Source: a virus. Taken from it: a stretch of DNA of 64,000 bases. This document shows, in pieces, positions 1 to 64,000 of this stretch. Positions within the stretch are counted from its first letter, which is position 1. Each line of letters begins with the position of its first letter. The notes below the pieces were generated by a model. That model had not been told where the DNA came from, made no database searches, and worked only from the letters and a program-made list of their open reading frames with translations. The stretch lies in the IMG/VR virus record IMGVR_UViG_3300042868_003731, positions 62,001 to 126,000 of that record; one strand, 5' to 3'. The translations under genes were made by a program, and so were the position numbers.

Positions 1-188
1 GGATTGATGAAGATCGTGGCTCCTTCTTCATCGTAGTCGCAGTATCCGCACTTATCTTTTTCAAACTTGTCACCAAAGTCGATCTCAATTGAACCATCGA
101 GATTTAAAAACTCAGCCGCAAACTGAACTGCAGAATCGATGAGTTCATCAGAGATCGACTTTGGCTTATCATATGTAACGTAGTACAT
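1..188 (-). CDS. Hypothetical protein, 3' end cut by window edge
   Basis: The reading frame opens with ATG at 188 and stays open to the window edge, giving at least 62 residues. It starts inside the stop codon of the upstream topoisomerase subunit gene (TAATG overlap), so it is very likely translationally coupled to it. The visible part is acidic and has a Cys-Gly-Tyr-Cys pair near residue 50. I do not recognise the family. Confidence 0.6.
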   Translation of the reverse strand, partial: MYYVTYDKPKSISDELIDSAVQFAAEFLNLDGSIEIDFGDKFEKDKCGYCDYDEEGATIFIN

Positions 189-1576
189 TACTTGATCTCA
201 TCAAGATCATTGATGAACTGCTGCTCTGCAGTCGTGGTCGACCAATACTTATGTTCTTTCTTTGCGTCTTTGATTTCCTGCTCGAGTTGTTTCACCATCT
301 CGTCAGTAAGGCTGAGCATATTGATACGAAGCAGCTTATTGATATCTTCTTCAGAGATGACGTCGGTGTGAGCAGTGATTTGCTTTGCGACGTCGTCTTT
401 CTTTTTGTTTTTGAACTCGATCTTATTGTCGAGAACAGCCTGGATGAACTGCATCTTTACGTTCAGCCAACGCATGAGTTCAGAGATCTCGCTCTTACGT
501 AGGTTAATACGCTTGGTAAGAATACCAACGCGATACTTACAGAAGTCCTTGATGAGCGTACGCTCGTCGGTGTATTCACGAAGTTTACCGTCATAGTCGA
601 TAACGGTTAGGTTCTCTGTGAACGGCTTGCTGAGTTTAAACTGTTTGACGATCTTCTCGTCAGTCCAATTGGCAGAAGTGTTTTGCTTCAGCTTGACTTC
701 GAATTTAAAACCAGTCTTATCACAGAGGTCGTCATAGCCAACGATCTCGTCCTTCTCTTCCAGATCGTCGAGGACCTTTACATAGCTTTCACGATCGTAT
801 CCATACGGCACTTCGGTGATGAGCAGAACGGTTTTGCCTTTCTTCTCATAGACTCCGTTGCAGTAGTAACGATTCTCTTCTTCGTTGTACTCGACGGTGC
901 CAGAAAAATCTGGAAACTTCACCAGAACCTTCTTCGTTATATTACCATACATAAGGTAATCACGACAAGCACTAGAAAGTGAGTCCGGATCACGAGGTAG
1001 AATATTCGTCGCGAAACCAGTAGCAATTCCCTTCGACCCATTCGTCAGAACCAAAGGAATGACCGGAAGATAGAAGGCAGGCGGCTCGTGTTCAGGATCT
1101 GAGTGCTGCGGTGACAGCTCAAGATCCTTGATATACTTGTTAAAGTTCTTATGAAGGCGAGTGTACACGTATCGAGGAGCACCAGCTTCCTGCACAAGTC
1201 GAGTTCCAAACGAACCTCGACCTTCAATAAGACAGATGTTGTTGTTCCAGGTAGCAGCCATCAGCTGACCGGAACCAGCAGCGCTAGCCTCACCGTGGTT
1301 ATAGCCATAGTCAGAGATGATACCTGAGATGGCACTGACCTTCTTAAAGTCGGTCTTCGAGTTTACGATTGACGAGTAGAGGTAGTAACGCTGAACGGGT
1401 TTAAGACCGTCAATCATGTTAGGAATGGCTCGAGCTTCGACCGTATACATAGCGAATGATTTCCATTCGTTTTTTGCAACGGCTGAGATAGGATAGTCTT
1501 TCTTACTCACAGGTGATTCCTTTTCTGCATTCTTTTTGATTATATCATCAACCATGAAATCTGTCAACTGTGTCAT
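188..1576 (-). CDS. 52: DNA topoisomerase II subunit A, T4 gp52-like
   Basis: This is the DNA breakage-reunion subunit (GyrA/ParC class) of the phage type IIA topoisomerase, working with the ATPase subunit encoded just upstream. The 462 residues are close to T4 gp52 (442). Around residues 85-140 the GyrA core is plain: the GYNHGEASAAGS stretch, then ERGSFGT-like and APRYVYTRL segments, where Tyr136 after Arg135 is the expected active-site tyrosine that forms the covalent link to DNA. The C-terminus is a coiled-coil-rich tower region and no GyrA beta-propeller domain is present, as in T4. Its ATG overlaps the stop of the ATPase gene by 4 bp (ATGA). In T4 this enzyme supports replication initiation; the same role is inferred here. 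Confidence 0.95.
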   Translation of the reverse strand: MTQLTDFMVDDIIKKNAEKESPVSKKDYPISAVAKNEWKSFAMYTVEARAIPNMIDGLKPVQRYYLYSSIVNSKTDFKKVSAISGIISDYGYNHGEASAAGSGQLMAATWNNNICLIEGRGSFGTRLVQEAGAPRYVYTRLHKNFNKYIKDLELSPQHSDPEHEPPAFYLPVIPLVLTNGSKGIATGFATNILPRDPDSLSSACRDYLMYGNITKKVLVKFPDFSGTVEYNEEENRYYCNGVYEKKGKTVLLITEVPYGYDRESYVKVLDDLEEKDEIVGYDDLCDKTGFKFEVKLKQNTSANWTDEKIVKQFKLSKPFTENLTVIDYDGKLREYTDERTLIKDFCKYRVGILTKRINLRKSEISELMRWLNVKMQFIQAVLDNKIEFKNKKKDDVAKQITAHTDVISEEDINKLLRINMLSLTDEMVKQLEQEIKDAKKEHKYWSTTTAEQQFINDLDEIK

Positions 1577-3405
1577 TGAAACATAAACTCCTTACGAGGC
1601 GTAGAGTCGTCGCCAAACATCATCTGGAAATACGAGGCATCGTCGACAGTCACGACATCATAGGTAGGATTATTGATGATTACATCGTACTCTTCTTCTG
1701 TCAAACTACCAAGACCCTTGATGTAGCGGTGTTTCCACCCGGTCTCTTTCGTTTTGAAGTTGGCTGCCTCTTCGTATGTATAGAACCACTTCGTTTCTTT
1801 TCCGTTCGTCGAGATCATGATTGGAGTACGAGTAATGTACACTCGCTTCTCTTTCAGGAGTCGAGGCCAGAACTTGTAGAAGAAAGCAATCAGCAACGGA
1901 GAGATATGACCGATGCCGTCGTGGTCTGCGTCTGTCAGCGAAGCGATCTGACCATAGGTCATATTGTCGACACTGTTCGGATCGTTGATGTCGAGACCAA
2001 GGACTGCAATCAGTTCGCCAAGTTCTTTGTTCTTGAGAACTTCAGATGGTTTCATATCCCACGTGTTCATGATAACACCACGCAGAGGATAAGCACCGAC
2101 TTTATCTGGATCTCTAACCTTGAGAAGGAAGCCCATTGCCGAGTCACCTTCGACGATCTTCAGGACGGCGCCATCTTTGTTGGCGGCGATATGTTTTGCG
2201 ACCTTGACCTTCTTGAGCTTCTTCTGAGCAAGAGCGGCATCTCGTCTGTCGGCAGCCTGCTTCTTTGCGATCTGAGCTTCGATGATAGGGTCGATGATGT
2301 CATTGGAAGCAAAGATCTTCTTGGCAAGATACAAGAAGTCTTTGATGTTTGCTCCGTCGTAGTGTTCCTTTACGTTACTGACTGGGTTCGTAAGACGTTC
2401 TTTCGTCTGACTATCGAACTTGGGGTTTGTAAAGTTACGAGCGAACATGACAAAGGTAAGACCACCTTTGATTGTGCTCTTTGCGACTTCGATCTTATGT
2501 CGACGTTTAATCAGAGTCACGAGTTCGTCGACAACTCCATTCACGATGTAGTCCACATACGAACCACCCTGACGAGTGTTAACACCGTTCACGAAACTGT
2601 TCGACCTAAATCCGTCCTCGGACGAAGAAAAGAAGAACGTAAGGTCACAAGAAATTTCAGAGATCACCGATGCGTTCTCAGGAACGAACATAGAAGAATA
2701 CTTCTTGATGTTTGCTGTCTGAGTACGCTTCTTATTGAATGAGAATGAAATCTCGGGAAATGCCATCTGAAGACTTACAAGACGATCCTCGACCAACTGA
2801 ATCGTATCGAGTTCTTGGATCGAGTTTACTTCGAACAAACTGAAGTCTGGTTTGAACGACACTTCAGTACCAGATCCGGCTCGAGTCTTCTGTTTTACTT
2901 TCGTCTTGAGACCACCCTCTGTACAGGTAACCTCAAGGAGATTGCCGTTCTGCCAAGTGCGTCCAATGAACTCAGTCGAAAGAAAGTTGGTCGCCGATGA
3001 TCCAACGCCGTTCGTACCAATCGTAACACGTTCATTATCAAACGAAGTACCTGCATTCACTCGAGTCCATGCAGCAACAGGACGAAGAATGTTTTCTTGA
3101 GTTACGGAATCGAAGATCTCGTCCTGTGGAATACCACGGCCGTTATCAGAGACAATCACACAGTCGCCGTCTACTGATACGTCGATCTTATTTGCAAACC
3201 TAAAGTTGGTACGAATAGCTTCGTCAATCGAGTTGTCGAGGATCTCATCGATCATCTTCGACAAAGCAGGGATATAGACGGTGGTTTTCCATTTACCGAG
3301 CACAAAACGATCGACCTCTTCTCGAGCAGCCGACCCCATGTACATACCGATTCTTTCTCGCACGTGTTCACGTGGAGTGAGAATCTTAAACTGTTCTTTT
3401 GACAT
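1573..3405 (-). CDS. 39: DNA topoisomerase II ATPase/TOPRIM subunit, fused gp39-gp60
   Basis: This is the GyrB-type subunit. The GHKL ATPase domain is at the N-terminus: DNSIDEA near residue 57, the DNGRGIP box near 88, and the GTNGVGSSATNFLS ATP lid near 131-144. The transducer domain follows, then the TOPRIM domain with EGDSA (about 417-421) and LTDADHDG (about 487-494), which bind the catalytic metal. At 610 residues it corresponds to T4 gp39 plus gp60 in one uninterrupted frame, whereas T4 splits the subunit into two genes. The start ATG at 3405 has an AAGGAG ribosome site, and a sigma70-like promoter lies at 3433-3461. It overlaps the gp52 gene by 4 bp. Confidence 0.95.
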   Translation of the reverse strand: MSKEQFKILTPREHVRERIGMYMGSAAREEVDRFVLGKWKTTVYIPALSKMIDEILDNSIDEAIRTNFRFANKIDVSVDGDCVIVSDNGRGIPQDEIFDSVTQENILRPVAAWTRVNAGTSFDNERVTIGTNGVGSSATNFLSTEFIGRTWQNGNLLEVTCTEGGLKTKVKQKTRAGSGTEVSFKPDFSLFEVNSIQELDTIQLVEDRLVSLQMAFPEISFSFNKKRTQTANIKKYSSMFVPENASVISEISCDLTFFFSSSEDGFRSNSFVNGVNTRQGGSYVDYIVNGVVDELVTLIKRRHKIEVAKSTIKGGLTFVMFARNFTNPKFDSQTKERLTNPVSNVKEHYDGANIKDFLYLAKKIFASNDIIDPIIEAQIAKKQAADRRDAALAQKKLKKVKVAKHIAANKDGAVLKIVEGDSAMGFLLKVRDPDKVGAYPLRGVIMNTWDMKPSEVLKNKELGELIAVLGLDINDPNSVDNMTYGQIASLTDADHDGIGHISPLLIAFFYKFWPRLLKEKRVYITRTPIMISTNGKETKWFYTYEEAANFKTKETGWKHRYIKGLGSLTEEEYDVIINNPTYDVVTVDDASYFQMMFGDDSTPRKEFMFQ

Positions 3406-3432
3406 AGTGTACTCCTTACGGTGGTCAATATC

Positions 3433-3461
3433 AATATATACTGATTCTATTCAAATGTAAA
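3433..3461 (-). promoter_or_regulatory. Sigma70-like promoter with TAGAATCAG spacer
   Basis: On the minus strand this reads TTTACA, a 17-bp spacer containing TAGAATCAG, then TATATT. It faces the topoisomerase operon, whose first ATG is about 20 nt past the predicted start of transcription. The spacer word recurs at other promoters in the window. Confidence 0.75.
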
Positions 3462-3462
3462 C

Positions 3463-3490
3463 AAAAAAAGGGCTGCATGATGCAGCCCTT
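3463..3490 (-). terminator. Rho-independent terminator
   Basis: Perfect 10-bp stem (AAGGGCTGCA pairs TGCAGCCCTT) with a 3-nt loop, followed on the minus strand by seven T residues. It lies just after the stop of the small membrane-protein gene at 3505 and overlaps the -35 side of the topoisomerase promoter, so it insulates the two units. Confidence 0.9.
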
Positions 3491-3504
3491 GAATGTTTTA
3501 GATA

Positions 3505-3834
3505 TTACTTGCCTTTTGATACGTATGCCTGTGTTCCGTAGAACGCAGATACAATAGCAGCAACTGATACGAAGTATATGCTTGCCATATTACCAATGAT
3601 AGTCGCTGCCTGATACAATCCTAGCGCATCGGCCAAGACGACCGTGAATGGATACAATAACATTCCGAACAGAGCGAACCATGCCATGCTACGTTGAGCA
3701 TCTTGTTTCTTATCTTCGTTCTCAATACGAAGTTTGCGGTCTTGCAGTTCAATCATCGTCTCAGTATTTTTTATTTCAGCGTCATCAACATGACAACTAC
3801 TTTCTTCTAATTCTTTTTTGATCTTAACAGGCAT
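3505..3834 (-). CDS. Small membrane protein, two predicted TM segments (possible holin-like)
   Basis: The protein has 109 residues. Residues 1-48 are charged and helical (coiled-coil-like); two hydrophobic stretches at about 50-72 and 78-100 should span the membrane; the tail is short and basic (VSKGK). The start ATG has a strong AGGAGG site. It is the last gene before a strong terminator. The two-TM layout with a basic tail fits a holin or a small inner-membrane modulator, but no diagnostic motif is visible and no lysozyme or endolysin gene is adjacent. Function unknown. Confidence 0.7.
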   Translation of the reverse strand: MPVKIKKELEESSCHVDDAEIKNTETMIELQDRKLRIENEDKKQDAQRSMAWFALFGMLLYPFTVVLADALGLYQAATIIGNMASIYFVSVAAIVSAFYGTQAYVSKGK

Positions 3835-3899
3835 ACGCGCCTCCTATGTGTAAGACCAGTTATAGTCATCATATAGTTAGGTTCGCAAACTCGATCTTT

Positions 3900-4151
3900 T
3901 TATGGTAGGTATGATAGTAGAACAGTCTTAGCGAGATTAATCTGATTTTCTGGTATAGAAACAACATTTCTGGCAGTAGATCCTATTCTTTCTAGAAGTT
4001 CTATTGCCTGAGTATCTGCGTTAATCTTTCCTACGTGATACTCGTATTTTGATGTAACTTGATCAGACTCATCTATTCTTCTAGTAATTACATAGTTACC
4101 GTGTAACTTTTGAACTACATCAAAGTCTAGGATTGTATACACTTCTTCCAT
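3900..4151 (-). CDS. Hypothetical protein (83 aa)
   Basis: The start at 4151 is supported by an AAAGGAG ribosome site, and a TATAAATA box (4200-4207, minus strand) lies about 50 bp upstream, suggesting late expression. The sequence is a mixed alpha/beta, soluble, acidic protein with no recognised motif. It lies between the tRNA cluster and the membrane-protein gene. Confidence 0.65.
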   Translation of the reverse strand: MEEVYTILDFDVVQKLHGNYVITRRIDESDQVTSKYEYHVGKINADTQAIELLERIGSTARNVVSIPENQINLAKTVLLSYLP

Positions 4152-4199
4152 GAAATTACTCCTTTTCTAATCCGTGCAAATTCATAATTTAGATATATG

Positions 4200-4207
4200 T
4201 ATTTATA
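4200..4207 (-). promoter_or_regulatory. T4-type late promoter TATAAATA
   Basis: Exact match to the T4 late promoter box on the minus strand, 48 bp upstream of the gene starting at 4151. gp55, the sigma factor that reads such boxes, is encoded in this window. Confidence 0.6.
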
Positions 4208-4231
4208 AAGATTAGTCTTTGACGAGTAGTT

Positions 4232-4306
4232 TGGTGCCCCTAGAGAGATTCGAACTCCCGACCCTTGGTTTCGAAGACCAGTACTCTTCCGCTGAGCTAT
4301 AGAGGC
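4232..4306 (-). tRNA. tRNA-Arg (TCG)
   Basis: Full cloverleaf: acceptor GCCTCTA/TAGGGGC, D-stem GCTC/GAGT, anticodon loop CTTCGAA, T-arm with loop TTCGAAT, encoded CCA. The anticodon TCG reads CGA. The outermost anticodon-stem pair is a C-A mismatch. Confidence 0.9.
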
Positions 4307-4311
4307 GTTAT

Positions 4312-4384
4312 TGGCGCTCCTGGAATGAGTTGAACATTCGTAAGCAGGCTTCGTAGACCCGCCACCGGTTCCGCCGGCAGAAGC
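4312..4384 (-). tRNA. tRNA-Arg (ACG)
   Basis: Acceptor GCTTCTG/CAGGAGC, anticodon loop CTACGAA on stem CGGGT/GCCTG, T-arm GAATG-TTCAACT-CATTC, discriminator G and encoded CCA. The D-arm is unusual: the acceptor runs directly into CCGG-CGGAA-CCGG without the normal T8-A9. Anticodon ACG would need A34-to-inosine editing to read CGC and CGA. Confidence 0.8.
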
Positions 4385-4385
4385 A

Positions 4386-4691
4386 TTAAGGCATATACAA
4401 ACCTTCGATTTCCTGATCAACAATCATCTCAGGCATATCGTCGATCCATACATCGATGTCAATCTTATGAACATGATGCATAAAGTGACGTTTAGGACGA
4501 AGACCAGTACCAAAGCAATTCTCTGCACCGATCACTCGACCGATTGTCATCTTTGGATCATCCATGTGTTGGGTTCCACGAGCAGATACACAGTAGACCT
4601 TATGTCCACGGTTCAACGCTTCTTGTGCGAACCAATTCCACAGAAGAGGATCTTTGGTGTAAGTATCATCATAGTCGATTGAGATGTTCAT
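4386..4691 (-). CDS. HAD-like phosphatase, small
   Basis: I chose the ATG at 4691 because of its AAAGGAG site; a longer frame to 4733 has none. The 101-residue product opens with the HAD motif I signature DYDDTYT (residues 5-11, DxDxT pattern) and later has CVSARGTQH (a motif II-like Ser with following Arg) and WIDDMPE (a motif IV-like acidic pair). This fits a minimal HAD hydrolase of the kind phages use on nucleotides or sugar phosphates. The substrate is unknown. The gene stops 1 bp before tRNA-Arg(ACG). Confidence 0.75.
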   Translation of the reverse strand: MNISIDYDDTYTKDPLLWNWFAQEALNRGHKVYCVSARGTQHMDDPKMTIGRVIGAENCFGTGLRPKRHFMHHVHKIDIDVWIDDMPEMIVDQEIEGLYMP

Positions 4692-4746
4692 AGCTGTCTC
4701 CTTTACACCATCATAGTCTAAACTGTTCCACATGTCAACCTCTAAA

Positions 4747-4820
4747 TGGTGCTGCTAGGAGGTAACGATCCTCCGTCTCATCCTTACCAAAGATGCATAA
4801 TACCTTTATACTATAGCAGC
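4747..4820 (-). tRNA. tRNA-Thr (GGT)
   Basis: Acceptor GCTGCTA/TAGCAGC, anticodon loop TTGGTAA on stem CATCT/GGATG, T-stem GGAGG/CCTCC, encoded CCA. The T-loop is ATCGTTA, which departs from TTCRANY at positions 54 and 58. Confidence 0.85.
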
Positions 4821-4825
4821 GTTGT

Positions 4826-4899
4826 TGGTACTCCTGGAAGGAATCGAGCCTTCTCATCTGTCGAGTCAGGACAGCGCACTGCCATTATGCTACAGGAGT
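4826..4899 (-). tRNA. tRNA-Val (GAC)
   Basis: Acceptor ACTCCTG/CAGGAGT, anticodon stem CTGTC/GACAG with loop CTGACTC (anticodon GAC, reads GTC), T-arm GAAGG-CTCGATT-CCTTC, encoded CCA. Position 37 is T, which is unusual, so the amino-acid identity is less certain than the tRNA call. Confidence 0.75.
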
Positions 4900-4904
4900 G
4901 TGAT

Positions 4905-4981
4905 TGGTATCCCCAGCGGGTGTCGATCCCGCTTCTTCGCCTTGAAAGGGCGATGATCTAGCCAACGTAATCTATAGGGAC
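4905..4981 (-). tRNA. tRNA-Glu (TTC)
   Basis: Acceptor GTCCCTA/TGGGGAT, D-stem GATT/GATC, anticodon loop CTTTCAA, T-stem GCGGG/CCCGC with loop ATCGACA (A at position 54), encoded CCA. Confidence 0.9.
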
Positions 4982-4988
4982 GTTATAT

Positions 4989-5072
4989 TGGTGGGAGTGA
5001 AGGGAATCGAACCCAACATGAGTTTCCTCGACGGAGTTACAGTCCGCTGCCTCACCTTGAGGCGGCACTCCC
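4989..5072 (-). tRNA. tRNA-Tyr (GTA)
   Basis: Class II tRNA of 84 nt with a long variable arm (GAG-GAAA-CTC), acceptor GGGAGTG/CACTCCC, anticodon loop CTGTAAC, T-loop TTCGATT, encoded CCA. Confidence 0.92.
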
Positions 5073-5077
5073 AATAT

Positions 5078-5152
5078 TGGTTGTAGTGGGTGGGATTGAA
5101 CCACCGACCTATCCCTTATCAGGGGATTGCTCTACCACTGAGCTACACCACA
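5078..5152 (-). tRNA. tRNA-Ile (GAT)
   Basis: Acceptor TGTGGTG/CACTACA, D-stem GCTC/GAGC, anticodon loop CTGATAA on ATCCC/GGGAT, T-loop TTCAATC, encoded CCA. Confidence 0.92.
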
Positions 5153-5202
5153 AAATTTCAGCCGGAAATTCTTTTAATGTGCAGCCGGATCTGTCACAAA
5201 CT

Positions 5203-5278
<76 letters not shown>

Positions 5279-5282
5279 ATAT

Positions 5283-5360
5283 TGGCTGTCCTAAGAGGAC
5301 TCGAACCTCTCTCCATCCTGGTTAACAGCCAGGTGCCGTCACCTGGACGACTCTAGGACA
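5283..5360 (-). tRNA. tRNA-Asn (GTT)
   Basis: Acceptor TGTCCTA/TAGGACA, D-stem GTCG/CGGC, anticodon loop CTGTTAA on CCTGG/CCAGG, T-arm AGAGG-TTCGAGT-CCTCT, discriminator G, encoded CCA. Position 8 is G instead of T. Confidence 0.93.
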
Positions 5361-5487
5361 AAATTGCACCGAGCACTATCGCAGTTCGGCAGCGGATGGT
5401 TATTTAGACGTTTCCCATTGATCCTGCAGGATAGGAAAGAATCATTCGCCATCACCCTAGTTTGTTTCAACGTCAAAGGGCACGTTT

Positions 5488-5563
5488 TGGTGTACCGGAT
5501 GGGAATCGAACCCATGTTGTCGCGGATTAAGAGCCCGCCGCTAAGCCTCTCAGCTACCGGTGC
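5488..5563 (-). tRNA. tRNA-Lys (CTT)
   Basis: Anticodon loop CTCTTAA on GCGGG/TCCGC, T-arm ATGGG-TTCGATT-CCCAT, encoded CCA. The acceptor GCACCGG/CCGGTAC has one C-A mismatch at the second pair. Between this gene and tRNA-Asn (5361-5487) I see no convincing gene. Confidence 0.88.
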
Positions 5564-5564
5564 A

Positions 5565-5717
5565 TTATTGATAATTGGCTTTGATTTCAAAGTGGATTGG
5601 ATTTTTGTTACTACCTGACATCAAACGAGCAACTTCGATTTTATGTCGAAACGCAGGGTCTTCCATAAGAATTTCAATAATTGCTTCTAGTTTTGCCAAT
5701 CTTTCTTCTACAGTCAT
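5565..5717 (-). CDS. Small helical protein (50 aa), coupled to SGNH gene
   Basis: The ATG at 5717 overlaps the stop of the SGNH-hydrolase gene by 4 bp (ATGA). The product starts MTVEERLAKLEAIIEILMED and is predicted to be largely helical, possibly a short coiled coil. It stops 1 bp before tRNA-Lys(CTT). No family recognised. Confidence 0.6.
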   Translation of the reverse strand: MTVEERLAKLEAIIEILMEDPAFRHKIEVARLMSGSNKNPIHFEIKANYQ

Positions 5718-6106
5718 TTAAATACCTTTGCTAGTGCTTCATAGCTTTTTGTAGTAGGGTGAACACCATCTTTGCTTAACGGCAGTTGTCTAATATCAGC
5801 AACTTTATCGTTATGAATACTTGCAATAGTTAGTATATTGCTTCTCGCTTCGTCATTGTTAGCTGGCAATATCCAAAGCACAGTGCCTTTAATTTCGCTA
5901 CGTAAGTTATACAACACAGTATATTGATTGCTCATACCTAGATCGTTACTACCAAGGCTAATCACTGTTAACTTCGACTCAGGCAATGCATAAGTCTTAA
6001 CATAGTTACGACTGTTAATACCTACCTTAGCTTCTACTACACAATCCAGTCTATATTGCCCTATTCCTACTGCAATACTATCACCAATGATTAAACACTC
6101 TAACAT
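5714..6106 (-). CDS. SGNH/GDSL-type hydrolase
   Basis: A 130-residue esterase/lipase-fold protein. Block I is IIGDSIAVG with the catalytic Ser9, block III is SLGSND (about 50-55, oxyanion Asn), and block V is KDGVHPT (about 111-117) supplying the Asp-His pair. It is shorter than most SGNH enzymes (about 180-200), so a minimal version. An AGGAG site precedes the ATG. There is no signal peptide, so it acts in the cytoplasm or on a virion. Substrate unknown: an acyl or acetyl ester on a glycan or a small molecule would fit. It sits inside the tRNA cluster. Confidence 0.85.
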   Translation of the reverse strand: MLECLIIGDSIAVGIGQYRLDCVVEAKVGINSRNYVKTYALPESKLTVISLGSNDLGMSNQYTVLYNLRSEIKGTVLWILPANNDEARSNILTIASIHNDKVADIRQLPLSKDGVHPTTKSYEALAKVFK

Positions 6107-6129
6107 CTTTACTCCTATTACTTAGAAGA

Positions 6130-6216
6130 TACACCGTGGAGGTATCGAAACTCTCCCACCCACCTCAACGGCAGGCTTCCACCAAGGAAAGGGCTGGTAC
6201 CAATCGCCCTCGGTGC
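6130..6216 (-). ncRNA. Degenerate tRNA-like RNA, possible anticodon TGG
   Basis: The element has acceptor-like pairing (GCACCG/CGGTGT), a strong D-stem (GGGC/GCCC with an 11-nt loop), a 4-bp anticodon stem TTTC/GAAG with loop CTTGGTG, a long variable region and an imperfect T-arm (GGAG/CTCC around TTCGATA). It has no T8-A9, no encoded CCA and a T at position 37. A normal tRNA-Pro(TGG) exists at 6505. It is either a decaying tRNA or another structured RNA. Confidence 0.4.
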
Positions 6217-6229
6217 ATCATCAAAGTAA

Positions 6230-6306
6230 TGGTGAACGGTCAGGGATTCGAACCCTGGTTGACGCGGATTAAAAGCCCGCCGCTAAACCAACTCAGCTAA
6301 CCGTCC
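6230..6306 (-). tRNA. tRNA-Lys (TTT)
   Basis: Acceptor GGACGGT/ACCGTTC, anticodon loop CTTTTAA on GCGGG/TCCGC, T-loop TTCGAAT, encoded CCA. Its 5' 14 nt overlap the 3' end of the small basic-protein gene at 6293-6442. Confidence 0.93.
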
Positions 6307-6442
6307 ATTCCTGCTTCAACGCCATCTTATCACTACGGCGTTCCGCTTTTTTAGTCTTTCCGTGTGCGCCCGAAAGACGTTTGGAAAGATGAAGGACGAA
6401 TGGGTTTCGTGCCTTCGGTAGGTCCTTATGTTTTCGTTTCAT
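6293..6442 (-). CDS. Small basic protein (49 aa)
   Basis: The ATG at 6442 has an AAGGAAAA site and lies about 20 bp past the predicted transcription start of the promoter at 6466-6494. The product is strongly basic (MKRKHKD... with NPFVLHLSKR and SGAHGKTKKAERR segments). Small Arg/Lys-rich proteins of this type are widespread in large phages; a nucleic-acid-binding role is an inference only. The last four codons and stop are also the first bases of tRNA-Lys(TTT). Confidence 0.6.
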   Translation of the reverse strand: MKRKHKDLPKARNPFVLHLSKRLSGAHGKTKKAERRSDKMALKQEWTVS

Positions 6443-6465
6443 TTCTTTTTCCTTTTCGTATTATC

Positions 6466-6494
6466 AGAATATACTGATTCTAAATGAATGTCAA
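6466..6494 (-). promoter_or_regulatory. Sigma70-like promoter with TAGAATCAG spacer
   Basis: Minus strand TTGACA, 17-bp spacer with TAGAATCAG, TATTCT. It drives the small basic-protein gene and the downstream part of the tRNA cluster. Confidence 0.75.
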
Positions 6495-6504
6495 CAGGTA
6501 TTTT

Positions 6505-6582
6505 TGGTCTGGATGACTGGATTCGAACCAGCGACTTCTTGCTTCCAAGGCAAGCACTCTACGCAGACTGAGCTACACCCAG
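6505..6582 (-). tRNA. tRNA-Pro (TGG)
   Basis: Acceptor CTGGGTG/CATCCAG, anticodon loop CTTGGAA on CTTGC/GCAAG, T-arm GCTGG-TTCGAAT-CCAGT, encoded CCA. It lies just upstream of the promoter at 6466-6494, whose -35 box begins 11 bp past its 3' end. Confidence 0.93.
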
Positions 6583-6590
6583 ATGATTAT

Positions 6591-6665
6591 TGGTTGGGAA
6601 GGGTGGATTCGAACCACCGGCCTGCTGATTCAAAGTCAGTTATTCTGCCGCTGAACTACTTCCCA
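6591..6665 (-). tRNA. tRNA-Gln (TTG)
   Basis: Acceptor TGGGAAG/CTTCCCA, anticodon loop CTTTGAA on ACTGA/TCAGC, T-arm GGTGG-TTCGAAT-CCACC, encoded CCA. Its 5' end is 2 nt from the 20-bp inverted repeat of the structured element upstream. Confidence 0.93.
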
Positions 6666-6667
6666 AA

Positions 6668-6773
6668 ACTCTGTTTTCAACTAGGGTCGTCATCCATGAC
6701 TATCTGCTGCAGCAACCCGGGCCCGCGAAGCCCAGCACGGAATCGAACCGCGAACCCTAGTTGAAAACAGAGT
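6668..6773 (-). ncRNA. Cloverleaf-like RNA element closed by a 20-bp inverted repeat
   Basis: Positions 6668-6687 and 6754-6773 are perfect inverted repeats (20 bp). Between them, read on the minus strand, come a canonical T-arm (CGCGG-TTCGATT-CCGTG), then directly a 7-bp acceptor-like helix CTGGGCT/GGCCCGG capped by 5 nt, then a short D-arm-like hairpin TTGC-TGCA-GCAG and a hairpin GTCA-TGGA-TGAC. The order (T-arm, acceptor, D-arm, with the anticodon stem as closing helix) is that of a circularly permuted tRNA. The left arm can alternatively pair with an upstream segment near 6774-6790. Function unknown; the structure is read by eye. Confidence 0.55.
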
Positions 6774-6870
6774 AAATCTGTTTCCAGTCCATCATCGCTT
6801 ACGCTAGGACAAAGTTTAAATTTTCAAAGAACTGGAAGATTGATTTTGTCTTTCTTCCGCCGTCAACTCA

Positions 6871-6899
6871 TATCTAAACTGATTCTAGATGAATGTCAA
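6871..6899 (-). promoter_or_regulatory. Sigma70-like promoter with TAGAATCAG spacer
   Basis: Minus strand TTGACA, 17-bp spacer with TAGAATCAG, TAGATA. It faces the structured element (6668-6773) and tRNA-Gln/Pro. The 97 nt between it and the element hold no ORF that I can support. Confidence 0.72.
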
Positions 6900-6911
6900 C
6901 AACTTTTTTCT

Positions 6912-6983
6912 TGGTGGTGCCAGATGGACTCGAACCATCTCTTCGGGCTTATGAGACCCAAGTCGTTACCGCAACGTGTCACC
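6912..6983 (-). tRNA. tRNA with CAT anticodon (Met, or Ile2 if lysidine-modified)
   Basis: Acceptor GGTGACA/TGGCACC with one A-G mismatch, short D-arm GTTG-CGGTAA-CGAC, anticodon loop CTCATAA, T-arm GATGG-TTCGAGT-CCATC, encoded CCA. The first acceptor pair is a normal G-C, so it is not an initiator. The phage also encodes a TilS homologue, so this could be a tRNA-Ile(CAU) whose C34 becomes lysidine to read ATA; the sequence alone does not decide. Confidence 0.85.
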
Positions 6984-6989
6984 GTATTC

Positions 6990-7071
6990 TGGAGGTGTGT
7001 GTCAGAATCGAACTGACTACTTTCGTGCTATGGATTTGCAATCCATCCCCTTACCATCCGGGCCACACACC
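6990..7071 (-). tRNA. tRNA-Cys (GCA)
   Basis: Acceptor GGTGTGT/ACACACC, anticodon loop TTGCAAA on ATGGA/TCCAT, T-arm GTCAG-TTCGATT-CTGAC, discriminator T (the Cys identity base), encoded CCA. The variable region is somewhat long (about 12 nt). Confidence 0.92.
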
Positions 7072-7074
7072 ATA

Positions 7075-7109
7075 TTAAAAAACCCTCCTAGACTTTCATC
7101 TGGAGGGTT
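7075..7109 (-). terminator. Rho-independent terminator
   Basis: Stem AACCCTCC/GGAGGGTT (8 bp) followed on the minus strand by a run of T. It ends the short unit that starts at the promoter 7258-7285 and protects the tRNA cluster from read-through. Confidence 0.85.
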
Positions 7110-7137
7110 CTTTGATAAGGTATGATATTTAATATCC

Positions 7138-7224
7138 TTATATAGAACCCTCGCACATACGAATATATTCGCAGGTAAATACCTGGCGCTTATTATTCAT
7201 TTGAGGTTGCGGTTGGCGAATCAT
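7138..7224 (-). CDS. Possible 28-aa microprotein, monocistronic
   Basis: A frame with ATG at 7224, an AAAGGAA site about 9 nt upstream, and TAA at 7138. It has its own promoter (7258-7285) and terminator (7075-7109), which is the main support. The product is polar with two Cys near the C-terminus. The transcript contains small palindromes and could instead be a noncoding RNA of about 150 nt. Confidence 0.4.
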   Translation of the reverse strand: MIRQPQPQMNNKRQVFTCEYIRMCEGSI

Positions 7225-7257
7225 TTAGTGCGAGTTCCTTTAGTTCTGTTAGATATA

Positions 7258-7285
7258 TTTATACATTGTATTCTACGAATGTCAA
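7258..7285 (-). promoter_or_regulatory. Sigma70-like promoter, overlaps a TATAAATA box
   Basis: Minus strand TTGACA, 16-bp spacer, TATAAA. The -10 box is part of TATAAATA (7256-7263), so the site might be read by both host sigma70 and gp55. It faces the 28-codon ORF. Confidence 0.65.
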
Positions 7286-7318
7286 CAAAAAAGTTGAGTT
7301 ATTTCAAATTATTTTACA

Positions 7319-7417
7319 GGATCGCTTTTTATTTTGCCCAGGAATCGAACCCGGAACTCTTTCTTAGAAGGAAAGTGTGCTACCGTTGCACTAGCTAATT
7401 TTTTGCTGCAACGATCC
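7319..7417 (-). ncRNA. Atypical tRNA-like RNA, anticodon TCT (Arg)
   Basis: The end helix is GGATCGT/GCGATCC. Inside are a D-arm GTGC-AACGGTA-GCAC, an anticodon arm CTTTC-CTTCTAA-GAAAG and a T-arm CCGGG-TTCGATT-CCTGG. About 19 nt (starting TGCAGCA plus an A-run) separate the end helix from the D-arm, and about 12 A-rich nt follow the T-arm. No CCA is encoded. It is a tRNA with an internal loop in its acceptor stem, or a tRNA mimic. It lies 34 nt beyond the stop of the Ro-like gene. Confidence 0.65.
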
Positions 7418-7451
7418 AAATTGAGGAAGTTAGGCCCGAAGGCCTAACCGA

Positions 7452-8879
7452 TTAGTAGGCATAACGATCGCTCATCAGAGTCTTCAACATAACATTGTAT
7501 GGAGTAAACTCCTCGAGGTCGTTTGCGAGAACATGCTTCATGATGGAAGGAGAGAAACCAGAAACATGCGCAGTACCGTTCTTGTCGAACTTAACTGGAG
7601 TGTTACCGTTTTCCTTACCGTACATGGACAGGTTCCAAAAGACGATCTTTGGAACATCGTAGCCTGCTTCCTTGTACTTACGCTTGATCATCTGCATTGC
7701 AGAGTCATCGTAGCGAGTGCAAGCATCGAACTGCATGTCCGAAAGGATGAGCAGCATGTCAGGCATATCTTCCTGAGACACATTGCCCTTAACAGCGATC
7801 TTGAGGATCTCATCGAATGCTGCGTGCAGGTTGGTGTTCATTTCCCAGTGAGCTTTTGTCATCTGAGTCATCTTCTGAGACAGAGTACCTTTCAGGTGTT
7901 CCATCTTAGGCTTACCAGAGAAGGTCAGGAACAGATCCTTGAAGTCTCCGGTGTTCTTGCTAGCGCAATAAAGGCCAAGAGAAACAGCAATGTCGATTGG
8001 CTGCAGTTGGCTGTAGGTGTACCACAGCGAACCCATCGAGCCGGAGACGTCGACCATAGGCAGAACCTTTGCATCGCCGATGTAGTTAGGCATAGCCTTC
8101 CACTGTTCATCAGCAACAGCCGCATTACCCTTCACGACAGACTTCACAACATCATACGGATAAACCGCAGAAGCGTTGATCTTGACTTTAGGATCTGAAC
8201 GCTCAGCAACAGGCTTCTTCAGTTCCGCAATGTAAGCAGAGTAGGACTCTTTTGCATTACGACCGAAAGCTTTCTGATAACGAGCAGACGCGACAGAAGG
8301 AACGTGCGAGAAGTTGATAGCTTCCCATTCCTTAGCACACATCTGAGTCTCAACGACATTGGTCAAACCGACAATGAGCTTACGGTATGCCTTAGGAGAC
8401 AGACCGAGGTATCGAGTCAGTTCGACTGCGACCGGACCTTTACGTGGCATCCACTTTGCTGCCAGACCATTCTTTGCTTCAAGAGCCTCTGCAATCAGAG
8501 CGAAAGCCTGATTGCGGTTGATCGGGTTCTTGTAGGCAAAGAGGTCATCCCAACGACCAAGTGCTGGGATTTTGTGCATCAGCTTTCCGGCAAGAGTTGG
8601 GTCGGTAGCCTCTAGCGCAGAGAGTAGATTACGGAAGGTAGCACGTTCGCCTGCGCCCTCACGAATGTCACGAGCCCACTGCAGCATACGCAGAGTAAGA
8701 TCGGCATTCTCTACGAGAGAAGCGGTGAATTGCTTGGTGATATCAGTACCACGAGCGGAACCGATAAGACCGAATAGATCCAGAACTGGCGACTGTGAAG
8801 TAGCACGAGCCTTCATACCATTCGCGGTACGAGCGACTGCTTTGTTCTTGGATTTCTGAACTGCATTAACGAATGACAT
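7452..8879 (-). CDS. Ro60-like (TROVE/DUF2828-type) RNA-binding protein with vWA domain
   Basis: A 475-residue protein. The N-terminal part (about 25-250) is helical in the style of the HEAT-like ring of Ro60/DUF2828 proteins, with GRWDDL, AKWMPRKG and KAYRKL segments. The C-terminal part is a von Willebrand A domain with a complete MIDAS: DVSGSM (Asp277, Ser279, Ser281), Thr349 and LSDMQFD (Asp381). Ro60 proteins bind misfolded RNAs and Y RNAs, and bacterial Rsr works with Y RNAs that carry a tRNA-like module. Here the gene is flanked on both sides by unusual tRNA-like RNAs, so a Ro-Y-RNA-like unit is inferred. The ATG at 8879 has a GAAAGGAAT site. The likely promoter is at 9108-9136, beyond the two upstream tRNA-like RNAs. 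Assignment to TROVE rather than the related DUF2828 is uncertain. Confidence 0.8.
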   Translation of the reverse strand: MSFVNAVQKSKNKAVARTANGMKARATSQSPVLDLFGLIGSARGTDITKQFTASLVENADLTLRMLQWARDIREGAGERATFRNLLSALEATDPTLAGKLMHKIPALGRWDDLFAYKNPINRNQAFALIAEALEAKNGLAAKWMPRKGPVAVELTRYLGLSPKAYRKLIVGLTNVVETQMCAKEWEAINFSHVPSVASARYQKAFGRNAKESYSAYIAELKKPVAERSDPKVKINASAVYPYDVVKSVVKGNAAVADEQWKAMPNYIGDAKVLPMVDVSGSMGSLWYTYSQLQPIDIAVSLGLYCASKNTGDFKDLFLTFSGKPKMEHLKGTLSQKMTQMTKAHWEMNTNLHAAFDEILKIAVKGNVSQEDMPDMLLILSDMQFDACTRYDDSAMQMIKRKYKEAGYDVPKIVFWNLSMYGKENGNTPVKFDKNGTAHVSGFSPSIMKHVLANDLEEFTPYNVMLKTLMSDRYAY

Positions 8880-8894
8880 AGTGTATTCCTTTCA

Positions 8895-8981
8895 GGTTGG
8901 ATTTACGGATTAGAACCGTTAAGTTTGTTTATAAGACAAATTGGGAACCATTCCCGGTTTTATTTTTTGCTGAAACCAACC
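8895..8981 (-). ncRNA. Atypical tRNA-like RNA, anticodon TAT (Ile)
   Basis: End helix GGTTGG/CCAACC (extendable by A-T and T-G outside), followed by TTTCAGCA and an A-run, a small D-arm GGGA-ATGGT-TCCC, anticodon arm TTTGT-CTTATAA-ACAAA, and T-arm ACGG-TTCTAAT-CCGT. No CCA is encoded. It ends 15 nt before the Ro-like gene ATG. Confidence 0.6.
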
Positions 8982-9005
8982 TATGGTTTCATAGTTTAAT
9001 AGTCA

Positions 9006-9079
9006 GGATCGCGCCTTGCGGCTTTCCTTTTGATTACAAGTCAAATGCTCTAATGAGCTTTAAGATGCTGTAACGATCC
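9006..9079 (-). ncRNA. Atypical tRNA-like RNA, anticodon TGT (Thr)
   Basis: End helix GGATCGT/GCGATCC (7 bp), then TACAGCA, a D-arm with only 4 loop bases (GCTC-ATTA-GAGC), anticodon arm TTTGA-CTTGTAA-TCAAA, and in place of the T-arm a hairpin GCC-GCAA-GGC with a GNRA tetraloop. No CCA is encoded. The length (74 nt) is tRNA-like but both elbow loops are reduced. Confidence 0.6.
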
Positions 9080-9107
9080 TATATTGCTTCGTTCACATCG
9101 TAAATAC

Positions 9108-9136
9108 AGTATAAACTGATTCTCTACAGATGTAAA
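9108..9136 (-). promoter_or_regulatory. Sigma70-like promoter (AGAATCAG spacer)
   Basis: Minus strand TTTACA, 17-bp spacer with GAGAATCAG, TATACT. It reads into the tRNA-like RNAs at 9006-9079 and 8895-8981 and then the Ro-like gene, suggesting one transcript. Confidence 0.7.
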
Positions 9137-9154
9137 TAGAAATATGATGTAGTT

Positions 9155-9427
9155 TTAGATTTTTTTGTAGAAACCTAGAGCAGAAGACTTGAAAGATGGA
9201 AGAGACGTGTCTTCGTCGTAGATTTCAGAAGAGCCAAGGCGATGAACAATGACAAACGTCTGTCCTTCGTCTACAGTCTTCGCAATGTGCCACTGGCACT
9301 TTGATTCTTTTCTGTCGCTAATAAAGTATGATTTAAGAAGGTAGTAGTTTTCTTCTATATGATAGATACCTTCGAATTTTTCGCAGGAATGTGTTCCGCC
9401 ACTTGACAATATAGATTCTATTATCAT
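9155..9427 (-). CDS. Hypothetical protein (90 aa)
   Basis: The start ATG at 9427 has a GGAG site, and a TATAAATA box (9452-9459) lies 25 bp upstream, so late expression is likely. The sequence is mixed alpha/beta with two Cys near residues 14 and 44. No family recognised. It follows the adhesin gene. Confidence 0.65.
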   Translation of the reverse strand: MIIESILSSGGTHSCEKFEGIYHIEENYYLLKSYFISDRKESKCQWHIAKTVDEGQTFVIVHRLGSSEIYDEDTSLPSFKSSALGFYKKI

Positions 9428-9451
9428 TTAAATGTCTCCATTTCAAAAAAC

Positions 9452-9459
9452 TATTTATA
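9452..9459 (-). promoter_or_regulatory. T4-type late promoter TATAAATA
   Basis: Exact box on the minus strand overlapping the stop of the adhesin gene, 25 bp before the gene starting at 9427. Confidence 0.6.
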
Positions 9460-10435
9460 CTTCATAAACTATATAGACAACACCATTGCCACCGCGGCCA
9501 GATGTAATAGCAGATTCAGCACATGCACCACCGCTTCCACCACCGTATGTTACAGCTGCCGAACCAGCACCCCTAACTCCATCTGATGCATTAAAATCTG
9601 TAACTGACGATCCTAAAAATGATTGAGACCTATTGTTAGCGTAAGTTGCAACCGCAGGATAAGAGCCATACAACGAAACTTTTATGCCAGCAGTTATAGA
9701 GTCTGTAGTAGAACTCGCCGCAGTTCCACTGTGAGCACTTAAAAATCTTGGTGCACCACCACCAGCCGCAGATGTACGTGGGTTGCTTCCACTTACGCTA
9801 AATCCTCCACCAGCGCCACCAGTAAGATTTGATTGATTTCCGCCAGAAGCAGAGCCCCCGGCCCCGCCTACTCCAGTCACTGCAGTACTCCCACCGTTTG
9901 TACTCTGAGCACCTTGACCACCTCCACCACCAGCAGCAGACATATTTAAACTAAATCCTACAAAACTAGATGCAGTACCAGCGTTTCCGCTTATAGCTCT
10001 TTGCTCAGCCGTCACCCCAACTCCAGCTCCACCGGTTCCAACAGTAACAGTAGCAGAGCCAGTAGTTGTTCCTGCTATGATACTATATGACATACCTCCT
10101 GCGCCTCCACCTCCACCGCCAGCAACACCGTCCGTGTTACCATAAGTACCAACGTTTCTTGCAGGCCAACCCATTCCGCCGGAACCACCAGCGCCGACGA
10201 CGAATATGTGTATGAATCTTGCTAGATTCTTTCTAGGAGTCCAAGTCCTATTACTAGTGATCCTGTCATATACTAGAAAAGTTTTACCATAAAAGTCATT
10301 GATAGATATCTGACCGCTTGCAGGGATCCCACTTGCTAAACCATAATATTCATTCAAAGAAATTGGAGTTGCGCCACCAAATTCGGTTTGTATCTCCAAT
10401 AGATTTAGAGGACTTCCGCTTGATTTAATCGTCAT
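9455..10435 (-). CDS. Glycine-rich tail-tip adhesin, copy 2
   Basis: A 326-residue protein. The N-terminus carries a motif seen in phage tail and fibre proteins (SPLNLLEIQTEFGG, then ISLNEYYG and ISINDFYGK, residues about 7-50). Residues about 75-326 are extremely Gly/Ala/Ser/Thr-rich with repeated GGxGG and AGGGGG blocks. These resemble the polyglycine-sandwich domains of receptor-binding adhesins at the tips of T4-type fibres; the specificity residues would lie in the loops between Gly blocks. It is a paralogue of the gene at 11002-11982 (same length, many identical blocks). Its ATG overlaps the stop of the 185-aa gene (ATGA). Confidence 0.75.
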   Translation of the reverse strand: MTIKSSGSPLNLLEIQTEFGGATPISLNEYYGLASGIPASGQISINDFYGKTFLVYDRITSNRTWTPRKNLARFIHIFVVGAGGSGGMGWPARNVGTYGNTDGVAGGGGGGAGGMSYSIIAGTTTGSATVTVGTGGAGVGVTAEQRAISGNAGTASSFVGFSLNMSAAGGGGGQGAQSTNGGSTAVTGVGGAGGSASGGNQSNLTGGAGGGFSVSGSNPRTSAAGGGAPRFLSAHSGTAASSTTDSITAGIKVSLYGSYPAVATYANNRSQSFLGSSVTDFNASDGVRGAGSAAVTYGGGSGGACAESAITSGRGGNGVVYIVYEV

Positions 10436-10989
10436 TGTGATACACCATTGTTACGTACTAACAGATATACTTGGTTCTTAGGAGTCTTTTTTATACATGT
10501 AACTCTATAATTGTTTTCTATTGATATATCAATTATTCTTCTAGAGCCAGTCCATTGATCTAGATCTACTACGGTGTCAAAGTCGCTATTGTCGATCAAA
10601 TTCATATTAGAATCGTATCTCTCTATACTTGACGTAGTTAAGTCTGTAAAGCGATAAACTTTTGTCTCGTATATAACTCCATTTTCTGCATAATAGCCCA
10701 TCAGTTCAATGCCTTCGCCAATATAGTTAGTATATATTCTAACTTTATCAGTATTTAAGCTTTCAAGTTCTACGTAAAATTTAGTAGATTTTCCGTCTAA
10801 GTAATCATTACGTATTTTTTCGGGAACATTTCCAATAAGCATTGAAAAAGCATCAAACGAATTCAATACTAAAGCAACACTTTCTCCGGTTTCGCGAATA
10901 GAAAACCCGAGTTCAATAACACTATTTTTTACTTGATCGCTTAAACCGATCAAACTTTCATTTATTTCGTAAAAATGTTCGATGTTCAT
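10432..10989 (-). CDS. Hypothetical protein between the two adhesins (185 aa)
   Basis: A soluble acidic protein with alternating strands and helices and no recognised motif. It starts 12 bp after the upstream adhesin gene and overlaps the next adhesin by 4 bp, so the three genes form one unit. A fibre-assembly chaperone or a fibre component is possible from position only. Confidence 0.6.
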   Translation of the reverse strand: MNIEHFYEINESLIGLSDQVKNSVIELGFSIRETGESVALVLNSFDAFSMLIGNVPEKIRNDYLDGKSTKFYVELESLNTDKVRIYTNYIGEGIELMGYYAENGVIYETKVYRFTDLTTSSIERYDSNMNLIDNSDFDTVVDLDQWTGSRRIIDISIENNYRVTCIKKTPKNQVYLLVRNNGVSQ

Positions 10990-11001
10990 GATTGGTTCCT
11001 A

Positions 11002-11982
11002 TTATACCTCATACACGATTATGATAACCCCATTGCCACCGCGGCCAGACCTAACTGCAGCTTCTGCTGCCACGCCACCGCTTCCAGCGCCATATGTTAC
11101 AGCTGCCGAACCAGCACCTCTAACTCCAGCTGATGCATTAAAATCTGTGATAGATGATCCTAAGAATGGTTGCGATCTACCGGCTGCATAAGCTGCGACT
11201 GCTGGGTATGCGCCGTATGACGAAACGCTAATGCCCGGCGTTGTAGCGTCTGTTGTGGAATTTGTAGCCGTGCCGTTATTAGCAGTTAAAAATCTCGGTG
11301 CACCACCACCAGCCGCAGATGTACGTGGGTTGCTTCCACTTACGCTAAATCCACCGCCAGAGCCACCTGTGAGGTTTGATTGATTACCGCCGGATGCAGA
11401 TCCGCCGGTTCCGCCTACACGAGTCAGGCTAGTATTCCCGCCGTCTGTGTTCTGTCCGCCCGGTCCACCACCTCCACCGCCCGCGGACATATTTAAACCT
11501 AGTCCTATAAAACTGGATGCCGTGCCGGCATTTCCGTTTACGGCACTTCTTTCACCAGTAACGCCAACTCCAGTACCACCGGTTCCAACAGTAACAGTAG
11601 CAGAACCAGTAGTTGTCCCTGTTATGCGACTATACGCAACTCCACCGGCTCCGCCGCCGCTTCCACCTGCGACACCGTCAGTATTACCAAAAAAACCTAC
11701 GTTTCTTGCAGGCCAAGCCATTCCGCCGGAACCACCAGCACCAACAACAAATATGTGTATGAATCTTGCTAAGTTTGGTCTTGGAGACCATGTTCCAGAA
11801 GATGTGATCCTATCAATTATTAGAAAAGTTTTACCATAAAAGGTAGACATAGGTATCGCGCCAGATGATGGTATTCCACTTGCTAAACCATAGTACTCAG
11901 AAAAGCTAATCGGCGCCGGATCGCCAAATTCTGTCTGTATCTCTGTCGTAGTTAGAGGAGTTCCGCTTGGTTTAACTGGCAC
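11002..11982 (-). CDS. Glycine-rich tail-tip adhesin, copy 1
   Basis: Paralogue of the gene at 9455-10435 with the same 326-residue length and layout: N-terminal IQTEFGD, ISFSEYYG and IPMSTFYGK attachment motifs, then a long Gly-rich region. Several stretches of more than 50 bp are identical in DNA between the copies (for example around 9751-9805 and 11301-11355), separated by diverged Gly-block loops. A late box TATAAATA lies 38 bp upstream. It likely binds the host surface at the tip of a tail fibre. Confidence 0.75.
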   Translation of the reverse strand: MPVKPSGTPLTTTEIQTEFGDPAPISFSEYYGLASGIPSSGAIPMSTFYGKTFLIIDRITSSGTWSPRPNLARFIHIFVVGAGGSGGMAWPARNVGFFGNTDGVAGGSGGGAGGVAYSRITGTTTGSATVTVGTGGTGVGVTGERSAVNGNAGTASSFIGLGLNMSAGGGGGGPGGQNTDGGNTSLTRVGGTGGSASGGNQSNLTGGSGGGFSVSGSNPRTSAAGGGAPRFLTANNGTATNSTTDATTPGISVSSYGAYPAVAAYAAGRSQPFLGSSITDFNASAGVRGAGSAAVTYGAGSGGVAAEAAVRSGRGGNGVIIIVYEV

Positions 11983-12019
11983 GGCGAATATTCTTTCTAG
12001 TTGATGAGTGGTTCACAAC

Positions 12020-12027
12020 TATTTATA
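12020..12027 (-). promoter_or_regulatory. T4-type late promoter TATAAATA
   Basis: Exact box on the minus strand 38 bp before the first adhesin gene. It overlaps the 3' end of tilS, so early (tilS) and late (adhesin) units abut. Confidence 0.65.
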
Positions 12028-12634
12028 AAGAAGTGTCTGCCAAAATCTTTTTACGAATTACTTTATGCAGTCCAGGGTTCACAATCATCGCCTTTGGAAC
12101 AATCTCTTGACGAATAAAGTTTCGCATGTACTTTGTATCAGAGTTTGAAGAGTCTTCGATCCAAGATACATTTTTGTTGCGGCACCAGTTCGTAAACTCA
12201 GACTTGCGATTCAGTCGAAACGGACGAATCACATTCTTGTTCGAATAAGGAATGATCTTTCCTTCTCCGTGCATCGATGACCAGATCCAAGTCTCTACGC
12301 AATCGTCCAAATGATGAGCTGTAATCACTGGAACATCGAAAGAATGAAACCACGAGTATCTTTGATTTCGCCAATACTCTTCCCAAGACTCAGAACGTTC
12401 TTTCTTACCTCTGATAGAACCTACTTCGAGTTTTGTTCCAGCAAAGGAAATGCTTGCATAGTATTTTTCTTCAAGAAAACTTATTGCACTACGAGACGTT
12501 TCTGTGTCGTGATTAAAGAATAACATGTTGACTTTATGATTCTTCATCAAGAGATCTACGACAGCCATTGAGTCGACTCCACCCGAACACGCAACGTAGA
12601 CCTCTCGATTAAGAGGGCCTTGAATTTGAATCAC
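12023..12634 (-). CDS. tilS: tRNA(Ile)-lysidine synthase, short form
   Basis: The N-type ATP-pyrophosphatase P-loop SGGVDSM is at residues 17-23, HHLDDCVETW near 106-115, and the TilS-specific WIEDSSNSDTKYMRNFIR near 157-174. TilS attaches lysine to C34 of tRNA-Ile(CAU) so that it reads ATA. At 203 residues it keeps the catalytic N-domain and lacks the C-terminal domains of the E. coli enzyme (432). The start is GTG at 12634, overlapping the upstream stop (GTGA) with a GAGG site. The phage has a CAT-anticodon tRNA (6912) as a possible substrate. The related TtcA is excluded by the absence of its CxxC pairs. Confidence 0.88.
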   Translation of the reverse strand: MIQIQGPLNREVYVACSGGVDSMAVVDLLMKNHKVNMLFFNHDTETSRSAISFLEEKYYASISFAGTKLEVGSIRGKKERSESWEEYWRNQRYSWFHSFDVPVITAHHLDDCVETWIWSSMHGEGKIIPYSNKNVIRPFRLNRKSEFTNWCRNKNVSWIEDSSNSDTKYMRNFIRQEIVPKAMIVNPGLHKVIRKKILADTSL

Positions 12635-12807
12635 TTGTTTGAAACCTCAATCTTTTCAGCCCAGACGCGAGTCGGTGAGCCATATCCAAATTCAATACAG
12701 TCCTTCCGAGCACGAGCCAAGCCTGAAGCTTCGTCTCGACACCACGTAAAGGCTCGAACAATTTCACCAGTCACAGTTTCTACAAAGATAACAAAGCGGG
12801 GTTCCAT
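12631..12807 (-). CDS. Hypothetical protein (58 aa), coupled to tilS
   Basis: The ATG at 12807 has a perfect AGGAGG site and lies just after the promoter at 12833-12861. The product is a small alpha/beta protein (MEPRFVIFVE... ending SNK) with no known family. Its stop overlaps the GTG of tilS, so the two are translationally coupled. Confidence 0.7.
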   Translation of the reverse strand: MEPRFVIFVETVTGEIVRAFTWCRDEASGLARARKDCIEFGYGSPTRVWAEKIEVSNK

Positions 12808-12832
12808 CACAGTCCTCCTTTTGATATATTCT

Positions 12833-12861
12833 AGATTATACTGATTCTAAAAGAATGTCAA
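12833..12861 (-). promoter_or_regulatory. Sigma70-like promoter with TAGAATCAG spacer
   Basis: Minus strand TTGACA, 17-bp spacer with TAGAATCAG, TAATCT (a TATAAT is also present with a 15-bp spacer). It drives the 58-aa gene and tilS, and overlaps the 3' end of the nucleotidyltransferase gene. Confidence 0.75.
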
Positions 12862-13277
12862 CCGTCTTTTTCTTTGTTCGTAACTCTTTTTCGTAGATCA
12901 CTTGAGCTAAAGCGATGATCTCTCTTGTTGAAGTAGAGTTGGATACCACGTCTCTTACAGATCTCGCGACCAGTAAAGTCTTTGTCACGATACTCTTCTC
13001 CAAGAACTCGAATGTCGATAGGATACATCTCAAGAATATCTTCGAGGTCCTGCTCAGTAGTATACACGATGATCTCGTCAACATACTTGACTGCTGATAA
13101 CTGTATGTATCTCTCTACGATGGTCTGAACCGGCGTATTCTTTTCTGGCCGATCAACTGTAGGATCCGTCTGTATTGCTGCGATAAGATGATCACACTTT
13201 GATTTTGCTTCACGGAGCATCATTATGTGGCCGGCGTGTAATAGATCAAACGAAGAAGCTACGATACCAATTGTCAA
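12858..13277 (-). CDS. Cytidylyltransferase-like nucleotidyltransferase
   Basis: A 139-residue Rossmann-type nucleotidyltransferase (TagD/HldE-C class). Residues 5-18 hold the signature ASSFDLLHAGHIMM with the HxGH motif that binds the nucleotide, and a C-terminal SSSDLRKRV resembles the ISSTxIR motif. Such enzymes join CTP or ATP to a polyol- or sugar-phosphate. The start is TTG at 13277, supported by an AAAGGAG site and overlap with the stop of the phosphomannomutase-like gene. With that neighbour it suggests activated-sugar synthesis. Confidence 0.85.
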   Translation of the reverse strand: MTIGIVASSFDLLHAGHIMMLREAKSKCDHLIAAIQTDPTVDRPEKNTPVQTIVERYIQLSAVKYVDEIIVYTTEQDLEDILEMYPIDIRVLGEEYRDKDFTGREICKRRGIQLYFNKRDHRFSSSDLRKRVTNKEKDG

Positions 13278-13975
13278 TCGCCAATCTCCTTTAGAAGTTC
13301 AAAAGTATGCTGCCAATCTTTTACGTGAAATGCTTTACTTGGACTCTTAAGTTTCGATCCAAGAGGATAATCGTTTCCGGTTGGTTCCATTCTGTCTCCA
13401 AAGAAGTATATAATATCTTCTTCGTCGAAGTCTTTCAGTATCTGAGACTTATCCTTTCCTTTTGGATAGATGTCAAGACCAGTTTCGCCACCTACACTCG
13501 CAGTTAAGTTTGGAAATAAAGTGTTGATCTTTTTTGCAAGAATTTCGCGCTCTTTGGTCTTTTGATCCCACTCTACGTATGAATGACGATCTTGCATACT
13601 CGCGTTACGACCTACGATACTAAAGTTAAGCGCACCAGGACGATGTTCTATATGTCTCCCCGTTCTTAATTTAAAACGACTATTTTCCAAGAACATCTCA
13701 AGAGTCGACACCAATTCTTCTGGTGCTTTCCAAGCGTCAGATCTTATTCTCTTACCTTTTGCCCATACATCATTGCCTGAACAGTTATAGACAAAGATAG
13801 GCCACCTGAGGAGGTCATCTCCTAGCTGTTCTTGAGTCTTTTCATAATCGGAACCAGTGACTAAGTACACTTCATTGCGAATACAAAAATCTTTGAACCA
13901 CTTGAGGAATTCTTCGTCAATCTTACATCTGCTCGGTGTAAGAGTTCCATCAACATCAAATACGTACTTTTTCAT
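13274..13975 (-). CDS. Phosphomannomutase-like HAD enzyme (eukaryotic PMM type)
   Basis: The start ATG at 13975 overlaps the stop of the 27-codon ORF (TAATG). The 233-residue product has HAD motif I FDVDGTLTPSR (about 4-14), a cap region with GRHIEHRPGALNFSIVGRNA followed by WD and Arg residues as in the eukaryotic PMM/PMM2 family, and a motif IV-like FFGDRMEPTGNDYP. Eukaryotic-type PMM interconverts mannose-6-P and mannose-1-P; a sugar phosphatase of the same subfamily is the alternative. It is coupled to the downstream nucleotidyltransferase gene. Confidence 0.8.
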   Translation of the reverse strand: MKKYVFDVDGTLTPSRCKIDEEFLKWFKDFCIRNEVYLVTGSDYEKTQEQLGDDLLRWPIFVYNCSGNDVWAKGKRIRSDAWKAPEELVSTLEMFLENSRFKLRTGRHIEHRPGALNFSIVGRNASMQDRHSYVEWDQKTKEREILAKKINTLFPNLTASVGGETGLDIYPKGKDKSQILKDFDEEDIIYFFGDRMEPTGNDYPLGSKLKSPSKAFHVKDWQHTFELLKEIGD

Positions 13976-14058
13976 TAAACAAATCCACACCAATGTGTAC
14001 AGTTATCGCAGGGATCATCAAACATAAATGCCAAATACGACTTGTTTACGTAAACCAT
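13975..14058 (-). CDS. Cys-rich 27-aa ORF, coupled to PMM gene
   Basis: ATG at 14058 with an AAAGGA site, TAA overlapping the PMM ATG. The peptide ends in DDPCDNCTHWCGFV with a CxxC plus a third Cys, which may bind metal. It is the first frame after the promoters at 14111-14139 and 14088-14095. It may be a leader whose translation sets PMM expression, since PMM itself has a weak ribosome site. Confidence 0.5.
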   Translation of the reverse strand: MVYVNKSYLAFMFDDPCDNCTHWCGFV

Positions 14059-14087
14059 GCCGCATTCCTTTAACGTTTAATACCTTA

Positions 14088-14095
14088 TATTTATA
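14088..14095 (-). promoter_or_regulatory. T4-type late promoter TATAAATA
   Basis: Minus-strand box 30 bp before the 27-codon ORF. It lies near a sigma70-like promoter for the same strand (14111-14139) and an opposing late box (14102-14109). Confidence 0.5.
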
Positions 14096-14101
14096 CTTCT
14101 T

Positions 14102-14109
14102 TATAAATA
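14102..14109 (+). promoter_or_regulatory. T4-type late promoter TATAAATA
   Basis: Plus-strand box 42 bp upstream of the tail-tube-like gene at 14152, the expected late structural target. Confidence 0.7.
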
Positions 14110-14110
14110 G

Positions 14111-14139
14111 ATAGTACACCAATTCTATAAGAATGTAAA
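14111..14139 (-). promoter_or_regulatory. Sigma70-like promoter
   Basis: Minus strand TTTACA, 17-bp spacer with TAGAATTGG (a variant of TAGAATCAG), TACTAT. It drives the PMM/nucleotidyltransferase operon. Confidence 0.6.
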
Positions 14140-14151
14140 CAGGAAAATGGT

Positions 14152-14637
14152 ATGATACCAAATTATATGTCTCCACTTGAGTTCGTGGTCTCAGTTAAGA
14201 GACTACCGAATGTTCAGTTCTTTACACAGACAGTAAACATACCTTCCTTGTCTCTACAAGTTATAGAACAGCCAAACCCGTTTAAGCCTATTCCGATTAC
14301 TGGAGATAGACTAACGTTCGGCGATCTACCCATTGCATTTATCATAGACGAGTCTATGAACAACTATATCGAAGTTTTCAATTGGATGAAGGGCATAACC
14401 TTTCCAGAAAACTATGATCAATTCAAAAACCTAAAGAATAGTGAGTACGGATTACTTACTGATATCTCTATCGTGATAATGAACAGTCATAAAAATCCGA
14501 ATATCGAAATTCAATTTCAAGACTGTTTCCCAGTGAGTTTATCTGATGTTACGCTTGACACAACTCAGAGTGATGTTGTGTATCCACAAGCTACGGTGAC
14601 GTTTGCCTTCAAAAACTTCACAATAACTAAACTATAA
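14152..14637 (+). CDS. Tail-tube-fold structural protein (gp19/gp54 family)
   Basis: At 161 residues it nearly matches T4 gp19 (163), the tail tube subunit. The layout agrees with the tube fold: an N-terminal strand pair (FVVSVKRLP, VQFFTQTVNIPSLS), then GDRLTFGDLPIAFIIDES followed by a helix (NNYIEVFNWM), and a C-terminal strand block ending in TVTFAFKNFTI. It has its own late box and is isolated from the other structural genes by position. Whether it builds the tube or caps it cannot be told; a second tube-fold protein is at 42373-43170. Confidence 0.65.
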   Translation: MIPNYMSPLEFVVSVKRLPNVQFFTQTVNIPSLSLQVIEQPNPFKPIPITGDRLTFGDLPIAFIIDESMNNYIEVFNWMKGITFPENYDQFKNLKNSEYGLLTDISIVIMNSHKNPNIEIQFQDCFPVSLSDVTLDTTQSDVVYPQATVTFAFKNFTITKL

Positions 14638-14648
14638 GGAAATTTTAA

Positions 14649-15101
14649 ATGTACGAATATAGATGCGCTATTCTCCGTGTTGTCGACGGGGATACGGTTG
14701 ATGTTGACATTGACCTAGGATTTGGTGTATGGCTAAGAAACGAAAGAGTTCGCATCATGGGTATTGATACTCCAGAGAGCAGAACTTCTGACGAAGTCGA
14801 AAAGATCTTTGGTCTTGCCGCAAAGAAAAGACTTGGCGAGATACTCGGTGAAACTGCTATCCTGAGAACTCAGAAGCCAGGAAAGAGTGACGAGAAATTT
14901 GGAAGAATACTTGGTGACTTCGTTCTAGGTGACAAGACTGCGTGTTCAATGCTTATTGAAGAAGGCCATGCTGTTCCATACTTTGGAGACTCAAAGGATA
15001 ACGTTCAGGATATGCATAGAGTAAATCGTGAGAGACTTCTGAAGGAAGGCGTCGTTGATTCAGAAGCTTATGAAAAGCTTTTGAAATCAGAAAGCGATTG
15101 A
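14649..15101 (+). CDS. Staphylococcal-nuclease-like endonuclease
   Basis: A 150-residue SNase-fold protein. The N-terminal RVVDGDTVDVDIDLGFGVWL supplies the metal-binding Asp residues, VRIMGIDTPESR carries the conserved Arg and Asp/Glu, and FGRILGDF supplies the second catalytic Arg. No signal peptide, so it is an intracellular nuclease, possibly involved in degrading host DNA or processing phage DNA. It follows the tube-like gene by 11 bp. Confidence 0.9.
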   Translation: MYEYRCAILRVVDGDTVDVDIDLGFGVWLRNERVRIMGIDTPESRTSDEVEKIFGLAAKKRLGEILGETAILRTQKPGKSDEKFGRILGDFVLGDKTACSMLIEEGHAVPYFGDSKDNVQDMHRVNRERLLKEGVVDSEAYEKLLKSESD

Positions 15102-15126
15102 CATTTTCCTAATATTATAATATAGT
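15098..15126 (+). promoter_or_regulatory. Sigma70-like promoter
   Basis: TTGACA, 17-bp spacer, TATAGT, overlapping the end of the nuclease gene and facing uvsY-uvsW. It lacks the TAGAATCAG spacer word. Confidence 0.75.
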
Positions 15127-15155
15127 TATAATTATTTGTATGATGGAGTTCTGTG

Positions 15156-15593
15156 ATGGACATTGAAAAAATTAATCAGATGTGGGCTCAGGACTGCAAG
15201 ATTGACGAAACGAATTTATTTCGCGAGTCAGCACGCATTCCTGAGCTTCATAATAAGTACTATAATCTATTCTATAAAGAAGCTCTTAAGATAAAGAAGC
15301 TCAAGGCCGATCTCATCGAACTCGAGAAGGCGAAGACCGAATACTATAGCGGAAGTATGGATGAGCTCGAACTCAAGGAAAGAGGGTGGAAACCTTTTGC
15401 ACTTAAGGTTCTTAAGAACGACATGGAGAGATATGTTCAGAGCGACAAAGAAGTTATTGAACTGAGTCTTAAGATCTCGTTCTACGAGGAAAACGCCAAG
15501 TATCTAGAAAACATCGTGAGACAGATAAATAATAGAAATTATATCATTAAGAATATGATAGATTGGTCAAAGTTTCAAGCTGGCGGTGGATAA
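15156..15593 (+). CDS. uvsY: UvsY-like recombination mediator
   Basis: The 145-residue product (T4 UvsY 137) shows the UvsY pattern: acidic helical N-terminus, a YYSG motif near residue 68, and a C-terminal IIKNMIDWSKFQAG closely resembling the end of T4 UvsY. UvsY loads the UvsX recombinase onto gp32-coated single-stranded DNA. I prefer the ATG at 15156 (GGAG site 7 nt away) over the GTG at 15153. The next gene, UvsW, overlaps its stop. Confidence 0.85.
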   Translation: MDIEKINQMWAQDCKIDETNLFRESARIPELHNKYYNLFYKEALKIKKLKADLIELEKAKTEYYSGSMDELELKERGWKPFALKVLKNDMERYVQSDKEVIELSLKISFYEENAKYLENIVRQINNRNYIIKNMIDWSKFQAGGG

Positions 15594-17086
15594 TGGGTGA
15601 CGTAGTTAGAGTAGAGAGTCTTAATGATGTGCATATGAAAGTGCTCGCAGATCCTGCTATACGTCAGGAGATAATGAACTACTTTTCATTTCGCCCAGAA
15701 GGCTATCAATTCTCACCGGCGTTCAAAGCAAGAGTCTGGGACGGCTACGTCAGATTATATCAGCCACTCAGACCGGTTCTATACACGGGACTACTCAACT
15801 ACCTCAAAAAATTTTGCGATGATCGTAACTATACTCTGGATGCTCCAGATGATATGATCAAGCCGGAAGATATTCCGGATGATTATGGTTACGAAATCGC
15901 CAAGGAGATCAACTCAAAGTTTTCTCCTCGTGACTATCAGAACGACTACATAGTGAATGCTCTCAGATCTCGTAGATCGCTTTCGTTATCGCCGACTTCT
16001 TCTGGTAAGTCACTCATCATATATTTAATACAGCAACACTACTATCAGTGCTTTGGTCACAGGACTCTGATTATCGTTCCAACGATTTCTCTCGTTCATC
16101 AGATGGCTGGAGACTTTGTTGACTATGGATGCGATCCTAAGTTAGTGTACAAGATACAGGGCGGTGTTGATAAGGAAACAGTAGCGCCAATCGTAATCAG
16201 TACTTGGCAGTCGCTCATCAAGCAGCCGAAGGAATGGTTTGATCAGTTCCGTGTAGTACTTGGAGACGAAGCTCATTTGTTCCAAGCAAAATCTCTCACA
16301 ACGATCATGGAAAAGCTAACGAATGCTCCATATCGTCACGGGTTCACAGGCACGATCTCTTCAGAGAGTAAAGCTCACCACCTTGTTCTCGAAGGCTGCT
16401 TCGGTAGCATAAAGCGATACGTGAAAACGAAGGATCTGATAGACGATGGAACCGTCGCAGAGTTTAAGGTAAACGCTCTCGTTCTTCAGTACCCAGAGGA
16501 TAAGAAGAAAGAGTTTCGTAAGGCACTCAACACCATAAAGGTGAAACAGAAAAAGTGGCCTGCTGAAAGAGAATATCTGATAACCAACGAAAAAAGAAAT
16601 CTTTTCATTCGAAACCTTGTCTGGTCTCTCAAGGGTCAGAACAATCTTATTCTATTTGACTTGGTCGAAAAACATGGTAAGGTCCTCGAGCCTCTGCTTC
16701 GCAGAGGCGATCGTGAACTCCATTTTATATATGGTGGAGTCGATGGGGAAGACCGTGAAGCTATACGTCACTTGGTCGAGAATGATCCAGAAAAAAAGCA
16801 TGACATCCTTGCCTCCTACGGAGTGTTTTCAACAGGTGTCAACATTAAACGTTTGGACAATGTTATCTTTGCATCTGGATCAAAGTCAGAGATCAAAGTA
16901 CTTCAGTCTATCGGAAGATCCTTGCGAAAAGGAAACGGATCCGACAAAGCAACTCTCTACGACATCGCAGACGATCTCTCTATCGGAGAGTTTACGAACT
17001 ATACTCTGAACCACTTCAGACGTCGTATCGAGATCTACTCATCGGAACAGTTTGAGTTTAAGATCTACACGATTCCATTGGAGTAG
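15593..17086 (+). CDS. uvsW: UvsW-like DNA helicase
   Basis: A superfamily 2 helicase of 497 residues (T4 UvsW is of similar size). The start ATG overlaps the uvsY stop (TAATG). After an N-terminal DNA-binding region come the Q-like SPRDYQND, Walker A SPTSSGKSLI, DEAH box (GDEAHLF), motif III TGT, and in the second RecA domain the FSTGVNIKRLDNVIF and SIGRSLRKG (motif VI) segments. UvsW unwinds branched recombination intermediates and R-loops, switching T4 replication to recombination-dependent starts. Confidence 0.93.
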   Translation: MGDVVRVESLNDVHMKVLADPAIRQEIMNYFSFRPEGYQFSPAFKARVWDGYVRLYQPLRPVLYTGLLNYLKKFCDDRNYTLDAPDDMIKPEDIPDDYGYEIAKEINSKFSPRDYQNDYIVNALRSRRSLSLSPTSSGKSLIIYLIQQHYYQCFGHRTLIIVPTISLVHQMAGDFVDYGCDPKLVYKIQGGVDKETVAPIVISTWQSLIKQPKEWFDQFRVVLGDEAHLFQAKSLTTIMEKLTNAPYRHGFTGTISSESKAHHLVLEGCFGSIKRYVKTKDLIDDGTVAEFKVNALVLQYPEDKKKEFRKALNTIKVKQKKWPAEREYLITNEKRNLFIRNLVWSLKGQNNLILFDLVEKHGKVLEPLLRRGDRELHFIYGGVDGEDREAIRHLVENDPEKKHDILASYGVFSTGVNIKRLDNVIFASGSKSEIKVLQSIGRSLRKGNGSDKATLYDIADDLSIGEFTNYTLNHFRRRIEIYSSEQFEFKIYTIPLE

Positions 17087-17115
17087 ATTCCACAACTGCC
17101 AGAATATTAATTCTG

Positions 17116-17143
17116 ATTATACAAGCTCTACAGGAAATGTCAA
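17116..17143 (-). promoter_or_regulatory. Possible antisense promoter after uvsW
   Basis: Minus strand TTGACA, 16-bp spacer with TAGAGCTTG, TATAAT, a near-consensus site. No minus-strand gene follows; it would transcribe the 3' end of uvsW in antisense. The 163 nt between uvsW and gp55 hold this and the gp55 promoter and nothing else that I recognise. Confidence 0.5.
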
Positions 17144-17189
17144 CCAAAAAATGCATCTATAACGAAATAAGTTATCGGTCACTAAGTAG

Positions 17190-17219
17190 TTGACATTTTT
17201 CTATTTTGGTTTATATTAT
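17190..17219 (+). promoter_or_regulatory. Sigma70-like promoter
   Basis: TTGACA, 18-bp spacer, TATTAT, 31 bp before the gp55 ATG. It gives the late sigma factor and the recombination/replication operon an early-type promoter. Confidence 0.75.
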
Positions 17220-17249
17220 AACAATACGTTAGTATAAGAAGGGCTCCTT

Positions 17250-17768
17250 ATGACACAAAAAAGAATTAAAAGAAACTACGTTAACAACAAAGACTTACTC
17301 GAAGCTCTTATCAACTACAAGAACAAGTGCAAAGAGGCTGAAGATCAAGGCGACGAGATACCGAAGGTTCCAAACTACATCGGTGAGTGCATATATCAGA
17401 TTGCAACGAGATTGGCGACCAAACCAAACTTTTCAGGGTATTCATATAAAGAAGATATGATCATGGACGGTATTGAGAACTGTCTGCTGTATATCAACAA
17501 TTTCGATCATATGAAGTCTTCAAATCCATTCGCATACTTTACTCAGGTGATCTGGTATGCGTTTCTTCGAAGAATTCAAAAAGAAAAGAAGCAGATGTAC
17601 ATTCGTTTTAAATCGTCCCATAACATGATGATGAACGGTGAAACATATGAGTCTGATGAAGTAAAGCTGCATCTCAATACCAGTGCTGACTATATGAATT
17701 CTTTCATTGAAGATTTTGAAAATAAGTTGACAAAGAGTAAAGAAAAAGCTAACGGCGTTGACAAGTGA
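17250..17768 (+). CDS. 55: Late-transcription sigma factor, T4 gp55-like
   Basis: The 172-residue product (T4 gp55 185) has a region resembling sigma region 2: YKEDMIMDGIENCLLYINNFD, then NPFAYFTQVIWYAFLRRIQKEKKQ (about 92-115), typical of gp55. gp55 directs RNA polymerase to TATAAATA promoters, with the sliding clamp as coactivator. Several such boxes occur in the window, before structural genes. The product is small because, as in T4, no -35-recognising region 4 is present. Confidence 0.93.
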   Translation: MTQKRIKRNYVNNKDLLEALINYKNKCKEAEDQGDEIPKVPNYIGECIYQIATRLATKPNFSGYSYKEDMIMDGIENCLLYINNFDHMKSSNPFAYFTQVIWYAFLRRIQKEKKQMYIRFKSSHNMMMNGETYESDEVKLHLNTSADYMNSFIEDFENKLTKSKEKANGVDK

Positions 17769-17785
17769 ATGGGAAGAAATCGTAA

Positions 17786-18850
17786 ATGAAGATTGCAATT
17801 ATTAATGATACACACTTTGGTGTGAGAGGTGATAGTCAAGTATTTTTAGACCATCAAGAGAAATTCTTTCGTGAAGTATTCTTTCCATATCTTGACGAAC
17901 ATGGCATTCGTATCGTGTTTGACCTTGGTGACACGTTTGATCGTAGAAAGTACATCAATTATGTTACTCTCAAGAGAGTCAAGGAGTTCTTCTTTAATCA
18001 GCTTTGGGCTCGAGGTATCGAGTATCATGCGATCGTTGGAAACCACAGTGTATACTTTACGAATACAAATGAAGTCAACTCGATGGATCTGCTGCTTCGA
18101 GAGTACGATAAATTTCATATATACGAGAAAGAACCAAAGGAGTTGACATTTGGCTCAACTCAGTTTATGATGGTTCCATGGATCACGAAGGATAATGAGG
18201 ACATCTGTCTCGAAGCTATCGAAAAGACGAATGCTCAAGTACTACTCGGCCATTTCGCAATCGAAGGTTTCGAGATGTTAAAGGGATCGGTGTGCGATCA
18301 TGGTCTGAAAAAGGATGTGTTTACGCGGTTTCAAGCTGTCTACTCCGGTCACTTTCATCATCCGTCTGAATATGGTAACATCAAGTACCTTGGCGCACAG
18401 TATGAAATGACTTGGTCGGATTATGCAGGCCGTCGTGGTTTTCATGTGTTCGACGCAAACACTCGAGACATCACGCTTGTTGAAAATCCAAACCGCATCT
18501 TTCATAAGATAGACTATGATGATCGTGATATGACTATCGATGATGTTGCGAATATCAATACAGACGTTCTTAAGAATACATACGTGAAGGTGATCGTCAA
18601 GTATCGAACCAATTCATACCTGTACGATATGTTTCTCAACAAGCTGTCTGAGTCTGGCGCAGCCGATGTCAAGTCGGTCGATGACTCTCTGAACCTTGAG
18701 TCGGCTGGAGTCTCTGACATACTTGACGAAACGCAAGACACGAAGGATATTCTTCATAACTATATTGATTCAATCGAAACCACGACTGATAAAAAGAAGA
18801 TTAAGAAAGTTATCGACGATCTTTACATTGAGGCAATGAGTATACAATGA
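17786..18850 (+). CDS. 47: Recombination nuclease subunit gp47 (Mre11/SbcD-like)
   Basis: A 354-residue metallophosphoesterase. Motifs: NDTHFG (about 6-11), FDLGDTFDRR (about 47-56), GNHSVYF (about 91-97), LGHFAIEG and SGHFHHPS (the two late His motifs). With gp46 it forms the Mre11-Rad50-type complex that resects double-strand ends in T4 recombination-dependent replication. It overlaps the gp46 ATG by 4 bp. Confidence 0.95.
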   Translation: MKIAIINDTHFGVRGDSQVFLDHQEKFFREVFFPYLDEHGIRIVFDLGDTFDRRKYINYVTLKRVKEFFFNQLWARGIEYHAIVGNHSVYFTNTNEVNSMDLLLREYDKFHIYEKEPKELTFGSTQFMMVPWITKDNEDICLEAIEKTNAQVLLGHFAIEGFEMLKGSVCDHGLKKDVFTRFQAVYSGHFHHPSEYGNIKYLGAQYEMTWSDYAGRRGFHVFDANTRDITLVENPNRIFHKIDYDDRDMTIDDVANINTDVLKNTYVKVIVKYRTNSYLYDMFLNKLSESGAADVKSVDDSLNLESAGVSDILDETQDTKDILHNYIDSIETTTDKKKIKKVIDDLYIEAMSIQ

Positions 18851-20559
18851 ATATCCAATTTAATAAGATACGATATAAGAACATTCTGTCGACCGGGAAT
18901 GTTTTCACTGAGATACAACTTAATAAGAGTAGAACCACGTTGGTGAGCGGAACGAATGGTAGCGGAAAGAGTACTATCCTCGATGCGATTACCTTTGCTC
19001 TATACGGAAAACCGTTTCGTAAGATCAATAAGCCGCAGTTGATTAATACGATCAACGTAAAAGATCTCGTCGTTGAAGTGGACTTTACTGTATCCGGCAA
19101 CGATTATCGAATTCGTCGTGGTATGAAACCAAACATCTTTGAGATCTATCGAAACGGTGAACTCGTCAACCAGGATGCTGCAGCTCGTGACTATCAGGCA
19201 TACCTCGAGCAGAACATCCTTGGTCTAAACTACAAGTCGTTCAATCAGATCGTTGTCCTTGGTAGTGCAACATATGTTCCGTTTATGGAACTGCCGGCTT
19301 ATCAGCGAAGAGAGATTATTGAGGATCTGCTAGACATTCAGGTGTTCAGTACAATGAACCTTCTTCTAAAGGATCGTGTAAGTCTGAATAAGGAATCGAT
19401 CACAGACAATAACTATCAGATTGATCTAATCAAATCAAAGATCGAGTCCGCAGTCGAACATAACGACTCAATCCGTAAGATCCGTGAAAGCGAAGTTAGC
19501 AAGATACGTGAACGTATGCAGGAACATATCGATCGTATTGAAGAAGAAAAGATTCATATCGAAGGTATCGAAACGATCATTAGTGGTTTGATTGCCTCGA
19601 TCGAGGACAAACCAGCGGTGAAGAAGAAACTCGATAGAACAAAGAGCATTCGACAGGAACTGGACGGCGTTCTTCGTGGTTATCTCAAGGATCTAAACTT
19701 CTATCACGATAATGACAACTGCCCGACGTGTAAGCAAGGAATCGATCACGACTTTAAGGAAACGATCGTCACTGACCGTAACCAAAAGAAGAACGAAGCC
19801 GAAACTGGTCTTACAGAGATCGAAGCAAAGATTGCTGAGATCGAAGCTCGTGTCGAGGAGATCTCAAAGGTCGAGGATACAATTCAAACGCACAACCTAA
19901 AGATCGGCGAACACCGAGCTCATATTAAGATGTCTATGAATGCTCTTAAATCGTTTAAGGATGACCTCGATGCCGCAGAGAAAGAAGTCGAAGAAGTTGA
20001 CACAAGCAAGCTCGAAGAATATAATAAAGGTCTGAAGGATCTTCAGGCGGATCAGACAAAACTGTTTGATGAAAGAGAAACTCTTGGTGTAGCTGCAGCA
20101 ATGCTAAAGGACGGCGGTATTAAGACTCGTATCATTCGCCAGTACATTCCAGTTATGAACAAACTCATCAACAAATATCTGTCTGCGTTTGAACTCTTTG
20201 TTGACTTTCATCTTGATGAAAACTTTAACGAGGTAATTAAGTCTCGCTTTCGTGACGCCTTTTCGTATGCTTCGTTCTCGGAAGGCGAAAAGCTGAGAAT
20301 TTCTTTGTCCATCATGTTGTCGTGGCGAGCCGTAGCAAAACTTCGCAACTCAGTCTCAACGAACCTGCTGATACTTGATGAAACGTTGGATGGTGCGATG
20401 GATGGCGCCGGTGTTGAAAATCTAATTGACACTCTGCACAATCTGAACAACAACGATAACATCTTTGTGATCTCTCACCGGTCAGATCAGTTTGGAGAAA
20501 AGTTCGACTCGCATATTAAATTTGAAAAGGTAAAGAACTTCAGCCAGATCGCAGCATAG
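18847..20559 (+). CDS. 46: Recombination ATPase subunit gp46 (Rad50/SbcC-like)
   Basis: A 570-residue SMC/Rad50-type ATPase (T4 gp46 560). Walker A GTNGSGKST (about 35-43), long coiled coils interrupted by a zinc-hook-type CPTC (about 297-300), the ABC signature FSEGEKLRIS (about 476-485) and Walker B LLILDETLDGAMD (about 506-518). It partners gp47 in the end-resection complex. Confidence 0.96.
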   Translation: MNIQFNKIRYKNILSTGNVFTEIQLNKSRTTLVSGTNGSGKSTILDAITFALYGKPFRKINKPQLINTINVKDLVVEVDFTVSGNDYRIRRGMKPNIFEIYRNGELVNQDAAARDYQAYLEQNILGLNYKSFNQIVVLGSATYVPFMELPAYQRREIIEDLLDIQVFSTMNLLLKDRVSLNKESITDNNYQIDLIKSKIESAVEHNDSIRKIRESEVSKIRERMQEHIDRIEEEKIHIEGIETIISGLIASIEDKPAVKKKLDRTKSIRQELDGVLRGYLKDLNFYHDNDNCPTCKQGIDHDFKETIVTDRNQKKNEAETGLTEIEAKIAEIEARVEEISKVEDTIQTHNLKIGEHRAHIKMSMNALKSFKDDLDAAEKEVEEVDTSKLEEYNKGLKDLQADQTKLFDERETLGVAAAMLKDGGIKTRIIRQYIPVMNKLINKYLSAFELFVDFHLDENFNEVIKSRFRDAFSYASFSEGEKLRISLSIMLSWRAVAKLRNSVSTNLLILDETLDGAMDGAGVENLIDTLHNLNNNDNIFVISHRSDQFGEKFDSHIKFEKVKNFSQIAA

Positions 20560-20568
20560 GAGTAAAGA

Positions 20569-20793
20569 TTGAAAGAAGTAAACGCATTCCTCGGAGAGAA
20601 AGGATACGCATATGACTCTCATTTTCGCAAAGAAACTGGTGATGCCATGGATTTTTTTCGAAGCGACTCTCGCATAACTGTAGTTAAGTTGGTTGACAAA
20701 TATCAAGTTATGGTGTATGATGGAAAAATGATACAAAGATCTGACCAACCGACAGAACACTTTGTTGTTGAATACTTGAAAGGTATACTATGA
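20569..20793 (+). CDS. Hypothetical protein (74 aa)
   Basis: The start is TTG at 20569, supported by an AGGAG site; the stop overlaps the ATG of DNA polymerase. It is a small alpha/beta protein between gp46 and gp43 with no recognised family. Tight coupling to the polymerase gene is the only functional hint. Confidence 0.7.
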   Translation: MKEVNAFLGEKGYAYDSHFRKETGDAMDFFRSDSRITVVKLVDKYQVMVYDGKMIQRSDQPTEHFVVEYLKGIL

Positions 20794-23318
20794 ATTTCTA
20801 TACGAACGTTGAACGATACGGCAATACAATTCTCTGGCGTGGATATGAAGATGGAAAGCAGTTCATGCGACGCCATCAGTATCGTCCAACGCTCTTTCTT
20901 CCATCCAAGGACGGCGCATATAAGTCGCTGATTGGTGATCGGCCACTTGGTCCGCGAGTCTGTGACTCGATGGCTGAAGCAAAAGAGTTTATTGAACGCC
21001 ACAAAGACGTTCGTGGCCTTGAGATCCACGGCAACACAAACTACGTAACTCAGTTTATTCAAGAACAATATCCTGACAACATTCAGTTCGATATGAAAAA
21101 GATTAACATCTTTTCGTTCGACATCGAAGTTGATATTCGAGACGGTTATGCCAACATCGATGAAGCCGATAAAGAGATTACCTCGATCGCGATTAAATCG
21201 TCTAAGTCTGATACGTATCATCTGCTCGGTCGTAAAGATTATGATAAGAGCAAGACTCTTCTTAAGATCGATCCAGAAAACATTCAGTTCATGAAGTTTG
21301 ACACTGAGCAGGCTCTGCTTCGTAGGTTCATGCAGATCTGGCAGAACGACTATCCCGATGTTGTAACCGGTTGGAACGTTGAGTACTTTGACATTATGTA
21401 CATCGTAACTCGTATCATTCGTCTGTTTGGCGAGGATACTGCAAAGAAGCTGTCGCCGTGGGGATCCATTCGTAAGAATACTCGAGAGATCTTTGGCAAG
21501 CCACAGTCAACATATGCAATCTCTGGTATGACCGTGATTGACTATATGGACGCGTTTAAGAAGTTCGGTTATAAGTATGGTCCTCAAGAGTCCTACAAAC
21601 TCGATCATATCGCTCACGTTATCCTTGGCGAAAAGAAGCTGGATTATTCCGAGTATGGTAACCTTACGGCTCTATACGATCAAAACCCGCAACTGTATCT
21701 CGACTATAACCTCAAGGATACATGGCTCATTCAACAGTTCGAAGACGAAACGGCTCTTCTCGCTCTCGTTATGACTGTCGCATATGGCGGCGGCGTTAAC
21801 TTCAGCGATGCCTTCGGCACCGTTGGTATCTGGGAAACCACTCTGTATCGTCGACTTATTCGAGACAATCGTGTTCCGCAGATCAAGGGTGGTCCTGGTG
21901 ATCGTGGAAAGGATCTCGTCGGTGGTTACGTGAAGGATCCAAAGGTCGGTATGCATAAGTGGATCGTATCGTTCGACCTTAACTCTCTGTATCCGCATCT
22001 GATGCTTCAGTATAATATGTCGCCTGAGACTCATATGCAAGATAAGAGAGTCTATGTTACACAAGACATGGTTCTTAACGATCAGTTTGAAAACACAGAC
22101 ACCGAATATTCTGCATGCGCAAATGGCGTCTGCTTTACCAATAAAGTAAAAGGTGTAATTCCTGAGATCATTGACGAGTACTATGGCAATCGTTCAAAGA
22201 TCAAGAAAGAAATGCTTGCTGTTGAACAAGCCATGGAAAACGAGAAGGATCCGGACAAAAAGAAGGATCTGAAGAAGCAGATGACTCAGCTGCATAACTC
22301 TCAGATGGCGATTAAGATTGCTATGAACTCTCTATATGGTGCGACCGCAAACGTCTACTTCCTTTACTATATCGGCGAGATGGCAGAAGCGATTACCACT
22401 TCAGGTCAACTGTCAATTCGTTATGCCGAAAAATCTGTCAACAAATATCTCAATAAAGTACTAAAGACGACCGATGTAGACTACATCGTCTATATCGATA
22501 CCGACTCCATCTACGTGAACTTTGGTCCTCTTATCCAGGCAGTGTTCGGAACAACAGACATCGATCGAAAGACCGGTGAAGAATTCCTTGACAACGTATG
22601 TAAGGAAAAGCTCGAGGCGGTCATCGCTCTCGGATACGAGAACCTCGCAAAAAAGATGGGTGCTTGCCGTAACGCGATGGTTATGAAACGCGAAAAGATT
22701 ACAGATAAGTCTGTGTTCGTCGCCAAAAAGCGATACATTATGAACGTTCTCAACTCTGAAGGTGTTCACTACGCAAAGCCAAAGATCAGTGTTACCGGTA
22801 TCGAGTCGGTTCGTTCGTCGACTCCTGAAGTTTGCCGTGAGAAGATGAAAAAGTCGTTCGAGGTGATTATGAACGGCTCAGAGTCCGACGTGCAAATCTT
22901 CATCGAAGATTTCCGAGAAGAGTTCTTTAATCTTCCGGCTGAAGACATCGCAAAGATCTCTGGTACCGACGATATTGAAAAGTACATGGTAGGCAATGAC
23001 TACAAAAGAGGTTGCCCAATGCACGTTCGTGGTTCGATCCTATACAACAAAGCTTTGAAGGAAAACAAGCTAGAGAATAGGTATCAGCTGATCCGTGGTG
23101 GTGACAAGATTAAGATCGTGTATCTCAATATACCAAACCCGATTAAAGAAAATGTAATCTCGTTTCCTAACGTTCTTCCAAAGGAACTCAACGTGGACAA
23201 GTACATTGACTATAACACTCAGTTTGAAAAAGTTTTCTTGGGACCTATCGAAAGCATTCTTGAAGCGATCGGTTGGAGATCCAAGAAGGTTGCGAGTCTC
23301 GAATCGTTTTTTATGTGA
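20790..23318 (+). CDS. 43: DNA polymerase gp43, family B
   Basis: An 842-residue family B polymerase with proofreading (T4 gp43 898). Exonuclease motifs: FSFDIEVD (Exo I), VVTGWNVEYFDI (Exo II), YNLKDTWLI (Exo III). Polymerase motifs: SFDLNSLYPHLM (motif A), the KIAMNSLYGA helix (motif B), YIDTDSIYV (motif C). It ends in LESFFM, a typical clamp-binding peptide like the T4 polymerase tail. It is the replicative enzyme of the phage replisome with gp45, gp44 and gp62 encoded here. Confidence 0.97.
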   Translation: MNFYTNVERYGNTILWRGYEDGKQFMRRHQYRPTLFLPSKDGAYKSLIGDRPLGPRVCDSMAEAKEFIERHKDVRGLEIHGNTNYVTQFIQEQYPDNIQFDMKKINIFSFDIEVDIRDGYANIDEADKEITSIAIKSSKSDTYHLLGRKDYDKSKTLLKIDPENIQFMKFDTEQALLRRFMQIWQNDYPDVVTGWNVEYFDIMYIVTRIIRLFGEDTAKKLSPWGSIRKNTREIFGKPQSTYAISGMTVIDYMDAFKKFGYKYGPQESYKLDHIAHVILGEKKLDYSEYGNLTALYDQNPQLYLDYNLKDTWLIQQFEDETALLALVMTVAYGGGVNFSDAFGTVGIWETTLYRRLIRDNRVPQIKGGPGDRGKDLVGGYVKDPKVGMHKWIVSFDLNSLYPHLMLQYNMSPETHMQDKRVYVTQDMVLNDQFENTDTEYSACANGVCFTNKVKGVIPEIIDEYYGNRSKIKKEMLAVEQAMENEKDPDKKKDLKKQMTQLHNSQMAIKIAMNSLYGATANVYFLYYIGEMAEAITTSGQLSIRYAEKSVNKYLNKVLKTTDVDYIVYIDTDSIYVNFGPLIQAVFGTTDIDRKTGEEFLDNVCKEKLEAVIALGYENLAKKMGACRNAMVMKREKITDKSVFVAKKRYIMNVLNSEGVHYAKPKISVTGIESVRSSTPEVCREKMKKSFEVIMNGSESDVQIFIEDFREEFFNLPAEDIAKISGTDDIEKYMVGNDYKRGCPMHVRGSILYNKALKENKLENRYQLIRGGDKIKIVYLNIPNPIKENVISFPNVLPKELNVDKYIDYNTQFEKVFLGPIESILEAIGWRSKKVASLESFFM

Positions 23319-23346
23319 TTGACATTTTGAAATATTATGGTATAAA
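23319..23346 (+). promoter_or_regulatory. Sigma70-like promoter
   Basis: TTGACA, 16-bp spacer, TATAAA, immediately after the polymerase stop, driving the small genes that follow. Confidence 0.75.
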
Positions 23347-23376
23347 GAATTATCAACTAACAAGGGGGAGATTAGA

Positions 23377-23580
23377 ATGGATCCAAAGACCAGACTAGAA
23401 AGACTAGCGTCTCTAAAAGAAAAGCATACTGCAGTACATAACTTGGTTGAAGCATTGGAAGGAGAGAAAGCTCCTGAAGAAATGATCAACACTCAAAAGC
23501 GAATTAAGCTATCAATTAAAGATGAGATCACTTCTATCGAAGCCTGTTTGAAATCTGAAGGAGTTAAATATGTCAGCTGA
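23377..23580 (+). CDS. DUF465/YdcH-like small helical protein
   Basis: A 67-residue helical protein in which LASLKEKHTAVHNLVEAL and IKLSIKDEI match the pattern of the DUF465 family, short antiparallel coiled coils of unknown function. GGGGGAGA site before the ATG. It overlaps the next gene by 11 bp. Confidence 0.6.
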   Translation: MDPKTRLERLASLKEKHTAVHNLVEALEGEKAPEEMINTQKRIKLSIKDEITSIEACLKSEGVKYVS

Positions 23581-23986
23581 CCTTATCCATGACATGTATA
23601 TGATGCACAACAAGTTTGGAGTGCACGAGTGGTTCGAAAAGAACAAGCACGACAAAGATCTGATGGACAAGTATCTTGAGTTCCGTCTCTCTATGTGCAA
23701 GGAAGAACTTGACGAAACGGTCGCTGCATACGCCGCAAAAGATTCTGAAGAGGTAGTCGACGGTCTCATCGATCTCGTTGTCTTTGCACTCGGTACTCTC
23801 GACGTGTTTGGTGTTGATGCAAAGGCTGCTTGGGATAAAGTATACGAAGCAAACATGTCTAAGTCTCCTGGTGTCAAGCCTGGGCGCCCGAATCCTTTTG
23901 GATTGCCGGATCTGCTCAAGCCTGAGGGTTGGCAAGCTCCATCTCATGAAGGAAATCATGGCCACCTTCCAAATGTTCTCATTTAA
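23570..23986 (+). CDS. MazG/PRA-PH-like NTP pyrophosphohydrolase
   Basis: A 138-residue all-alpha NTP-PPase-type protein. Helices carry the KEELDET (about 44-50) and EEVVDGLIDLVVFALG (about 60-75) motifs, with the paired acidic residues that bind Mg in MazG and phosphoribosyl-ATP pyrophosphatases. The C-terminal 30 residues (KPGRPNPFGLPDL) are Pro-rich. It probably hydrolyses a noncanonical or regulatory nucleotide; the substrate is unknown. Confidence 0.75.
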   Translation: MSADLIHDMYMMHNKFGVHEWFEKNKHDKDLMDKYLEFRLSMCKEELDETVAAYAAKDSEEVVDGLIDLVVFALGTLDVFGVDAKAAWDKVYEANMSKSPGVKPGRPNPFGLPDLLKPEGWQAPSHEGNHGHLPNVLI

Positions 23987-23989
23987 TGG

Positions 23990-24018
23990 TTGACATCTCC
24001 TCCCGAATCAGATATTCT
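23990..24018 (+). promoter_or_regulatory. Sigma70-like promoter (GAATCAG spacer)
   Basis: TTGACA, 17-bp spacer containing CGAATCAGA, TATTCT, 27 bp before the 56-aa gene. Confidence 0.75.
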
Positions 24019-24044
24019 ATATCTATAACGAGAGGAGAACAACT

Positions 24045-24215
24045 ATGACTAAAACTGACATCGCAAAGCTCGTCGCAAATTTCGCCGCTAACGGCGGTGA
24101 GGTAAAAGTTCTCTCGCCGTCTCGCAAGCGGTTTAAGACCTGGCGCGGTAAGTCGGGCGCCTGGGCAAAGGGTGCGAAAAAAGTTGGTCTTCAGGACCGC
24201 AACTTCGCTTCTTAA
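24045..24215 (+). CDS. Small basic protein (56 aa)
   Basis: ATG at 24045 with an AGAGGAG site. The product has a basic C-terminal half (SPSRKRFKTWRGKSGAWAKGAKK), consistent with nucleic-acid binding. It has its own promoter and is followed by another promoter, so it is expressed as a single gene. No family recognised; it may be an early host-takeover protein by analogy with other small early phage genes. Confidence 0.7.
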   Translation: MTKTDIAKLVANFAANGGEVKVLSPSRKRFKTWRGKSGAWAKGAKKVGLQDRNFAS

Positions 24216-24218
24216 CTA

Positions 24219-24247
24219 TTGACATTCGTTTAGAATCAGTATAGATT
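24219..24247 (+). promoter_or_regulatory. Sigma70-like promoter with TAGAATCAG spacer
   Basis: TTGACA, 17-bp spacer TTCGTTTAGAATCAGTA, TAGATT. This is the clearest plus-strand copy of the extended motif. Confidence 0.8.
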
Positions 24248-24276
24248 GACAATAGGAAAAGGAAAGGAACCATCCT

Positions 24277-24522
24277 ATGACTCGCACTTCTGCTTATCGC
24301 TTCACTGTTCGTATGGTTAACGGCCAAGTTGCTCCTGAGGACCAAGCCGCTGTTGACGGTCTGCGTACCGTCGTCAAGCTTGGTAACACTGCTTTCGGTA
24401 CCACTCAGTATGTCAAGCTGCAGGGTCGCGGTCATCGTCGCGGAGTTCGTCGCTACAATGACTCGCTTCCTCTTCCTTACGCCACGTCTGCTGACGTCTA
24501 TGTATACACTCGATACCGATAA
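24277..24522 (+). CDS. Hypothetical protein (81 aa)
   Basis: An AAAGGAA site precedes the ATG, 30 bp after the promoter at 24219-24247. The product is beta-rich and Arg/Tyr-rich (QGRGHRRGVRRYND, VYVYTRYR). GC content is visibly higher than in its neighbours. Its stop overlaps the next ATG (TAATG). No family recognised. Confidence 0.65.
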   Translation: MTRTSAYRFTVRMVNGQVAPEDQAAVDGLRTVVKLGNTAFGTTQYVKLQGRGHRRGVRRYNDSLPLPYATSADVYVYTRYR

Positions 24523-25037
24523 TGACTTTAGAAACAAATCTTACAATGATCAAGTTGCTCCTGAACGACATACGTTCAGGAGCAAAATACAATTCTAACG
24601 ATACTCGATCCATGAGATACATTTTCTGCAATGTTTACAATGCAGCTACTCACGAAAGACTCGGGATCGATAAAGGCATTGATAGTCCTGACTTCGCCTA
24701 TATGTCCGAAAGATTTAAAGAGAAGTGGGAGTCTCTTGGCAAGCCAGCTGGTGGCGATGCTTTAAAGAAGTTTGGTATTCATGAACACGTCGTTCCTCTA
24801 AACATACTCATTCAAAAGATGGTAGAGGAGTGCACTGACGAGAAATCGATCTATGATTTCTTAAGTAAGCATAATCGCATCGTCTTCGTAACTAAAGAAG
24901 AAGATAAGATGCTAAACGAAGCTGGCTATCAAAGAATGATGCCGGAAAATGGTGATCGTTATAGTGCAGTTGGTATCAAAGTACATCCAGAACCAATCGT
25001 GTATAAAAACTTCGTAAAACATAGGAAAACCAAATGA
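24522..25037 (+). CDS. Hypothetical protein (171 aa)
   Basis: A soluble alpha/beta protein with HEHVVPLNILIQKM around residues 87-100, a stretch reminiscent of the HNH-type H-x-x-P segment found in some nuclease relatives, but not enough to call. It overlaps both neighbours by a few bases. Unknown function. Confidence 0.65.
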   Translation: MTLETNLTMIKLLLNDIRSGAKYNSNDTRSMRYIFCNVYNAATHERLGIDKGIDSPDFAYMSERFKEKWESLGKPAGGDALKKFGIHEHVVPLNILIQKMVEECTDEKSIYDFLSKHNRIVFVTKEEDKMLNEAGYQRMMPENGDRYSAVGIKVHPEPIVYKNFVKHRKTK

Positions 25038-25498
25038 AGTCAATTTCTGAACTCGCGAAAACGGCTGAATATATCGGGCATTTCAATGTCACGGAAACAG
25101 AGATAGATTATGTTACTGATAAGACGTGGTCTAACTTTCGTGACATGGGCAACATCGTTTACTTTATGTATGTAAAAGGTCGCTTAATGAAGATCGGCAT
25201 TGCCGGTGGTTCTCGTGGGTGGTACGGTCGTGTTGATAAGTATAAAGGTGGCGCGAGTAAACGTGGTGATGCAACAAATAGACGTATTCTTAGAGTGATG
25301 AAGGAACTTGGAGAGTCTAAGATTGACATTTATGCTGTTGCTGCTCCTAAGATGCCAATATCATTGACATGTCCTTTGACTGGTGATATTATTAACGGTG
25401 AAGTAGAAGTAAATCGCACTATAGAACAAAATCTTACTAGTCGATATCTTAGTGAAAGTGAACTACACAATCTTCCTTTCTCAAAACAACTAAAATAG
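25034..25498 (+). CDS. GIY-YIG-like nuclease
   Basis: A 154-residue protein with VYFMYVKGRLMKIGIAGG (about 42-59), matching the GIY-x(10)-YIG core as VYF...KIG, then RVDKYKGG and RILRVMKELG, which place the Arg and helix of this fold, and a conserved Glu late (NRTIEQNL). T4-type phages carry many free-standing GIY-YIG enzymes; whether this one is a homing nuclease or a repair/T5orf172-type enzyme is unclear. Confidence 0.65.
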   Translation: MKSISELAKTAEYIGHFNVTETEIDYVTDKTWSNFRDMGNIVYFMYVKGRLMKIGIAGGSRGWYGRVDKYKGGASKRGDATNRRILRVMKELGESKIDIYAVAAPKMPISLTCPLTGDIINGEVEVNRTIEQNLTSRYLSESELHNLPFSKQLK

Positions 25499-25506
25499 GA
25501 GGTATA

Positions 25507-26052
25507 ATGCTACTCATCGTTGAAGGTATGGATCGCTGTGGTAAGTCAACGCTCGTTGAACATCTACGTAAGCGACACTTTACATCGCCAAACATTCTCG
25601 TGCATCACTCGTCTTCTCCTCCTAAGGTAGAGGACCCAAATGCATGGGAAATTAAACACTACGAGTCGTTGTTTCAATCGAGTCAGATGCTCGTTGACGA
25701 CTACTTCTATGATGTGATCTTCGACCGCTTTCACCTTGGCGCGGCTGTCTATGGCGAGAAGTATCGTGGTGCAAACCCAGCTGATATCTATGAGTTGGAC
25801 TATCGGTATCTTCGTAATTATCCAGAAGCAGCTCTCATTCTTCTGACTGATGATCCTGAAGCTATCGCTGCTCGTGACGACGGCGATAGTCTTGAGAAAT
25901 CTCTACATGAATACAATGAAACGATGTCTGCTTTTATCGAAGCATACACCGTTTCTTCCTGCATGCACAAGCTTCATATCAACATCAGCATCAATGGCGG
26001 ATTTGCAAACACCGTTCCTTCTGTTGAGCAATTTTTGAAAGGATTTAAATAA
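25507..26052 (+). CDS. Thymidylate/deoxynucleoside-monophosphate kinase-like
   Basis: A 181-residue P-loop kinase: Walker A EGMDRCGKST (about 6-15), a DRFHLG segment near 75-80 like the DR(Y/F) motif of TMP kinases, and a lid-like ARDDGDSLEKS. It would phosphorylate dNMPs for phage DNA synthesis. It heads the run of nucleotide and modification genes, so the substrate may be a modified dNMP. Confidence 0.75.
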   Translation: MLLIVEGMDRCGKSTLVEHLRKRHFTSPNILVHHSSSPPKVEDPNAWEIKHYESLFQSSQMLVDDYFYDVIFDRFHLGAAVYGEKYRGANPADIYELDYRYLRNYPEAALILLTDDPEAIAARDDGDSLEKSLHEYNETMSAFIEAYTVSSCMHKLHINISINGGFANTVPSVEQFLKGFK

Positions 26053-26552
26053 TGGGTACTCAAGCAGATAGACAACTCGGCGTTGACATCGAGCATCTTA
26101 TCGTAGAATTTTTCTCTAAGCGAGGCATCACGGCTAAACTTTCTAAAGATCCGTTCGACGCTGATAAAGATTTGATTCTTACCGTGAACGGTGAAGACCA
26201 TTCTCTAGAGAATAAGTTGGAAACGCGTTTTCATATGTTCAATAGTTTTACAGTTCCGATCTCATCAAATGAAAAAGCGAGTGGCATCCATAGCAATCAG
26301 CTAAGCAAGTGTATGAATGTCGACATTCTTATCTTTTGTCAACGCCCAGAGCCTGATGATCCAGTCCTTAGGATTTACAGTGCCCCTCCTCTCGGTAAAA
26401 GAAATTTTGTAATCAGACAAAATACTCGTGATAAGCGATACGTTGCTCACTTTCCTATTGACAAAATGACTCTTATTGGTACAATTACTGATATGAGCAT
26501 CGTTCAAAAATATATGAGACATGGAGTAATGGAATATGCAAAGAGTTTTTAA
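26052..26552 (+). CDS. Putative PD-(D/E)XK-type nuclease
   Basis: A 166-residue protein with DPFDADKDLILTVNGEDHSLENKLE (about 38-62). The Asp followed by a strand and ExK (ENKLE) fits the catalytic pattern of the restriction-endonuclease fold. Other parts are unremarkable. Position next to DNA-modifying genes would suit a nuclease that spares modified phage DNA, but that is inference. Confidence 0.45.
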   Translation: MGTQADRQLGVDIEHLIVEFFSKRGITAKLSKDPFDADKDLILTVNGEDHSLENKLETRFHMFNSFTVPISSNEKASGIHSNQLSKCMNVDILIFCQRPEPDDPVLRIYSAPPLGKRNFVIRQNTRDKRYVAHFPIDKMTLIGTITDMSIVQKYMRHGVMEYAKSF

Positions 26553-27198
26553 TATTCGCAATCAACTCATTCAAAAGTATCGTGATCAAGACTTTGTGAC
26601 TGATAAGACCGGTGTTAAAACCATCGAGCTTATCGGACAATCCTTTATCGCTGATGAGGATTGGATCATTCGTAAACCAAACTACGAATACATCGAACGT
26701 GAACTCGAATGGTACGAGTCGCAGTCTCTGTATGTTGAAGATATTCCTGGTGAGACTCCTGCGATCTGGAAAAATGTTGCTTCAAAACATGGTCGTATCA
26801 ATTCAAACTATGGTCATCTCATTTGGTCTGAAAAGAACGGTTTTCAGTATATGAACGTTCTTACTGAACTTTTGAATAACCCTAACAGCCGCCGTGCTGT
26901 CATGATCTACAATCGTCCTTCCATGCATACTGACTATTACGAAGACGATATGTCAGATTTCATCTGCACCTATGCAAACACTTTTATGATCCGTGACGGT
27001 AAACTCATCAGCCACTATCTGATGCGTTCGAACGACGCAGTGTTCGGTTATGACAACGATGTTCACTGGGCAATGCATGTTCAAAAGAAACTTGCTGCGG
27101 ACCTTAGAGTTGGAGTCGGTGATCTCATCTGGACTGCAACGAACCTGCATGTATACGAACGCCACTTCAAGTTCATCGAGGAGTTGATGGATGCGTGA
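26536..27198 (+). CDS. Thymidylate synthase-family enzyme, probable dCMP hydroxymethylase type
   Basis: A 220-residue ThyA-fold enzyme. NSRRAVMIYNRP (about 117-128) supplies the phosphate-binding Arg pair, Cys144 in FICTY aligns with the catalytic Cys, RSNDAVFGYDND (164-175) aligns with the RSxD...GLPFN block, and LHVYERH near the end matches DxHxY. The residue equivalent to ThyA Asn177, which fixes dUMP, is Asp175 here; in T4 gp42 an Asp at this place gives dCMP specificity. It therefore probably makes 5-hydroxymethyl-dCMP. dCMP deaminase, kinase and glycosyltransferase genes are nearby. Its ATG is inside the preceding gene with a GGAG site. Confidence 0.75.
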   Translation: MQRVFNIRNQLIQKYRDQDFVTDKTGVKTIELIGQSFIADEDWIIRKPNYEYIERELEWYESQSLYVEDIPGETPAIWKNVASKHGRINSNYGHLIWSEKNGFQYMNVLTELLNNPNSRRAVMIYNRPSMHTDYYEDDMSDFICTYANTFMIRDGKLISHYLMRSNDAVFGYDNDVHWAMHVQKKLAADLRVGVGDLIWTATNLHVYERHFKFIEELMDA

Positions 27199-27364
27199 TA
27201 TAGGTGTAACTTATACTATCTCCGCACCACCCGAACCTGCTTGGAAGTGCCAACTAATAAACGGCGTATATTGGAACTTAGAAGAAGGCAAGCAACCAAA
27301 CGCTTTTCATCGCTTTATGCAGAGACTCTTCTTTGGAATTAAATGGAGTAAGATAAATGATTGA
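27191..27364 (+). CDS. Hypothetical protein (57 aa)
   Basis: ATG at 27191 overlaps the end of the thymidylate-synthase-like gene, and the stop overlaps the ATG of the dCMP deaminase, so it fills the gap between them. The product starts MRDIGVTYTISAPPEPAWKC, with a single Cys and several Trp. No family recognised. Confidence 0.6.
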   Translation: MRDIGVTYTISAPPEPAWKCQLINGVYWNLEEGKQPNAFHRFMQRLFFGIKWSKIND

Positions 27365-27827
27365 TAGTAAATGGGACAACCGCTTTATGAAACTCGCGCG
27401 CGAGATTTCAACTTGGAGTAAGGATCCTTCGAGCAAGATTGGCGCTGTAATCGTTAATGATGAACGTCGTATCCTTGCGACCGGATATAACGGGTTTCCT
27501 CGTGGTATTGAAGATACCGAGGAGCGTCTTAATGATCGTGAACAAAAGTATCCACGTATCGTTCACGGCGAGATGAATGCTCTGATGAATGCACTCTATA
27601 GTGGCGTATCCGTCAAAGACGCAACGATCTACGTATGGGGTCTGCCAATCTGTGCTGAGTGCACTAAGTCGGTCATTCAATCCGGCATTAAACGAGTCGT
27701 GATCACGTACCCTGAACATTCTCCTGAGAAGTGGCAGAACCAGTGGAATGGAATGTCTCGGCCGATGTATGAAGAGGCTGGTGTCTCGATTACTTATATC
27801 AACGAGCGTCATTGGAACTTTGAATGA
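27357..27827 (+). CDS. cd: dCMP deaminase
   Basis: A 156-residue zinc deaminase: HGEMNAL (about 71-77) gives the zinc His and the catalytic Glu, and PICAEC (about 98-103) the two zinc Cys. The N-terminal KDPSSKIGAVIV and GYNGFPRG are typical of dCMP deaminases. It converts dCMP to dUMP for thymidylate synthesis, which competes with hydroxymethylation of dCMP by the neighbouring enzyme. Confidence 0.95.
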   Translation: MIDSKWDNRFMKLAREISTWSKDPSSKIGAVIVNDERRILATGYNGFPRGIEDTEERLNDREQKYPRIVHGEMNALMNALYSGVSVKDATIYVWGLPICAECTKSVIQSGIKRVVITYPEHSPEKWQNQWNGMSRPMYEEAGVSITYINERHWNFE

Positions 27828-28183
27828 GTGAAGTAATTCTCGTTGGTATCAACCCTTCAGGAAAACCTTTTCGTAAGAACTGTTCGTTAGATAAGATGAA
27901 TGTATGGATGGAAGCTCTCGGTTTCCATCACTATTCTTTTTCGAATGTAATTCCATACGAAGGCGAGTACAAGATGAAGGATGTTGATCTAAACTTTGTT
28001 CGATCCTTTGTGAATGGATATAGGAAGGTAATTGCTCTCGGTGGTTTTGCCTCGCAGGCACTTAAGCGAGCAGGAGTGGAACACTATACCCTTCCGCACC
28101 CGTCTCCATTGAACCGAAAGCTAAACGATAGAGAATATGAAAACAATTGTCTAAAGGAATGTAAAGAGTGGCTAAGAACTTAA
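27824..28183 (+). CDS. Uracil-DNA-glycosylase-superfamily protein, small
   Basis: A 119-residue protein with both superfamily motifs: LVGINPSGKP (about 6-15; catalytic-loop motif) and LPHPSPLNRK (about 89-98; the HPSP(L) loop), plus VIALGGFASQAL between. At 119 residues it is well short of known UDG families (about 200). It could excise a base, or act on a modified nucleotide. It sits in the modification cassette and overlaps both neighbours. Confidence 0.65.
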   Translation: MSEVILVGINPSGKPFRKNCSLDKMNVWMEALGFHHYSFSNVIPYEGEYKMKDVDLNFVRSFVNGYRKVIALGGFASQALKRAGVEHYTLPHPSPLNRKLNDREYENNCLKECKEWLRT

Positions 28184-28836
28184 CTGATATATACGTTGGT
28201 GTAAAGAAGGACGACCCAGATCGTAAAGAAAACGACTTCTATCCAACACCGCCACTCGCAACTTACATTCTGTGTAAGTATGTTCGTCCACCAAAGAATG
28301 TGGTTGAACCCTGCGCGGGCCGAGGTAATATTTCGATCGAACTCCAAAGAAACGGTCATAATGTAAAATCGTTCGATCTTAACGAATATGATAATAGTCT
28401 CGTAGACATCGAAACTAGCATTGATGTTCTTGAGCTCGAACGACCAACCGGATACGAAGGTTTGATTACGAACCCTCCGTATCATAAGGATCTTCCTCGA
28501 AAGATTACAGAGAAAGCTCTATCGGAATATCCATACGTAGCAATGTTTGTTCGTCTTACGTTTCTTGAAGGAAAGAAGCGAAAAAACTTGTTTACAAAAT
28601 ACCCTCCAAGTGATATTATATTTCTAAGTGATAGAATTAATTTTGGTTCGGGCTTAGTAGAGCCCATAAATAAGACACATCAGCTTGGCGGCATGATCGC
28701 ATATATGTGGATCGTCTGGGACAGAAGGTCGAGCAACTTCGATCGTTCAACAAAGCTGCACTGGGCTTTATTAGAAGATGAATATGACGAATGGAGAACA
28801 CATTATGATCAACGTAGTAATTCCAGCGGCGGGTGA
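28168..28836 (+). CDS. N6-adenine DNA methyltransferase-like protein
   Basis: A 222-residue class I methyltransferase: DFYPTPPLATYILC at about 23-36, the SAM-binding VVEPCAGRGNIS (about 45-56), FDLNEYD, and the catalytic TNPPYHKD (about 95-102, NPPY motif of amino-group methylases). The start is GTG at 28168 with an AAAGGA site, overlapping the previous gene by 16 bp. It probably methylates adenine in DNA. Confidence 0.8.
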   Translation: MAKNLTDIYVGVKKDDPDRKENDFYPTPPLATYILCKYVRPPKNVVEPCAGRGNISIELQRNGHNVKSFDLNEYDNSLVDIETSIDVLELERPTGYEGLITNPPYHKDLPRKITEKALSEYPYVAMFVRLTFLEGKKRKNLFTKYPPSDIIFLSDRINFGSGLVEPINKTHQLGGMIAYMWIVWDRRSSNFDRSTKLHWALLEDEYDEWRTHYDQRSNSSGG

Positions 28837-30313
28837 GGCTACTCGTCTTCGGCCGCTAACATCGAACTGTTCCAAAGCAATGGTTCGCGTACATGGTAAA
28901 CCAACAATCGAGTACATCATCGAGTCGATCTATAAGAATACTCCAGATATCGGAGAGATCGTAATCGTTGACGGCAAGCATGATGATATTCGTGAATGGG
29001 CTACAAAGAGTGCCTATAGCGATGATATTCGTTGCGTAAAGCAGGGATCGTTGAACGGTCCCCGTGATGCTATTCGTGTTGGTATTGCAGAGCTGTCGAA
29101 TAAAGATATGCCGCTCGTCGTATGGCTTGGAGACGCAATCATTCTTGATAATGATCTTCCACTAGGCACCGACTTTCTTCTTACGAAAGAAGTTGAAGAC
29201 CACTTTGCGTGGTGTATGTGGGATGGTAAGGAATTCTTCAATAAACCAACGGAGACGGTTCCAAATGCTGCTGCACTCGTTGGCCTGTATAGTTTCGCAG
29301 ATGGTGTAGGCGCTGACTATGCGTTCTCCTCAGCGACTGAGTACGACATCTCGTTTGCCCTTGAGAAGTATGCGCGTTCAACTTCAAGATCTTTTAACCG
29401 TATTAATACGAGCAACTGGTACGACATTGGTGACATTGCTTCGTATCATCGTACATGCGCAGAGTTCCTTACTTTTAAAGCTCGTGCATTCAATTCGTTT
29501 CAGTACGACCCAGAACTCAACGTAGTTACGAAGGTACCAAACTATACGAATGAGTTCGCTGTTCGTACTGTCATGAACGAAAAGTCTTGGTACAAAGCTC
29601 TCAATTCAAAGCAGCGAATGTTCGTTCCAAAGGTGCTAGATGATGACTACGGCCTATCTCTGTCTTATGAGTCCGGTACTCTGCTCTCGGATCTATTCAT
29701 CCACGAGGACATTTCTAAGAGTACTATCGACTATCTAATTGAAAAGGTTGTACTTTCTGTTCGAAACAACTTTCATCAGAGACCTAGTCTTGAGTTTCTA
29801 AAAGACTTTAGCAGTAACGCAAATGCCATGTGGATCCAAAAGACAACTGAAAGACTCAATAAGTCTGGCCTAAGTTCTTCTGAGCAAGGATATTACGGGC
29901 GGATCGCTGAAAGATGTATGAACCGAGCTGAGCCTGTTCTGGCTATGCATGGCGATTTACATTTTGGAAATATATTGTATAATCCATATAACGATAGCAT
30001 TACTCTCTTGGATCCTCGTGGAGAATACGGCAATCATGTTGGTTGCGGCGGCGATCATCTATACGACCTGTGTAAACTCTCTCACGATCTCTATCATGGA
30101 TACAACTCGCTGTTTCAGAGCAAGGCGTATCCTAAGTATGTTCGTGAAAGTTTCTCAAAGATTATTCGAAAGTATTATTCAAAAGAGTATCGTGAGATCA
30201 TCGATGGTGGCGCATTGCTTATCGCGACAGCCATTCCTCTTCACTATGACAGCTCTATTCGACAGGAACAAATGAAGGAATATGTAATTGAGTACGCAAA
30301 CTCTAGTCATTGA
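28805..30313 (+). CDS. Bifunctional sugar nucleotidyltransferase-kinase
   Basis: I chose ATG 28805 (GGAG site 8 nt upstream) over 28778. The N-terminal domain (about 1-230) is a sugar-phosphate nucleotidyltransferase: IPAAGEATRLRPLT (the GxGxRLxP nucleotide loop) and VVWLGDAII. The C-terminal domain (about 260-502) is an aminoglycoside/choline-kinase-like phosphotransferase: MHGDLHFGNIL (catalytic Asp) and LLDPRGEYGN (metal Asp). Phosphorylation of a sugar or alcohol followed by nucleotidyl transfer would yield an activated donor. Similar fusions occur in capsule pathways; here it sits between methyltransferases and glycosyltransferases. Confidence 0.85.
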   Translation: MINVVIPAAGEATRLRPLTSNCSKAMVRVHGKPTIEYIIESIYKNTPDIGEIVIVDGKHDDIREWATKSAYSDDIRCVKQGSLNGPRDAIRVGIAELSNKDMPLVVWLGDAIILDNDLPLGTDFLLTKEVEDHFAWCMWDGKEFFNKPTETVPNAAALVGLYSFADGVGADYAFSSATEYDISFALEKYARSTSRSFNRINTSNWYDIGDIASYHRTCAEFLTFKARAFNSFQYDPELNVVTKVPNYTNEFAVRTVMNEKSWYKALNSKQRMFVPKVLDDDYGLSLSYESGTLLSDLFIHEDISKSTIDYLIEKVVLSVRNNFHQRPSLEFLKDFSSNANAMWIQKTTERLNKSGLSSSEQGYYGRIAERCMNRAEPVLAMHGDLHFGNILYNPYNDSITLLDPRGEYGNHVGCGGDHLYDLCKLSHDLYHGYNSLFQSKAYPKYVRESFSKIIRKYYSKEYREIIDGGALLIATAIPLHYDSSIRQEQMKEYVIEYANSSH

Positions 30314-30653
30314 TATTGATCATACGATCTGTACGCCTAACGATGGCGAGAAGGATACGTTCGAAAAGTATGGCAAGGCGACACCAAAACTCGAAATGAT
30401 CGAAAGCATTCGTAAAGCAAAAGAAAAGGGCTTTCGTATCGTTCTGTTTACTGCGAGGCGAATGGCCACTCATAATGGTGATATAAATAAAGTCATAGAG
30501 GATGTTGGCGATCTTACGGTTAATTGGCTTAAAGAAAACAACGTTCCATACGATGAACTAATGTTTGGTAAACCGAATGCGGTCTACTACGTTGATGATA
30601 AGGCTCTAAGGCCAGATGAATTTGTGAAATTTATAGAATGGGATACACTATGA
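30288..30653 (+). CDS. HAD-like phosphatase (capsule-biosynthesis type)
   Basis: A 121-residue protein with motif I VIDIDHTIC (about 7-15), motif II LFTARRM (about 52-58), and YYVDDKALRPDEF (motif IV). The start is TTG at 30288 with an AAGGAA site, overlapping the upstream gene. It probably removes or moves phosphate on a sugar intermediate in the same pathway as its neighbours. Confidence 0.75.
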   Translation: MSTQTLVIDIDHTICTPNDGEKDTFEKYGKATPKLEMIESIRKAKEKGFRIVLFTARRMATHNGDINKVIEDVGDLTVNWLKENNVPYDELMFGKPNAVYYVDDKALRPDEFVKFIEWDTL

Positions 30654-31894
30654 AGAACATTGGTTTTTGCAAGATTGGTAAATCTGTAAAGTTTAAGACG
30701 AATAAGTACTCGCCTATCGGCGGAGACAACGAAGCTTCTTGCACACTACGAGCAGTTGCGAACAACAATCCTGATAAGAAGTTCTATATCGTTGGTCGCT
30801 CTGACTTCGGTACTCTTACAGAATCTGAGAAAGCAGATCTCTTTCCATACGATAACGTGATTGATGTATGGGAAGGTGTTGGTCTTGAGATTTCTCAGAA
30901 GTACTTTGATCACGTCGTCAATTACTTTAAAGAAAAGAAAGTTACTCTCGACTTTACCATTATGATGGTTGGTCAGCTCAGCAACGTTACGATTCCGGAT
31001 CGCATTCAGAAGGTTCGTGAAGGTAACGATGGAAAGCCTGCTGCGACTCTCGATATGACCAAGTGGTATACGACTCCAATCGTTACTTGGCTGAACCAAG
31101 AGCAGGTTCCGTATATTGAAATCGTTAATGATCCTCGCTATACGATTAAGCAACCTCGCGATCTGTTTCACATGCCAATGCGTTCTCTTGGTCAGTATGA
31201 TTATGATTATGAAACGTTTGCGATTCGCGACTATGTTGATCAGGAACGCATCACTCGCGTAGTTCATTCGGAATATGCAGGTATGGAGACGGCCTTCTGC
31301 GGAGACTACGAATACACTGAAGAAGTCAACGTAAATCGTAACACAAACTTTATGGTCGTTCTTAACGAAGGCAAGCCGTCTCGCTACGACCTTCTGAAGG
31401 AATGGGTTCTCAACAAGTTCGATAACGTTGAAGTCTATGGCAAGTGGGAACATGGTGCAGCAACTGTTGACTCTCGGTTTAAAGGATCGTTGCACATCAA
31501 CGAGCTGCAGAAGAAACTTCAGGACGTAAAGTTTACTTTCATCATTCCGATTAAGGAAGGCTGGGTTACATCTAAGTATATTGAGATGATCCATGCTGGT
31601 GTTATTCCATTCCTGCATCCGACCTATGATATGCAAGGTCATCTACCAATTCCAGAGTTTCTACGTCCAAAGACTCCAGAAGAGTTCTTTCGCCGTATGG
31701 AGATGGTAGATACACATGAAGCGCATCAGAACCTTCTTAAGGAACTACGCAAGGCAGTGCTTAAGCCTGAGTACTACGATGGTACTTTTATTAATGATAA
31801 GATTATGAATGCTTTCGACACGAACTACACTCGTCCTGATGTTCAAGCATTTGAAAAAAAGACTATAACAACACTTGCAGATTTTTTCGTATAA
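30650..31894 (+). CDS. Putative glycosyltransferase, GT-B-like
   Basis: I chose ATG 30650 because it overlaps the upstream stop (ATGA); 30638 has no ribosome site. The 414-residue product has an N-terminal YSPIGGDNEAS with a following VGRSDFG segment, and a C-terminal GWVTSKYIEMIHAGVIPFLHPTYD (about 303-326) resembling the donor-sugar site of GT-B transferases (Glu followed by G-x-x-P). No close family is named. In this context it may glycosylate a modified base in phage DNA. Confidence 0.6.
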   Translation: MKNIGFCKIGKSVKFKTNKYSPIGGDNEASCTLRAVANNNPDKKFYIVGRSDFGTLTESEKADLFPYDNVIDVWEGVGLEISQKYFDHVVNYFKEKKVTLDFTIMMVGQLSNVTIPDRIQKVREGNDGKPAATLDMTKWYTTPIVTWLNQEQVPYIEIVNDPRYTIKQPRDLFHMPMRSLGQYDYDYETFAIRDYVDQERITRVVHSEYAGMETAFCGDYEYTEEVNVNRNTNFMVVLNEGKPSRYDLLKEWVLNKFDNVEVYGKWEHGAATVDSRFKGSLHINELQKKLQDVKFTFIIPIKEGWVTSKYIEMIHAGVIPFLHPTYDMQGHLPIPEFLRPKTPEEFFRRMEMVDTHEAHQNLLKELRKAVLKPEYYDGTFINDKIMNAFDTNYTRPDVQAFEKKTITTLADFFV

Positions 31895-31907
31895 AGGATA
31901 AAGAATA

Positions 31908-33125
31908 ATGAGTGATATTACTTGGGTACCTCATATCCCACTTATCGGTGGACAGATGCTAGGAGCCGAAAAAGCTTTTGGCGTTCCACCTCTTGCTATC
32001 TATTCATACGATGGATTTCAAGCAAACGATAGTCACTACGTAAACTATCAGAATAACGTAAAGGGCAGAGGACTCGAGTATCGACTCTTGGATAACGGCC
32101 CACCTATTCATAAGGTAGATGTTGTCTCTGGTACTCCTCCTTGTGCAGCTCTATCGCAGCTAAACACAGGTCAGACAGTTGAATCAAAAGGTGCTGCTTG
32201 TGCAAAGAACGAATGGATGTATAAAGTCTTCGAGGACGCGATTGATCTGTTTGAAGCAAAGGCTGTAGTAGTCGAGAACGCGCCTGCTCTCTATACGAAT
32301 AAAGGTCGTGCAGTCGCAAACAATTTGTTTGACATTTGTAATAAAAGAGGGTATAGTTTAACTCTGTACAAAACATCAACGATGTATCACGGCATTCCGC
32401 AAGCTCGCGATCGAACCTTTGCTATCGGCTGGAAATCAGAGAAGGCTCCGATCATGTCTTGGTTTAAACGCGATCGTAAAAACTTTAAAGAGTACTTGTC
32501 CGAGTTGCAACAGAACACGCTTCAGCAAGACTTGGTTATCAATTCCAAGTTGGATGATGAACCGTATTACGCGTTTATTAAATCAAGAACGAACGACAAT
32601 CCGAGGGATGTTATTATTAAGAGCGGTAACATTACAGCTTTCAACTATATCAATCGTGCTGGTCTGCTTGAAGAAGCAAATAAGTGGATGCATCAGGTTG
32701 GCCACGAACGCGGAATTAAAGTATCGGAACACGCTATTAAAAAGTTTGCGGACAACAAGGGTATCTGGGATAGCTCAACACACGTCTTTGACGAATGCAT
32801 GAACGCTGTGATTGGTCGTAACCTTGCTGATACGATCCATCCTATTCACGATCGTTCGCTTACGATTCGTGAAGCTCTGCATATGATGGGTTTCCCTCAC
32901 GATTTTGAATTGGTCGGTGGACTCGCAAAGATGAACCACATCGCTCAGAACGTTCCGGTTCCTACGTCGCGCGATATTCATTCTGAAATCGCCAAGTTCA
33001 TTCGCGGAGAGCTTCCTCTATCCGGAACAAACTATCTTCGTCAGAACAATCACTACGAAAAGAACGAGTACGACCCGCTAGGTTCGGGAAGTCAAAACGC
33101 AACACTTGAAGGATTCTTTGTATGA
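31908..33125 (+). CDS. C5-cytosine DNA methyltransferase-family protein
   Basis: A 405-residue protein with the C5-MTase motifs: SGTPPCAALS (motif IV, Cys nucleophile, about 74-83), VVVENAP (motif VI ENV-like, about 119-125), YHGIPQARDRTFAIGW (motif VIII QxRxR), and near the C-terminus IREALHMMGFP and NVPVP (motifs IX-X). It methylates or otherwise substitutes cytosine C5. If the dCMP hydroxymethylase is real, two C5 modifications would compete, so this enzyme may act on unmodified sites or do other chemistry. Confidence 0.85.
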   Translation: MSDITWVPHIPLIGGQMLGAEKAFGVPPLAIYSYDGFQANDSHYVNYQNNVKGRGLEYRLLDNGPPIHKVDVVSGTPPCAALSQLNTGQTVESKGAACAKNEWMYKVFEDAIDLFEAKAVVVENAPALYTNKGRAVANNLFDICNKRGYSLTLYKTSTMYHGIPQARDRTFAIGWKSEKAPIMSWFKRDRKNFKEYLSELQQNTLQQDLVINSKLDDEPYYAFIKSRTNDNPRDVIIKSGNITAFNYINRAGLLEEANKWMHQVGHERGIKVSEHAIKKFADNKGIWDSSTHVFDECMNAVIGRNLADTIHPIHDRSLTIREALHMMGFPHDFELVGGLAKMNHIAQNVPVPTSRDIHSEIAKFIRGELPLSGTNYLRQNNHYEKNEYDPLGSGSQNATLEGFFV

Positions 33126-33745
33126 CTCACCTAATTATTGACTTTGAGACAATGGGTAAGGACGCAGGAAAGTGCGCCGTTATCGACTGTTCAGTCATGG
33201 TCTTTGACTTCGATCGTTTTCTAACAAATCCTTATACGATCGAGAGTATCTCCTACGCGAAACGTTTTAAACTATCCGTGACGGATCAGGTAAAGAACTA
33301 TGGTTTCGAGATTGATAAGAGTACTCTTCAGTTCTGGGAAGAACAGAGTCCTGAAGTTCGTGCAAACATTGCTCCAAAGAAATCTGACCTGACTGTGAAG
33401 GAATTTGTAAAGCAGTTTCACGAATTCCTTATTGAGTCTCCAAAGGTAGATTACTGGTGGAGTCGTTCGAATACTTTCGATCCAATCATCCTATCACGAC
33501 TCTTTGCAGCCGAAGGAAAGCTTCTGCATCTTGATGAGTATCTTAAGTATTGGCGTGTTCGTGATACGCGTACGTTTATTGATGCTAAACTTAACTTTCC
33601 AAAAGAAAACTCGTTTTCTCCGCTCGTTGATTCTGACAAGTGGAATAAAGTATTTAAGAAACACGATAGTTCCTGGGATATTCTCGCTGACGTTCTTCGT
33701 CTTCAGCAGATCTATCGCGCAGAGAACGATCTTGAACTATCATAA
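33122..33745 (+). CDS. dexA: DexA-like 3'-5' exonuclease
   Basis: A 207-residue DEDD exonuclease (T4 DexA 227): IIDFETMG (about 5-12, DxE), WWSRSNTFDPIIL (about 111-123, second Asp), and HDSSWDILADV (about 180-190, Hx4D). DexA in T4 degrades DNA non-essentially, possibly host DNA. It overlaps the MTase gene by 4 bp. Confidence 0.85.
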   Translation: MTHLIIDFETMGKDAGKCAVIDCSVMVFDFDRFLTNPYTIESISYAKRFKLSVTDQVKNYGFEIDKSTLQFWEEQSPEVRANIAPKKSDLTVKEFVKQFHEFLIESPKVDYWWSRSNTFDPIILSRLFAAEGKLLHLDEYLKYWRVRDTRTFIDAKLNFPKENSFSPLVDSDKWNKVFKKHDSSWDILADVLRLQQIYRAENDLELS

Positions 33746-33754
33746 GGAGTAAAA

Positions 33755-34633
33755 ATGATGCAACTACAGATTACAGCAGAACACCTACGAAAATATTCTA
33801 TCTTTGTTGGAACGCCGATGTATGGTGGGCAGTGCGCAGGAATGTTCTGTAAATCTACGAACGACCTAGCATCTCTCTGTGCCAAATACAACATCGATCT
33901 TAAGTTCTATTATCTATTTAATGAAAGCTTAGTTCAAAGGGCAAGGAACTATGTAGTAGATGAATTCATGAGGTCAGACTGCACACATCTTATGTTTATC
34001 GATGCTGATATTGGTTTCAGACCTAATGATGTACTGTCGATGCTCGGTATTCAGACCATGCACCCGGATCAGTATGATATCATGACTGGTCCGTATCCAA
34101 AGAAAACGATTGCTTGGGAAAAGGTAAAGAAGGCGGTAGAGATGGGAAAGGCGGAGAATCCTTTCGACTTGGACTTCTATACAGCCGACTACGTGTTCAA
34201 CCCAGCAAAGGGAACCACGTCTTTCCGTATTGACCAACCTATCGAAGTGAGCGAGGCTGGTACCGGATTTATGCTTATACCTCGAGCCGTGTTGGAAAAA
34301 TACAGAGACGCATACCCAGAACTCAAGTATATTCCTGACCACGCTCGCACGAAGAACTTCGATGGTTCGCGTGAGATCACCGCTTTCTTTGATTGCATTA
34401 TCGATCCTATTTCAAAGCGGTACCTGTCTGAAGATTACTTCTTCTGTCGCAAAGCAAGAGAAGTGGGAATTAAGTTGCACCTGTGTCCTTGGATGGAACT
34501 GCAGCACGTCGGTTCGTATATCTTTAAGGGATCGATGGGCGCGATCGCTTCTATCGGTGAAACGCCAACCGCAGGAAAGAGATCAAACGAAAAGACATAT
34601 AAAGAAAAGAAGAAACAAGCATTTAGACCGTGA
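33755..34633 (+). CDS. GT-A-type glycosyltransferase
   Basis: A 292-residue protein: SLVQRARNYVVDEFMRSDCTH leads to LMFIDADIGF (DxD metal/donor motif, about 86-95), TGPYPKK, an EAGTGFMLIPR acceptor loop and SEDYFFCRKAREVGIKL (general base region). This is the glycosyltransferase form seen in many T4-type phages. The tail is very basic (KTYKEKKKQAF), which suits binding to DNA. Substrate unknown; DNA base glycosylation is inferred from neighbours. Confidence 0.75.
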   Translation: MMQLQITAEHLRKYSIFVGTPMYGGQCAGMFCKSTNDLASLCAKYNIDLKFYYLFNESLVQRARNYVVDEFMRSDCTHLMFIDADIGFRPNDVLSMLGIQTMHPDQYDIMTGPYPKKTIAWEKVKKAVEMGKAENPFDLDFYTADYVFNPAKGTTSFRIDQPIEVSEAGTGFMLIPRAVLEKYRDAYPELKYIPDHARTKNFDGSREITAFFDCIIDPISKRYLSEDYFFCRKAREVGIKLHLCPWMELQHVGSYIFKGSMGAIASIGETPTAGKRSNEKTYKEKKKQAFRP

Positions 34634-34638
34634 AACAG

Positions 34639-34667
34639 TTGACATATCATAAAAAATGTGATATAGA
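34639..34667 (+). promoter_or_regulatory. Sigma70-like promoter
   Basis: TTGACA, 17-bp spacer, TATAGA, 34 bp before the sliding-clamp gene; independent promoter for the clamp and loader block. Confidence 0.78.
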
Positions 34668-34700
34668 TAAACTACTTAATAATGAATAGGAGACTATACT

Positions 34701-35366
34701 ATGAAATTTTCTGACCGCACTCTTACAATTCTCAAGAGTTTTGCTACAATCAACAAATCAATCGTACTGAAGCCTGGCCAGGTCTTGCGTACGATTACTC
34801 CGGAAAAAAACTTCATCGCCATCGCAAACATTGAAGATCAGTTCCCAACCACTGCTGTTATCTATGATCTCTCACGTTTTCTTTCGATGCTGAGCCTTTA
34901 TCAAGACCCAGATGTGGAATTCCTTGAAAATCATTTCATCATCTCTGAAGGCAAGCTTAAGATGAAATATGTCTATGCAGACATCTCGATGGTCCATGCA
35001 GCTCCAGAAAAAGAAATCGCCATTCCTTCTTCCGACGTTTCGGTTAGCGTGAAATGGTCCGATCTTCAGTCTGTGATCAAGGCTGCTGGTGTTTTGCAGT
35101 TTAGCGAAATCGCATTCGTCGGCGAAGATGGCAAGTGCTTCCTTCGAGCAATCGACAGTAATAACAAATCGTCAGACGCATTTGGTGTAGAGATTGGTAC
35201 CACCAACGACACGTTTACTCTCATCCTTAAGACTGACAACTTTAAGTTGCTTCCTCAGGATTACGAAGTGACTCTCTGCGCAAAGGGTGTATCGCTCTTC
35301 AAGGGTGCTGATGTATCCTATTACGTTGGTGTTGACTCTAAGTCAACGTACAAGAAAGGAGAGTAA
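34701..35366 (+). CDS. 45: Sliding clamp gp45
   Basis: The 221-residue product (T4 gp45 228) matches the clamp in size, gene order and pattern (MKFSDRTLTILKSFATINKSIVLKPGQVL, FLSMLSLYQDPD, DFELLPQDY-like KLLPQDYEVTLCAKG). The trimeric ring holds the polymerase and also activates late transcription through gp55. It is followed by a short gene and then gp44 and gp62. Confidence 0.93.
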   Translation: MKFSDRTLTILKSFATINKSIVLKPGQVLRTITPEKNFIAIANIEDQFPTTAVIYDLSRFLSMLSLYQDPDVEFLENHFIISEGKLKMKYVYADISMVHAAPEKEIAIPSSDVSVSVKWSDLQSVIKAAGVLQFSEIAFVGEDGKCFLRAIDSNNKSSDAFGVEIGTTNDTFTLILKTDNFKLLPQDYEVTLCAKGVSLFKGADVSYYVGVDSKSTYKKGE

Positions 35367-35367
35367 T

Positions 35368-35559
35368 ATGTCTGAACAAGTTAACATCTCTCTTCAAGAT
35401 ATCTACACAGTCCTTTCTATTATCGATATCTGTGTTAAGCGCGGAGCTATCGAAGGTTCTGAGCTTACTACTGTTGGTACTATCCGTGATAAGTTTGCTC
35501 TATTCATTGAGCAGAATAAGCCAAAGGAAACAAAGGAACCGGTAAAAACTGAAAACTGA
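35368..35559 (+). CDS. Hypothetical protein between gp45 and gp44 (63 aa)
   Basis: ATG at 35368 with AAAGGAG, 1 bp after the clamp stop. The peptide is helical (LQDIYTVLSIIDICVKRGAI) with an acidic/Lys-rich tail (KPKETKEPVKTEN). Similar small proteins occur beside replication genes in T4-type phages. Unknown role. Confidence 0.7.
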   Translation: MSEQVNISLQDIYTVLSIIDICVKRGAIEGSELTTVGTIRDKFALFIEQNKPKETKEPVKTEN

Positions 35560-35594
35560 GCTCCAACCTTACACACCACACCGGAGATTATATT

Positions 35595-36548
35595 ATGGCA
35601 CTTGATACAAATACTGAAGAAGTACTCTGGGTTGAACGTTATCGACCCAGAGTCATTGAGGATACAATTCTTCCTCAGAAGACTAAAGATGTCTTCAAAA
35701 GATTCGTTGCAGATAAATCCATTCCTAACCTGCTACTGACTGGTGGCCCAGGTATGGGTAAGACCACAATTGCGAAAGCAATGCTGAACGAGCTCGGTTG
35801 CGATTACATCGTAAAGAACGGTTCGTTGAATGTTAACCTCGATACTCTTCGTTACGAGATCTCGACCTTTGCATCTTCCGTTTCATTCAGTGGTGGTCGT
35901 AAATACGTTATCCTTGATGAAGCCGACTATCTCAATGCAGCTAACGTTCAGCCTGCTCTTCGTAACTTTATCGAAGAATATTCAAAGAACTGTGGCTTTA
36001 TCTTTACGTGTAACTTTAAGAACCGTGTTATCGAGCCACTTCGTTCTCGTCTTTCTGAAGTTGACTTTACGATTGAGAAGTCAGATCGTCCAAAGATGGC
36101 TGCTCAGTTCTATAAACGTGTTCTCGCAATTCTAAACGCAGAAAACGTAGAACACGATAAGGATGTCGTCGCAAAGATTATCGAAAGGCATTTCCCAGAT
36201 TTTCGGCGTGTACTTACCGAACTTCAATCTTATGCAGCATCAGGTAGGATCGATGAGGGTATCTTCACAAACATCAAGCAGGAGTCGATCGAACAACTCT
36301 TTTTGATGTTGAAAGAAAAGAACTTCGTTGAGATGCGCAAGTGGTGTTCGAATAACAGTGACCAAGACGCGAATGAAATGTTTCGTACCATCTATGACGC
36401 CGCAACAGACCGTGTAGAACTTAAGAGTCTTCCAGGGTTTATCGTTACTCTTGCTGATTATATGTATAAGTCTAGCTTCGTTGCCGACCACGAAGTCAAT
36501 ATGGTTGCCTTCTTGACGGAGGTAATGTTCGAGGCCAGCTATAAATGA
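35595..36548 (+). CDS. 44: Clamp loader large subunit gp44
   Basis: A 317-residue AAA+ ATPase (T4 gp44 319): WVERYRPR at the N-terminus, Walker A GGPGMGKTT (about 50-58), Walker B ILDEADY (about 108-114), sensor 1 FTCNFKNR, SRC-like RSRLSEVDF (about 150-158). With gp62 it loads gp45 on primer ends. Confidence 0.96.
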   Translation: MALDTNTEEVLWVERYRPRVIEDTILPQKTKDVFKRFVADKSIPNLLLTGGPGMGKTTIAKAMLNELGCDYIVKNGSLNVNLDTLRYEISTFASSVSFSGGRKYVILDEADYLNAANVQPALRNFIEEYSKNCGFIFTCNFKNRVIEPLRSRLSEVDFTIEKSDRPKMAAQFYKRVLAILNAENVEHDKDVVAKIIERHFPDFRRVLTELQSYAASGRIDEGIFTNIKQESIEQLFLMLKEKNFVEMRKWCSNNSDQDANEMFRTIYDAATDRVELKSLPGFIVTLADYMYKSSFVADHEVNMVAFLTEVMFEASYK

Positions 36549-36751
36549 GTTGGCTTTCTTTCTTTTCTAAAAAACCAAAAGTCTGTTTCTTTTGTAAAAC
36601 AGATCTGAAAGAAAGCAGCGCGTTCACTCTGCAGTACTCATCTACAGAAGGACTTCACAGTGCAAAGATGTGCAGTGAATGCGCAAAAACTTTTGACGAT
36701 TTTGCAGATATAAAGGATGAAGCGCATGCCTCAAGATTTGACTCCTTTTGA
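36545..36751 (+). CDS. Small four-cysteine protein (68 aa)
   Basis: Nested between gp44 and gp62 with overlaps on both sides. Two CxxC pairs (CFFC about 14-17 and CSEC about 43-46) form a likely zinc ribbon. T4 has no equivalent between genes 44 and 62. It may be an accessory of the clamp loader or a regulator. Confidence 0.65.
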   Translation: MSWLSFFSKKPKVCFFCKTDLKESSAFTLQYSSTEGLHSAKMCSECAKTFDDFADIKDEAHASRFDSF

Positions 36752-37133
36752 TTTTGTAAAGTCTGCATCTCATAATAAGAAGGATCTTATCCGTGAGGCA
36801 GACTATCCAGAACAAGCTGAGAAGCAGTATGTTCCGTTTATTGTAAACCGAGCATTCGCTGCCTTTGAAGATAGTATACTACATGCTAACACGATGAATA
36901 TCAATCATCATCTATTCAAAGACGCGCAGTACCGGTATTATCTCGGTGCCCTGCGTCCACGCAATCGTTTTTCAAAATGGCTCAAGGAAGAGAAGAACCC
37001 AGACCTTGATGCAATTCAGGAACACTACTCGGTGAACAGAACCGTCGCAAAGATGTATCTGAAAGTTATGTCTAAGGAAGACCTGGTTAAGCTTCATAAG
37101 AGATTCAACAAAGGTGGAGAAGCTAAATTATAA
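36726..37133 (+). CDS. 62: Clamp loader small subunit gp62
   Basis: I chose ATG 36726 since AAAGGA lies 8 nt upstream and an ATG at 36717 falls within that site. The 135-residue product (T4 gp62 187) starts LTPFDFVKSASHNKKDLI and has NRFSKWLKEEKNPDLDAIQEHYSVNRTVA, patterns of the gp62 family. It completes the gp44/62 clamp loader. It is shorter than in T4. Confidence 0.85.
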   Translation: MPQDLTPFDFVKSASHNKKDLIREADYPEQAEKQYVPFIVNRAFAAFEDSILHANTMNINHHLFKDAQYRYYLGALRPRNRFSKWLKEEKNPDLDAIQEHYSVNRTVAKMYLKVMSKEDLVKLHKRFNKGGEAKL

Positions 37134-37136
37134 ATA
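37129..37136 (+). promoter_or_regulatory. TATAAATA box before regA
   Basis: Exact late-type box overlapping the gp62 stop, 59 bp before the regA ATG. It could keep RegA expressed late, or be chance in an AT-rich junction. Confidence 0.4.
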
Positions 37137-37194
37137 CTCGGATGGTCTTTATGAGCATCATCGCAATAATAATAACTATAAAGGTGAACTCATC

Positions 37195-37599
37195 ATGGAG
37201 AAAGACTTATTCCGAGGGGTTGGCGTAGAGATAACACTTCCGAATCCTGATAACTTTCTTAAGATAAAAGAAACGTTAACTCGTATTGGTATATCCTCGA
37301 AAAAAGAAAAGAAACTATATCAGTCCTGCCATATTCTACACAAGCAAGGGCGCTATGCGATTCTTCACTTTAAAGAACTGTTTATACTTGACGGTAAAGA
37401 GAATACTTTTGCTGACGAAGATAGATCTAGAAGAAACACTGTAATAAACCTCCTAGAAGAATGGGATCTACTTAAGATAGTCGACCCATCCAAGTCTGAA
37501 GATCCGGTTGCTCCACTTAGCCAGATAAAGATACTATCGCATAAAGAAAAAGATGAATGGATATTAGAACCAAAGTATAATATCGGAAAAAAGAAGTAA
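37195..37599 (+). CDS. regA: RegA translational repressor
   Basis: I chose ATG 37195 with an AAAGGTG site. The 134-residue product closely matches T4 RegA (122): EITLPNPDNFLKIKETLTRIG, KKLYQSCHILHKQGRYAILHFKELF, and the C-terminal EWILEPKYNIG. RegA binds the start regions of early mRNAs, including that of gp44 in T4, and blocks translation. Gene order gp45-gp44-gp62-regA is conserved. Confidence 0.96.
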   Translation: MEKDLFRGVGVEITLPNPDNFLKIKETLTRIGISSKKEKKLYQSCHILHKQGRYAILHFKELFILDGKENTFADEDRSRRNTVINLLEEWDLLKIVDPSKSEDPVAPLSQIKILSHKEKDEWILEPKYNIGKKK

Positions 37600-37615
37600 T
37601 TTAAGGAATTATATT

Positions 37616-38125
37616 ATGAAGGCGTTTCGTTTAAATAAAAAAGCAGAACTACCAAAGTTTTCTACGACCGGTTCTGCTTGCTTTGATATTAAAGCATGTT
37701 TTGATAATAACAGCAAGATCACGTACTACAATGCTCTAAATAAAGAATCTGTATCACATGCGCGTGTTATCAATAATAAAGTATGCGTGCAGTTGTATCC
37801 AATGCAGAAAATGTTAATACCAACTGGTCTTATCTTTGATATTCCAGAAGGTCACGTCCTAAAGATATATCCGAGATCCGGTTCGTCGCTAAAAAAGAGT
37901 CTAGTTCTTGCGAATGGAACCGGTATTATAGATTCCGATTATGTAGAAGAAACATATGTGATTCTACAGAATACATCGGATGCAGTAGTCATCATCGAGG
38001 ATGGCGAACGCATTGCGCAGGCAATGCTTGAGAAGACTTTGGTGTATACCATCGAAGAAGTAGAAGAGAGACCGTCTCAGAAGACGGAAAGAAACGGAGG
38101 TTTCGGAAGCACCGGGATCTCTTAA
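37616..38125 (+). CDS. dut: dUTPase, with an internal insertion
   Basis: The trimeric dUTPase motifs are all present: STTGSACFDI (motif 1), PRSGSSLK (motif 2), GTGIIDSDY (motif 3), GERIAQAML (motif 4), RNGGFGSTG (motif 5). The 169 residues include an extra segment (about 27-55) between motifs 1 and 2. It removes dUTP and supplies dUMP, matching the dCMP deaminase. Confidence 0.95.
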   Translation: MKAFRLNKKAELPKFSTTGSACFDIKACFDNNSKITYYNALNKESVSHARVINNKVCVQLYPMQKMLIPTGLIFDIPEGHVLKIYPRSGSSLKKSLVLANGTGIIDSDYVEETYVILQNTSDAVVIIEDGERIAQAMLEKTLVYTIEEVEERPSQKTERNGGFGSTGIS

Positions 38126-38148
38126 CACGCAACACACAGGAGAACAAG

Positions 38149-38370
38149 ATGACCACTAAGAACCCATTCGAGATCCGCGCAGAGATCCTTCAGCTTGCCA
38201 AGGATTATATGGATCAAAGCTATCATATGAATTTGAATTTCATGCAAAAGTCCATGGAAGAAGGTAGAAAGACCTTCGAAGAATATCAAGAAGCCGCAAA
38301 AATGTATTCTACTGACGACCTTATGAAGAAGGCTCAGGAAATGTACACCTTTGTTTCTAAGAAGGACTAA
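38149..38370 (+). CDS. Hypothetical helical protein (73 aa), upstream of the oxidase
   Basis: ATG with AGGAG, 3 bp before the oxidase gene. The product is fully helical and amphipathic (MQKSMEEGRKTFEEYQEAAKM), with no TM segment. It vaguely resembles phasin-like or chaperone-like helical proteins. The tight pairing with the oxidase gene suggests co-expression. Confidence 0.65.
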   Translation: MTTKNPFEIRAEILQLAKDYMDQSYHMNLNFMQKSMEEGRKTFEEYQEAAKMYSTDDLMKKAQEMYTFVSKKD

Positions 38371-38373
38371 TAT

Positions 38374-38979
38374 ATGACAGAGAAACATCACGCACCAAAG
38401 GATGTTTCTGATAGGATCGCGTTGGGCTTTACAAAGGCCCTTCGCTTTATTGCGGATACCTTCTTTAAAAAGAGATACGGTCATCGAGCTGTGGTTCTAG
38501 AGACCGTGGCGGCAGTACCAGGAATGGTCGCGGGCGCAGGATTGCATCTTAAATCTTTGCGCACAATGAAAGACGATCGAGGTTGGATTAAAGAACTTTT
38601 AGATGAAGCAGATAACGAACGTATGCATCTTATGACATTCGTTGAACTCGCAAAACCAAATATGTTTGAGCGTATCATCATCTTAATCGCACAGGCAATC
38701 TTTGTTGGTTTCTATGCAATCGTATATTTCTTTTTTCCAAAGACTGCACATCGCATCATTGGTTACTTTGAAGAAGAAGCCGTTCGATCCTATACAGAGT
38801 TTCTTTCTGAGATAGACAGCGGAAAGATACAGAACGTTCCGGCTCCAAGGATCGCAATTGATTATTGGAAGCTGCCAGAAGACGCAACTCTACGTGACGT
38901 TGTTCTCGTAGTAAGAGAAGATGAAGCAGGTCACAGGGATAGAAATCATGAAATGGCTGATGAACTTAATCACAAGTAA
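38374..38979 (+). CDS. aox: Alternative oxidase (ubiquinol:O2 oxidoreductase)
   Basis: A 201-residue diiron membrane oxidase. Ligand motifs in order: LETVAAVPG (Glu43), DEADNERMHL (Glu82, His85), YFEEEAVRSY (Glu about 134), REDEAGHRDRNHE (Glu184, His187). The helices around residues 95-122 form the membrane-binding surface. AOX passes electrons from ubiquinol to oxygen without pumping protons. The related plastoquinol oxidase PTOX is a known auxiliary gene of cyanophages; this protein has the AOX core. It ends the dut operon, with a terminator at 39055. Confidence 0.93.
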   Translation: MTEKHHAPKDVSDRIALGFTKALRFIADTFFKKRYGHRAVVLETVAAVPGMVAGAGLHLKSLRTMKDDRGWIKELLDEADNERMHLMTFVELAKPNMFERIIILIAQAIFVGFYAIVYFFFPKTAHRIIGYFEEEAVRSYTEFLSEIDSGKIQNVPAPRIAIDYWKLPEDATLRDVVLVVREDEAGHRDRNHEMADELNHK

Positions 38980-39043
38980 TATTCATAAAGATATGAGCAC
39001 GCACAGAATTCATACAACAAAGTATGAAGACCTATGCATGTGA

Positions 39044-39051
39044 TATAAATA
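39044..39051 (+). promoter_or_regulatory. T4-type late promoter TATAAATA
   Basis: Exact box 86 bp upstream of the Hsp20 gene and 3 bp before the terminator stem, so late transcripts would start within the hairpin. Confidence 0.55.
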
Positions 39052-39054
39052 AAT

Positions 39055-39084
39055 GCGGAGATGCCAATCGGGTCTCCGCTTTTA
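39055..39084 (+). terminator. Rho-independent terminator after the oxidase gene
   Basis: Stem GCGGAGA/TCTCCGC with an 11-nt loop followed by TTTTA. It ends the dut-oxidase transcript. Confidence 0.8.
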
Positions 39085-39136
39085 TAAACCGGTCAGATGA
39101 CGGTTAAACACAACTCGCTTTAATAAGGAGAAAGAT

Positions 39137-39583
39137 ATGAATACTCGTAGAATAAACCTAGATCTATTAAATGATCCATTCTTCATTGGTTTTGACTCGT
39201 TCTTAGATAAGTTCGATCAAATTAATAAATCCAATGCATCAAACTATCCACCATACAATTTAATTAAAACGGGCGAAGATACATTTCTAATTGAACTTGC
39301 TGTCGCAGGTTTTAACGAGAAAGACTTTGACGTAGAACTGCATAACAGTATTCTTACTATTCGTGCTGAAGTCGCCGAAAACGAAACAGTCACGAACTAC
39401 CTTCATAAAGGGATCGCAGCAAGAAGCTTTATTCGTAAGTTTACTCTAGCGGACACGATTGAAGTAAGCAGTGTATCTCTTGAGAACGGTATGCTCAGAG
39501 TTCAATTGCTCAACGTGATACCTGAGGAAAAGAAACCAAAGAAAATTCCAATTGCAAGTAATAAAGAACTTCTTTTAGAGTGA
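39137..39583 (+). CDS. hsp20: Hsp20/IbpA-like small heat-shock chaperone
   Basis: A 148-residue protein. The N-terminus resembles IbpA (DPFFIGFDSFLDKF), the alpha-crystallin domain covers about 44-130 (FLIELAVAGFNEKDFDVELHNSILTI, ENGMLRVQL), and the C-terminal IPI motif (KKIPIAS) docks oligomers. T4-type phages of several groups carry hsp20; a role in folding virion proteins has been proposed. AAGGAG site. Confidence 0.93.
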   Translation: MNTRRINLDLLNDPFFIGFDSFLDKFDQINKSNASNYPPYNLIKTGEDTFLIELAVAGFNEKDFDVELHNSILTIRAEVAENETVTNYLHKGIAARSFIRKFTLADTIEVSSVSLENGMLRVQLLNVIPEEKKPKKIPIASNKELLLE

Positions 39584-39586
39584 ATG

Positions 39587-39613
39587 AAAAAGGGAGCGAA
39601 AGCTCCCTTTTTT
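39587..39613. terminator. Bidirectional terminator between hsp20 and tape-measure gene
   Basis: Perfect 11-bp stem AAAAAGGGAGC with GAAA loop, giving T-runs on both strands. It serves the two converging genes and overlaps the stop codon of the tape-measure gene. Confidence 0.92.
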
Positions 39614-41480
39614 ATTGCGCGCCGGATGGGCGTGATAGAAAGTCTAGATCGGATCTGCTAGACCCAATCACATTCACGGTTGTTGCAGGGCTTCCACCGT
39701 TAATGCTTGAACTGGTTACACTGTTATCGCTATTGTCTACATTGACATTAACTTGCTGAGCACCGCCGCCTGCTCCAGCGCCATTCACAGTTGCTATACC
39801 ACTTACGGTATCTTCTGAGACAACACCCGAGAGAGCTTGTCTTAACATTACGATATTCTTAATAGCAGTATCGTAATCAACATCCGGAGAAGCTAGCCCT
39901 TTGATCGCGGCGCCAAAGATATATCCGCCTTCTTCTCCCATGATCGCGGCTTCTATAATAGGAACTGCTTCCTTAAGATCTTCAGCAAACTCTCTTATTC
40001 TAAGTTTTTTCCCATCAAACTGAAGTTGGCCGATCTTATCTAGAGATACGGTCAATCTATCTAATGCGTCTGCTCCTTGAGTAAGCTCATCGGCATTATC
40101 CGCCAATTTCATGAGCTGTTCAAATGGGCTATCAACACCGAAGAATGAAAGGACAGCCGTGACCGCGTTGGCCATCGTTCCTACAAAGTTACCTGCGGCA
40201 AATGCTGTAAGACCAGCGCCAATACCAACCATCGATAAGAAAAACTTGCTGCTTTCTCCAATAAAAGTATCATCTCCAGGAAGTGAGTCGCCAATAGAAA
40301 GAAGCGCAAGCACGTCACTCTTGATCTTAAGTGCCCAATCTTCATCATTCATTAAGGCAGACAGGCCTGAAATCGCACTACCTGCACTAAAGACTGCAAG
40401 ACCTGTTCCTATGCCAGTCATGGCTGCTAGGAACGTACCAGTTTCACCGAATGCTTCAGTTGTGCCGCCAAGAGAATCTTCTATCGACATTAATATTCCA
40501 ACGTCGTCTTTGATCTTTTGCGCCCAGTCTGTGTTGTTTATTAATTCTGCTATACCTACGCCAGCCGAACCTGCCCCAAACAATGCAAGACCTGCTGCGA
40601 TACCACTCATGACTGCCAGGAAAGTACCGGTTTCACCGAATGATTCTAGTTTACCACCAAGAGAATCAGAAATAGATAGTAATGTTAGGACGTTATTCTT
40701 GGTATTTTGCGCCCACTCTTCTCCACCGCCGAACCGCGCAAGCACTTCGCCAATGCCAGCAATTCCACTGCCAATGCCGAATGCTGCAAGACCGAGAGCC
40801 AGCCCAGTCATCGCCAAACCAAACGTTCCGCCTGTAAGAAGAAAATCTATATTGCCTCCAGCGGCGTCAGAAATTGATAGTAGAGTTAATACATTATCTT
40901 TTACACTCTGAGCCCAGTTATCTACACCTAAGTAATTATTTAAGGCGTCAGCCAATCCGGCCGCTGCACTACCAACTCCGAACGATGCTAAACCTATACC
41001 GATACCTGTCATTGCAGCTGCAAATAAGCCACCTTCTGCAAAGAACTGTAACATTCCAGCCGAGAAGGATTCAGAAATAGAGAAAAGCTCTAATACGTTT
41101 TCTTTTACTTTTGCACCATCAAAATCTTCAAGCGCTTGTAAAAAATAACCCCCACCAGCTAGCAATGCACCGATACCAAGACCAGCTGCCCCAACACCCA
41201 TGCCGATGCCAGACGCAGCGCTTCCTATTCCGCTTCCAATCCCCGATGCTACATTACCAACACTAGATACTGCGCTGCCTATACCAGTTCCTATACTGCC
41301 AATCCCAGATAAAGCTCCACCTAAAGAGCTTCTATTTGCGCTCCCAAGCTGTGATGCCCTTTGTTGCGATGCAGACATACCTTGCTGTAAAACAAGTATG
41401 TTTGACAACACGGAGCTCTGACCAGAGATGTTCGTGTTAATAGATTCTAGGACTATTTTTAGGTCGTCTAATGTTGCCAT
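39612..41480 (-). CDS. Tail tape-measure-like protein with internal repeats
   Basis: A 622-residue protein occupying the tape-measure place (after the gp26 locus). Residues about 55-115 are a Gly/Ala/Ser-rich stretch. Residues about 115-445 hold five repeats of 62-70 residues, each beginning with a WAxxxKxxVLxLLSIxDSLGG-like segment followed by a hydrophobic, Gly-rich helix pair, consistent with membrane insertion during DNA ejection. The C-terminus (about 560-622) is Asn/Ser-rich with NVNVDNSDNSV. It should set tail length and correspond functionally to T4 gp29. Confidence 0.75.
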   Translation of the reverse strand: MATLDDLKIVLESINTNISGQSSVLSNILVLQQGMSASQQRASQLGSANRSSLGGALSGIGSIGTGIGSAVSSVGNVASGIGSGIGSAASGIGMGVGAAGLGIGALLAGGGYFLQALEDFDGAKVKENVLELFSISESFSAGMLQFFAEGGLFAAAMTGIGIGLASFGVGSAAAGLADALNNYLGVDNWAQSVKDNVLTLLSISDAAGGNIDFLLTGGTFGLAMTGLALGLAAFGIGSGIAGIGEVLARFGGGEEWAQNTKNNVLTLLSISDSLGGKLESFGETGTFLAVMSGIAAGLALFGAGSAGVGIAELINNTDWAQKIKDDVGILMSIEDSLGGTTEAFGETGTFLAAMTGIGTGLAVFSAGSAISGLSALMNDEDWALKIKSDVLALLSIGDSLPGDDTFIGESSKFFLSMVGIGAGLTAFAAGNFVGTMANAVTAVLSFFGVDSPFEQLMKLADNADELTQGADALDRLTVSLDKIGQLQFDGKKLRIREFAEDLKEAVPIIEAAIMGEEGGYIFGAAIKGLASPDVDYDTAIKNIVMLRQALSGVVSEDTVSGIATVNGAGAGGGAQQVNVNVDNSDNSVTSSSINGGSPATTVNVIGSSRSDLDFLSRPSGAQ

Positions 41481-41488
41481 GTCTTGGC

Positions 41489-41656
41489 CTACTTTCTCTT
41501 TTCTTCTTCTTTCTTAATGTAGTCCACTAAAAGATCGTAGTATAGATCTCTTTCAAAAGGCATAGAACTTTCAATATCAAACATACTGTATTTGTGGTGT
41601 TGAACCATACCAAACATCTTATTATAATATATGGACAGGTTTGTATGACTCAACAT
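41489..41656 (-). CDS. Tail-assembly ORF in -1 frame to gp26
   Basis: A 55-codon frame whose ATG overlaps the gp26 stop (TAATG). It is in the -1 frame relative to gp26, and a run of seven T (41662-41668) precedes the gp26 stop. It can be made separately or as a -1 frameshift extension of gp26, like the gpG/gpGT chaperones. The second half (SMPFERDLYYDLLVDYIKK) resembles short proteins found at this locus in tailed phages. The stop is 9 bp from the tape-measure ATG. Confidence 0.65.
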   Translation of the reverse strand: MLSHTNLSIYYNKMFGMVQHHKYSMFDIESSMPFERDLYYDLLVDYIKKEEEKRK

Positions 41657-42357
41657 TAGATAAAAAAAGTTTGGGTTCCTTGTATTACGAAAGTCTTATC
41701 TTCGCCTGCTCTATTTCTATACGGTATCTCGTGTCTTATCTTAGGAATTGTATCAAAGAATTCTTTAAGCTTCTTAACGGAATCTGCGTGAAGACTCTCA
41801 ACAAAAGTGTCTACTTCTTTTTTCGTAAAGTCTTTAAAGTTATACACTTCTTCTTCTGATACTAATCTATCCATGCAAGATAGCATTATTTCTAAGTTCT
41901 TTTCAGCGCTTGGTTTCTCTTGCGTTAAGAAGTCAAAGAATACATCTATGCTAGGATACTTTAAGAATAGAGTATATGTGTCATTAAGTTTTATTCTATT
42001 CGTATGTTTATCGTCTCTTTCTACCTTAACGTTATTTAGATCCAATTCGAGCTGCACCTCGTCTTTTGTATCCGGATCTTCGATCTTAAACTTTACGATG
42101 TTATCGATCGACTTCGCTCTTATATTAATAAGAAGATACTCTAGATCAAACAACGCAAGATCTTCGATGTCGTAATCAATTAAACAGTTATTCACGACTT
42201 GTTTCACTGAGTTTATAATCTGTGCCGGATCTTGAGTCTCTTGAGCGATGAGAAGTATCTTTTCTTCCTTTACAGTGAAGGGTCTAAACTTAACTTTCTT
42301 ATCGTTCGACGGAAGTTTAAGTTCGTATATAGGTAGGGTAATCTTAGGTAGCGCCAT
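41656..42357 (-). CDS. 26: Baseplate hub/tail assembly protein gp26
   Basis: The 233-residue product (T4 gp26 208) shows LPIYELKLPSNDKKVKFRPFTVKEEKILLIA at the N-terminus, the hallmark of the gp26 family, and FFDFLTQEKPSAEKNLEIMLSCMDRL later. It lies just upstream of the tape-measure gene, as a tail assembly chaperone would. It ends QTFFI at a T7 run that may allow -1 frameshifting. AAGGAG site before the ATG. Confidence 0.88.
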   Translation of the reverse strand: MALPKITLPIYELKLPSNDKKVKFRPFTVKEEKILLIAQETQDPAQIINSVKQVVNNCLIDYDIEDLALFDLEYLLINIRAKSIDNIVKFKIEDPDTKDEVQLELDLNNVKVERDDKHTNRIKLNDTYTLFLKYPSIDVFFDFLTQEKPSAEKNLEIMLSCMDRLVSEEEVYNFKDFTKKEVDTFVESLHADSVKKLKEFFDTIPKIRHEIPYRNRAGEDKTFVIQGTQTFFI

Positions 42358-42372
42358 ATCATAGTCTCCTTA

Positions 42373-43170
42373 TTATCTAAAAATATTTCCAATATTGCTC
42401 AGACCGGTTTTTATCTGAGACAATGAATTGTTCACATTTATGAGCTTTGTGTTAAAATTAGTGAATGAGTTAATTGCATCTTGAACAGAAGTCGGCAGGT
42501 TACCTTGGTTTATAAGTTGACCTGTTGTGCCAATTCTGTTGATTAGTTCTAAGAAGCCGTTTCCTCTATTATTTCTTTCAGAGTAAGTACCTGGTTTAAA
42601 ACCAGATACACTTAGATGCGAGTATGCAAAGTTGACTGTAGCTGTTGCGTATGAATCGGTGTCTGACCAAGATAGAGTTTCTCCAGATATCTCTGTTGGA
42701 AACGCGTCCTCGAGAACATACTCATAGTAACCGTTTGAGTCTGTGCTATAGCTTCGTATTACAATACGAGTCGATATGTCCTTTACGTACCCAACTTCAT
42801 ACGGAAGCTGATCGTTAACTGAATTATACCCACCTCTAGTATAGTCAAAGTTTATAACACTTTGTAACCATTGGTGAAAAAAGCGCAATACTTGATGATC
42901 CGAGTCCAACATAAAGACTGCATTAAATGGCGAGTGCGTCATCTGTGTTGGGATGGATTGTCTTACGCCGAACCCGTTTGGAAAGTTATCAGTGACCGCA
43001 ACGTTTACTCCAGGCGCCTGCGCAGTTTGACAAAAGAATCTTAAATCACGCAGAGACATTCCGTTATTAAATGGCGGCACGTTCATAATCTCAACAACAA
43101 ACAAATTCTTACGGGCTGGTCCACCGTACTTATTCATTGTGCTCTTAAACTCGTTTATATTGAATGGCAT
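42373..43170 (-). CDS. Tube-fold baseplate/tail protein (gp54-like)
   Basis: A 265-residue protein with the tail-tube pattern: LFVVEIMNVP, FFCQTAQAPGVNV, then MTHSPFNAVFMLDSDHQVLRFFHQWLQSV, and EDAFPTEISGETLSWSDTDSYATATVNFAYSHL. A helical C-terminal tail (about 205-265) is extra relative to gp19. Size and position in the hub gene run suggest the gp54-type tube initiator; a main tube protein is the alternative. Confidence 0.6.
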   Translation of the reverse strand: MPFNINEFKSTMNKYGGPARKNLFVVEIMNVPPFNNGMSLRDLRFFCQTAQAPGVNVAVTDNFPNGFGVRQSIPTQMTHSPFNAVFMLDSDHQVLRFFHQWLQSVINFDYTRGGYNSVNDQLPYEVGYVKDISTRIVIRSYSTDSNGYYEYVLEDAFPTEISGETLSWSDTDSYATATVNFAYSHLSVSGFKPGTYSERNNRGNGFLELINRIGTTGQLINQGNLPTSVQDAINSFTNFNTKLINVNNSLSQIKTGLSNIGNIFR

Positions 43171-43788
43171 TTATCTTCCGCCTCTTATGATCTTTCTTGA
43201 GTCTTCCCAGACTTTAGTCTTACTTGCTCCAACGAAGTTTTCTGTCGGCAAGAAAAGTGCCATGTCCCACTCAGCTGGATTGATGTACACAAGTCTCGTT
43301 CTTACTTGTGACGCTAGGTAGTGTTTCACGGTCGGCCTGAACTCTTTGTATTGAGAAGCACCATTCAATAAACTATATGAAGCCCTTAGTTTAGTTGTTT
43401 CGTCAAAGTTATCATTTGATGTGACATTATATAACGCATCCATTAATTTAGCTCTTTGTGGCAGCGGCAAGTAGTGAAAGTTAATGCCAAGGAACCCGCC
43501 CTTTGCTTTATTTATCGGGAATATAAGAGGAAACCTATCGTAATAAGGAAGTGTTTCTTTGTGCTTTGGATCATACACAAACATGTACATATGACCGATG
43601 CGAAATCTGTTTTCGTATCGGTCAGTTCCCATTTCACGTACGAATTTTAATTCTTTATCTCTAAACTCAGATCTTGCAATGCCGTTTGCTTGGTCGCGAT
43701 ACCAATCACGAGCAGCCTTTGTTCTCGCAGGAACTTGGCCGGAACGAATTCCCTTTAGGAGAAGATCGTCAAAAACCTTTGCTGCCAT
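43171..43788 (-). CDS. gp2-like protein (putative DNA end protector)
   Basis: A 205-residue protein with YDPKHKETLPYYDRFPLIFPIN and FLGINFHYLPLPQRAKLMDALY in the middle. This conserved core is found in T4-type phages at the gp2 place, next to gp4, as here. In T4, gp2 caps packaged DNA ends against RecBCD. The assignment rests on gene order and recollection of the family pattern, so it is tentative. Confidence 0.5.
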   Translation of the reverse strand: MAAKVFDDLLLKGIRSGQVPARTKAARDWYRDQANGIARSEFRDKELKFVREMGTDRYENRFRIGHMYMFVYDPKHKETLPYYDRFPLIFPINKAKGGFLGINFHYLPLPQRAKLMDALYNVTSNDNFDETTKLRASYSLLNGASQYKEFRPTVKHYLASQVRTRLVYINPAEWDMALFLPTENFVGASKTKVWEDSRKIIRGGR

Positions 43789-43789
43789 C

Positions 43790-44248
43790 TTACTTAATTC
43801 CTAAATGATCTTCGGTTATGATTTGAAACTGCCAACCCTTTTCGGCGCAGAACTTTCTTGCTGCTATCCATTTTGCTTCGTTTACACCGTAGGTCTTCAC
43901 TTCGTTGATGTACCTTCTTGAAACTCTGCCGGATGGCGTCGCATTCTTTTTCCTTATATCCGGTGGCTTTGTTTGAGCCTTGGGTTTTATCTCTATCATT
44001 AATGTCTCGGTAGTTCCGCTTGCGTTCTTTTTCCTTAAAACGACGTCTGGAAAATAACGATGCATTCTTCCATCTACCGGCGACACGTATGGAACAATGT
44101 ATTCTTCAGAAGCCCACCATAATACGTCAGGATGTTCATCAAGGTGACGAAAGAATTTAAATTCCCATAACGAACGATATGTAATTTTAGTCGGATCGCC
44201 GTTGTACTTCTCTGGGTGTTTTGGTCTAAATCGGCCTTTGTAGGACAT
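43790..44248 (-). CDS. 4: Head completion protein gp4
   Basis: The 152-residue product (T4 gp4 150) matches closely: GRFRPKHPEKYNGD, RSLWEFKFFRHLDEHP, WWASEEYIVPY, RYFPDVVL and IEIKPK. The last two segments give the endonuclease-like PD...ExK pattern seen in this family. gp4 acts at head completion. A late box (44290-44297) lies 42 bp upstream. Confidence 0.93.
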   Translation of the reverse strand: MSYKGRFRPKHPEKYNGDPTKITYRSLWEFKFFRHLDEHPDVLWWASEEYIVPYVSPVDGRMHRYFPDVVLRKKNASGTTETLMIEIKPKAQTKPPDIRKKNATPSGRVSRRYINEVKTYGVNEAKWIAARKFCAEKGWQFQIITEDHLGIK

Positions 44249-44264
44249 GTCTTTCCGTTTTCAA

Positions 44265-44272
44265 TATAAATA
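44265..44272 (+). promoter_or_regulatory. T4-type late promoter TATAAATA (baseplate operon)
   Basis: Plus-strand box 36 bp before gp48. Paired with the opposing box at 44290-44297. Confidence 0.75.
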
Positions 44273-44289
44273 GAATCAATCTCATATCC

Positions 44290-44297
44290 TATTTATA
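44290..44297 (-). promoter_or_regulatory. T4-type late promoter TATAAATA (gp4 operon)
   Basis: Minus-strand box 42 bp before gp4. The two boxes point past each other, so the two transcripts overlap by tens of bases at their 5' ends. Confidence 0.72.
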
Positions 44298-44307
44298 AAG
44301 GAAACGC

Positions 44308-45267
44308 GTGTTGGGAAATATAAACGACTTTCCGCAGCCAGCCATCAGAACAAGTAAAGCTTCTGCAACAATACAGAGCTTAAGGTTCCCTATTCATAAT
44401 CAGGGTGCTCATAGAATGCTGATGGTTTTCAATCAGTATAAGTATGTAGCTCCGGGTCAAAGAGGATTGAACAAACTAGGAAGTACCGGAAGAGGTAACG
44501 TCACCGGTCCAACTCCTGCTGGAAAGACCACAATAGAACTACCGCTGCCGGTAAATCTTCAAGATTCATACAACGTTCGTGTTCAAGGATACGACGCAGA
44601 ACTCAGTGGTGCTCTAGTTGCCGGAGCAGCATCTCAATTTGCAGGCGCTGGAGACTTGAGCTCAGGAAACATCGCTACTGCGCTCGGCGGTGTGCTTAGT
44701 GGTTCTGGATTGGATGCAAACTCTATACTATCTCCTAACATGGGTGATATATCTAGAAACGTTGCGTTTCTCGGAAGAAGAAGCCTTCCTTCTAATCTAG
44801 GAAGAGCTGTTGACACTGGACTAGGAAACACTATTAACCCAAAGACATCACTCTACTTTGATGGTGTTAACTTAAAGCAACTAACGTTTGATTGGAACCT
44901 AGCTCCACAAGACGCTCGGGAATCCGATGTAATACGTGATATAACGAATACGATTAAGCGAAACATGCTACCGACATACGGCACCGCCGTTGGATTTTCA
45001 CAAGCTCTCTTAAACTATCCAAGCACCGTAGATATATTCCTACTGGGCGTAGACCAGCAGTACTATATGTACTTTAAGACATCCATGATACAGGGATTTA
45101 ACGTGAGCTATACTCCACACGGCCTAGCTATCGTAAAGGGTGGAAAGCCAGCAATGGTTAGTTTGAGCATGAATCTCGTTGAAGCTGACATCCATACCGC
45201 AGAAGATTATGGTGGTGCTTCAACATTTTCACCGTCTGTTGTACAAACTAGCATAGATGAAAGATAA
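44308..45267 (+). CDS. 48: Baseplate tail-tube cap gp48
   Basis: The 319-residue product (T4 gp48 364) shows KTTIELPLPVNLQDSYNV, NPKTSLYFDGVNLKQLTFDWNLAPQDARESDVI and IKRNMLPTYG, the standard gp48 blocks. gp48 caps the hub and starts the tail tube with gp54. The start is GTG 44308 or TTG 44311 after AAAGGA; no ATG is possible here. Confidence 0.88.
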   Translation: MLGNINDFPQPAIRTSKASATIQSLRFPIHNQGAHRMLMVFNQYKYVAPGQRGLNKLGSTGRGNVTGPTPAGKTTIELPLPVNLQDSYNVRVQGYDAELSGALVAGAASQFAGAGDLSSGNIATALGGVLSGSGLDANSILSPNMGDISRNVAFLGRRSLPSNLGRAVDTGLGNTINPKTSLYFDGVNLKQLTFDWNLAPQDARESDVIRDITNTIKRNMLPTYGTAVGFSQALLNYPSTVDIFLLGVDQQYYMYFKTSMIQGFNVSYTPHGLAIVKGGKPAMVSLSMNLVEADIHTAEDYGGASTFSPSVVQTSIDER

Positions 45268-45269
45268 AA

Positions 45270-45656
45270 ATGAGCGGCGAATATTTTCAAAAACTACCAG
45301 AGGTAAGATATAACAACGTTCTTGTGAGAGATATCACAAGACGAGTTAACTTTCTTAAACAGTCGATAGAAAACCCGTACGCGTTTCTTCCCTATACGAT
45401 AGAAGAAGGCGATCGCGCAGAAGACATCGCCTATCATTACTACGGCGATCCGAACTATGCATGGCTCGTGTATCTATCAAATAATATCATTGACCCGTAT
45501 CACGATTGGCCTATGGATGAAGATACGTTCCATAATTATCTAATCGATAAGTATGCTGAGAAATCAGGAAAAACAGGATACGAAGTGATAGACTGGGCGC
45601 GTGATACTACGGATGCATTTGGCGACAATATAGTCTATTACTATAAAGAGGTATAA
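45270..45656 (+). CDS. 53: Baseplate wedge protein gp53
   Basis: A 128-residue protein with a LysM-like segment EEGDRAEDIAYHYYGDPNYAWLVYLSNNIIDPYHDWPM (about 41-78), characteristic of gp53. It links wedges to the hub. T4 gp53 is 196 residues; the C-terminal part is shorter here. Confidence 0.9.
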   Translation: MSGEYFQKLPEVRYNNVLVRDITRRVNFLKQSIENPYAFLPYTIEEGDRAEDIAYHYYGDPNYAWLVYLSNNIIDPYHDWPMDEDTFHNYLIDKYAEKSGKTGYEVIDWARDTTDAFGDNIVYYYKEV

Positions 45657-45658
45657 AC

Positions 45659-45910
45659 ATGGCAGTTGATTTTATTAGACTTGCACCAGATAGTTTTCGA
45701 ACTATCTTTCTTCGTAAAGAAGATCGTGTAATCCTAAGAACAGAAGCTGGAAGACGTATCGTAATTAAGCGTATCATTCCTGCTGAATGGGTTCCTTATC
45801 GCGTTTACGAATACGAACAGGCATTAAACGATAATAAGAGAAATATACAACTCGTTGATCGTGTATACCTATCGCAGATCGAAAAAGAGATTGAAGACAA
45901 GATAAGATGA
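45659..45910 (+). CDS. Hypothetical protein between gp53 and gp27 (83 aa)
   Basis: A basic, mixed-fold protein (RTIFLRKEDRVILRTEAGRRIVIKRI, later EYEQALNDNKRN) starting 2 bp after gp53 and overlapping the next gene. It could be a small baseplate component by position; no family recognised. Confidence 0.75.
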   Translation: MAVDFIRLAPDSFRTIFLRKEDRVILRTEAGRRIVIKRIIPAEWVPYRVYEYEQALNDNKRNIQLVDRVYLSQIEKEIEDKIR

Positions 45911-47193
45911 GTGGATTTGTTTTACCTGGTTACTATAAGCTTATCTCAGCGGTAGTCACGCCGCTGAACGGCGACGGCATAGAGATACTTAGCTTAATTC
46001 CAGAGTTTACGATAGAAGAGTCTCTTGATAAGGATAGCATACGTGGAACTGCATCTGTGTATGACAATATCGGTCTGTTAGAAGATCTTCCTTTAAGAGG
46101 AGAAGAACTCCTTACGATTCAAATCGAAGACTCGCTAAAGAATAAAGTAACGCATGAGTTTGCGATATACAAAATCACAGATGTGAATATTAAAAAGACG
46201 AACGATGGTCTTACTTATAAAATACACTTTATGTCTAAGTATTCGTTTGAAGCAATGTTTCGAAGAATTATCGAACCGTTTAACGATACGATTTCTAATA
46301 TAGTAGAAAACGTGTTTCAAAACTACTATGTAGGACCTAAACAGCTCATTCTCGAAGATACGATTGGATTATTCCGTTGCATCGTTCCAAACTATACTCC
46401 TATGCAAACTATGAACTTTCTTGCAAACAGAGCATACAGTCGAAAGAGTCCGTCGTGCTCTTTCCGTTTTTTTGAAACATCTGATAACTACTACTTCGTA
46501 TCTGACGAGTATCTTATCAATCGCTTCCTTGAGAATAAAGAAGAGATTAAAGAGTTTACATTTAGTGATGCAGTAGACAAGTCTGGTACAGCGTTTCTCG
46601 CTCAGATGAAGAACCTCGTTGAGATAAGAAACTCAGATAGAGTCAACACCGCGATGGATCTCGCGTCCGGTTCCTATCGTAGCAACGTAATTGAGATCGA
46701 CCTCATAAAGAGACAAGTTACACTCCCTGGCAAGTCAAATAAGTATGAGTATAACTATCAGGATGCCAAGAAGAAGTACATGTCCGTGTCAGGAAAGGGA
46801 GAGGGTGAAGACTCTCATACGGACGAATTCATAAACGGATACTTTACTCCTGAGAATGAAAGAAGATATATCGTCATACGGGACTATGACGACTCGGGCA
46901 CTCAGCAACTGAGAGGTGATCAGTTCATTCCTGAGATAGTATCTAACCGTCTTGCATATCGCCATCACTTAAATCACACTATCGTGTACGCGAAGGCGCA
47001 TGGCCGCCTTGATTTCAGTGTTGGTGATATCGTTAACATTAAGATTCCTGAGTTTAAGATGTCGCCTAACCCGCAGCAGAATAGACAGCTATCCGGCTAC
47101 TATATGATAAATGATCTAACGCATGTCTTTAATAAAGACATACATCAGACTGATATGAAACTTGTTAAGTATGATTGGAGTACAACAGAATGA
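45907..47193 (+). CDS. 27: Baseplate hub protein gp27
   Basis: The 428-residue product (T4 gp27 391) begins with the hub strand pattern LPGYYKLISAVVTPLNGDGIEILSLIPEFTIEESLDKDSIRGTASVYDNIGLLEDLPLRG-type sequence. Further blocks are MQTMNFLANRAYSRKSP and YMINDLTHVFNKDI. A gp27 trimer forms the torus on which the gp5 spike sits, and the next gene encodes gp5. Confidence 0.88.
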   Translation: MSGFVLPGYYKLISAVVTPLNGDGIEILSLIPEFTIEESLDKDSIRGTASVYDNIGLLEDLPLRGEELLTIQIEDSLKNKVTHEFAIYKITDVNIKKTNDGLTYKIHFMSKYSFEAMFRRIIEPFNDTISNIVENVFQNYYVGPKQLILEDTIGLFRCIVPNYTPMQTMNFLANRAYSRKSPSCSFRFFETSDNYYFVSDEYLINRFLENKEEIKEFTFSDAVDKSGTAFLAQMKNLVEIRNSDRVNTAMDLASGSYRSNVIEIDLIKRQVTLPGKSNKYEYNYQDAKKKYMSVSGKGEGEDSHTDEFINGYFTPENERRYIVIRDYDDSGTQQLRGDQFIPEIVSNRLAYRHHLNHTIVYAKAHGRLDFSVGDIVNIKIPEFKMSPNPQQNRQLSGYYMINDLTHVFNKDIHQTDMKLVKYDWSTTE

Positions 47194-49037
47194 GAGAGAC
47201 TGGTGTTGGGTTATACGAGCCGCTCTTCTTTATCGGAGTTGTAGAAAACAACGTTGATGAGAGACTTGAAAAGAGAGTACAGGTCCGTGCCTTCGGAGTG
47301 CATGGAACTGTGGATCAGGTACCAACCGAGAGTCTGCCGTGGGCTACTCTTATATACGGTAGCTACGATCCAAACTCCCCTCTACCTCCTATAAACTCAT
47401 TTGTATTCGGCTTCTTTGTTGATGGCCGTGATGCACAGCAACCTATGATCCTTGGTCTTATACCTACACAGTTAACCGAAGTGATTAATCCTTCGGTCAC
47501 CGGGTGGGGCGCAGTTCCTGGTCGTGACTCAAGTATAATCGCAAAAGGATCTACTCCTGACGATTACGGCCAGCCGTCAAACTCGAGACTCGAAAGAGGA
47601 GAGAACCTAGATCAGACATATGTTCTTCTGCAAGAATTGAACCGTGTAAAGGACGTGCCTACCGCAAAGATGAACAGCGATGATCCGTCGCCTGCATTCG
47701 AAGAACCAGCTCCAGCATACAACGCACAGTATCCATACAATAGAGTTATTGAAACGGCAAGCCACTCGATAGAACTTGATGACACTCCAGGTGCAGAGAG
47801 AATTACGATATTCCATAGATCAGGTTCATACGTATCTATTGACTCGAACGGCACATCGGTTCATAAGTCAATCTCTGATAAGTACGAGGTCAACGATACA
47901 CATCAACACGTATATGTTGGTGGTAAGAGTCAAGTGACTATCATGGGAGATAGCCGAGTTCTCGTAAAAGGAAATAAGGTAGAAGAAGTTGAAGGCGACT
48001 TTATGCAGATCGTTCACGGTAACCATCTGTTATCTGTTGCCGGTCAGATGAACTTAAACGGAAGCGAAGAAGTTCAGATGCGAGCCGCCAAGCTTCGTTT
48101 TGAAGCTAACGTTGAGAACATCAATTTAAAATCGAGCAGAGCAATCAACATTGAGAGCGGAAAGTCAATCAGTGTCAAGTCTGGTGAGGCTATAGCTATA
48201 CAATCAACAGACCGACTTGATATTAAGTCTGGAACAAATCTATTCTTAAATGCAGAAGACATAGGACATCTTCGAGCTCAGACTGTTAGAATAGGCGGAC
48301 AGTCTCGGGTTGACATTAATGCTTCTAATGTTTATATAGACGACAACGTTAGTATGGCTAACGGATCTGCAGTAAGCCCGTCAGTAGCAACAACTGCGGT
48401 AGCTGCAGAGGGTACAGAGCTTCCAGAACCTGCATCAAAGAGTGCAAGCACGACTCAATATAGAAACAGTTCATCGCTTGGATCCGCTGGATACGCATCC
48501 CAGGATGAAGGTGGTGGAGGTTCTTCTTCTAGCGCTAGCGGTGCAGATCCTGCGGTAGAGTATACCGGATCGGCAAACGCAAGTATGGATCTTCTTACGC
48601 TTGTAAAATCTTTCGAAGGATTTAGTGAGTACCCGTACGAGGATTACGGACAATGGTCGATTGGTTACGGCAGTGGTGTTGGTCCTTCAAGTCAACCGCC
48701 TAAGATACCCGGACCTATATCCGAGCAAGAGGCGACACGCCTTCTAAGCGAGAACCTGCAGAAGTTTATTGTTAACGTTGAGACGATAAATCAGAAGGGT
48801 AACTATAATTGGACGCAAGAGTCGAAAGACGCTCTTACTTGCTTTGCTTATAACATTGGCAGTATAAATGAACTTACGGCCAATGGTACAAGAGATAATG
48901 CCACGATCGCGGCCAAGATGTTAGAGTATTCAAAAGCTGGCGGCGTTACTTTGAGCGCTCTTGTTCAGAGAAGAACTATTGAAAGACAAAAGTTTTTAAA
49001 CGGTCTCGCTGGTACTAGCAGCGGTACACTTGTTTAA
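47190..49037 (+). CDS. 5: Baseplate spike with C-terminal lysozyme domain, gp5
   Basis: I chose ATG 47190, which overlaps the gp27 stop (ATGA). The 615-residue product has an OB-fold at the N-terminus (VRAFGVHG, SLPWATLIYGSYD), a beta-helix spike with repeating VKSGEAIAIQSTDRLDIKSG-like strands (about 230-390), a Ser/Gly-rich linker with SASGADPA, and a glycoside hydrolase 24 lysozyme domain at the C-terminus (about 455-600: LVKSFEGFSEYPYEDYGQWSIGYGSG with catalytic Glu and Asp). In T4 the lysozyme lies between OB and beta-helix; here it is after the helix. It pierces and digests the cell wall during infection. Confidence 0.88.
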   Translation: MRETGVGLYEPLFFIGVVENNVDERLEKRVQVRAFGVHGTVDQVPTESLPWATLIYGSYDPNSPLPPINSFVFGFFVDGRDAQQPMILGLIPTQLTEVINPSVTGWGAVPGRDSSIIAKGSTPDDYGQPSNSRLERGENLDQTYVLLQELNRVKDVPTAKMNSDDPSPAFEEPAPAYNAQYPYNRVIETASHSIELDDTPGAERITIFHRSGSYVSIDSNGTSVHKSISDKYEVNDTHQHVYVGGKSQVTIMGDSRVLVKGNKVEEVEGDFMQIVHGNHLLSVAGQMNLNGSEEVQMRAAKLRFEANVENINLKSSRAINIESGKSISVKSGEAIAIQSTDRLDIKSGTNLFLNAEDIGHLRAQTVRIGGQSRVDINASNVYIDDNVSMANGSAVSPSVATTAVAAEGTELPEPASKSASTTQYRNSSSLGSAGYASQDEGGGGSSSSASGADPAVEYTGSANASMDLLTLVKSFEGFSEYPYEDYGQWSIGYGSGVGPSSQPPKIPGPISEQEATRLLSENLQKFIVNVETINQKGNYNWTQESKDALTCFAYNIGSINELTANGTRDNATIAAKMLEYSKAGGVTLSALVQRRTIERQKFLNGLAGTSSGTLV

Positions 49038-49055
49038 GTATTCGGAGGATAACCT

Positions 49056-50570
49056 ATGACCACGAGTGGTCTGTGCAGTAGAAGAAATTGCGTAACTAGA
49101 GTTGGTGATTCTGGCGAGATCATAGAGCTTGAGATTCCTCAGGCTCTTGATATCGGAGAGTTTAGTGCCGCATCACTCAACGACTTATACCAGAGCGGTG
49201 TTGTCTCTTCTCCTGGAGATAACGATCCTATCACCGTGATTACAAGACAGTATGGAACGGATCCTTTCTATTCTTCCGTTGCGGCGGTTAACCAATACTT
49301 TACGAGACCCGACGTTAGAAACCTCATTAATCCGGATAGACACCCCCTGTTAGATGAGAGAGTAAACACCGGTGTTGTCTTCACTCCTGTAGAGATAGCA
49401 GATTTTATACGTGAGTATGGCTATACCCCGATTACTCTATCTGTATCTAGCTCCATCGTATCTATCAAGTTAATTAATGAATTCGAAGCGTTCTACACAA
49501 AGAACTTTACTCAGAGTACTATCGGCAGTTTCTGCGCTCTCGTTCCTAGCATATTTGGTGCTATAGGAGCATTCTTTACGGCCCTTGACGGAATTGCAGA
49601 TTTAGTCAATAAGCTAAAGAACTTCGCACTTAACTTTTCTCTAGCAGGTCTGTTGAATCAGCTTAAAGATAATATAACAAAAGTATTGGATAAAGTAATT
49701 GATAAAGTGAAGAACATTATCGAAAACTTTTCAATCGCAGATGTTATTTCTGAAGTAAAGACATTTATAGTAGAAAAGATAGGTGGTCAGTTTCAAAAGA
49801 TAAAAGAAGCTGCGATGAAGTTCTTTGATCCTGAAAACTTAAAGAACTTTAAGAATAAGATACAAGCAATCATAGACTATGCGGTCGGCGTGTTTAAAAA
49901 CCCGACTCTTGAAGATATCCAGTTTCTTCTATATAGATTCTGCCAATTCGTTTCACAAGTAGAGAACGGCATCAATGCAATTAAAAACCCCCTCGACACC
50001 TTTGTGAATTCATATAAAGATACGATAAGCATTCTAACATCAAACTCAGCCGCAAATAGCGCGCGATCCGTCACTGCTGGTGGAATTCGTTACGATCTTC
50101 CTGCTCGTGGTACTGGAATAAATACAAGTAGAGAAATTTATACAGCAGCTGGAGATATTCCGCCAATGGGCCCGGAAGATTTTCAAGCAGTAACTCCTTG
50201 GAACGAAGGCAAGGGTGACTCTAGAGTAACGTTTAACGGTAGGTGGGTTGCTGCTTTAGGCAGAGATGGTTGGGAGAAAGTTGACATTGGAGTAAGAGCA
50301 ATGTTAATGAAGGTTCAGAAAGACTTTGGCCGACCTCTGTTTGTAAATAGTGGATACAGATCGCCTGAATATAATGCAAAATTAGACGGGGCCGCTAAGA
50401 ACTCGTATCATATGCAAGGAAAGGCTTTAGATATATCTTGGTCTGGTCTAAACAATGAAACTAAAGAAGAGTTTATAAGATTGGCGAGAACGCGTGGATT
50501 CAGAGGAATAGGAAGATACAACAGCTTCATTCATATAGACGTAGGACCAGAAAGATCGTGGTCCGGCTAG
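49056..50570 (+). CDS. Virion protein with C-terminal M15 peptidase domain
   Basis: A 504-residue protein. The N-terminal region is a structural domain, the middle (about 150-300) is helical with coiled coils, and the C-terminal 120 residues are a peptidase M15 (D-Ala-D-Ala carboxypeptidase/endolysin fold): VNSGYRSPEYNAKL, YHMQGKALDISW (zinc His and Asp) and FIHIDVG (zinc His). It cleaves peptidoglycan peptides. GGAGG site. Placement between gp5 and gp25 suggests a hub-associated hydrolase carried in the tail. Confidence 0.85.
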   Translation: MTTSGLCSRRNCVTRVGDSGEIIELEIPQALDIGEFSAASLNDLYQSGVVSSPGDNDPITVITRQYGTDPFYSSVAAVNQYFTRPDVRNLINPDRHPLLDERVNTGVVFTPVEIADFIREYGYTPITLSVSSSIVSIKLINEFEAFYTKNFTQSTIGSFCALVPSIFGAIGAFFTALDGIADLVNKLKNFALNFSLAGLLNQLKDNITKVLDKVIDKVKNIIENFSIADVISEVKTFIVEKIGGQFQKIKEAAMKFFDPENLKNFKNKIQAIIDYAVGVFKNPTLEDIQFLLYRFCQFVSQVENGINAIKNPLDTFVNSYKDTISILTSNSAANSARSVTAGGIRYDLPARGTGINTSREIYTAAGDIPPMGPEDFQAVTPWNEGKGDSRVTFNGRWVAALGRDGWEKVDIGVRAMLMKVQKDFGRPLFVNSGYRSPEYNAKLDGAAKNSYHMQGKALDISWSGLNNETKEEFIRLARTRGFRGIGRYNSFIHIDVGPERSWSG

Positions 50571-50605
50571 TAAGAACACAATCCTTGCCTAGGGAGGCAT
50601 AATAA

Positions 50606-51022
50606 GTGGTAGTACAGATCGTAACACCAGTTCGTAAGAGAGTTAGTCTGTTCTCAGACTTTCACAAGGATCTCACGCAGAATCCTATTACCGAAGACTT
50701 GGCAGTGAAGAGAGACGAAGAAGCTGTAAAGGAAGCCATTAAGAACCTCATTCTTACGGATCGTGGCGAGAGACTAATGCAACCACTCGTCGGCGGAAAC
50801 ATTCGCGCCATGCTTTTCGAGAATAACACGCCATCGACCATAAAGATCATTCAAGAATCAATCAAAGAAACGATTAACTTTTACGAACCGAGAGCAACAC
50901 TCTTGGATGTTATAGTTCAATCTTCATTAGATGAATCTACTGTAGAAGTCGCGATCTATTTCTACATAAATAACATTGAACAGCCGATCACCTTAACGGT
51001 GTTCCTAGAGAGGACAAGATAA
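50606..51022 (+). CDS. 25: Baseplate wedge protein gp25
   Basis: The 138-residue product (T4 gp25 132) has FSDFHKDLTQNPITEDLAVKRDEEAVKEAIKNLILTDRGERLMQP, the gp25/EPR-motif family block. The start is GTG at 50606, fixed by the AGGGAGG site 8 nt upstream. gp25 joins wedge to tube and primes the sheath. Confidence 0.95.
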   Translation: MVVQIVTPVRKRVSLFSDFHKDLTQNPITEDLAVKRDEEAVKEAIKNLILTDRGERLMQPLVGGNIRAMLFENNTPSTIKIIQESIKETINFYEPRATLLDVIVQSSLDESTVEVAIYFYINNIEQPITLTVFLERTR

Positions 51023-52807
51023 ATGGCTACGAAACCAATTAACGAACTAGATTTCGCAGCATTAAAAGATCAGTTCATTACATTCCTTAAGGGCCAGACT
51101 CAGTTTAAGGATTACAATTTTGCTGGTTCAAATATGAACGTTCTTTTGGATGTTCTATCATACAACACGTATATGAATAACTTTTATACGAACATGGCAA
51201 TTGGCGAGATGTTTCTTGACTCTGCGGTTCTTAAGAACTCGGTCGTATCGCACGCAAAGGAATTAAACTATCTTCCAAGATCTAGAACTTCTGCGAAGGC
51301 TATAGTTAACCTGTCCATCTCTGCACCGACAGAGACTTCACAGACGATTACTATACCTCGTTTCACCGAATTCACATCTACTTACCAAGGATCTACTTTT
51401 ACATTCATAACGAATGAAGTGTATGCTGCGCGTAGAACATCAGGAAGCACGTTCGTTGCGGCCAACGTAGAAATATTTGAAGGAGAGATACTTACGAACT
51501 TTGAGAAAGACGGCTTCTTCCTGGATGACCAGAATTTCTTGAGATGTAATCTTACGAACGATAACATAGACACTAGTACAATCGAAGTGTATGTAGATGA
51601 AGTCGCTACTGAAAATCAAAATCAATTCCTATACACGCCAGATATCTTCGGTGTCACACCAACGAGTAAGGTGTTTTATTTAGATCCATACTTTGATGAT
51701 AGATACTCGATCTACTTCGGAAGAAACATCTACGGTGAGCAACCAGGCGTAGACATTGATGTTAAGGTACAGTATAGAATTTGTAGCGGTTCAGAACCAA
51801 ACGGCGCAGCTCGCTTTGGTACTAGTTTTATTCCAAACGCAACGGTCACGACAGTAGAAGCTGCGAGTGGTGGAGCTGAGCGTGAGACGATTGATAGCAT
51901 AAAGTACTTTGCTCCAAAGTCACTGCAGATCCAAGAAAGAGCTATAACCGCAAGAGACTACGAAGTTCTTCTTCGTCAAAGATTTCCAGACATTCAGTCA
52001 GTGTCAGTCTATGGTGGAGACGAGTTGGATCCTCCGCAGTATGGAAGAGTCGCGATATCGGTAAATCTACAGGGAGAAAGAATTCTTTCAAACACGAATA
52101 AGAATTCCTATGTTGCTTTTCTTTCAGACAAGAGTCCTCTTTCTATAGAACCGATATTCGTTGATCCAGAATTCCTATACATAGAAGCTATCGTGGACAT
52201 ATCATTTTCTCGTAAGCTTACGACCAAGTCAACAGCTCAGCTCGAAACTCTTATAAGATCGGCCATACTTAACTTTAATCAAACGAACCTAGATGATTTC
52301 GGTGAAATTCTTAGATCATCGAGACTATCTTCAATCATAGATGACTTGGACGATGGAATTCTGAGTAACTCGCTCTGCGTGAACCCTATTATTGAATATA
52401 AGCCGGTTCTAAACCTTGCGCTCAATCCTAAGTTTAAGTTTGAAAGTCAACTCGTAAAACCTTATCCTTACAAATCAGTAAATGGTTTCGCTGACTTTAA
52501 ACCAGCCATCGTAAGTACACCATTTACTTATCGCGGAATTCTATCAAAGATACAGGATGATGGCGCTGGAAATATGCAAATTATCAGTGCTGGCGCAGTT
52601 AATACTGAAATACTTAAACCAAATGCTGGCACCGTGGATTACACAACAGGCGAAGTAAGGCTCATAAACTTTATAGTAGAGTCTTTCACAGGAAATGGTA
52701 TTAAGATCTATGCGGCAACAACATCTGTTGATATAACAGCGCCAAAAAGCAGAATTCTTACAGTTCGCGACGAAGATGTATTAGTCAACTTCATAGAGAC
52801 AAACTGA
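51023..52807 (+). CDS. 6: Baseplate wedge protein gp6
   Basis: The 594-residue product (T4 gp6 660) shows NMNVLLDVLSYNTYMNNFYTNMAIGEMFLDSA and, in the middle, ERETIDSIKYFAPKSLQIQERAITARDYEVLL, both classic gp6/baseplate-J blocks. gp6 forms the dimer ring of the inner baseplate. Start follows directly after gp25. Confidence 0.95.
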   Translation: MATKPINELDFAALKDQFITFLKGQTQFKDYNFAGSNMNVLLDVLSYNTYMNNFYTNMAIGEMFLDSAVLKNSVVSHAKELNYLPRSRTSAKAIVNLSISAPTETSQTITIPRFTEFTSTYQGSTFTFITNEVYAARRTSGSTFVAANVEIFEGEILTNFEKDGFFLDDQNFLRCNLTNDNIDTSTIEVYVDEVATENQNQFLYTPDIFGVTPTSKVFYLDPYFDDRYSIYFGRNIYGEQPGVDIDVKVQYRICSGSEPNGAARFGTSFIPNATVTTVEAASGGAERETIDSIKYFAPKSLQIQERAITARDYEVLLRQRFPDIQSVSVYGGDELDPPQYGRVAISVNLQGERILSNTNKNSYVAFLSDKSPLSIEPIFVDPEFLYIEAIVDISFSRKLTTKSTAQLETLIRSAILNFNQTNLDDFGEILRSSRLSSIIDDLDDGILSNSLCVNPIIEYKPVLNLALNPKFKFESQLVKPYPYKSVNGFADFKPAIVSTPFTYRGILSKIQDDGAGNMQIISAGAVNTEILKPNAGTVDYTTGEVRLINFIVESFTGNGIKIYAATTSVDITAPKSRILTVRDEDVLVNFIETN

Positions 52808-54939
52808 TGCCAGTAGAAAAGCTAATATCGTTTCATATAGAACGACAGTTCCCGGCCATCTATCGTGAAGATGGTCAAGAACTTATTCAATTGGTAAAAG
52901 AATACTATAAGTTTTTAGAAACAAACACCGAACAGAGTTTATATAACGGAAGAAGACTCTTTGAGTATAAAGATATAGATACTACTCTTGAAAGTATGCT
53001 GATATTCTTTAAGAAAAAGTATCTCGCAGATCTTCCGTTCGATGGTGACACCGTAAGAATTGTTGTAAAGAACATATTAGGTCTGTATCGTAGAAAAGGA
53101 ACTCAAGGCGGGCTCGAGCTCTTCTTCAATATTTTTTATAACGAAAGCATCAAAGTATACTACCCAGCCAAAGATATGTTTAGACCTTCCGATTCTGAGT
53201 GGAAGAAAGGCACCTATCTTCAGATGATGCCTAACAATGGGCTATTCACTTCAACAAAAACAACTCAGACATATACATATAAAGACCTAATCGGTAAACA
53301 AATCATTGGTGCATCTTCAAGAGTAAAGGCTACAGTTGATAAGATAAACTTCGTCATCGTCGGTAATACTATTACTCCAATACTTTTCATTAATGATGAG
53401 ACTGGAAGTTTTATTGGTAAAGAAAACATAATAAGTGAATTCAGTGGTATACCTATAAGCTTTGGTGTTATCAATGGATCTCTAACATCAATAGCAGTGG
53501 ATGATAATTTTGGTGGATCGATAGGAAACGAAATAGGTGACATAGTAACATTTAGAACCGACAATGGGTTTGGCGCAAAAGGGCTCGTCACCGCAGTTAC
53601 TGAGAATTTTTCGGGTTTCGTTAGATACGATATTGAGGACGGGGGCTGGGGTTACTCTGTAGATACAACAAAGCTTCTTGTTTCTAACCAAACGATATTC
53701 CTTGATAACGAGGGCGGAAAGTTTCAACTGCTAGAAGCTTTAGAAGATGATTCTGGAAATAGAGGCATCGTGATCGGGCAGAGTAATACTGCAATTGGTT
53801 TAAAGATGGATGTTGGAGATGAATTTACGAACACGTCTATCATTACGACAATGGATAGAGACATAAATGTTAATATTACAACACTATCGCCATTGACTCC
53901 AATACGAATTTTGGAGAAGAATGATAGCTCACCAGGTCCTCTCTATCCAGAAACGTTAGATACTGACGACGTTATTCTCGCAGAGATTGATAACGAGGAG
54001 AGCGTGTCTCTTATCTTTGATCTAATTGGTGATTACGCAAACGTTGCTCTTAATGCTGCAAACTACAACGACCCGCCGGCAGAACAGCCTATGAGTGGTT
54101 TTCCTGACACCGATCCAATTACAATCAGTACACCTCTTAACGAGGCGTTCGATTTAACGCCTATCGATATAGGAAGAATTGTTAGGTTTGATAATATAAA
54201 CCCAGGTACTGATTATGAAAACGATGTATTTGCTATAGCATATGATACACGAATATCACTTTTCAAAAAGAGAAATCAGCTAGTTACTCTTTCTAATATG
54301 CCAGCAACGATAAGTGTTGGAAGTTTGGTAACACAGGAAAGTACGAATGGAAAAGTAGTCTCTATAAATAATAATACTCTTACGATTACGCCATACACTT
54401 ACGCCGGATTTAATAATACATCAGGTCTTATATTCAAAGGTGTTAACTATGGCATTGTTGGTGTGTCGACAGACTTTAATTCGCCAATTGCCGGATTTAA
54501 TGCTACTATAAATGCAGTAACATCTTTCGGAGTAGGAAAGATAACCAACGTATCTGTAATCGATTCTGGTTACGGTTATACTCATAATACGATTGCCGAT
54601 ATCATAGACGCGGATGGAGAATTGGCATCAAAAGGAACGATCTCAGCTTTAGGCCCAGGATCTACAGAAGGATATTGGGCTTCATTGGACTCGCATATAA
54701 ACGGATATGTTTTAGACGGTGCGAGTCTAACATACTATGACTCCGGTAAGAGAGTTCAGGATAGTAATTACTATCAAGAATTTTCATATGAGATTCTTTC
54801 TACAGTAAATCTTCCGGAATACGAAGAGTCTTTAAGAGAAATCGTGCACGTTGCTGGAACAAAAGTCTTTGGTAGATTTAACCTAGAAGACGTTATGTCA
54901 ACACCGATATCTTCTAGAATTATTATTGACGCGGAATAA
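52807..54939 (+). CDS. 7: Baseplate wedge protein gp7
   Basis: A 710-residue protein in the gp7 place between gp6 and gp8 (T4 gp7 1032). The N-terminus shows HIERQFPAIYREDGQELIQLVKEYYKFLE and YRRKGTQGGLELFFNIFYNE, as in gp7-like wedge proteins of distant T4-type phages. The long central part is beta-rich. It overlaps the gp6 stop (TGATG). Confidence 0.75.
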   Translation: MPVEKLISFHIERQFPAIYREDGQELIQLVKEYYKFLETNTEQSLYNGRRLFEYKDIDTTLESMLIFFKKKYLADLPFDGDTVRIVVKNILGLYRRKGTQGGLELFFNIFYNESIKVYYPAKDMFRPSDSEWKKGTYLQMMPNNGLFTSTKTTQTYTYKDLIGKQIIGASSRVKATVDKINFVIVGNTITPILFINDETGSFIGKENIISEFSGIPISFGVINGSLTSIAVDDNFGGSIGNEIGDIVTFRTDNGFGAKGLVTAVTENFSGFVRYDIEDGGWGYSVDTTKLLVSNQTIFLDNEGGKFQLLEALEDDSGNRGIVIGQSNTAIGLKMDVGDEFTNTSIITTMDRDINVNITTLSPLTPIRILEKNDSSPGPLYPETLDTDDVILAEIDNEESVSLIFDLIGDYANVALNAANYNDPPAEQPMSGFPDTDPITISTPLNEAFDLTPIDIGRIVRFDNINPGTDYENDVFAIAYDTRISLFKKRNQLVTLSNMPATISVGSLVTQESTNGKVVSINNNTLTITPYTYAGFNNTSGLIFKGVNYGIVGVSTDFNSPIAGFNATINAVTSFGVGKITNVSVIDSGYGYTHNTIADIIDADGELASKGTISALGPGSTEGYWASLDSHINGYVLDGASLTYYDSGKRVQDSNYYQEFSYEILSTVNLPEYEESLREIVHVAGTKVFGRFNLEDVMSTPISSRIIIDAE

Positions 54940-54963
54940 ATAGAGCAAAATAGGTTTAGGAAA

Positions 54964-56616
54964 ATGTCTGTCATCACAAGTAAATATAGATCTGATACTG
55001 CACGACGCTTCGTTGATGATGTAACATTCAACGATTACTATATGTTTGTGTCAAGCACAGCAAACACAACCGTGATTAATTCAGAAAAATCAAAAACGGA
55101 ATTTCTTGAAAAAACTATCTTTGGAAAGAAGATAGGTGCACAAGAAGTTTTCTATATGATTAAGAATTATCCTTGGGAAATAGATGCAGTATACGACCAG
55201 TACGACGATAATTTAGATATGTCAAACAAGAAGTTCTACACAGTTGTCTATCCAGTGAATAACGAGGTTGGTGACTATAGAGTCTATAAGTGTCTATTCA
55301 ATAACGGCGGAGCAAAATCTTTAACACCGCCTAATTACAGTGTATCTCAACAGGATCAGATTTATGCTTTGGCAGATGGGTATGTTTGGAAGTATCTGTT
55401 TAATATTAGTGAGTTAGAATTTGATGATTACAATACTCGCGGATACATACCTATTATGTCGACTGAGAGTGGTAACACGGCAGTTCAAACAAGTTCTATA
55501 AGTCAGATTGTCATAACAAATTCAACAAATAGAGGATATGAAAAGTCTGAAGGATTTGTTTTTCAAACAGCAACTGGAACTGGCGAGATAGTTATAACGG
55601 CAAGTAGTGGAACTCTTAATGCGATTGAAAACTATTACTCAGGATATACATTCTACGTAACAAGCGTATTTGGTAATGACTCGAGGTCTTACGTAGTAGA
55701 TACTTATACTTACGATCCTGCTTCAAAAAGAGCAGTCATTACGTTAACCGAAGCACCGGATTATACCGTTCTTACTGACTCCGCTTCTTACAAACTATTA
55801 CCTCGCATTGAAATAAAGGGCGATGGAACTGGAGCAGTTGGGCTAGCCGATGTGTCGGCAAATGGTTCTATAATAGGTGTCACAATGCTGTCCAAAGGTT
55901 CTGGTTATAAGAATGCAACCGCGTTTGTTCCAGACCCGTTTTCTTTCGACCCAAATTCGCTAAACTCTCTTAATGAAAGAGCTATACTAAGACCAATTCT
56001 TTCTTCGGCTGGTGATCATGCTTCGAACTTAATCGATGAACTTATGTGCAGGCACATTCTTGCGTACACGACTCTTACGGAGACAGACAACTTTACAGTT
56101 CCAGCTACAAACGACTTCACGAGCATTGGTATTGTTAAGAACCCTGAGTTTAAAAATGCAGGAAACAATGACATATTTGATAACCGTATAGAACTAGCTC
56201 TTGACAGTCACTCTCTTTCTGTAAATGAAATAGTTACACAGATAGAAACGGATGTTAATAGTTCATTCTATAACGAGGTAATATTTAGCGGTAAAGTTCA
56301 TCAAGTTTCAAATAACTTTGTGTATATATGTGAGTACATGGGGCCGTATCCAAATTCCTCTTCATTTGCAAACACTGATTTTAGCGACATCTCGCTTAAC
56401 ATAAATCTGCCGATAAGATCTGCAGACAATCAAATACTTAATATAAATACAGATAACGATCCAGAGTATCCACTAGAATATGACATAGATTACCCAGGGT
56501 TTTCAATATCACCATATGTTCAGAGAACTGGAGAAGTTTACTATATGAATAGCTTCTTTCCAATTACGAGAACTGAAGAGTCAAGGGAACGATTTAAGAT
56601 ACTTCTTGAATTTTAA
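54964..56616 (+). CDS. 8: Baseplate wedge protein gp8
   Basis: The 550-residue product has ARRFVDDVTFNDYYMFVSSTAN, KKFYTVVYPVNNEVGDYRVYKCLFNNGGAKSL and DGYVWKYLFNISE, all typical of gp8. T4 gp8 is only 334, so this one carries a large insertion in the middle. AGGA site before ATG. Confidence 0.88.
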   Translation: MSVITSKYRSDTARRFVDDVTFNDYYMFVSSTANTTVINSEKSKTEFLEKTIFGKKIGAQEVFYMIKNYPWEIDAVYDQYDDNLDMSNKKFYTVVYPVNNEVGDYRVYKCLFNNGGAKSLTPPNYSVSQQDQIYALADGYVWKYLFNISELEFDDYNTRGYIPIMSTESGNTAVQTSSISQIVITNSTNRGYEKSEGFVFQTATGTGEIVITASSGTLNAIENYYSGYTFYVTSVFGNDSRSYVVDTYTYDPASKRAVITLTEAPDYTVLTDSASYKLLPRIEIKGDGTGAVGLADVSANGSIIGVTMLSKGSGYKNATAFVPDPFSFDPNSLNSLNERAILRPILSSAGDHASNLIDELMCRHILAYTTLTETDNFTVPATNDFTSIGIVKNPEFKNAGNNDIFDNRIELALDSHSLSVNEIVTQIETDVNSSFYNEVIFSGKVHQVSNNFVYICEYMGPYPNSSSFANTDFSDISLNINLPIRSADNQILNINTDNDPEYPLEYDIDYPGFSISPYVQRTGEVYYMNSFFPITRTEESRERFKILLEF

Positions 56617-56626
56617 GGAAAAATAA

Positions 56627-59600
56627 ATGCCAATTAATAAAGACCTGAATGTTGCGCCGTACTTTGATGATTTTGATATAACGAATCAGTTCCATCGCGT
56701 GCTTTTTAAACCGTCTTACGCGGTTCAAGCTAGAGAATTGACTCAGATGCAAACGATTCTTCAGAATCAGATCGAGCAGTTTGGTGATAATATATTTAAA
56801 GAAGGATCTATCATAAAGGGATGCAACTTTACAGAGTTATCAGACTTAAACTACGTTAAGCTTACGGATGTTACTGGATTTGACCCAACTCAATATGTTG
56901 GATTTACAGATACGGTCACTATAAGCGGTGTTGATTACGTAAGAGATAACACATACGAACTCGAAGGAGTTGTGACAGGAGTCCGAGCGACCGTCTTAGC
57001 TGCGACGCGTGGTTTTGAAACAAGAAACCCAGATCTTAACACGTTCTTTATTAACTACAAAACAACATCTTCTGGAAATAAAGTCTTTCAGGCTGGCGAA
57101 AGACTTAGAATATACAAAGTAAGTGTGTACGAACAAGGAACGAGCATCAATAGAGACGAAACAGAAGTTCTGACTGATAAGACTATCAACGTTACTACGT
57201 TCGCTGGGGCAGTTGGCAACTCTTTCGGACTTAAATCTGCGCCAGGTATCATATTCCAAAAGGGTCACTTCCTATACGCTGAAGAGCAGCTTGTAATTGT
57301 TTCAAAGTATACGAATGTACCGAACAGTGTGTCGATAGGTTACACAGTTCAGGAAAGAGTAATTAATGCGTTCCAAGACTCGTCTCTATATGACAATGCA
57401 AACGGATCTTTTAACCAAAATGCTCCTGGCGCAGATAGACTAAAACTTATTCCAATACTTACAGCTCTTCCAACTTCTGAAGCTGATGCTGACACTACAT
57501 TCTTTACTCTTACACGCTATGTAAACGGTAATGCAGTTCTTCTTAGAGACGTATCACAGTATAACATTTTAGGCGAAGAGATGGCTCGTCGCACGTATGA
57601 AGAATCTGGTGACTACATTGTCAATGACTTTCAAACTACAGTCGTAAGAAGAGATGGTAATCTAAAAGCTTCTATCGGAAGTGGAGTCGCGTATGTTAAG
57701 GGTCATAGAGTAGAAAATCTTAGAGAGATTTTCCTCGATATAGATGACATATCGGAAGCTTCGGTTGATGATAGAGCAAATCAGGGCGTATCTTTTAACT
57801 ATGGCGGGTACCTTGACATACTCGATACTAGCGTAGGAGGCGTAGTCCCATTAGGAACATTTGCAACCGTTTCTCTCAGAGACGGTGGAAACTCTGTCCT
57901 AGGAACTGCGAGAGTTCGTAACATCACTGATACCAAAATCTTCCTGTTTGATGTTAGATTGTCGGGTGCTAATCAGATATCGCAAGTGGAAAGAGTTGTT
58001 GGAACTTCCGGGTACATACCAGTTGCAAACAATTCTGTTATAAAAGAAACAAGTTCTTCATCAATGGTATTTGACACGGGAATGCTGAGTCTTAAATCTA
58101 CTAGCAACCTGTCAATTCCAGTAAGAGCAAGAAAAACTATTACTGGAACTGCTACTACTTTTAACATCACGCCTGACGCTGGCGAAGATTTTAATCTAGA
58201 GAATGATGATATACTCTTTGTAGATAACACAAGTACTAGAAGAGATGTGACTAGTGCTGTTCTATCTGGTGCTGACCTCCAAGTCACCCTTGGTTCTACA
58301 CCATCGACTCCTTCTACGATCTATTACAATAAGAGAATTACTAGTGCAAGCCCGTTTACGAAAGTTAGCGCTGAACTATATGTTAAGTGCACCTTCGCAA
58401 ATAACGACATCGTATCATCCACAACTAGATATAATCTAGGTTTTCCAGATGTGTATGAGATCGTCTCTATTACAGACTCAGAAAGCAAAACTGTTACTTC
58501 TAGCTTTAAGCTTAAAACCAACCAAAGAGATAACTTCTACGATCATTCTTATATAGAATATATTCCTGGAAGACCAGTACCCGCGGCCGGTTTAATGACA
58601 GTTCGTTTTAAAGCATTTAAACTAAACGACACAACAGGAAGCTACTTCTTTACTGTAGATAGTTACCCTGGTGCTGTCGCCAAGAATAAGATACAGCCGT
58701 TCGTTTCATCTTCAGGAAAGGTCTATAATCTCAGAGACTGTCTTGACTTTAGACCATACGTACAACCGCTATCGCCGGCCACATATATAAATGCGGCTGT
58801 TCTTGGTACAGCGCCAACTGTAAGCAATGGATCAACAGGTGTTAACGTTGCGCCGAGCTTCTCCGGTTCATATACGATACTTACACCATCTCACGATCAG
58901 TTTGGAGAGATAGACTACGAGTTCTACCTAAACAGAACCGATGCGGTAATTCTTGACTCTTATGGCAGAATATCATTGTTAAGAGGAACGGAAGTAGAGA
59001 ATTCTATTCCGCCAATCATATCTGGCGATCAGGTTAAGATCGCGGAAATATTCGTACCAGGAGCGCCAGCACTTACACCAGAAGAAGCTGACGAACAGGA
59101 TAGACCTCAGTATGCTGTGCAGATCGTTCCTAAAGGTACAAAATCTTATCGTATGAAAGATATCGAAAACTTAGAAAAGAAGATCGACAGCTTAGAGTAT
59201 TATGTTCTGCTGAACACCCTAGAAGCCGATACAAAAAATCTAAACATTGTTGATGAAAACGGTCTAGATCGTTTTAAGAACGGCATCATAGTTGATCCCT
59301 TTAACGATCTTAGTATAGCCAACCTAGAGAATGTGGAATTTAATGCTGCGCTGGACTTTACAGAACAATCGCTTATGCCATCTGTAAAAACATTCCCGTT
59401 AAACCTTAAGTATAAGTCTGCATCTTCTGCGACGCTGTTCCCAACCACGTCAAATGCAAAGGTCGGAACACTTCAGAGAAACACCGACGTATCCATCATA
59501 TCGCAACCCTACGCCACAGAATTTAGAAACTGCGTAAGTAACTTCTATTCATATCGTGGCATTGGCGAAATAGAACCGGAATACGACGCAGTCTATGATA

Positions 59601-61906
59601 CTGTCACTAACCCAGTTAATATAGGTTTGAATAGAAGACGCTTAACTGTGTCGACTGCCGCTACACAAGAGCTTAATCCGTTAACGTCAACCGCTATTCA
59701 AGCCAACACAAATAACACGAACCAACGCCGCGTTGGCGATTTTGTTACGAACTTTACATTTAATCCATTCATGAGAGGCCGTGACATTAATATATACATG
59801 TCTGGTCTTCGCCCTAACACTCGCCACTATTTCTTCTTTGATGAAGAAGATGTGAACCAATTTGTGTTCCCAGGAAGCAATGTTAACTCCCCGAGTGAAA
59901 TAAGAAGACGCGGTGTTGCTAACGCGGCGGTCGAAACAGATGCGAACGGCGTCTTGAGGGCGGTGTTTAGTCTACCATCATCAAGGTTCTATGTTGGAGA
60001 CAGAAAACTAGAAGTAGTTGACGTTGACACGCACGCTGCGATTGATAGCGCCAGCACATCGTATGGTTTTGTAACCTATAGAGCATATAACTTCTCTGTA
60101 GAAAAAGCATCTTTAACAGTCTCAACTCGCCGTGCAGCTTCTACTGCAACAACAACCACGGATAGAAATGTTACAAGAAGACCAACTGAAGGTGATCGCG
60201 GGCGAGACCCGTCGCCAGATCCAATTGCTCAGACCTTCTTCATAAAATCTGGCATGGGTCTTGGATCTGACACTGTATTTGTCTCTAAAATAGATCTGTT
60301 CTTCAAGAGAAGAAGTAATATAAACGGCGTAAATGTTGAATTAAGAGAAGTTATAAATGGTTATCCTTCATATGACGTGATACCGTTCTCTAAAGTACAC
60401 CTAACTCCATCAGAAGTACTTACTTCAGATGATGCTTCTGTCGAAACAACGGTAACTTTTAATGCCCCAGTTCGTCTTGATGTTGAAAAAGAATATGCAG
60501 TAGTCGTAATACCAGATGCAGCCGATCCTGACTATCTAATCTTTACATCAAAGGTTGGTGGAGTTGATCTAACACCAGGCGCGAATCAAGGACTTCCAAT
60601 CGTCCAAGACTGGGGTGATGGTGTTCTATTCACATCTACAAACAATCGCGCGTGGAAGTCATATCAAGACGAGGACATTAAGTTTGTACTGTATCGCCAT
60701 AACTTCAATGCAAGTGCTGGCACTATCACACTTACAAATGATGACCACGAGTTTATCTCAACAGAGAACAACATCGGAACATTTAAAGTTGGAGAGACCG
60801 TATACAAGCTTGAGTCTAAAGACGGGACTACTGGAGCTAACTTAAGCACCGTTTCCGGAAATAATCAGATCAGCGGAACGAATCTTTCAGCCACATATTC
60901 TGCCGGCGACTTTGTTCTGATAAGCAACGGTACTACAAACAGACAGATCTTTAAAGTTGTTAGCGCAAACTCTACAGTGATAGTTGCGGATAGACCATCA
61001 TATTTCACGGATAGTACAAGTGGTTTACCGATTACAATGGGTATACTTCGTCACTATGACTTTAGATATCCGGATTTTATCATTCTCGAAGAATCTTCTG
61101 CAACTTCTACACGAAAGTTTGCTGCCGGTAACACAGTGTACGGATTTGATAGCGCTGCAGCTGCGACGATAACCACGGTTGATAACGTTGAGTTCAGCTA
61201 CATTCAGCCAATGATTCATAGAACGAACGATAGCGTAACCGCAACGACTCTATCTGGAACACTCGTCGATCCAGCCAACCCGTCAAACACATATAGCTTG
61301 CCGATGCAATTCAATGACAAGGCGTTGTTTAGTAAGACCGGCATGGTTGTGTATAGTAAGTCTAATGACATCGCAAGAGAAAAGACTCTAGACCTTACGG
61401 TGTCTATGTCTAACAACTCGAATGTCACTTCGTCTCCTTTCATTGACATCGAGACTGCGTCCATTCTTGCTTATCAGTGGAAGATCACCAACGATTCGAC
61501 AACTACTTCTAAGTACATATCTAAAACCGTAGAATTGGCTGAAAACCTAGATGCAGAAGATTTCCGTATCTATGTAACAGGATACAGACCACGTGGTACA
61601 GATATCGCAGTATACATCAAAGTGCAATCAGCAGATGACCCAACTGTGTTCGAAACGAACGATTGGATAGAGTTAGAACTTACTGGTGGAGTTAATCTAT
61701 ATTCATCTGTAAGCAATGTTAATGACTTTAAAGAGTATGTGTATCAAGTATCTAACACCAATAAAAACTTAGGTGTGATTACATATACGAATGGTATTGG
61801 AACCTTTGAAGGTTATCGCAGATTTGCAATAAAGATAGAGTTACTCTCCGAAGATATCTTTAAAGCGCCAAGACTTCTAGACTACAGAGGAATATCACTA
61901 ACATGA
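56627..61906 (+). CDS. Large baseplate/fibre-attachment protein (DUF4815-type)
   Basis: At 1759 residues it is the largest protein in the window. The N-terminus (NVAPYFDDFDITNQFHRVLFKPSYAVQARELTQMQTILQNQIEQFGDNIFKEGS-type sequence) is typical of DUF4815 virion proteins of T4-type phages. The middle contains YEFYLNRTDAVILDSYGRISLLRG and a long LEKKIDSLEYYVLLNTLEADTKN helix; the rest is beta-rich. It follows gp8 and precedes fibre genes, so it likely forms the peripheral baseplate that holds fibres, in place of T4 gp9-gp12. Confidence 0.8.
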   Translation: MPINKDLNVAPYFDDFDITNQFHRVLFKPSYAVQARELTQMQTILQNQIEQFGDNIFKEGSIIKGCNFTELSDLNYVKLTDVTGFDPTQYVGFTDTVTISGVDYVRDNTYELEGVVTGVRATVLAATRGFETRNPDLNTFFINYKTTSSGNKVFQAGERLRIYKVSVYEQGTSINRDETEVLTDKTINVTTFAGAVGNSFGLKSAPGIIFQKGHFLYAEEQLVIVSKYTNVPNSVSIGYTVQERVINAFQDSSLYDNANGSFNQNAPGADRLKLIPILTALPTSEADADTTFFTLTRYVNGNAVLLRDVSQYNILGEEMARRTYEESGDYIVNDFQTTVVRRDGNLKASIGSGVAYVKGHRVENLREIFLDIDDISEASVDDRANQGVSFNYGGYLDILDTSVGGVVPLGTFATVSLRDGGNSVLGTARVRNITDTKIFLFDVRLSGANQISQVERVVGTSGYIPVANNSVIKETSSSSMVFDTGMLSLKSTSNLSIPVRARKTITGTATTFNITPDAGEDFNLENDDILFVDNTSTRRDVTSAVLSGADLQVTLGSTPSTPSTIYYNKRITSASPFTKVSAELYVKCTFANNDIVSSTTRYNLGFPDVYEIVSITDSESKTVTSSFKLKTNQRDNFYDHSYIEYIPGRPVPAAGLMTVRFKAFKLNDTTGSYFFTVDSYPGAVAKNKIQPFVSSSGKVYNLRDCLDFRPYVQPLSPATYINAAVLGTAPTVSNGSTGVNVAPSFSGSYTILTPSHDQFGEIDYEFYLNRTDAVILDSYGRISLLRGTEVENSIPPIISGDQVKIAEIFVPGAPALTPEEADEQDRPQYAVQIVPKGTKSYRMKDIENLEKKIDSLEYYVLLNTLEADTKNLNIVDENGLDRFKNGIIVDPFNDLSIANLENVEFNAALDFTEQSLMPSVKTFPLNLKYKSASSATLFPTTSNAKVGTLQRNTDVSIISQPYATEFRNCVSNFYSYRGIGEIEPEYDAVYDTVTNPVNIGLNRRRLTVSTAATQELNPLTSTAIQANTNNTNQRRVGDFVTNFTFNPFMRGRDINIYMSGLRPNTRHYFFFDEEDVNQFVFPGSNVNSPSEIRRRGVANAAVETDANGVLRAVFSLPSSRFYVGDRKLEVVDVDTHAAIDSASTSYGFVTYRAYNFSVEKASLTVSTRRAASTATTTTDRNVTRRPTEGDRGRDPSPDPIAQTFFIKSGMGLGSDTVFVSKIDLFFKRRSNINGVNVELREVINGYPSYDVIPFSKVHLTPSEVLTSDDASVETTVTFNAPVRLDVEKEYAVVVIPDAADPDYLIFTSKVGGVDLTPGANQGLPIVQDWGDGVLFTSTNNRAWKSYQDEDIKFVLYRHNFNASAGTITLTNDDHEFISTENNIGTFKVGETVYKLESKDGTTGANLSTVSGNNQISGTNLSATYSAGDFVLISNGTTNRQIFKVVSANSTVIVADRPSYFTDSTSGLPITMGILRHYDFRYPDFIILEESSATSTRKFAAGNTVYGFDSAAAATITTVDNVEFSYIQPMIHRTNDSVTATTLSGTLVDPANPSNTYSLPMQFNDKALFSKTGMVVYSKSNDIAREKTLDLTVSMSNNSNVTSSPFIDIETASILAYQWKITNDSTTTSKYISKTVELAENLDAEDFRIYVTGYRPRGTDIAVYIKVQSADDPTVFETNDWIELELTGGVNLYSSVSNVNDFKEYVYQVSNTNKNLGVITYTNGIGTFEGYRRFAIKIELLSEDIFKAPRLLDYRGISLT

Positions 61907-62079
61907 TAAGAGACGAAAGATCGAGAGCACTTATCAACGATGACCTGGCTGCTCTAAATAAATACAAAGTAGACAGGGATCGAGTGAGAAAGATAGAACA
62001 AATCTATAAAGAGTTACCAGAGATAAGAAGAGTTCTTTCTTCCTTATGTGAAAGATTAGACAAGATAGAGAGCACATAA
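61903..62079 (+). CDS. Small coiled-coil protein (58 aa)
   Basis: ATG at 61903 overlaps the stop of the large gene (ATGA). The product is charged and helical (DDLAALNKYKVDRDRVRKIEQ) and could form a short coiled coil. It ends 2 bp before the fibre gene. Possibly a fibre chaperone or linker; inferred from position only. Confidence 0.65.
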   Translation: MIRDERSRALINDDLAALNKYKVDRDRVRKIEQIYKELPEIRRVLSSLCERLDKIEST

Positions 62080-62081
62080 AC

Positions 62082-63104
62082 ATGGCAAAAACCGGTATAA
62101 GTCAGGTCACTACTTCGGACACGTTTCAACAATGGTTGGATAGGACCAACGACTTAGTAGATATAGTGAGTTCCGATGCTATGACGGCCTCAGCATTAGG
62201 CGATACCACAACTGGTAATTCGACTCTGATTGGATCGTTCACTGCAAATACTGTGATTGCATTTAATACTTTGCGCGCTAATACCTTATCTCCTAAAGTA
62301 GGATCGTCAGCAATAGAAGTTACGTCACCTGTAACAATTAATACACCAACACAAACGATTCAAACTCTTATAAGCACGAACGCACCTAGAGTGAATTATT
62401 CAAATGCTTCCGTGATATGGCAAGTTGGCTTTGAGTCAAACGCAAACACCAGTTTTATAGTTGACACTGGATCGGGAACTAGAAAACTTTCTGTATCTCC
62501 ATCTGGCGATCTTACTATTGCAGGAAATATGAATGTTGGAAACAATCTTGTTGTTGATAATAACCTTACTGTAACTGGAACGATAACTGGAAATATTTCT
62601 GGTGCAGTGACTGGAAATATAACTGGAAACGCAGCCACAGTCACAAACGGTGTATACACGATTGGCAACCAATCAATTGCTGGCATTAAGACATTTACTA
62701 ATAACACACCGAGTACTAGTAGGACGACTGGTTCTGTCGTCATCACGGGCGGTCTAGGTGTAAGCGGAGCTATTAACGCAGGTGGCGAGATCACGGCTTT
62801 TGCTACTTCTGATAGAGAATTGAAAACAAATGTAGAAAATATTACAGACGCTCTATCAAAGATTGAAAAACTGAATGGTGTTACTTTTAATTGGAATGAC
62901 TTAGCTAAAGAAGTTGAGAGTAAAGATACTAGTGTTAAAGAAGTTGGTGTCATCGCTCAAGAAGTAAACCAAGTATTACCGGAAGTCGTAACAACTCGAG
63001 AAAACGGATACATGGCTGTTCGTTATGAAAAATTAGTACCGCTATTAATCGAAGCGATTAAAGAACTTCACGAAGAAATAAAAACTTTGAAGAATGGTAG
63101 TTAA
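62082..63104 (+). CDS. Tail fibre with S74 intramolecular chaperone
   Basis: A 340-residue protein. Residues 1-235 are a beta-rich fibre shaft with repeats such as GNLTVTGTITGNISGAVTGNITGN. The C-terminal domain (about 238-340) is the peptidase S74 chaperone: FATSDRELKTNVENI (Ser and downstream Lys of the dyad), FNWND, VGVIAQEVNQVLPEVV and a coiled-coil end. S74 domains trimerise the fibre and are then cut off by self-cleavage before the Ser. Confidence 0.9.
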   Translation: MAKTGISQVTTSDTFQQWLDRTNDLVDIVSSDAMTASALGDTTTGNSTLIGSFTANTVIAFNTLRANTLSPKVGSSAIEVTSPVTINTPTQTIQTLISTNAPRVNYSNASVIWQVGFESNANTSFIVDTGSGTRKLSVSPSGDLTIAGNMNVGNNLVVDNNLTVTGTITGNISGAVTGNITGNAATVTNGVYTIGNQSIAGIKTFTNNTPSTSRTTGSVVITGGLGVSGAINAGGEITAFATSDRELKTNVENITDALSKIEKLNGVTFNWNDLAKEVESKDTSVKEVGVIAQEVNQVLPEVVTTRENGYMAVRYEKLVPLLIEAIKELHEEIKTLKNGS

Positions 63105-63144
63105 AACTCTTTGTTCTCTAAATATCATGTTGGTATTTCTTCGA

Positions 63145-63152
63145 TATAAATA
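63145..63152 (+). promoter_or_regulatory. T4-type late promoter TATAAATA
   Basis: Exact box 24 bp upstream of the last gene. It lies in the 72-bp gap after the S74 fibre. Confidence 0.65.
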
Positions 63153-63176
63153 AAAGAAAAAGGGATCTCGACAACC

Positions 63177-64000
63177 ATGTCTAAAATATCCGAACTTGGT
63201 AAAATTACCGGCGGTAATACAAAATCCAGAGACTTGTTTGTAACTGTCAGCCTCGATCAGGGCGACGACGGCACGAAGAATATTACTCGTGCCGAACTAG
63301 TAAAAGCTATTCAGCAAGAAGTTTTTACTAATATAAAGATTAATGGCGGCGATTATATTCAAAACATCCCGCTTACAAACGTAACGATTACGGGCTCGGT
63401 CATCAACACTTCTACGATGAACAACTCGACTATCAATACGTCGGTGTTGAATAACTCGGATATTAATAACTCTGACATAGACGAATCCGATATCACGAAC
63501 TCTACGATGGAATCATCCGTCATTAACATTTCAACTATGAATGCGTCGTTTATTAACGCATCGATACTAACAGACGTTATCATAGACGATTCAACTATAA
63601 ACGACGCAATTATAAATGATTCCACTATAAACGACGGGATCATAAATGACTCAACAATAAACGACCCGAACATTAACGTTGATGAAGCATTTGCTCCTGA
63701 CATATCAAATACGGATTACTTCTATCTTAAGGACGTTTCTTTAGGCAGAACTGTCGCGATCTCTTACGAGGATCTATACAAAGAGATATCTAAAACCGCA
63801 AAGAAAGCAAACAAAGTATACGTCGGTGTTGATGGAGATGATACGAACCCAGGAAGTTATCTAAAGCCAGTTGCAACTCTCGCGCGGGCATTCGAACTTG
63901 CACAAGAAGCTGCGGCCGGTGGTATACCTTCTGGTTATCCTGGAGATAACAGCCCAGGCATCCCAACGGCGATTACCGTTTTTCCTGGCGACTATTACAC
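63177..64000 (+). CDS. Fibre/structural protein with pentapeptide repeats, 3' end cut by window
   Basis: ATG at 63177; the frame stays open to the window edge (274 codons). Residues 1-60 form an N-terminal domain (ISELGKITGGNTKSRDLFVTVSL). Residues about 65-165 are about 20 tandem pentapeptides of the form xxS(T/D/V)(I/L/M) rich in Asn and Asp, predicting a square right-handed beta-helix. After about residue 215 the sequence VYVGVDGDDTNPGSYLKPVATLARAF resembles the start of parallel beta-helix (DUF1565-like) glycan-binding or lyase domains. Likely a tail spike or fibre. Confidence 0.8.
   Translation, partial: MSKISELGKITGGNTKSRDLFVTVSLDQGDDGTKNITRAELVKAIQQEVFTNIKINGGDYIQNIPLTNVTITGSVINTSTMNNSTINTSVLNNSDINNSDIDESDITNSTMESSVINISTMNASFINASILTDVIIDDSTINDAIINDSTINDGIINDSTINDPNINVDEAFAPDISNTDYFYLKDVSLGRTVAISYEDLYKEISKTAKKANKVYVGVDGDDTNPGSYLKPVATLARAFELAQEAAAGGIPSGYPGDNSPGIPTAITVFPGDYY

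Follow-up and report, generated by a model that had tools for sequence, protein, structure and literature searches.

Locus and fold of the cassette

The window analysed here is a stretch of 64,000 nucleotides corresponding to positions 62001-126000 of a 217,966-base IMG/VR virus record, which is the genome of a giant, tRNA-rich phage. It contains a minus-strand tRNA array, with 14 ARAGORN calls in the window, flanked by phage topoisomerase genes and a gene with DUF2828 and DUF7788 domains at 7452-8879. A further tRNA at 4992-5072 (minus strand; 33.5 bits with Rfam), missed by ARAGORN, is unusual or degenerate, and elsewhere in the same genome there is a CUA-anticodon tRNA called as tRNA-Pyl (L057 1324-1401, genome 55646-55723), also seen on the contigs L007, L013 and L014, which is possibly an amber suppressor.

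Amidst the array lies a cassette comprising a closing stem and a permuted tRNA-like cargo (6668-6773, minus strand, transcribed right to left), delineated by its fold and by homologs on three other contigs (L026, L045 and L100). Its 5' arm (UCUGUUUUCA... in RNA sense, 6754-6773) and 3' arm (...UUGAAAACAGA, 6668-6687) constitute a perfect 20-bp inverted repeat, the former being near-constant across the 25 leader-bearing cassettes described below and the latter recognized from the repeat and from the comparison of cassettes. This repeat, which the first-pass annotation had pointed out, surpasses every other perfect inverted repeat in the window in length and exceeds those in all of 60 dinucleotide shuffles of it (longest repeat: mean 11.6, maximum 17). 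Enclosed by the stem, in RNA sense, are a T-arm, CGCGG-UUCGAUU-CCGUG (6736-6752), a 7-bp acceptor-like helix with the strands CUGGGCU/GGCCCGG and a 5-nt UCGCG loop (6717-6735), and a D-arm-like part (6689-6715). Folding recovered the first two just as the annotation had described them; the last consists of two hairpins (6704-6715 and 6689-6700) that are weak, with 4 bp each, and do not form a canonical D-arm. Such an arm (AGCUCAGUUGG...) is confined to the cargo of the relatives L007 and L040.

The folding energy of the minus strand across 6668-6773 is -55.5 kcal/mol (z -6.6), and none of 200 shuffles was as stable. Comparison with relatives, which the annotation had proposed together with folding, bore out the structure: across four sequences, both partners have changed in two pairs of the acceptor-like helix, and 96% of its cells are paired, as against 33-47% in slid controls, although with just four diverged sequences its covariation score was reached by 39 of 500 letter shuffles. 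The T-arm is kept in the same four phages with two single-sided changes.

The cassette is followed after 2 nt, the distance noted earlier, by a tRNA-Gln (6591-6665, minus strand; ARAGORN call), with which it is likely co-transcribed; the cassettes of L007, L022, L026, L032 and L100 are likewise followed by a tRNA-Gln. An identical sequence is present in three other contigs and a diverged but conserved one in L026, L045 and L100; hence, the cassette is not an assembly artefact, and the relatives do not feature a normal tRNA in place of the repeat. Their closing helices contain U-U and A-C mismatches, indicating that a perfect repeat is not required. The phage itself encodes three copies (genome 56050-56139, genome 60186-60334 and the one in the window).

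A leader with a boxA-like site and an alternative pairing

Several elements precede the cassette on the same strand. The first is a promoter-like TTGACA-17-TAGATA (6871-6899), read in the sequence, which the first-pass annotation took for the cassette's own promoter: its TTGACA is perfect and is likewise read upstream in the relatives L007, L009, L011 and L100, but the -10 element TAGATA is weak and the site is absent from the list returned by a consensus promoter scan. It is followed by a 5' hairpin GGAAGA...UCUUCC (6834-6858), also read in the sequence and with an equivalent GGGA...UCCC in relatives, by a boxA-like site GTTCTTTGAAAATTTA (6817-6832), and by a hairpin GUCC-UAG-CG..CG-AUGAU-GGAC (6787-6810), whose conservation is apparent in an alignment of 20 leaders. 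The boxA-like site has one mismatch relative to the family consensus GCUCUUUGAAAAUUUAG; the boxA of Escherichia coli rrnB reads GCTCTTTAACAATTTA. In the window and the adjoining 20 kb there are just two such sites, each immediately upstream of a cassette.

The leader also includes a 9-mer, GGAAACAGA (6777-6785), that can pair with the 5' arm of the closing stem. The complementarity is found in all 25 leader-bearing cassettes, with 8 or 9 of the 9 pairs formed, and in five of them the 9-mer and the arm have changed together, a C-G pair being replaced by U-A. Thus, the mutually exclusive folds that had been proposed from the sequence are real and conserved; however, the segment involved is 6777-6785, and its partner is the right repeat (6763-6771) rather than the left one. 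With this pairing forced, the complete RNA has an energy of -61.6 kcal/mol versus -71.6 kcal/mol when unforced, and since it is about 10 kcal/mol less stable, the 9-mer-paired fold would at best be a transient, co-transcriptional state.

A constant frame with exchangeable cargo

A search pattern combining the leader 9-mer with the 5' arm matched 29 viral stretches, with the leader motif present in 27 of these and a matching 3' arm in 25. Of 80 matches read in bacterial genomes, none had the leader motif and none a matching 3' arm, there being chance hairpins only, while the family, when looked for in cultured phages, yielded tRNA matches or nothing. No Rfam entry scores the combination of leader and frame. 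The family shows a characteristic order: a TTGACA promoter, a short hairpin, the boxA-like site, a hairpin with UAG and with CGAUGA in its loop, the 9-mer and, after 1-6 nt, UCUGUUUUCACAU-, the cargo and -AGUUGAAAACAGA. The near-constant stem can be written as UCUGUUUUC...GAAAACAGA; its first nine base pairs are formed in nearly all of the 25 leader-bearing cassettes, the two positions that come next, behind A-U, form a 2x2 internal loop conserved in most, and the inner stem pairs covary freely. Leaderless cassettes also exist, namely the copy at genome 56050-56139, the second one of L020 and the second and third ones of L040.

Homologous frames hold unrelated inserts, which range in size from about 20 to 140 nt, the shortest being a hairpin of ~20 nt in L022. 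Strict T-arms are found in 12 of 34 cassettes, at times two or three per cassette, and many cargos are without a recognizable tRNA domain. The cargo of the window copy is found again in L026, L045 and L100, and a second permuted cargo, the one with a canonical D-arm, is shared by L007 and L040. On a 282-kb phage contig (L017 10255-10357), a full predicted tRNA-Cys lies within an extra closing stem. While the permuted tRNA-like fold itself is already known, from YrlA, the family defined by the leader, the fixed frame and the swapped cargo is apparently undescribed so far.

A phage Ro60-fold protein with flanking candidate Y-type RNAs

The DUF2828-DUF7788 gene (7452-8879, minus strand) lies 680 bp from the cassette. 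Its product matches PHROG 850, annotated as 'RNA-binding protein' (E 4.5e-145), and recovers just the above two domains at E<=0.01, with no match to the Pfam TROVE domain. AlphaFold prediction gave a pLDDT of 43 from the single sequence, and of 75 (pTM 0.74) from an alignment of ten phage sequences. The best PDB matches of the model are all Ro60/TROVE structures, namely 9kop (Z 16.1, 4.8 A, 379 aligned residues), Xenopus Ro60 (1yvr; Z 15.0, 5.3 A, 363 aligned), the Ro60 of phage phiLo (9l5y; Z 14.8, 5.0 A, 371 aligned) and the Deinococcus radiodurans Rsr (2nvo; Z 11.6, 5.9 A, 352 aligned); the best match of another fold, to a vWA-only structure, has Z 10.6 (4.0 A, 180 aligned), and the rest lie below. 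As modelled, the protein has the helical-repeat ring and vWA fold of Ro60/TROVE. Homologs are found in 682 phage records, with those from mycobacteriophages annotated as 'Ro-like RNA binding protein'. Further to the right, two similar glycine-rich ORFs of 326 residues occur in near tandem (9455-10435 and 11002-11982, minus strand), which are probably duplicated tail or fibre proteins.

In bacteria, Y RNAs mimic tRNA and act as partners of the Ro60 protein. We identified three candidate Y-type RNAs with a CAGCAA-type motif flanking the Ro60-fold gene on the minus strand. Two of these, AGGUUGGUUUCAGCAA...CCAACCU (8895-8983) and AGGAUCGUUACAGCA...GCGAUCCU (8993-9081), are in tandem immediately upstream of the gene, and the third, GGAUCGUUGCAGCAA...AGCGAUCC (7316-7418), encloses a predicted tRNA-Arg(tct) (7330-7400, minus strand). 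The latter has a poor acceptor stem and is situated within the Y-type closing stem GGAUCGUU...AGCGAUCC; it is probably a tRNA mimic rather than a tRNA. On a 195-kb phage contig (G021; L070 12218-12325), the Ro60-like gene is reduced to its C-terminal 37 residues, with CAGCAA-type RNAs and cassettes remaining.

Relationship to YrlA and other tRNA-like RNAs

The order of elements in the Rfam consensus of YrlA (RF02553), with paired ends, T-arm, acceptor hairpin, D-arm and again paired ends, is equal to that of the cassette. Both have 5' and 3' ends that pair in a long stem, lack an anticodon and occur in phages with a Ro60-like protein, though cassettes are also present on long contigs without Ro; the T-arm and the acceptor hairpin are clear in the cassette, whereas its D-part is weak, being canonical only in L007 and L040. 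The cassette further differs in its stem sequence, the 2x2 internal loop seen in most family members, the boxA leader, the alternative pairing, the exchangeable cargo, the location in a tRNA array and the lack of the CAGCAA motif. YrlA aligns along its full length with L040:158-276 (25.8 bits, E 0.0045) and L007:3175-3283 (20.6 bits, E 0.028), both below the Rfam cut-off of 69 bits, and the window copy has no YrlA match at E up to 5. Since two adjacent ordinary tRNA genes imitate the order of YrlA and on their own give spurious scores of 20-28 bits, the L007 and L040 scores are weak evidence by themselves, and we rejected the YrlA matches in a scan of the phage's own genome as explained by tandem tRNAs. 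The same imitation suggests that the permuted domain could have arisen from a tandem tRNA pair; a duplication route has been proposed for permuted tRNA genes (PMC3978253).

YrlA reportedly imitates the D, T and acceptor arms of tRNA and is modified by DusA and TruB, its basal stem binding Rsr and its tRNA-like domain PNPase (PMC8394870). It has also been proposed to be a competitive inhibitor of an anticodon nuclease (PMC7790460).

We surveyed other phages with a script that demands a T-arm, a 7-bp hairpin at once after it and an enclosing helix (602 T-arms, with overlapping loci counted repeatedly). An enclosing helix of at least 9 bp was recovered only in the window's family, Cronobacter phage S13, FelixO1 and Listeria phage LMTA-34, all of which are Ro60 phages. 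Bacillus phage vB_BcoS-136, chosen as a presumed control, also matched the script and turned out to encode a Ro60 beside its array, and there was no match in T4, Maenad and nickie, a small control of 16 T-arms from phages with no Ro60. Permuted tRNA-like RNAs are also found near the Ro gene in the mycobacteriophages Kingsolomon (YrlA score 37.9 bits in Rfam) and UPIE and in Enterococcus phage UTI-EfS3. In the permuted RNAs of the Ro phages, which often occur in several copies, CAGCAA lies immediately internal to the 5' stem, and the 3' stem is followed by a sequence resembling (C)AGUUAAA. In Listeria phage CKA15, three regions no more than 2 kb upstream of the Rsr-like gene are highly transcribed, and a Y RNA identity has been suggested for them (PMC12282133); this agrees with the three CAGCAA sites of the related LMTA-34 at that place. 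As a class, the Y-type RNAs beside phage Ro60 genes resemble the cassette in being closed by a stem and, in several cases, in having a permuted tRNA-like domain; however, they have CAGCAA and short stems of 6-9 bp, and the cassette has neither.

Several of these loci feature additional tRNA-like or structured RNAs. In Aeromonas phage 4_4572 (L094 4000-4930) and Bacillus phage vB_BcoS-136 (L085 9300-12230), CAGCAA-type motifs recur some nine times at or close to the Ro gene. Cronobacter phage S13 (L072 7889-8131 and 8134-8296) has a pair of tRNAs, 121 and 113 nt long, whose anticodon arms hold similar inserts; they are followed by a permuted tRNA-like RNA that has a 21-nt closing stem and carries ACCA in the acceptor loop. 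Listeria phage LMTA-34 has, within its tRNA array, a drum RNA (L079 974-1072) and a ROOL-like RNA (L079 3461-4012), the latter with a score of 88.5 bits, just below the cut-off.

Other RNAs share less with the cassette. Permuted tRNA genes of algae and Thermofilum (PMC3978253) likewise have the 3' half before the 5' half and close the acceptor end with a short loop, but the cassette lacks their anticodon, splice motif and CCA and has a 20-bp outer helix. The permuted tmRNA (RF04321) resembles the cassette in having a long stem and an identically permuted tRNA-like domain; the cassette differs in having no tag reading frame and is not recognized at the gathering score. Permuted tmRNA genes scoring above the Rfam cut-off occur at L010 12515-12886, L014 4617-5045 and L073 1738-2034. 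A tRNA in normal order with a long variable arm was rejected, as neither Rfam nor ARAGORN calls a tRNA on the cassette, and so were the stable RNAs C and D of T4 as counterparts, which do not show a permuted tRNA-like fold.

Possible functions of the cassette

The cassette is not a decoding tRNA: an anticodon, a CCA and a splice motif are all missing from it, and unrelated inserts occupy homologous frames. We favor, with a probability of roughly 0.6, its being a non-coding RNA gene for a YrlA-like tRNA mimic that acts in trans. This is supported by the conservation of the frame with differing cargos, the fold and the repeat that exceed chance, the compensated acceptor pairs in four phages, the presence of a phage Ro60-fold protein and Y-type RNAs, the three copies in one genome, the leader found in viral but not in bacterial matches, the order of parts shared with YrlA, the strict T-arms in a third of the cassettes and the tRNA mimicry reported for YrlA. 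Pointing the other way are the missing YrlA match of the window copy, the many cargos without a recognizable tRNA domain and the fact that the most conserved parts are the leader and the stem, which could act in cis.

Under the trans-acting reading, the cassette and the tRNA-Gln would be transcribed together under boxA antitermination. The leader 9-mer would first pair with the 5' arm and be displaced once the 3' arm is made, whereupon RNase III, together with RNase P acting at the 5' end of the tRNA 2 nt away, might release a compact, stable RNA. Presenting a tRNA elbow and an acceptor-like helix without an anticodon, this RNA could engage tRNA-recognizing proteins; possible partners are a particle of Ro60 and PNPase, like that of YrlA, or defence enzymes that cleave tRNA, for which it would be a decoy. 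A tentative extension of the latter option is that, in large phages, the exchangeable tRNA-like cargos of the family as a whole diversify as decoys for host enzymes recognizing or cleaving tRNAs; they would be made under a leader with rRNA-like antitermination and be independent of the Ro60/Y RNA system encoded alongside.

Within the trans-acting reading, a more specific possibility, which we regard as somewhat unlikely, is that the cassette serves as a Y RNA for the Ro60-like protein encoded by the same phage, which would bind it via the closing stem. The proximity of the Ro60-fold gene, the YrlA-like order of arms and the presence of cassettes on several Ro-positive contigs all speak for such a role. 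Moreover, the AGUU(G)AAA of the cassette's 3' strand resembles the AGUUAAA that follows the stem in Ro-adjacent Y-type RNAs (L011 and mycobacteriophage Kingsolomon); judged from these sequences, this may reflect a common protein site or chance. However, the Y RNA role is better fitted by the three separate CAGCAA-type RNAs flanking the Ro gene, which weakened what had been our first hypothesis, that the cassette is simply the Y RNA partner of Ro60; the motif itself is absent from the cassette. Cassettes also persist in G021 with its remnant Ro and occur on contigs of 99 kb and 110 kb with neither a Ro60 nor clear CAGCAA-type RNAs, though as these may be fragments they are not proof of its absence. 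Given the CAGCAA-type RNAs, the lack of a YrlA score and the cassettes without Ro60, we describe the cassette as a YrlA-like mimic and not as a proven Y RNA.

Somewhat unlikely, too, is a cis-acting role as the leader of the tRNA-Gln unit, in which boxA antitermination together with an RNase III stem and a bistable hairpin would control the tRNA transcript or its processing, with the tRNA-likeness of the cargo being secondary. This would account for the match of the boxA to rRNA leaders, the concentration of conservation in the leader and stem, the frequent placement of the cassette 4-5 nt ahead of a tRNA and the dispensability of the cargo in L022, but not for the leaderless cassettes, nor for cargo folds that are conserved and recur in different phages.

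The first-pass annotation had viewed the element as a permuted tRNA awaiting processing by RNase P or RNase Z. The permuted topology stands as far as the order of arms and the compensated changes are concerned, but the outer helix closes on nothing resembling an anticodon loop. That the gene is circularly permuted and, when cut in its acceptor loop, yields a decoding tRNA is very improbable: the arm order and the 5-nt acceptor loop are as expected, but there is no anticodon, CCA or bulge-helix-bulge motif, the outer helix is a perfect 20 bp, other cargos occupy the same frame, and such genes, which depend on that motif, have no described examples outside algae and one archaeon (PMC3978253). 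A degenerate permuted tmRNA that has kept its tRNA-like domain and lost its mRNA part is the most implausible of all, being rejected on the Rfam results (no match at the gathering score and a 12.2-bit partial match over the tRNA-Gln only) and by the lack of a tag reading frame or pseudoknots and the tRNA-Gln beginning 2 nt after the stem, despite the shared topology and the true permuted tmRNAs of the related phages L010 and L014.

Taken together, these observations add an apparently undescribed family of phage RNAs, tRNA mimics with a fixed frame and swapped inserts, that is found beside a phage Ro60/Y RNA system. They would make it testable why phages keep tRNA-like RNAs, be it as decoys, for RNA quality control or for tRNA repair. 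Cultured phages (Listeria, Cronobacter, FelixO1, Mycobacterium, Bacillus and Enterococcus) likewise have YrlA-type RNAs near their Ro60 genes, and where the hosts are ones commonly kept in the laboratory, function is directly testable.

What the first reader, a model, noticed from the sequence alone, without database searches (positions are those of the whole stretch)
7319..9136. Ro60-like protein flanked on both sides by non-canonical tRNA-like RNAs
The TROVE/DUF2828-type protein (7452-8879) lies between three RNAs (7319-7417, 8895-8981, 9006-9079) that have tRNA anticodon arms but abnormal ends and loops. All are on the same strand and could come from one promoter (9108-9136). Bacterial Ro (Rsr) proteins act with Y RNAs whose one module mimics a tRNA. 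A phage Ro/Y-RNA-like ribonucleoprotein, or a Ro-like protein acting on these tRNAs, would be a new arrangement. I do not see the known Y-RNA Ro-binding helix consensus, so the link is inference from position and RNA form.
Basis: partly seen in the sequence, partly recalled or inferred. Interest (0 to 1): 0.88.

Follow-up and report, generated by a model that had tools for sequence, protein, structure and literature searches.

The report
Phage Ro protein with tRNA-mimic RNAs
Many bacterial viruses carry a relative of the human Ro60 protein, and next to it lies a previously unrecognised family of small RNAs that share one rigid 'handle' and display pieces of tRNA, often in rearranged order, so phages very probably make their own Ro RNA-protein particles.

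Summary
The 475-aa protein folds like Ro60/Rsr: the eight best PDB matches are all Ro/TROVE structures. The three flanking RNAs share one frame: a 7-bp closing helix P1 beginning A/U-G-G, exactly 3 nt, CAGCA, a variable interior, the P1 3' strand, then G.

This frame lies within 1.5 kb of the Ro gene in 107 of 113 distinct loci. At 60 viral loci there are 147 frames at the 3-nt spacing against 3-7 at other spacings, and P1 covaries between loci. Frames occur beside Ro genes in phages of Listeria, Campylobacter, Mycobacterium, Enterococcus, Staphylococcus, Escherichia, Sinorhizobium and cyanobacteria, and in some bacterial genome bins.

Interiors carry anticodon arms, linear tRNA-like folds or circularly permuted tRNAs, often without CCA. 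Thirteen linear tRNAs carry the same handle inside the anticodon arm.

The best reading is a phage Ro RNP whose RNAs work like YrlA Y RNAs (Ro handle plus tRNA mimic), although they are not YrlA by score. Binding, RNA ends and function remain untested. The main rival is that the handle is an excised intron of permuted tRNA genes.

The parts
7452..8879 (-). Ro-like protein (475 aa; HEAT-ring + vWA with MIDAS motif DVSGSM)
   Evidence: Pfam DUF2828/DUF7788, phrog_850; AlphaFold2 model pLDDT 85.4 best matches PDB 2i91, 1yvr, 1yvp, 9kop, 2nvo, 9nfa, 9nf8 at E 2e-9 to 6e-8
9005..9080 (-). RNA C: frame AGGATCG-UUA-CAGCA ... CGAUCCU-G; interior = D-arm-like hairpin, anticodon arm UUUGA-CUUGUAA-UCAAA (UGU), small GCAA-loop hairpin in place of the T arm
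   Evidence: fold z -3.4; strict frame; conserved upstream of the Ro gene in related contigs
8894..8982 (-). RNA B: frame AGGUUGG-UUU-CAGCA ... CCAACCU-G ending 14 nt before the Ro start codon; interior = hairpin, anticodon arm (CUUAUAA), T arm
   Evidence: a leader frame ends 12-54 nt before the Ro start codon in 76 of 113 loci
7318..7418 (-). RNA A: frame GGAUCG-UUG-CAGCA ... CGAUCC-UG (6 bp, outermost U.U) around a linear tRNA-Arg(UCU)-like body with broken acceptor stem and no CCA
   Evidence: in relatives the downstream frame holds a circularly permuted tRNA
9108..9136 (-). promoter-like TTTACA-17-TATACT upstream of RNA C
   Evidence: consensus match only
7428..7449 (-). hairpin GTTAGGCC-UUCG-GGCCTAAC just after the Ro stop codon; possible terminator or processing site between gene and RNA A
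   Evidence: sequence; the similar sequence GTTAGGCCTTCGGGCCTAGC follows the gene in L009

Best explanation
The locus encodes a phage Ro ribonucleoprotein: a Ro60-fold protein plus a family of small Y-like RNAs. Each RNA has a constant handle (7-bp P1, 3-nt spacer, CAGCA(A), A-rich 3' strand, trailing G) that the Ro protein most likely grips, and a variable interior that presents tRNA features (anticodon arm, T/D elbow, or a whole linear or circularly permuted tRNA). Shown: the handle, its fixed geometry and covariation, its association with the Ro gene, the Ro fold, and the tRNA-like interiors. Inferred: Ro binds the handle; the leader copy lets Ro regulate its own mRNA; the displayed tRNA mimic recruits or absorbs tRNA-acting factors. 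The most likely use is as decoys or adaptors against tRNA-cleaving host defences or for RNA quality control, as proposed for YrlA.
For: Protein fold: top eight PDB hits are Ro/TROVE, including Ro-RNA complexes. Geometry: 147 frames near the gene at spacer 3 against 3-7 at other spacers, 57/60 loci. Independent entry: the 15-mer AGGATCGTTACAGCA gave 48 contigs; 20 of about 24 hits with a matching P1' have the Ro gene 140-600 nt downstream, none of the 24 without P1' has one. Pairing-blind test: 74/104 leader arms pair in their own leader, mean 3.5 (max 8) when arms are swapped between loci. Pair counts: 7/7 pairs change on both sides, 70 compensatory cells against 18.5 shuffled. Trailing G in 238/244 unforced frames. 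Anticodon-arm-like hairpins in 92/272 interiors against 17.9 shuffled. The YrlA Rfam model has the same plan (T arm, capped acceptor, D arm inside a stem) and scores 37.7 bits on a mycobacteriophage frame. CCA is in 144/150 ordinary tRNAs of the loci checked but in only about a third of permuted framed RNAs, so charging is not conserved. Ro protein found in Listeria phage CKA15 virions (PMC12282133).
Against: No binding data. KVP40, Vibrio CZ01, Klebsiella fENko-Kae01 and Staphylococcus Alsa_4 carry the protein without a clear frame within the few kb examined. Interiors are so diverse (34-243 nt) that one common function is not evident. No classical Y-RNA Ro-site consensus and no Rfam YrlA match at the curated threshold. 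Some framed permuted tRNAs keep CCA and a good acceptor stem, which mere mimicry would not require.
Confidence: 0.74

Rival explanations
1. The handle is a small intron: linear copies are spliced out of tRNAs and permuted copies act as a natural permuted intron-exon design, giving a circular pre-tRNA that is cut to a functional tRNA.
For: In the insert-bearing tRNAs examined by hand (Synechococcus ZZ01, Cronobacter S13, Citrobacter Ci1, two bacterial bins) removing the insert restores a perfect 5-bp anticodon stem, and four excised sequences are called as Thr, Gly, Met and Asn tRNAs. Some permuted copies keep acceptor stem and CCA. Phage RNA ligase genes lie near Ro in Listeria LP-048 (RtcB) and Klebsiella fENko-Kae01.
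Against: Most frames are small RNAs with only an anticodon arm or no tRNA part. CCA and U33 are often lost. At the same locus tRNA identity and acceptor sequence swap between S13 and Ci1. The core is too short for a known self-splicing intron and no bulge-helix-bulge site is seen. The leader frame upstream of the Ro gene has no exon to join.
Confidence: 0.12
2. The frame is chiefly a cis-acting leader element by which Ro represses its own mRNA; the other copies are duplicated Ro sites in decaying tRNA genes without a function of their own.
For: A frame ends 12-54 nt before the Ro start codon in 76/113 loci.
Against: Several further frames per locus, up- and downstream, each with compensatory P1 and with organised interiors (anticodon arms, permuted tRNAs). 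Decay would not keep T-arm, capped acceptor and D-arm together.
Confidence: 0.09
3. The RNAs are ordinary degenerate tRNA pseudogenes of a phage tRNA cluster that happen to lie beside a Ro-like gene.
For: They lie in or beside a tRNA cluster; RNA A still scores as tRNA-Arg.
Against: Shared frame with fixed 3-nt spacing, covariation and linkage to Ro across phages of many hosts.
Confidence: 0.02

Closest known systems
YrlA RNA (Rfam RF02553), partner of bacterial Rsr
   Same: Small RNA beside a Ro gene; a closing stem outside and a circularly permuted tRNA mimic (T arm, capped acceptor, D arm) inside, visible in the Rfam consensus itself
   Different: Handle sequence differs (no CAGCA at 3 nt); many copies per locus; interiors include whole tRNAs with CCA, linear tRNAs and bare anticodon arms; no match at the Rfam threshold
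Ro60-Y RNA and Deinococcus Rsr-Yrn1-PNPase complexes
   Same: Ro/TROVE HEAT ring plus vWA fold (PDB 1yvp, 2i91, 2nvo); Ro beside small structured RNAs
   Different: Sequence too distant for Pfam TROVE or PDB sequence searches (best E 0.78); no PNPase tether known; phage-encoded
Mycobacteriophage and Listeria phage Ro/Y RNA proposals
   Same: Ro-like gene annotated in mycobacteriophages; CKA15 authors suggested that abundant ncRNAs upstream of its Ro homologue may be Y RNAs (PMC12282133, which cites Chen et al. 2014 for mycobacteriophage Y RNAs)
   Different: In the papers read here no common RNA frame, permuted tRNAs or cross-phage family was described; CKA15's strongest region appears to be ROOL RNA, not these
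Permuted tRNA genes of red algae and archaea
   Same: 3' half before 5' half, sometimes with encoded CCA
   Different: No bulge-helix-bulge site seen; many lack CCA; shared P1/CAGCA frame and Ro linkage

Membership tests
Ro60/TROVE (Rsr) proteins | HEAT-repeat ring plus vWA domain fold | tested here: met
   Model pLDDT 85.4; top eight PDB hits all Ro/TROVE, E 2e-9 to 6e-8, TM 0.49-0.61
Ro60/TROVE (Rsr) proteins | Pfam TROVE domain or significant sequence match to a solved Ro structure | tested here: not met
   Pfam: DUF2828/DUF7788 only; profile against PDB: TROVE chains at E 0.78
Ro60/TROVE (Rsr) proteins | MIDAS motif DxSxS in the vWA domain | tested here: met
   DVSGSM; D276, S278, S280 invariant in 36 sequences
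Ro60/TROVE (Rsr) proteins | Binds Y RNA or misfolded RNA ends | not testable with these tools
   needs pull-down or CLIP
YrlA RNA (RF02553) | Covariance score above gathering (69 bits) | tested here: not met
   Window RNAs: no YrlA hit on them; best in relatives 37.7 bits, Lolly9
YrlA RNA (RF02553) | Ro-side closing stem with a permuted tRNA-like module inside | tested here: met
   In many relatives, about 28 permuted interiors; in this window RNA A holds a linear tRNA-like body and RNAs B and C linear partial ones
Y RNAs in general | Classical Ro-binding helix consensus | tested here: not met
   No Rfam Y RNA family matched; the frame has its own consensus
Ordinary tRNA | 7-bp acceptor, CCA, full cloverleaf score | tested here: not met
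   RNA A 49.6 bits without CCA and with a broken acceptor; RNA C weak 24.6-bit match; RNA B none
Permuted tRNA genes with bulge-helix-bulge processing | Bulge-helix-bulge splice site at the joint | tested here: inconclusive
   None seen by eye in the frame; no dedicated search was run

The most novel reading that the evidence does not exclude
Phages and some bacteria carry a second, independent lineage of Ro RNPs with its own RNA-recognition handle. The handle can be inserted into, or wrapped around, tRNA genes in any topology (including circular permutation), so one protein collects a repertoire of tRNA-mimic RNAs used as decoys against tRNA-targeting immunity, with part of the particle possibly delivered in the virion.
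Probability: 0.3. Interest if true: 0.95.

Novelty: new variant of a known kind. Interest (0 to 1): 0.86.

Why it matters
More than 680 phage records encode this Ro-like protein, yet no general RNA partner family was found in Rfam or in the papers searched here. A 7 bp + 3 nt + CAGCA handle makes those partners findable by sequence, explains 'pseudo' or overlong tRNAs annotated in phage genomes, and turns the question of what phage Ro proteins do into direct binding and deletion tests. It also gives natural circularly permuted tRNAs in phages and a natural set of tRNA mimics for studying tRNA-targeting defences, which phages are already known to evade with tRNAs (PMC11555353, PMC10264068).

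Tried and rejected
Rfam YrlA and tRNA models on the window RNAs: no qualifying match to RNA B or C. CAGCA alone is not informative: 39 ACAGCAA sites in the genome, and P1+CAGCA on the antisense strand is near background. Frames with maximal helix but free spacer gave many coding false positives, so I fixed the geometry and used other spacers, shuffled cores, antisense and swapped arms as controls. T4 and T5 tRNA regions (no Ro gene known to me) show no excess at spacer 3; their old stable RNAs (T4 RNA C/D, T5 RNA I-IV) carry no frame. The inside-out hairpin scan alone is not enriched at spacer 3, so linear handle tRNAs were accepted only with D and T arms around them. phmmer of the protein against PDB sequences found no Ro chain; the first AlphaFold model with 11 sequences was weaker. 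The Chen 2014 Y RNA paper is not in the library.

Full report
The window is part of a 218-kb T4-like virus record, G000:C1:62001-126000. The 475-aa ORF at 7452-8879 (-) matches Pfam DUF2828 and DUF7788 and phrog_850 'RNA-binding protein'. 682 phage records encode a relative, all below 60% identity, so the protein itself is common. A first AlphaFold2 model (pLDDT 71) matched the TROVE domain 9kop. A model from 36 sequences reached pLDDT 85.4, and its eight best PDB matches are all Ro/TROVE, among them Ro60 with misfolded RNA (2i91, E 2.1e-9, TM 0.61), Ro complexed with RNAs (1yvp) and Deinococcus Rsr (2nvo). By sequence alone the link is invisible (best TROVE chain E 0.78). The MIDAS residues D276, S278 and S280 are invariant.

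The three RNAs fold into multiloops closed by one helix. Written out, they share GG(A/U)UCG or GGUUGG, three nucleotides, CAGCA, an interior, and the complementary strand followed by U-G. RNA C shows a D-like hairpin, an anticodon arm with loop CUUGUAA and a GCAA mini-hairpin. RNA B shows a hairpin, an anticodon arm and a T arm. RNA A holds a tRNA-Arg(UCU)-like body of 49.6 bits with a poor acceptor and no CCA.

Related contigs show the same frame around the gene while the interior changes. Several downstream RNAs hold circularly permuted tRNAs: anticodon arm, T arm, acceptor helix, D arm. In L009 and L008 the acceptor keeps ACCA; in L005 and L011 it is capped by a short loop. Isolated phages show the same: Listeria LP-048, Campylobacter F360, Mycobacterium Lolly9, Felix O1-like wV8, Sinorhizobium phiM12, Cronobacter S13, Citrobacter Ci1, Synechococcus ZZ01, Enterococcus ZJGS4 and VRE9_1, Staphylococcus CF9 and Klebsiella phi1_175008.

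Tests against chance. (1) P1+CAGCA frames on the gene strand: 43, against 6-17 for nine permuted 5-mers and 13 antisense. (2) Varying the spacer between P1 and CAGCA: 86 at 3 nt, 24-36 at spacers 0-1 and 5-10, 20 antisense; the 2 and 4 nt values (55, 57) are raised as expected for helices that can slide by one base. (3) In 60 loci found by protein similarity, 147 frames within 1.5 kb at spacer 3 against 3-7 at spacers 0, 1 and 5-9, present in 57 of 60; in 14 bacterial genome-bin loci 17 against 0-3, in 11 of 14. Many of these bins may hold phage contigs. (4) Starting from RNA alone, the 15-mer AGGATCGTTACAGCA gave 48 contigs; about 24 have the matching 3' strand and 20 of these have the Ro gene 140-600 nt downstream, while none of the 24 without it has. 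One of the matches without Ro (L057) is itself probably a chance coding hit. (5) Pairing-blind covariation: 74 of 104 leader arms find their partner in their own leader; with arms swapped between loci the mean is 3.5, maximum 8. (6) On 29 distinct leader frames all seven pairs have double changes, 70 compensatory cells against 18.5 shuffled and at most 12 when slid (these rows were selected for pairing, so tests 2-5 carry the weight). (7) The base after P1' is G in 238 of 244 frames without being required, and the first base is A or T in 235.

Interiors: of 272 distinct frames, 92 have an anticodon-arm-like hairpin (17.9 in shuffled interiors, maximum 26), 50 a T-loop, 20 by a strict rule with T before D; a looser listing shows about 28 permuted cases. 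Ordinary tRNAs in the loci checked encode CCA in 144 of 150 cases; framed permuted RNAs do so in roughly a third (counted by hand). Charging is therefore not a conserved property.

A second topology exists. In thirteen linear tRNA-like genes the same handle is inserted in the anticodon arm, with P1 closed by a loop that always starts with G (GACA, GATA, GUAA and the like; a leading G was required in that scan, but the same tRNAs were first seen without the requirement). This corresponds to the trailing G of open frames. Removing the insert restores a perfect anticodon stem in the cases examined by hand, and four excised sequences are called as Thr, Gly, Met and Asn tRNAs. This is the strongest argument for the intron rival. 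Against it: U33 is lost in both insert-bearing tRNAs of one clostridial bin (L193), encoded CCA is missing in some (phiAS5, Ci1, L186), and between S13 and Ci1 the tRNA identity and acceptor change at the same place while the handle stays. The same shape, Ro stem attached at the anticodon stem of a tRNA body, is what the Rfam YrlA consensus shows.

A frame ends 12-54 nt before the Ro start codon in 76 of 113 loci. Autoregulation through Ro binding next to the Shine-Dalgarno site is therefore plausible, but it is inference.

Literature. Listeria phage CKA15 authors report the Ro homologue in virions and very abundant non-coding transcripts upstream, and suggest Y RNAs (PMC12282133). Their strongest region, 26,236-26,727, maps by distance to the ROOL RNA match in LP-048 (L026 1460-2011), not to the frames, which lie just upstream of the gene; whether their other two regions are frames is unknown. 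A jumbo-phage survey mentions TROVE proteins with a tRNA-like partner in general terms (PMC7824862). Phages are known to evade tRNA-cleaving defences with tRNAs (PMC11555353, PMC10264068), and Wolin and colleagues suggested that YrlA could inhibit an anticodon nuclease (PMC7790460). From this I commit to a Ro-held tRNA-mimic decoy or adaptor as the likeliest use: about 0.4 for that use, about 0.85 that the frame is the Ro-binding handle.

Limits: binding, expression and RNA ends were not measured. Loci are phylogenetically related, although the spacer and swap controls do not depend on independence in the usual way. KVP40, CZ01, fENko-Kae01 and Alsa_4 show no clear frame within the few kb examined. 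The counts of about 24 and about a third were read from listings.

Noticed in passing
G000:C1:54277-54195, 55796-55733, 57739-57550, 58337-58274 (all -), upstream of the window: Four more frames in the same genome's tRNA region on the same strand, one enclosing a permuted tRNA with CCA and two with a conserved CGCTAA...TTAGCG interior.
   Followed up: partly
6668-6773 (-): A 20-bp perfect inverted repeat encloses a T arm, an acceptor-like helix (GGCCCGG/CTGGGCU) and small hairpins: another permuted-tRNA-like RNA (fold z -6.25) without the CAGCA handle after P1.
   Followed up: partly
7140-7235 (-): Structured stretch closed by GAACTCGCAC/GTGCGAGGGTTC between RNA A and tRNA-Cys; a similar sequence occurs in L005 near 650-840.
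   Followed up: no
L026 1460-2011 (Listeria phage LP-048): ROOL RNA match (90 bits, just under gathering) at the position that by distance corresponds to the most abundant unexplained transcript of phage CKA15.
   Followed up: partly
L119 -426, L126 -494, L165 -508 (relative to the Ro gene start) and similar: A recurrent 150-165 nt frame (AGGATCGg[ta]t..CAGCAacattcatatactatgaa...) and a 190-260 nt one (AGGATGActaCAGCA...) beside the Ro gene, with conserved interiors that are not obviously tRNA.
   Followed up: no
5714-6106 (-) and 4386-4733 (-): Small ORFs between tRNAs, one SGNH-esterase-looking and one HAD-phosphatase-looking by eye, with no or only unknown-function PHROG hits.
   Followed up: no
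9455-10435 and 11002-11982 (-): Two glycine-rich tail-fibre-like proteins of 326 aa that look like recent tandem duplicates.
   Followed up: no
L012 2661-3005: Permuted tmRNA (Rfam RF04321, 85 bits) in a related viral contig close to the Ro gene.
   Followed up: no
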